DNA of 7,145 bases. Source: Nitrospinota bacterium (GTDB lineage Bacteria > Tectomicrobia > Entotheonellia > J063). This document shows positions 1-7,145 of this stretch, piece by piece; position 1 is the stretch's first letter; every line of letters starts with the position of its first letter. A program made the translations under genes and the position numbers. The stretch is from NCBI GenBank assembly GCA_003696125.1, contig RFHZ01000003.1, positions 1-7,145 of the forward strand, given 5' to 3'. The notes under the pieces were generated by a model, which saw only the letters and a list, made by a program, of their open reading frames with translations, made no database searches and was not told where the DNA came from.

Positions 1-1
1 G

Positions 2-1609
2 CACTGGAACGAACCACTCCTCCCTAAGCAGTACCTGGAGGCTTCCTGTGGTCTCTGCCATCCCGGGCCAGACTTCCGGGCAGCACCGGTGCTGAGTGAA
101 GGGCGACGCCTCGTCCGCTGGCTCGGGTGCCCGGGTTGTCATGAGATCCGGGGATACCCCCCGGAGAAGATCGGCCCTTCCCTGGCCTTTATCGGCAGCA
201 AGGTGCGTCCAGGCTGGCTCCTGCGCTACCTGCAGGATCCCTCCTGGTACTCACCCCAATCCCGCATGCCGGACTACAAGCTCTCCCCAGAGGAGGCCGA
301 GGCCCTGGCCGCCTTCCTCCTGACCCTGCGCCGTCCCTCAGGGGATCCTCCCCAAGCGCCAGAGATAGAGAACTCGCCAGAGGTGCTGGCGCAGGGAAAG
401 GCGCTGATCGTTAAGGGAGGGTGTGTGACCTGTCATGCCATTGCCGGGATCCCTTCCCCCGGCTTTTTCCCCTCTCCCCAACCCGGAGGCGATCTCCGCC
501 CGCTGGCTCGCAAAGTCACCCCCGACTGGCTGGTGACTTTCTTTACCGATCGAGAGGCGGTGCAACCGGCCAGCCGCATGCCCTACTATCGTTTTACCGC
601 ATCCGAGGTGCGGAGCATCGTCGCCTACCTGCTCTCCCAGGACACGCCGCCTCCTGGCCAGCAGGCCTTCGCCTTTTCCCCCTCTCCGGAAAAGGTTGCC
701 ACCGGACGAAAGCTGGTCATCCGCTATAACTGTACCGGCTGTCATGAGATTCCCGGGGTAGAAGGGGGAAACCCCGGTCCACCCCTGACCACCATCGGGA
801 ACCGTCCCCTGGCCAGGCTCGACTTCGGTCCCCATCCCAAGGGAGCAGAGCGGAGCCTGTACACCTGGCTCTTTGCCAAGGTGATGACCCCGCGCACCTT
901 TCGCGAGACCCTCTGGATGCCTTACTTTCGTCTCAGCATCGCGCAAACCGATGCCCTGGTCACCTTCCTGCTGGGCCAGGTTGCGGAAGAAGTTCCAGCC
1001 GCCTACCGTGCCGACCGCTCCCCACCTCCCCCCTCCTCTCCCCTTCTGCCAGGGGGCAAGGTAGGGGAGCTGTTAGAACGGTACCGGTGCCTGCAATGCC
1101 ATACCATCGCCGGGAAAGGGACAAAGGTGGGCCCGGATCTCACCTCTGTCGGGAGCCGGGTACAGAAATCCTGGTTGATCCGTTACCTGCAGGATCCCTT
1201 TCCCCTTCGTCCCCTCCTGCAGGCACGGATGCCGGATTTGGGTCTGCAGGAAAGCGAGGCCTCTCTGCTGGCCGACTATTTCACGCTGGCCCTGGTCGAT
1301 TCCCGTCTCCCTGCCGAGTCCCCCCTCCTCCCCCCCCTCACCCCTGCAGAAGAGCAGCAGGGGAAACGCCTCTTTGGTCGCAAATACGGGTGTAATGCCT
1401 GCCATCAACTGGGGGGAGAGGGAGGACGGGTGGGACCAGACCTGACCGGGGTGGCGCAGCGCCTGCAGCCGGCCTGGCTTCTCCGCTATCTACAGCAACC
1501 GCAATCCCTGGTCCCGGATACCCTCATGCCGGACCTGGGTCTCCCGGCAGAAGAGGTGAATATCCTGGCCCGCTACCTTTGGCATTTTCGCAAGGATGAG
1601 GAGCAATGA
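2..1609 (+). CDS. Multihaem cytochrome c, 5'-truncated by window edge (six CXXCH visible)
   Basis: The frame is open to the left edge, so the true start lies outside the window. An internal GTG at 89 is not a credible start, because a haem motif (CGLCH, 47-61) lies upstream of it in frame. Further covalent haem c motifs are CPGCH 128-142, CVTCH 422-436, CTGCH 731-745, CLQCH 1088-1102 and CNACH 1391-1405. Each of these five is followed by a Met in an M-P-[DY]-[YFL] setting (Met codons at 266, 578, 917, 1229 and 1526) and an amphipathic C-terminal helix, so each looks like a class I cytochrome c domain with His/Met ligation. The CGLCH haem has no Met domain of its own. Domains 1, 4 and 5 share a W-L-[LI]-R-Y-L-Q-[DQ]-P segment and are closest to each other; 2 and 3 diverge. 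The protein should act outside the cytoplasmic membrane as an electron wire. It is coupled by a 4-nt overlap to the lipoprotein cytochrome downstream. Its redox partner, perhaps a quinol-oxidising complex encoded upstream, cannot be seen. Confidence 0.93.
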   Translation, partial: HWNEPLLPKQYLEASCGLCHPGPDFRAAPVLSEGRRLVRWLGCPGCHEIRGYPPEKIGPSLAFIGSKVRPGWLLRYLQDPSWYSPQSRMPDYKLSPEEAEALAAFLLTLRRPSGDPPQAPEIENSPEVLAQGKALIVKGGCVTCHAIAGIPSPGFFPSPQPGGDLRPLARKVTPDWLVTFFTDREAVQPASRMPYYRFTASEVRSIVAYLLSQDTPPPGQQAFAFSPSPEKVATGRKLVIRYNCTGCHEIPGVEGGNPGPPLTTIGNRPLARLDFGPHPKGAERSLYTWLFAKVMTPRTFRETLWMPYFRLSIAQTDALVTFLLGQVAEEVPAAYRADRSPPPPSSPLLPGGKVGELLERYRCLQCHTIAGKGTKVGPDLTSVGSRVQKSWLIRYLQDPFPLRPLLQARMPDLGLQESEASLLADYFTLALVDSRLPAESPLLPPLTPAEEQQGKRLFGRKYGCNACHQLGGEGGRVGPDLTGVAQRLQPAWLLRYLQQPQSLVPDTLMPDLGLPAEEVNILARYLWHFRKDEEQ

Positions 1610-2109
1610 GCATGTGGCCGAAACGTCTTCTCCTTCTATGCTGCGGTTTTTTCCTCCTCTGGGGTTGTGGGGAACAGAGCGAGCAGGGGGCCCGGCCGCT
1701 GCTGGTCAAGCCTCCTCCCAGTGAGCAGGTCCTGCGTGGTGCCCGTCTCTATCGTGACTACTGCGCATACTGTCACGGAGAAAAGGGGAACGGGAAGGGG
1801 CTCAATACCCCCTATCTCCCCAAACTCCCCCGCGATTATACGGATGGAGCGTACATGCGCGAGAAGAGCGATCAGGACCTGTACGAGGCGATCGCGCAGG
1901 GAGGACGTGGGGTTAGCCTCTCCCCTTTGATGCCCCCGTACGACCAGACCCTGCGTCCCTGGGAGATCTGGGACCTGGTAGCCTTTCTGCGCACCCTGGC
2001 CCCACAAGCCCCACGCAAGGAGAGTGAATCCCCCTTTTCCTTCCCCCAACGGGAGCCGTCTCCTCTCCCCGGTCCGTACTCCCTCTCCTCAAGAGGCCTC
2101 CCCAGGTAA
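1606..2109 (+). CDS. Monohaem cytochrome c lipoprotein
   Basis: This 167-residue protein starts with a basic n-region (PKR), a Leu-rich hydrophobic stretch and a lipobox-like LWGC with Cys at residue 21, so it is probably a lipid-anchored periplasmic protein. One class I cytochrome c domain follows: CAYCH at residues 53-57, a G-x-G-x-G segment after it, the likely distal Met at 109 in an L-M-P-P-Y context, and a closing helix (WEIWDLVAFLRTL). The C-terminal 30 or so residues are Pro/Ser-rich and probably unstructured. The ATG overlaps the TGA of the upstream multihaem gene (ATGA, 1606-1609), and a purine-rich GGATGAGGAG lies just before it, so the two genes are very likely translationally coupled. 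The second in-frame ATG at 1612 would give nearly the same protein. The likely role is passing electrons between the multihaem cytochrome and another partner; the specific complex is not identifiable from this window. Confidence 0.9.
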   Translation: MSMWPKRLLLLCCGFFLLWGCGEQSEQGARPLLVKPPPSEQVLRGARLYRDYCAYCHGEKGNGKGLNTPYLPKLPRDYTDGAYMREKSDQDLYEAIAQGGRGVSLSPLMPPYDQTLRPWEIWDLVAFLRTLAPQAPRKESESPFSFPQREPSPLPGPYSLSSRGLPR

Positions 2110-2127
2110 GGCAACAAAAAAATCGGC

Positions 2128-2154
2128 TAAAGTTTCCTCTGGTTTGAACGATAT
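2128..2154 (+). promoter_or_regulatory. Predicted sigma-28 (FliA/SigD) promoter
   Basis: TAAAGTTT at 2128-2135 is identical to the enterobacterial sigma-28 -35 consensus. It is followed by exactly 11 nt and then AACGATAT at 2147-2154, against the -10 consensus GCCGATAA (core CGATA intact, 5 of 8 overall). A start near 2161 would leave a leader of about 58 nt before the ATG at 2219. The site lies in the only sizeable gap between the cytochrome genes and the chemotaxis-type genes, in the right orientation to drive 2219 onwards. It is a consensus match by eye; no transcript data are available. Confidence 0.72.
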
Positions 2155-2203
2155 GGGTAGTAGGAAGAGTCTGTCCTGATCACACCCGGTAATGGTCAAG
2201 AAA

Positions 2204-2210
2204 GGAGGAG
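2204..2210 (+). promoter_or_regulatory. Ribosome binding site that fixes the start at 2219
   Basis: AAAGGAGGAG at 2201-2210 is a strong Shine-Dalgarno sequence 8-10 nt before the ATG at 2219. It lies inside the longer reading frame that begins with an ATG at 2192, which has no comparable site upstream. This supports the shorter start and gives a conventional signal peptide. Confidence 0.75.
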
Positions 2211-2218
2211 TAGATAAG

Positions 2219-3136
2219 ATGCACCATCGTCACCTGGGGAACACCCTTCTCCTGCTTGGTTGTCTCCTTCTGCTGGGAATGGCCTGGCAGGTAAGCTCTC
2301 AGGCCGCACCTTACCGCGAAGTGCTCTGCCGCCAGGGAGACCAGGCTCCACCGGTAAACGGGAGGGAAGATCCGGTATGGGAGGCCTATCCAGAGTATGT
2401 TGTCCTGGACAGGGTTTCTGGCCAGAAGATATTCCTGAAGACGATGTATGTAGACGATACCATATACTTTCTGGTCAGGTACAGCGATCCGGACAAAAAC
2501 GACCAGCACAAGCCCTGGGTGTGGAACCAGGATATGGAAGCGTATGTGCCGGGAAAACAACGGGAAGATACCTTTGTCTTCAAATTTGCCATGGACCAGG
2601 CCACAACCGATCTCTCCAGCTTTGCCGATGAGGAGTACATTGCCGACGTCTGGTACTGGAAGGCGGCCCGGACCAATGGGGTCGGCTATGCCGACGACAA
2701 GCTCCATATCCTGAGCACCCAGCCGGGGAAAAAGGCACAAAAGGTTACCAGCAAAAGCGGGAAAACGATGTACCTGATGCGGCTCGGAGATAAAGGGAGA
2801 TCGGCCTATACCAGCACGGTGTACGCGGAAAAGATCCAGGAGGTCATGCCCAAGTACATCCTGCGCCAGCCGACCGGGAGTCGAGCCGATGTGCGGGCCA
2901 AAGGGGAATGGAGAGATGGGATGTGGACGATCGTGTTTGCCCGGAAGCTCCAGACCGGACATGAGGACGATGTGCAGTTTGTTCCCGGGAAGACGTATAA
3001 GTTCGGGGTCTCCATCCACGGGCTCTACGGAGAACCGCTGCCGCAATCCCCTGAGGCCAACCTCTACGGCAAGGGCCGGATTTCGGAGATGCTCTTACTG
3101 CACCTGGAATCACAGGTGGCCATGACGAACCGTTGA
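2219..3136 (+). CDS. Exported ethylbenzene dehydrogenase-related (EB_dh) haem-binding-domain protein
   Basis: With the ATG at 2219 the protein has 305 residues. Residues 1-30 form a signal peptide: His/Arg n-region, two Leu-rich runs, and a likely cleavage near SSQAA, giving a periplasmic product. The body resembles the EB_dh family, the beta-sandwich fold of the haem b-binding gamma subunit of ethylbenzene dehydrogenase and related molybdoenzymes. Supporting marks are the early P-V-N-G-x-x-D-P-V-W (45-54), DVWYWKAARTN followed by GYADD (143-160), and D-G-M-W-T-I-V-F-A-R-K-L-Q-T-G (233-247) leading to a D-D-V-Q-F segment. Family gamma subunits ligate haem b with Met and Lys; Met125 and Lys258/Lys261 are plausible counterparts, but this is inference. 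No CXXCH is present. An LLGC at residues 12-15 looks like a lipobox, but the hydrophobic run continues past it, so a lipoprotein is less likely. No molybdoenzyme gene is nearby. A sigma-28-like promoter lies upstream and a two-CW/chemoreceptor pair downstream, suggesting a sensory rather than catalytic role. Confidence 0.82.
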   Translation: MHHRHLGNTLLLLGCLLLLGMAWQVSSQAAPYREVLCRQGDQAPPVNGREDPVWEAYPEYVVLDRVSGQKIFLKTMYVDDTIYFLVRYSDPDKNDQHKPWVWNQDMEAYVPGKQREDTFVFKFAMDQATTDLSSFADEEYIADVWYWKAARTNGVGYADDKLHILSTQPGKKAQKVTSKSGKTMYLMRLGDKGRSAYTSTVYAEKIQEVMPKYILRQPTGSRADVRAKGEWRDGMWTIVFARKLQTGHEDDVQFVPGKTYKFGVSIHGLYGEPLPQSPEANLYGKGRISEMLLLHLESQVAMTNR

Positions 3137-3297
3137 GCCTGGCTGTCTGGAGGCGATCGTAAGGGACCGGTGGATATGCTAAGCGTCCTCTAGCACGGTT
3201 TTGCGTGCTCAGGGCTTTGTAATCTACCTTTCGTGAGCAGCGATGCTCACAAGATCCGGAGGAGTAAAGGTTAAAATCTGGAAAGGAGTGGAAAGAG
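3137..3297 (+). other. 161-nt leader with two hairpins between EB_dh and two-CW genes
   Basis: No open frame of note fills this gap. It contains two perfect inverted repeats: AGCACG/CGTGCT (3192-3197 with 3204-3209, loop GTTTTG) and GTGAGCA/TGCTCAC (3233-3239 with 3244-3250) closed by a GNRA-type GCGA tetraloop. ACCTTT at 3226-3231 can also pair with AAAGGT at 3266-3271, enclosing the second hairpin and a GGAGGAG run. Neither hairpin is followed by a T tract, so they are not standard intrinsic terminators. They may be mRNA processing or stability elements or part of a structured leader. No known riboswitch consensus was recognised. Confidence 0.5.
3283..3288 (+). promoter_or_regulatory. Ribosome binding site for the two-CW gene
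   Basis: AAGGAG lies 9 nt before the ATG at 3298. It is separate from the earlier GGAGGAG (3258-3264) that could be enclosed by the ACCTTT/AAAGGT pairing, so translation of this gene need not depend on that structure. Confidence 0.65.
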
Positions 3298-3597
3298 ATG
3301 TTACGGCAAAACTGTTGGGAAGTGAAGCAATGCGGGAGAGAGCCGGGAGGAGCCAGGGTCAACGAACTGGGAGTCTGCCCGGCTGCCAGCGATACCTCTG
3401 CCCATGGGCTTAACGGGGGCAAGAACGGGGGAAGAATCTGCTGGGCCGTTACCGGTACCTTCTGCGGTGGCCAGGTGCAGGGAACCTTTGCCCAGAAACG
3501 CCTCTCCTGCATGAATTGCGAGTTCTTCAAGCAGGTGCAACAAGAAGAGGGAACCCAGTTTCTCCTCCTGATGCCCGGTCAGAAGTATTCAGCGTAA
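3298..3597 (+). CDS. Two-CW domain protein (small seven-cysteine protein)
   Basis: This 99-residue protein has no signal peptide or membrane segment, so it is probably cytoplasmic. It carries seven cysteines in a conserved-looking order: NCWE (Cys6), Cys12 in KQCGREPGG, Cys27 in ELGVCPAA, Cys48 in ICWAVTGT, Cys56 in FCGG, and Cys71/Cys74 in SCMNC followed by EFF. The paired CW motifs and the CGREPGG and C-W-A-V-x-G-T-x-C blocks match what is known as the two-CW domain, a family of unknown function seen as small standalone proteins and near or within signalling proteins. The cysteine spacing suggests a metal site (zinc or Fe-S) or a redox-active disulfide system, but nothing here decides between them. 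The gene sits 60 nt upstream of the chemoreceptor start in the same direction, so the pair is probably co-transcribed and the protein may modulate receptor signalling. Confidence 0.85.
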   Translation: MLRQNCWEVKQCGREPGGARVNELGVCPAASDTSAHGLNGGKNGGRICWAVTGTFCGGQVQGTFAQKRLSCMNCEFFKQVQQEEGTQFLLLMPGQKYSA

Positions 3598-3644
3598 AGG
3601 CCAGGAGAACCTTCCCTCACCGTGCAGGTTTTGCGCATCACCAT

Positions 3645-3650
3645 AAAGGA
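3645..3650 (+). promoter_or_regulatory. Ribosome binding site that fixes the chemoreceptor start at 3658
   Basis: AAAGGA lies 7 nt before the ATG at 3658. The GGAGG directly abutting the ATG is too close to serve. The alternative upstream GTG at 3622 has only an AGGAG about 14 nt away, and it would add 12 residues in front of a well-formed N-terminal membrane helix. Confidence 0.6.
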
Positions 3651-3657
3651 CAGGAGG

Positions 3658-5766
3658 ATGTCGATACACCGTATCAAGCTACTCTTTTTACTCCTCTTTG
3701 GTCTGGGAGTGCTCACCATCAACCTTCTGGCCTACCGCGCCACGGAAAAGGTGGATAAACGGTTTCAACTGGCCGTGCAGGCCCAGGAGAGGTATGCGGC
3801 AGGCCTGGAGAAGCTCCTGCTGGAAAAGGAAAAACAGCAGGACATGTTGATCAAGGCCGTCAAAGCCCTGGAAACCGATGTGCAGCAAACGGAAAAGCTC
3901 ATGGCCGATCTACGGGCATTGCAGGCCCGGTTTGTGGAGGGGATCGTCAACGAGGATCTCGATTTCTCTGCCATCATCCAGGATGCCACCACCCTCATCA
4001 GGCAGGAAGATACCCTGTTGCAGCGCTTTGGTCCAGCGGTGCAACCAGAAATCACCGGGTACATCCAGAGCGTGAAGAAGTTCCGTGCCGCCATCATCGG
4101 GTACCAGGCAGAAGCCGAGGAACGCACGACCGGTGCCGGTGTTCGCCAGATGGAGAAGGCCGCGCATCAGGCAGTCACCGAAGCCGACCGCTTTATTGAG
4201 CGCCTAAAGTCGAAGATCCGTCACCAATCCGAAGCCCAGCTCGCCGCCATCATCCAGCAGGTGAGCCGGCCTGAACAGCGACCGGTACGCCAGGAGGTCG
4301 AAGTGCAGGAGCAACAGGTGCTGATCCTGCTCAACGTCCTGCTCGGGATCTTCGGCATGTTCCTGATCGTCCTCCTGGTGGGCATGATCATGCGTCCTAT
4401 CCGCCGGGTGGCAGATGTGGCCACCCGCATCGCCCGCGGGGATATCGATCAGCGCATCGACTATCAGGCCCGGGACGAGATCGGGACCCTGGCCCAAGCC
4501 TTTCGGGAACTCATCGACTACATCAAAGGGGTTGCCCGGGCCATGGAACAACTCGGCAAAGGAGAGCTGACCACCCAGGTTGCGGTCCGCTCCGAACACG
4601 ATCTCCTCTCGCAAAGCTTCCTGCGGGCTACAGAGTCCCTGCACGGCTTGCTGGAGGAGGTCGAACACCTGATCCAGGCGGCGCAGGAAGGGAGGCTGCA
4701 CGAGCGGGGAAAAGCCGGACAGTTTCAGGGGGTCTATGCCCATCTGATCCGGCGCATCAACGCCATGCTGGATGCGGTCACCACCCCTATCAACGAGGCG
4801 GCAGCGGTACTGCAACGGGTGGCGGCCCGGGATCTGACCGTGCGCGTACAGGGAGGGTACCAGGGGGCATATGCCAGGATTGAGCAGGCGCTGAACACGG
4901 CGCTCACGAATCTGGATGACAGCTTCTCCCAGGTAGCCATGGCGGCAGAACAGGTGGCAAGCGCGGCGGAGTGGATCAGCAAGGGGAATCAACGCCTGGT
5001 CCAGACGACTTTCCGGCAGGCCGGCACCCTGGAAGATGTCTGGGGGAGTCTGCAAGAGATGACCTCCATGAGCAAGCAGAACAGTGCGCATGCGCACGAG
5101 GCCCGGCACCTGGCAGACCAGGCGCGTTTGAGTGCGGAACGAGGCGTGGAGAGTATGCAACGCCTGTCCAGGGCCATAGATAAGATCAAGACCTCGGCAG
5201 ATGCAACGGCCAAGATCGTGCAGACGATCGACGAGATCGCTTTTCAGACCAACCTGTTAGCCTTAAACGCAGCGGTAGAAGCGGCACGAGCCGGTGAAGC
5301 CGGGAAAGGCTTTGCGGTGGTGGCCGAAGAAGTCCGCAATCTGGCCATGCGCAGCGCAGAAGCGGCTCAGAACACGGCCCATATGATCGCGGAATCGATC
5401 CAGAATACCGAAGAAGGGGTGATCTCCAACCAGGAAGTCTTGCAAAACCTGGCCGAGATCAACCGGCAGGTGCAGGCGGTCAGTGCGGTCATGGAGGAGA
5501 TCGCCACCGCTTCGCAGCAACAGACCCAGAAGGTAGAGGCGATCAATGCCGTCATCGAACAGATGAATCAGGGCACCCAGCAGGCGGTGGTGAGTACCGA
5601 AGAGTCAGCCAGTGCCGCCGAAGAACTCTCCAAGCAGGCGGAGATGCTCCAGAACCTGGTCGCCTCGTTTCACCTGAGCGGGCAGGTATCCTCCCCTCCA
5701 GGGGAAGAAACCGGGAACGGCTCTCCTCCCCCCTCCCGGCCGGCAGAAGCGTTGAGCGAGGCCTGA
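3658..5766 (+). CDS. Methyl-accepting chemotaxis protein with tandem HAMP modules
   Basis: The 702-residue receptor has a first membrane helix at about residues 6-26, then a periplasmic region to about 220 that reads as almost entirely helical with heptad-like character and no cysteine. No Cache or PAS signature was seen, so it resembles a four-helix-bundle sensor. The second membrane helix is about 221-245. A canonical HAMP follows (247-290, starting [18 protein letters not shown], with DEIGTL), then three further HAMP-like repeats at about 292-343, 336-386 and 377-425. The cytoplasmic signalling domain has the typical hairpin tip at 525-562 ([20 protein letters not shown] onward to EEVRNL), which contacts CheA and CheW. 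The tail (about 672-702) is Pro/Gly/Ser-rich and lacks a CheR-tethering NWETF-type pentapeptide. It lies downstream of the two-CW and EB_dh genes. The ligand is unknown; a helical sensor domain is compatible with sensing through a separate periplasmic protein. Confidence 0.95.
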
Positions 5767-5767
5767 C

Positions 5768-5808
5768 CCCTCCTGCCGGTAGGCATGATAGTGGCCCCGG
5801 CAGGAGGG
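5768..5808. terminator. Strong inverted repeat between convergent genes, probable bidirectional terminator
   Basis: CCCTCCTGCCGG (5768-5779) is perfectly complementary to CCGGCAGGAGGG (5797-5808), a 12-bp GC-rich stem with a 17-nt loop. GGC at 5782-5784 can also pair with GCC at 5794-5796, extending it. It begins 2 nt after the chemoreceptor stop and ends 4 nt before the stop of the opposing gene, the expected place for a shared terminator. Neither flank has a T tract, so it may act as an RNA 3'-end stabiliser or need a factor. Confidence 0.65.
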
Positions 5809-6567
5809 CCTCCTAGAAGCTATAGCGGACCCCCATGTACAGGTTGGTGTTCTTGGCAAACTGACCGAAAAAGGTGTGAGCCTCTTCCCCCACAAAGAGG
5901 TTCCCCCCCATCTCTGCGGCCCAGCGGTCATTGATCTTGTAGTGTACCCGGGGTCGCAGGTAGGCATCGTTGTCGGATGGGGAGTAGAAGGTGAAGAGGG
6001 AAAGCTCCAGATCCTGGTTCCAGAGGAGTTTGGTCAGGCGCAGCGTGAGCAGGTGCCGGTTCTCATCGGCCACCGGGCTTCCTGGAGGGAGGGAACGCCG
6101 GAAGGCGGCATGCTCCATCATGTGCTCCAGGTTGTACTGGAAGGCGACGGTGAAGTTTTTGGCCACCTCCTGCTCATAGCCGATCAGGAAGCGGAACTCG
6201 CTGTTCCGGATCAGGGGATCATCCCCCTGGCGATCATCTTCCGAGTCGTAGTACCCGATCTCCAGGTGACCGATCCCTTTCCCCACCACCCCTCGTATAC
6301 TCGCCCCGTACACCGCCAGAGGGGGAAAGGTCGCCCTTCCCGATACCGGGTCCATCCCCCCCGGACTCTTCCAGAACCCGTGGTACCCGTAGATCGCCAG
6401 CTCATACCCCTTGATCGTCTTGTACAGGCGCCAGGCCAGCTCATCATCGCGGAACCAGCGGTTGGGGATGGCTGCCTCCACCACCGCGTCCCGACCGGTC
6501 CGCCGGCCCAGGCGGGTATTGAAGAAGGAGATCCGCCGGCCGTCGATGAAGCGATCCGGGTCAAAAC

Positions 6568-6574
6568 GGGGGGG
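6568..6574 (-). other. C7 homopolymer at the frameshift
   Basis: Seven G on the plus strand (C7 on the coding strand) sit exactly where the reading frame of the beta-barrel gene changes. With C7 the coding frame ends at TGA within three codons; with C6 it continues to the Phe-terminated barrel end. Runs like this slip during replication and are also a common site of sequencing indels. Confidence 0.8.
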
Positions 6575-7070
6575 TGTAGACCAGATCCAGGTTGAGCAGC
6601 GAGCTGAACAGGGAGACCTTGAGGGCATCGGAGGGTGCCTTGAGGTACTCCGGGTCCCGGCCGATAAAGAAGGCGTTCCAGTCTTTGGGGAAGAGATCGT
6701 TGATGAAGATCAGATCCCCGGTTCCCCAGGTCAGGATCTGGCGTCCGATCTTGACATCCATAAAACCGGTGAGCCGGAGGGCCAGATTCGCCTCGCGCAG
6801 ATCCACCGCCCCCTCCCCTCTCTCCAGGCGGATCCGGTGGCGATCCAGCACCGGATCGAAGAGGAGGTCGGTGGTGAGTCGAAACGCCACCCGCTCCCAG
6901 GGCTTTTCCAGCTCTAACTGGAGACGGGTCTCACCGATGGAGACCGCTTTTTCCTCTGGATCCTCCTGGGTGCGCATCCCGAACCGCGCTTCCCAGAACC
7001 CGGAGAGTTCCAGGGGGAAGGGGGTGGGTGGGGCTTCCTCTGGAGGGAGGGTCGTCTCCGGTGGTGCTTC

Positions 7071-7130
7071 CAGCCCGGCCGGCAGACCCGGTTCTTCCTC
7101 CAGTCCGGCCGGGAGACCCGGCTCCTCTTC
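7071..7130 (-). repeat. Two 30-bp tandem repeats encoding a Pro/Glu-rich decapeptide
   Basis: Positions 7071-7100 and 7101-7130 are 30-bp units that differ at only a few bases. On the minus strand they encode EEEPGLPAGL twice, and a partial related unit (GLEGVEEE) continues to the right edge. They lie in the low-complexity linker before the beta-barrel of the frameshifted gene. The array may extend past the window. Confidence 0.75.
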
Positions 7131-7145
7131 TACCCCTTCCAGTCC

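Follow-up and report, generated by a model that had tools for sequence, protein, structure and literature searches.

Gene organization of the locus

The window, that is, the whole 7,145-nt stretch analysed here, carries on its plus strand a cytochrome c gene (1606-2109) followed by three genes of different families. The first of these encodes a 305-amino-acid EB_dh-family protein (2219-3136; PF09459, 82 bits, cut-off 33.3) with an N-terminal signal-peptide-like helix. The second encodes a 99-amino-acid two-CW domain protein (3298-3597; NF045718, 112 bits, cut-off 35), whose start is not signal-peptide-like and which is the only match of its family in the genome. The third, assigned with Pfam, encodes a methyl-accepting chemotaxis protein (MCP) of 702 amino acids from ATG 3658 (3658-5766), in an ORF that opens with GTG 3622. 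The MCP consists of a periplasmic domain (residues about 30-215), two HAMP domains and the MCP signalling domain; the periplasmic domain is all-helical in the predicted model (pLDDT 88.4) and is shared with kinases that partner EB_dh. No gene for a molybdenum or Fe-S subunit of a molybdoenzyme was found in the window.

Judged from their arrangement, the EB_dh, two-CW and MCP genes likely form one transcription unit. The gap of 161 nt between EB_dh and two-CW counts against a single unit. This gap contains two perfect inverted repeats without a T run, at 3192-3209 (AGCACG-gttttg-CGTGCT) and 3233-3250 (GTGAGCA-gcga-TGCTCAC), which may be processing or attenuation elements; the overall folding of the gap was unremarkable (z −1.1), and no Rfam families were found in the window. 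The two ends of the window hold one gene each. The gene at 2-1609 runs off the contig edge and encodes a large cytochrome c in which cytochrome c domains are repeated and several CXXCH motifs occur. The other, on the minus strand, is porin-like and appears divided between overlapping frames, 5813-6628 and 6561-7145, close to a run of G; a frameshift, either present in the genome itself or made by the assembly, is the probable cause.

A candidate sigma-28 site upstream of the EB_dh gene

The stop codon of the cytochrome c gene ends 18 nt before a FliA-type site on the plus strand. Its −35-like element TAAAGTTT (2128-2135) matches the FliA consensus at 8/8 positions. After an 11-nt spacer (2136-2146) follows the −10-like element AACGATAT (2147-2154), which matches 5/8 positions of GCCGATAA, with the core CGATA intact and the flanking bases off. 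Compared with the consensus TAAAGTTT-n11-GCCGATAA as printed in PMC2859248, 13/16 bases of TAAAGTTT-N11-AACGATAT (2128-2154) are matched, and the TAAA −35 core and CGAT −10 core lie in octamers 11 nt apart, as in FliA-type sites. With up to 3 mismatches allowed, this was the sole match in the whole window, while 200 dinucleotide shuffles of the window gave a mean of 0.01 matches. The near-consensus FliA/SigD site with an 11-nt spacer that the sequence-only reading had reported is thus present where it was placed and is unique in the window. The imperfect −10 element (5/8) would count against reading it as a promoter.

For the EB_dh gene, ATG 2219 is the more likely start than 2192, with the Shine-Dalgarno sequence AGGAGG, read from the sequence, at 2203-2208 on the plus strand. 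The −10 element ends 64 nt before this ATG, and the position of the candidate site would put the transcript start at about 2161. No sigma-70-type promoter-like site was found between the cytochrome c stop (2109) and ATG 2219, and no terminator-like site between the same stop and EB_dh.

Sigma-28-type sites in the host genome

The host genome (4.18 Mb in 990 contigs, 94.8% complete, 8% contamination) encodes FliA (TIGR02479, 283.5 bits, over the cut-off), together with FlgM and flagellin. The FliA/SigD gene on which the sequence-only reading had made its proposal depend is therefore present, at 283 bits. Sites in the genome were searched by pattern. The strict TAAAG-CGATA pattern gave 7 matches against 0 for the reversed control, and a three-mismatch search gave 26 against 9. 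The best matches stand upstream of the genes for flagellin and FlgM, a DUF5752 gene and a response regulator/SpoIIE gene. The match before the DUF5752 gene (L019, 1501-1527) is the only perfect one in the genome (16/16), which suggests a link to motility for this family of unknown role.

A scoring matrix was trained on 5 of the best sites of the host genome, including those of flagellin and FlgM. It gave 23.8 bits for FlgM, 23.3 for flagellin, 18.1 for the window site, 16.2 for the site of a CheR-CheW-MCP operon and 12.2 for that of a CheA-MCP operon; only the last three scores are independent, because the flagellin and FlgM sites had been used in training. In the ranking that had been proposed as a check, the window site therefore stands above two other chemotaxis/MCP operons and below flagellin and FlgM. 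Random sequence reached 18 bits at 0.33-2 matches per Mb per strand, which corresponds to a chance of roughly 3e-5 to 2e-4 in the 109-nt upstream region. Since chance alone would give 3-17 matches of this score across the genome, the matrix score by itself is no proof of function.

Gene order and phylogeny of EB_dh relatives

An alignment search gave 56 loci, 38 of which (L077-L114) were 36-46% identical to the window protein in the best segment. Three (L097, L108, L112) could not be judged and were left out, leaving 35 evaluable relatives. In 31 of these 35, from about ten phyla, a transmembrane transducer is encoded on the same strand directly downstream of EB_dh or, in 11 of the 31, directly after an intervening PhnD-type binding protein. 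The transducers are histidine or hybrid histidine kinases, GGDEF/EAL proteins and, at L095, an MCP. The count includes L077, L085 and L087 (at contig ends) and L092 on the HAMP/PAS part or sensor similarity only, and L088, whose neighbour is a short HAMP-type sensor. EB_dh had no adjoining transducer at L079, L082 and L083, which belong to one lineage, and at L110. The same annotation showed no transducer next to the more distant EB_dh genes (L118-L132), several of which stand beside cytochromes. At locus L048 (9164-11331, genome G090), a KaiB-domain protein is encoded directly before EB_dh, PhnD and a HAMP-PAS-GGDEF-EAL protein.

In a tree of 58 rows, the transducer-linked EB_dh proteins split from the others at 100/97 support, with the window protein inside the transducer-linked clade. 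The transducer label changes 4 times on this tree against 18.7 times when shuffled. The window protein clusters with L077 and L080 (95/80). The hybrid kinase of L080 has a sensor related to that of the window MCP (25% identity over 132-145 residues), and a two-CW domain sits between its PAS and HisKA domains. A profile built from 20 sensors of EB_dh partners gave the sensor of the window MCP 38.5 bits, whereas none of 3 other MCPs of the genome scored above 14.9.

These comparisons suggest that the EB_dh proteins of this clade, across about ten phyla, are probably periplasmic sensors of the adjoining membrane signalling proteins. The proposal that the window protein was recruited to sensing gains support here, from the neighbours and the separate clade, independently of the promoter. 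The sensory clade is the stronger finding, and we regard both the promoter call and the sensing call as well supported, if indirectly.

Fold of the EB_dh protein

EbdC and NxrC, which belong to Pfam EB_dh, are gamma subunits of type II DMSO-reductase-family enzymes. The AlphaFold2 model of the window protein (mean pLDDT 89.7) matched NxrC at Z 19.4 (202 residues, 2.6 A) and EbdC at Z 18.9; CBM9 modules were next, at Z 13-14. The same fold extends over about 190-200 residues in the window protein and in EbdC/NxrC, and the WxWKA strand motif is common to them. They differ in that identity is 13-20% and that no molybdoenzyme subunit genes stand alongside the window gene. With the NCBIfam model DMSO_red_II_gam the protein scored 24.8 bits, below the cut-off of 169.85.

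In NxrC, Met155 and Lys305 are the haem ligands, as in EbdC (PMC8387239); the Met/Lys ligands of the two are drawn from PMC8387239 and PMC8840923. M125 and K285 of the window protein lie near the expected places, their equivalence to the ligands not being structurally fixed. In the clade alignment, Met125 is kept in 27/33 sequences, while a lysine is found in 1/33 at the residue closest to the Lys position. Invariant in the clade are H97, W102, Y109, W145, W147, K148 and R151. The earlier description of a haem-domain EB_dh protein was thus right about the fold, while the haem label is unproven, since conservation of the Met/Lys ligation does not extend to this clade. Haem binding by these proteins is possible.

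Sigma-28-like sites in other lineages

The EB_dh gene was absent from all same-class genomes searched. Among the relatives, well-placed sigma-28-like sites were found 40-51 nt before the EB_dh ATG at L086 (Krumholzibacteria), L089 (Gemmatimonadales) and L100, L104 and L105 (Thiodiazotropha). In five genomes of the Thiodiazotropha group TAAAG-N14-GCCG[AC]T is kept, and spacers and flanks vary. Across 32 genomes, a well-placed site occurred in 5/18 with FliA, all five over the FliA cut-off, against 0/14 without FliA (Fisher p 0.04, a value that ignores the relatedness of the genomes). None of 241 permuted motifs equalled the count of the real motif in the FliA-bearing set. Two FliA-less loci reach 11/16, as expected by chance from the permuted motifs, and the matrix gives neither of them a good score. 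Apart from the window, the positives come from just two independent lineages, and the majority of FliA-bearing relatives have no well-placed site.

In the genomes of the site-bearing relatives, the total count of a loose pattern was not enriched over the reversed control. Its matches include sites upstream of motA (3), MCPs (3), a CheV-type gene and EB_dh (3), and a CCGCTA variant also stands upstream of motA. The EB_dh-MCP pair at L095 (Omnitrophota) has no sigma-28-like site, and in the bin of this locus, reached through L094, no FliA was found over the cut-off.

Discussion

The E. coli MCP genes tar, tsr and aer have sigma-28 (FliA) class 3 promoters. The window site, of the TAAAGTTT-N11-GCCGATAA type, resembles these, and the aer promoter works with TAAAGATA-n11-GCCGACAT (PMC2859248). 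Unlike in the E. coli cases, the first gene of the unit here is EB_dh, and the unit of its relatives can be a kinase operon. That a sigma-28 site stands in front of an EB_dh gene would be explained by the two-CW and MCP genes in the same predicted unit. We consider it probable that the site is a FliA promoter that brings EB_dh, two-CW and MCP into the late flagellar/chemotaxis regulon, and that a separate EB_dh-fold periplasmic sensor works through the MCP. In this mechanism, FliA would drive transcription of the three genes with the late flagellar and chemotaxis genes. In the periplasm, the secreted EB_dh-fold protein would bind or report a cue, either chemical or redox, and dock on the MCP's helical periplasmic domain. 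The MCP would then signal via HAMP to the chemotaxis machinery, while the two-CW protein may act on the cytoplasmic side.

Two other explanations were weighed. The promoter match could be due to chance; in that case EB_dh would be transcribed together with the cytochrome c genes before it and serve respiration, and the MCP would have its own promoter. The cytochrome c gene is on the same strand, its stop lies 109 nt before ATG 2219 with nothing terminator-like in between, EB_dh relatives outside the transducer-linked clade often adjoin cytochromes, and the −10 element is imperfect. The window protein, however, falls inside the transducer-linked clade, the window has no molybdoenzyme gene, and similar sites precede EB_dh homologues in other FliA-bearing lineages, so that we judge this explanation unlikely. 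Alternatively, the sigma-28 promoter could be real and the EB_dh protein share its regulation with motility, yet serve in periplasmic electron transfer or carbohydrate binding and not act via the MCP. The match of the fold to CBM9, a sugar-binding module, and the genes of the clade that stand without a transducer would agree with this. The transducers adjoining EB_dh in most relatives, with three output types and a shared sensor family, argue against it, and we hold it to be quite unlikely.

A sensor working through the MCP would have known counterparts. In three-component sensory systems and binding-protein-assisted chemoreceptors, such as AioX-AioS, TorT-TorS and MalE-Tar, a periplasmic protein acts with a membrane transducer. 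As in these, a separate protein, predicted to be secreted, is encoded here beside a HAMP transducer, and the PhnD-type proteins in EB_dh-transducer operons recall three-component systems. Unlike in these, the constant partner here is an EB_dh-fold protein. A literature search on EB_dh with chemotaxis, kinase or DOMON, covering mostly work outside subscription journals, found no such system described. A more far-reaching reading, which we hold to be less likely than not, is that kinases, c-di-GMP enzymes and chemoreceptors of many phyla share an EB_dh-fold periplasmic protein as their sensor, in a module so far undescribed; that this protein has been brought into the flagellar sigma-28 regulon in several lineages; and that the signal it reads, redox or gas, is sensed by way of haem.

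Respiratory enzyme subunit is the usual annotation of EB_dh proteins. Their neighbours in the genomes compared here indicate that an entire clade of them is probably sensory, and therefore many 'ethylbenzene dehydrogenase' annotations may mislead. The gene pairs named here are places to seek the ligand of an unexplored family that takes in kinases, c-di-GMP enzymes and chemoreceptors, starting with EB_dh.
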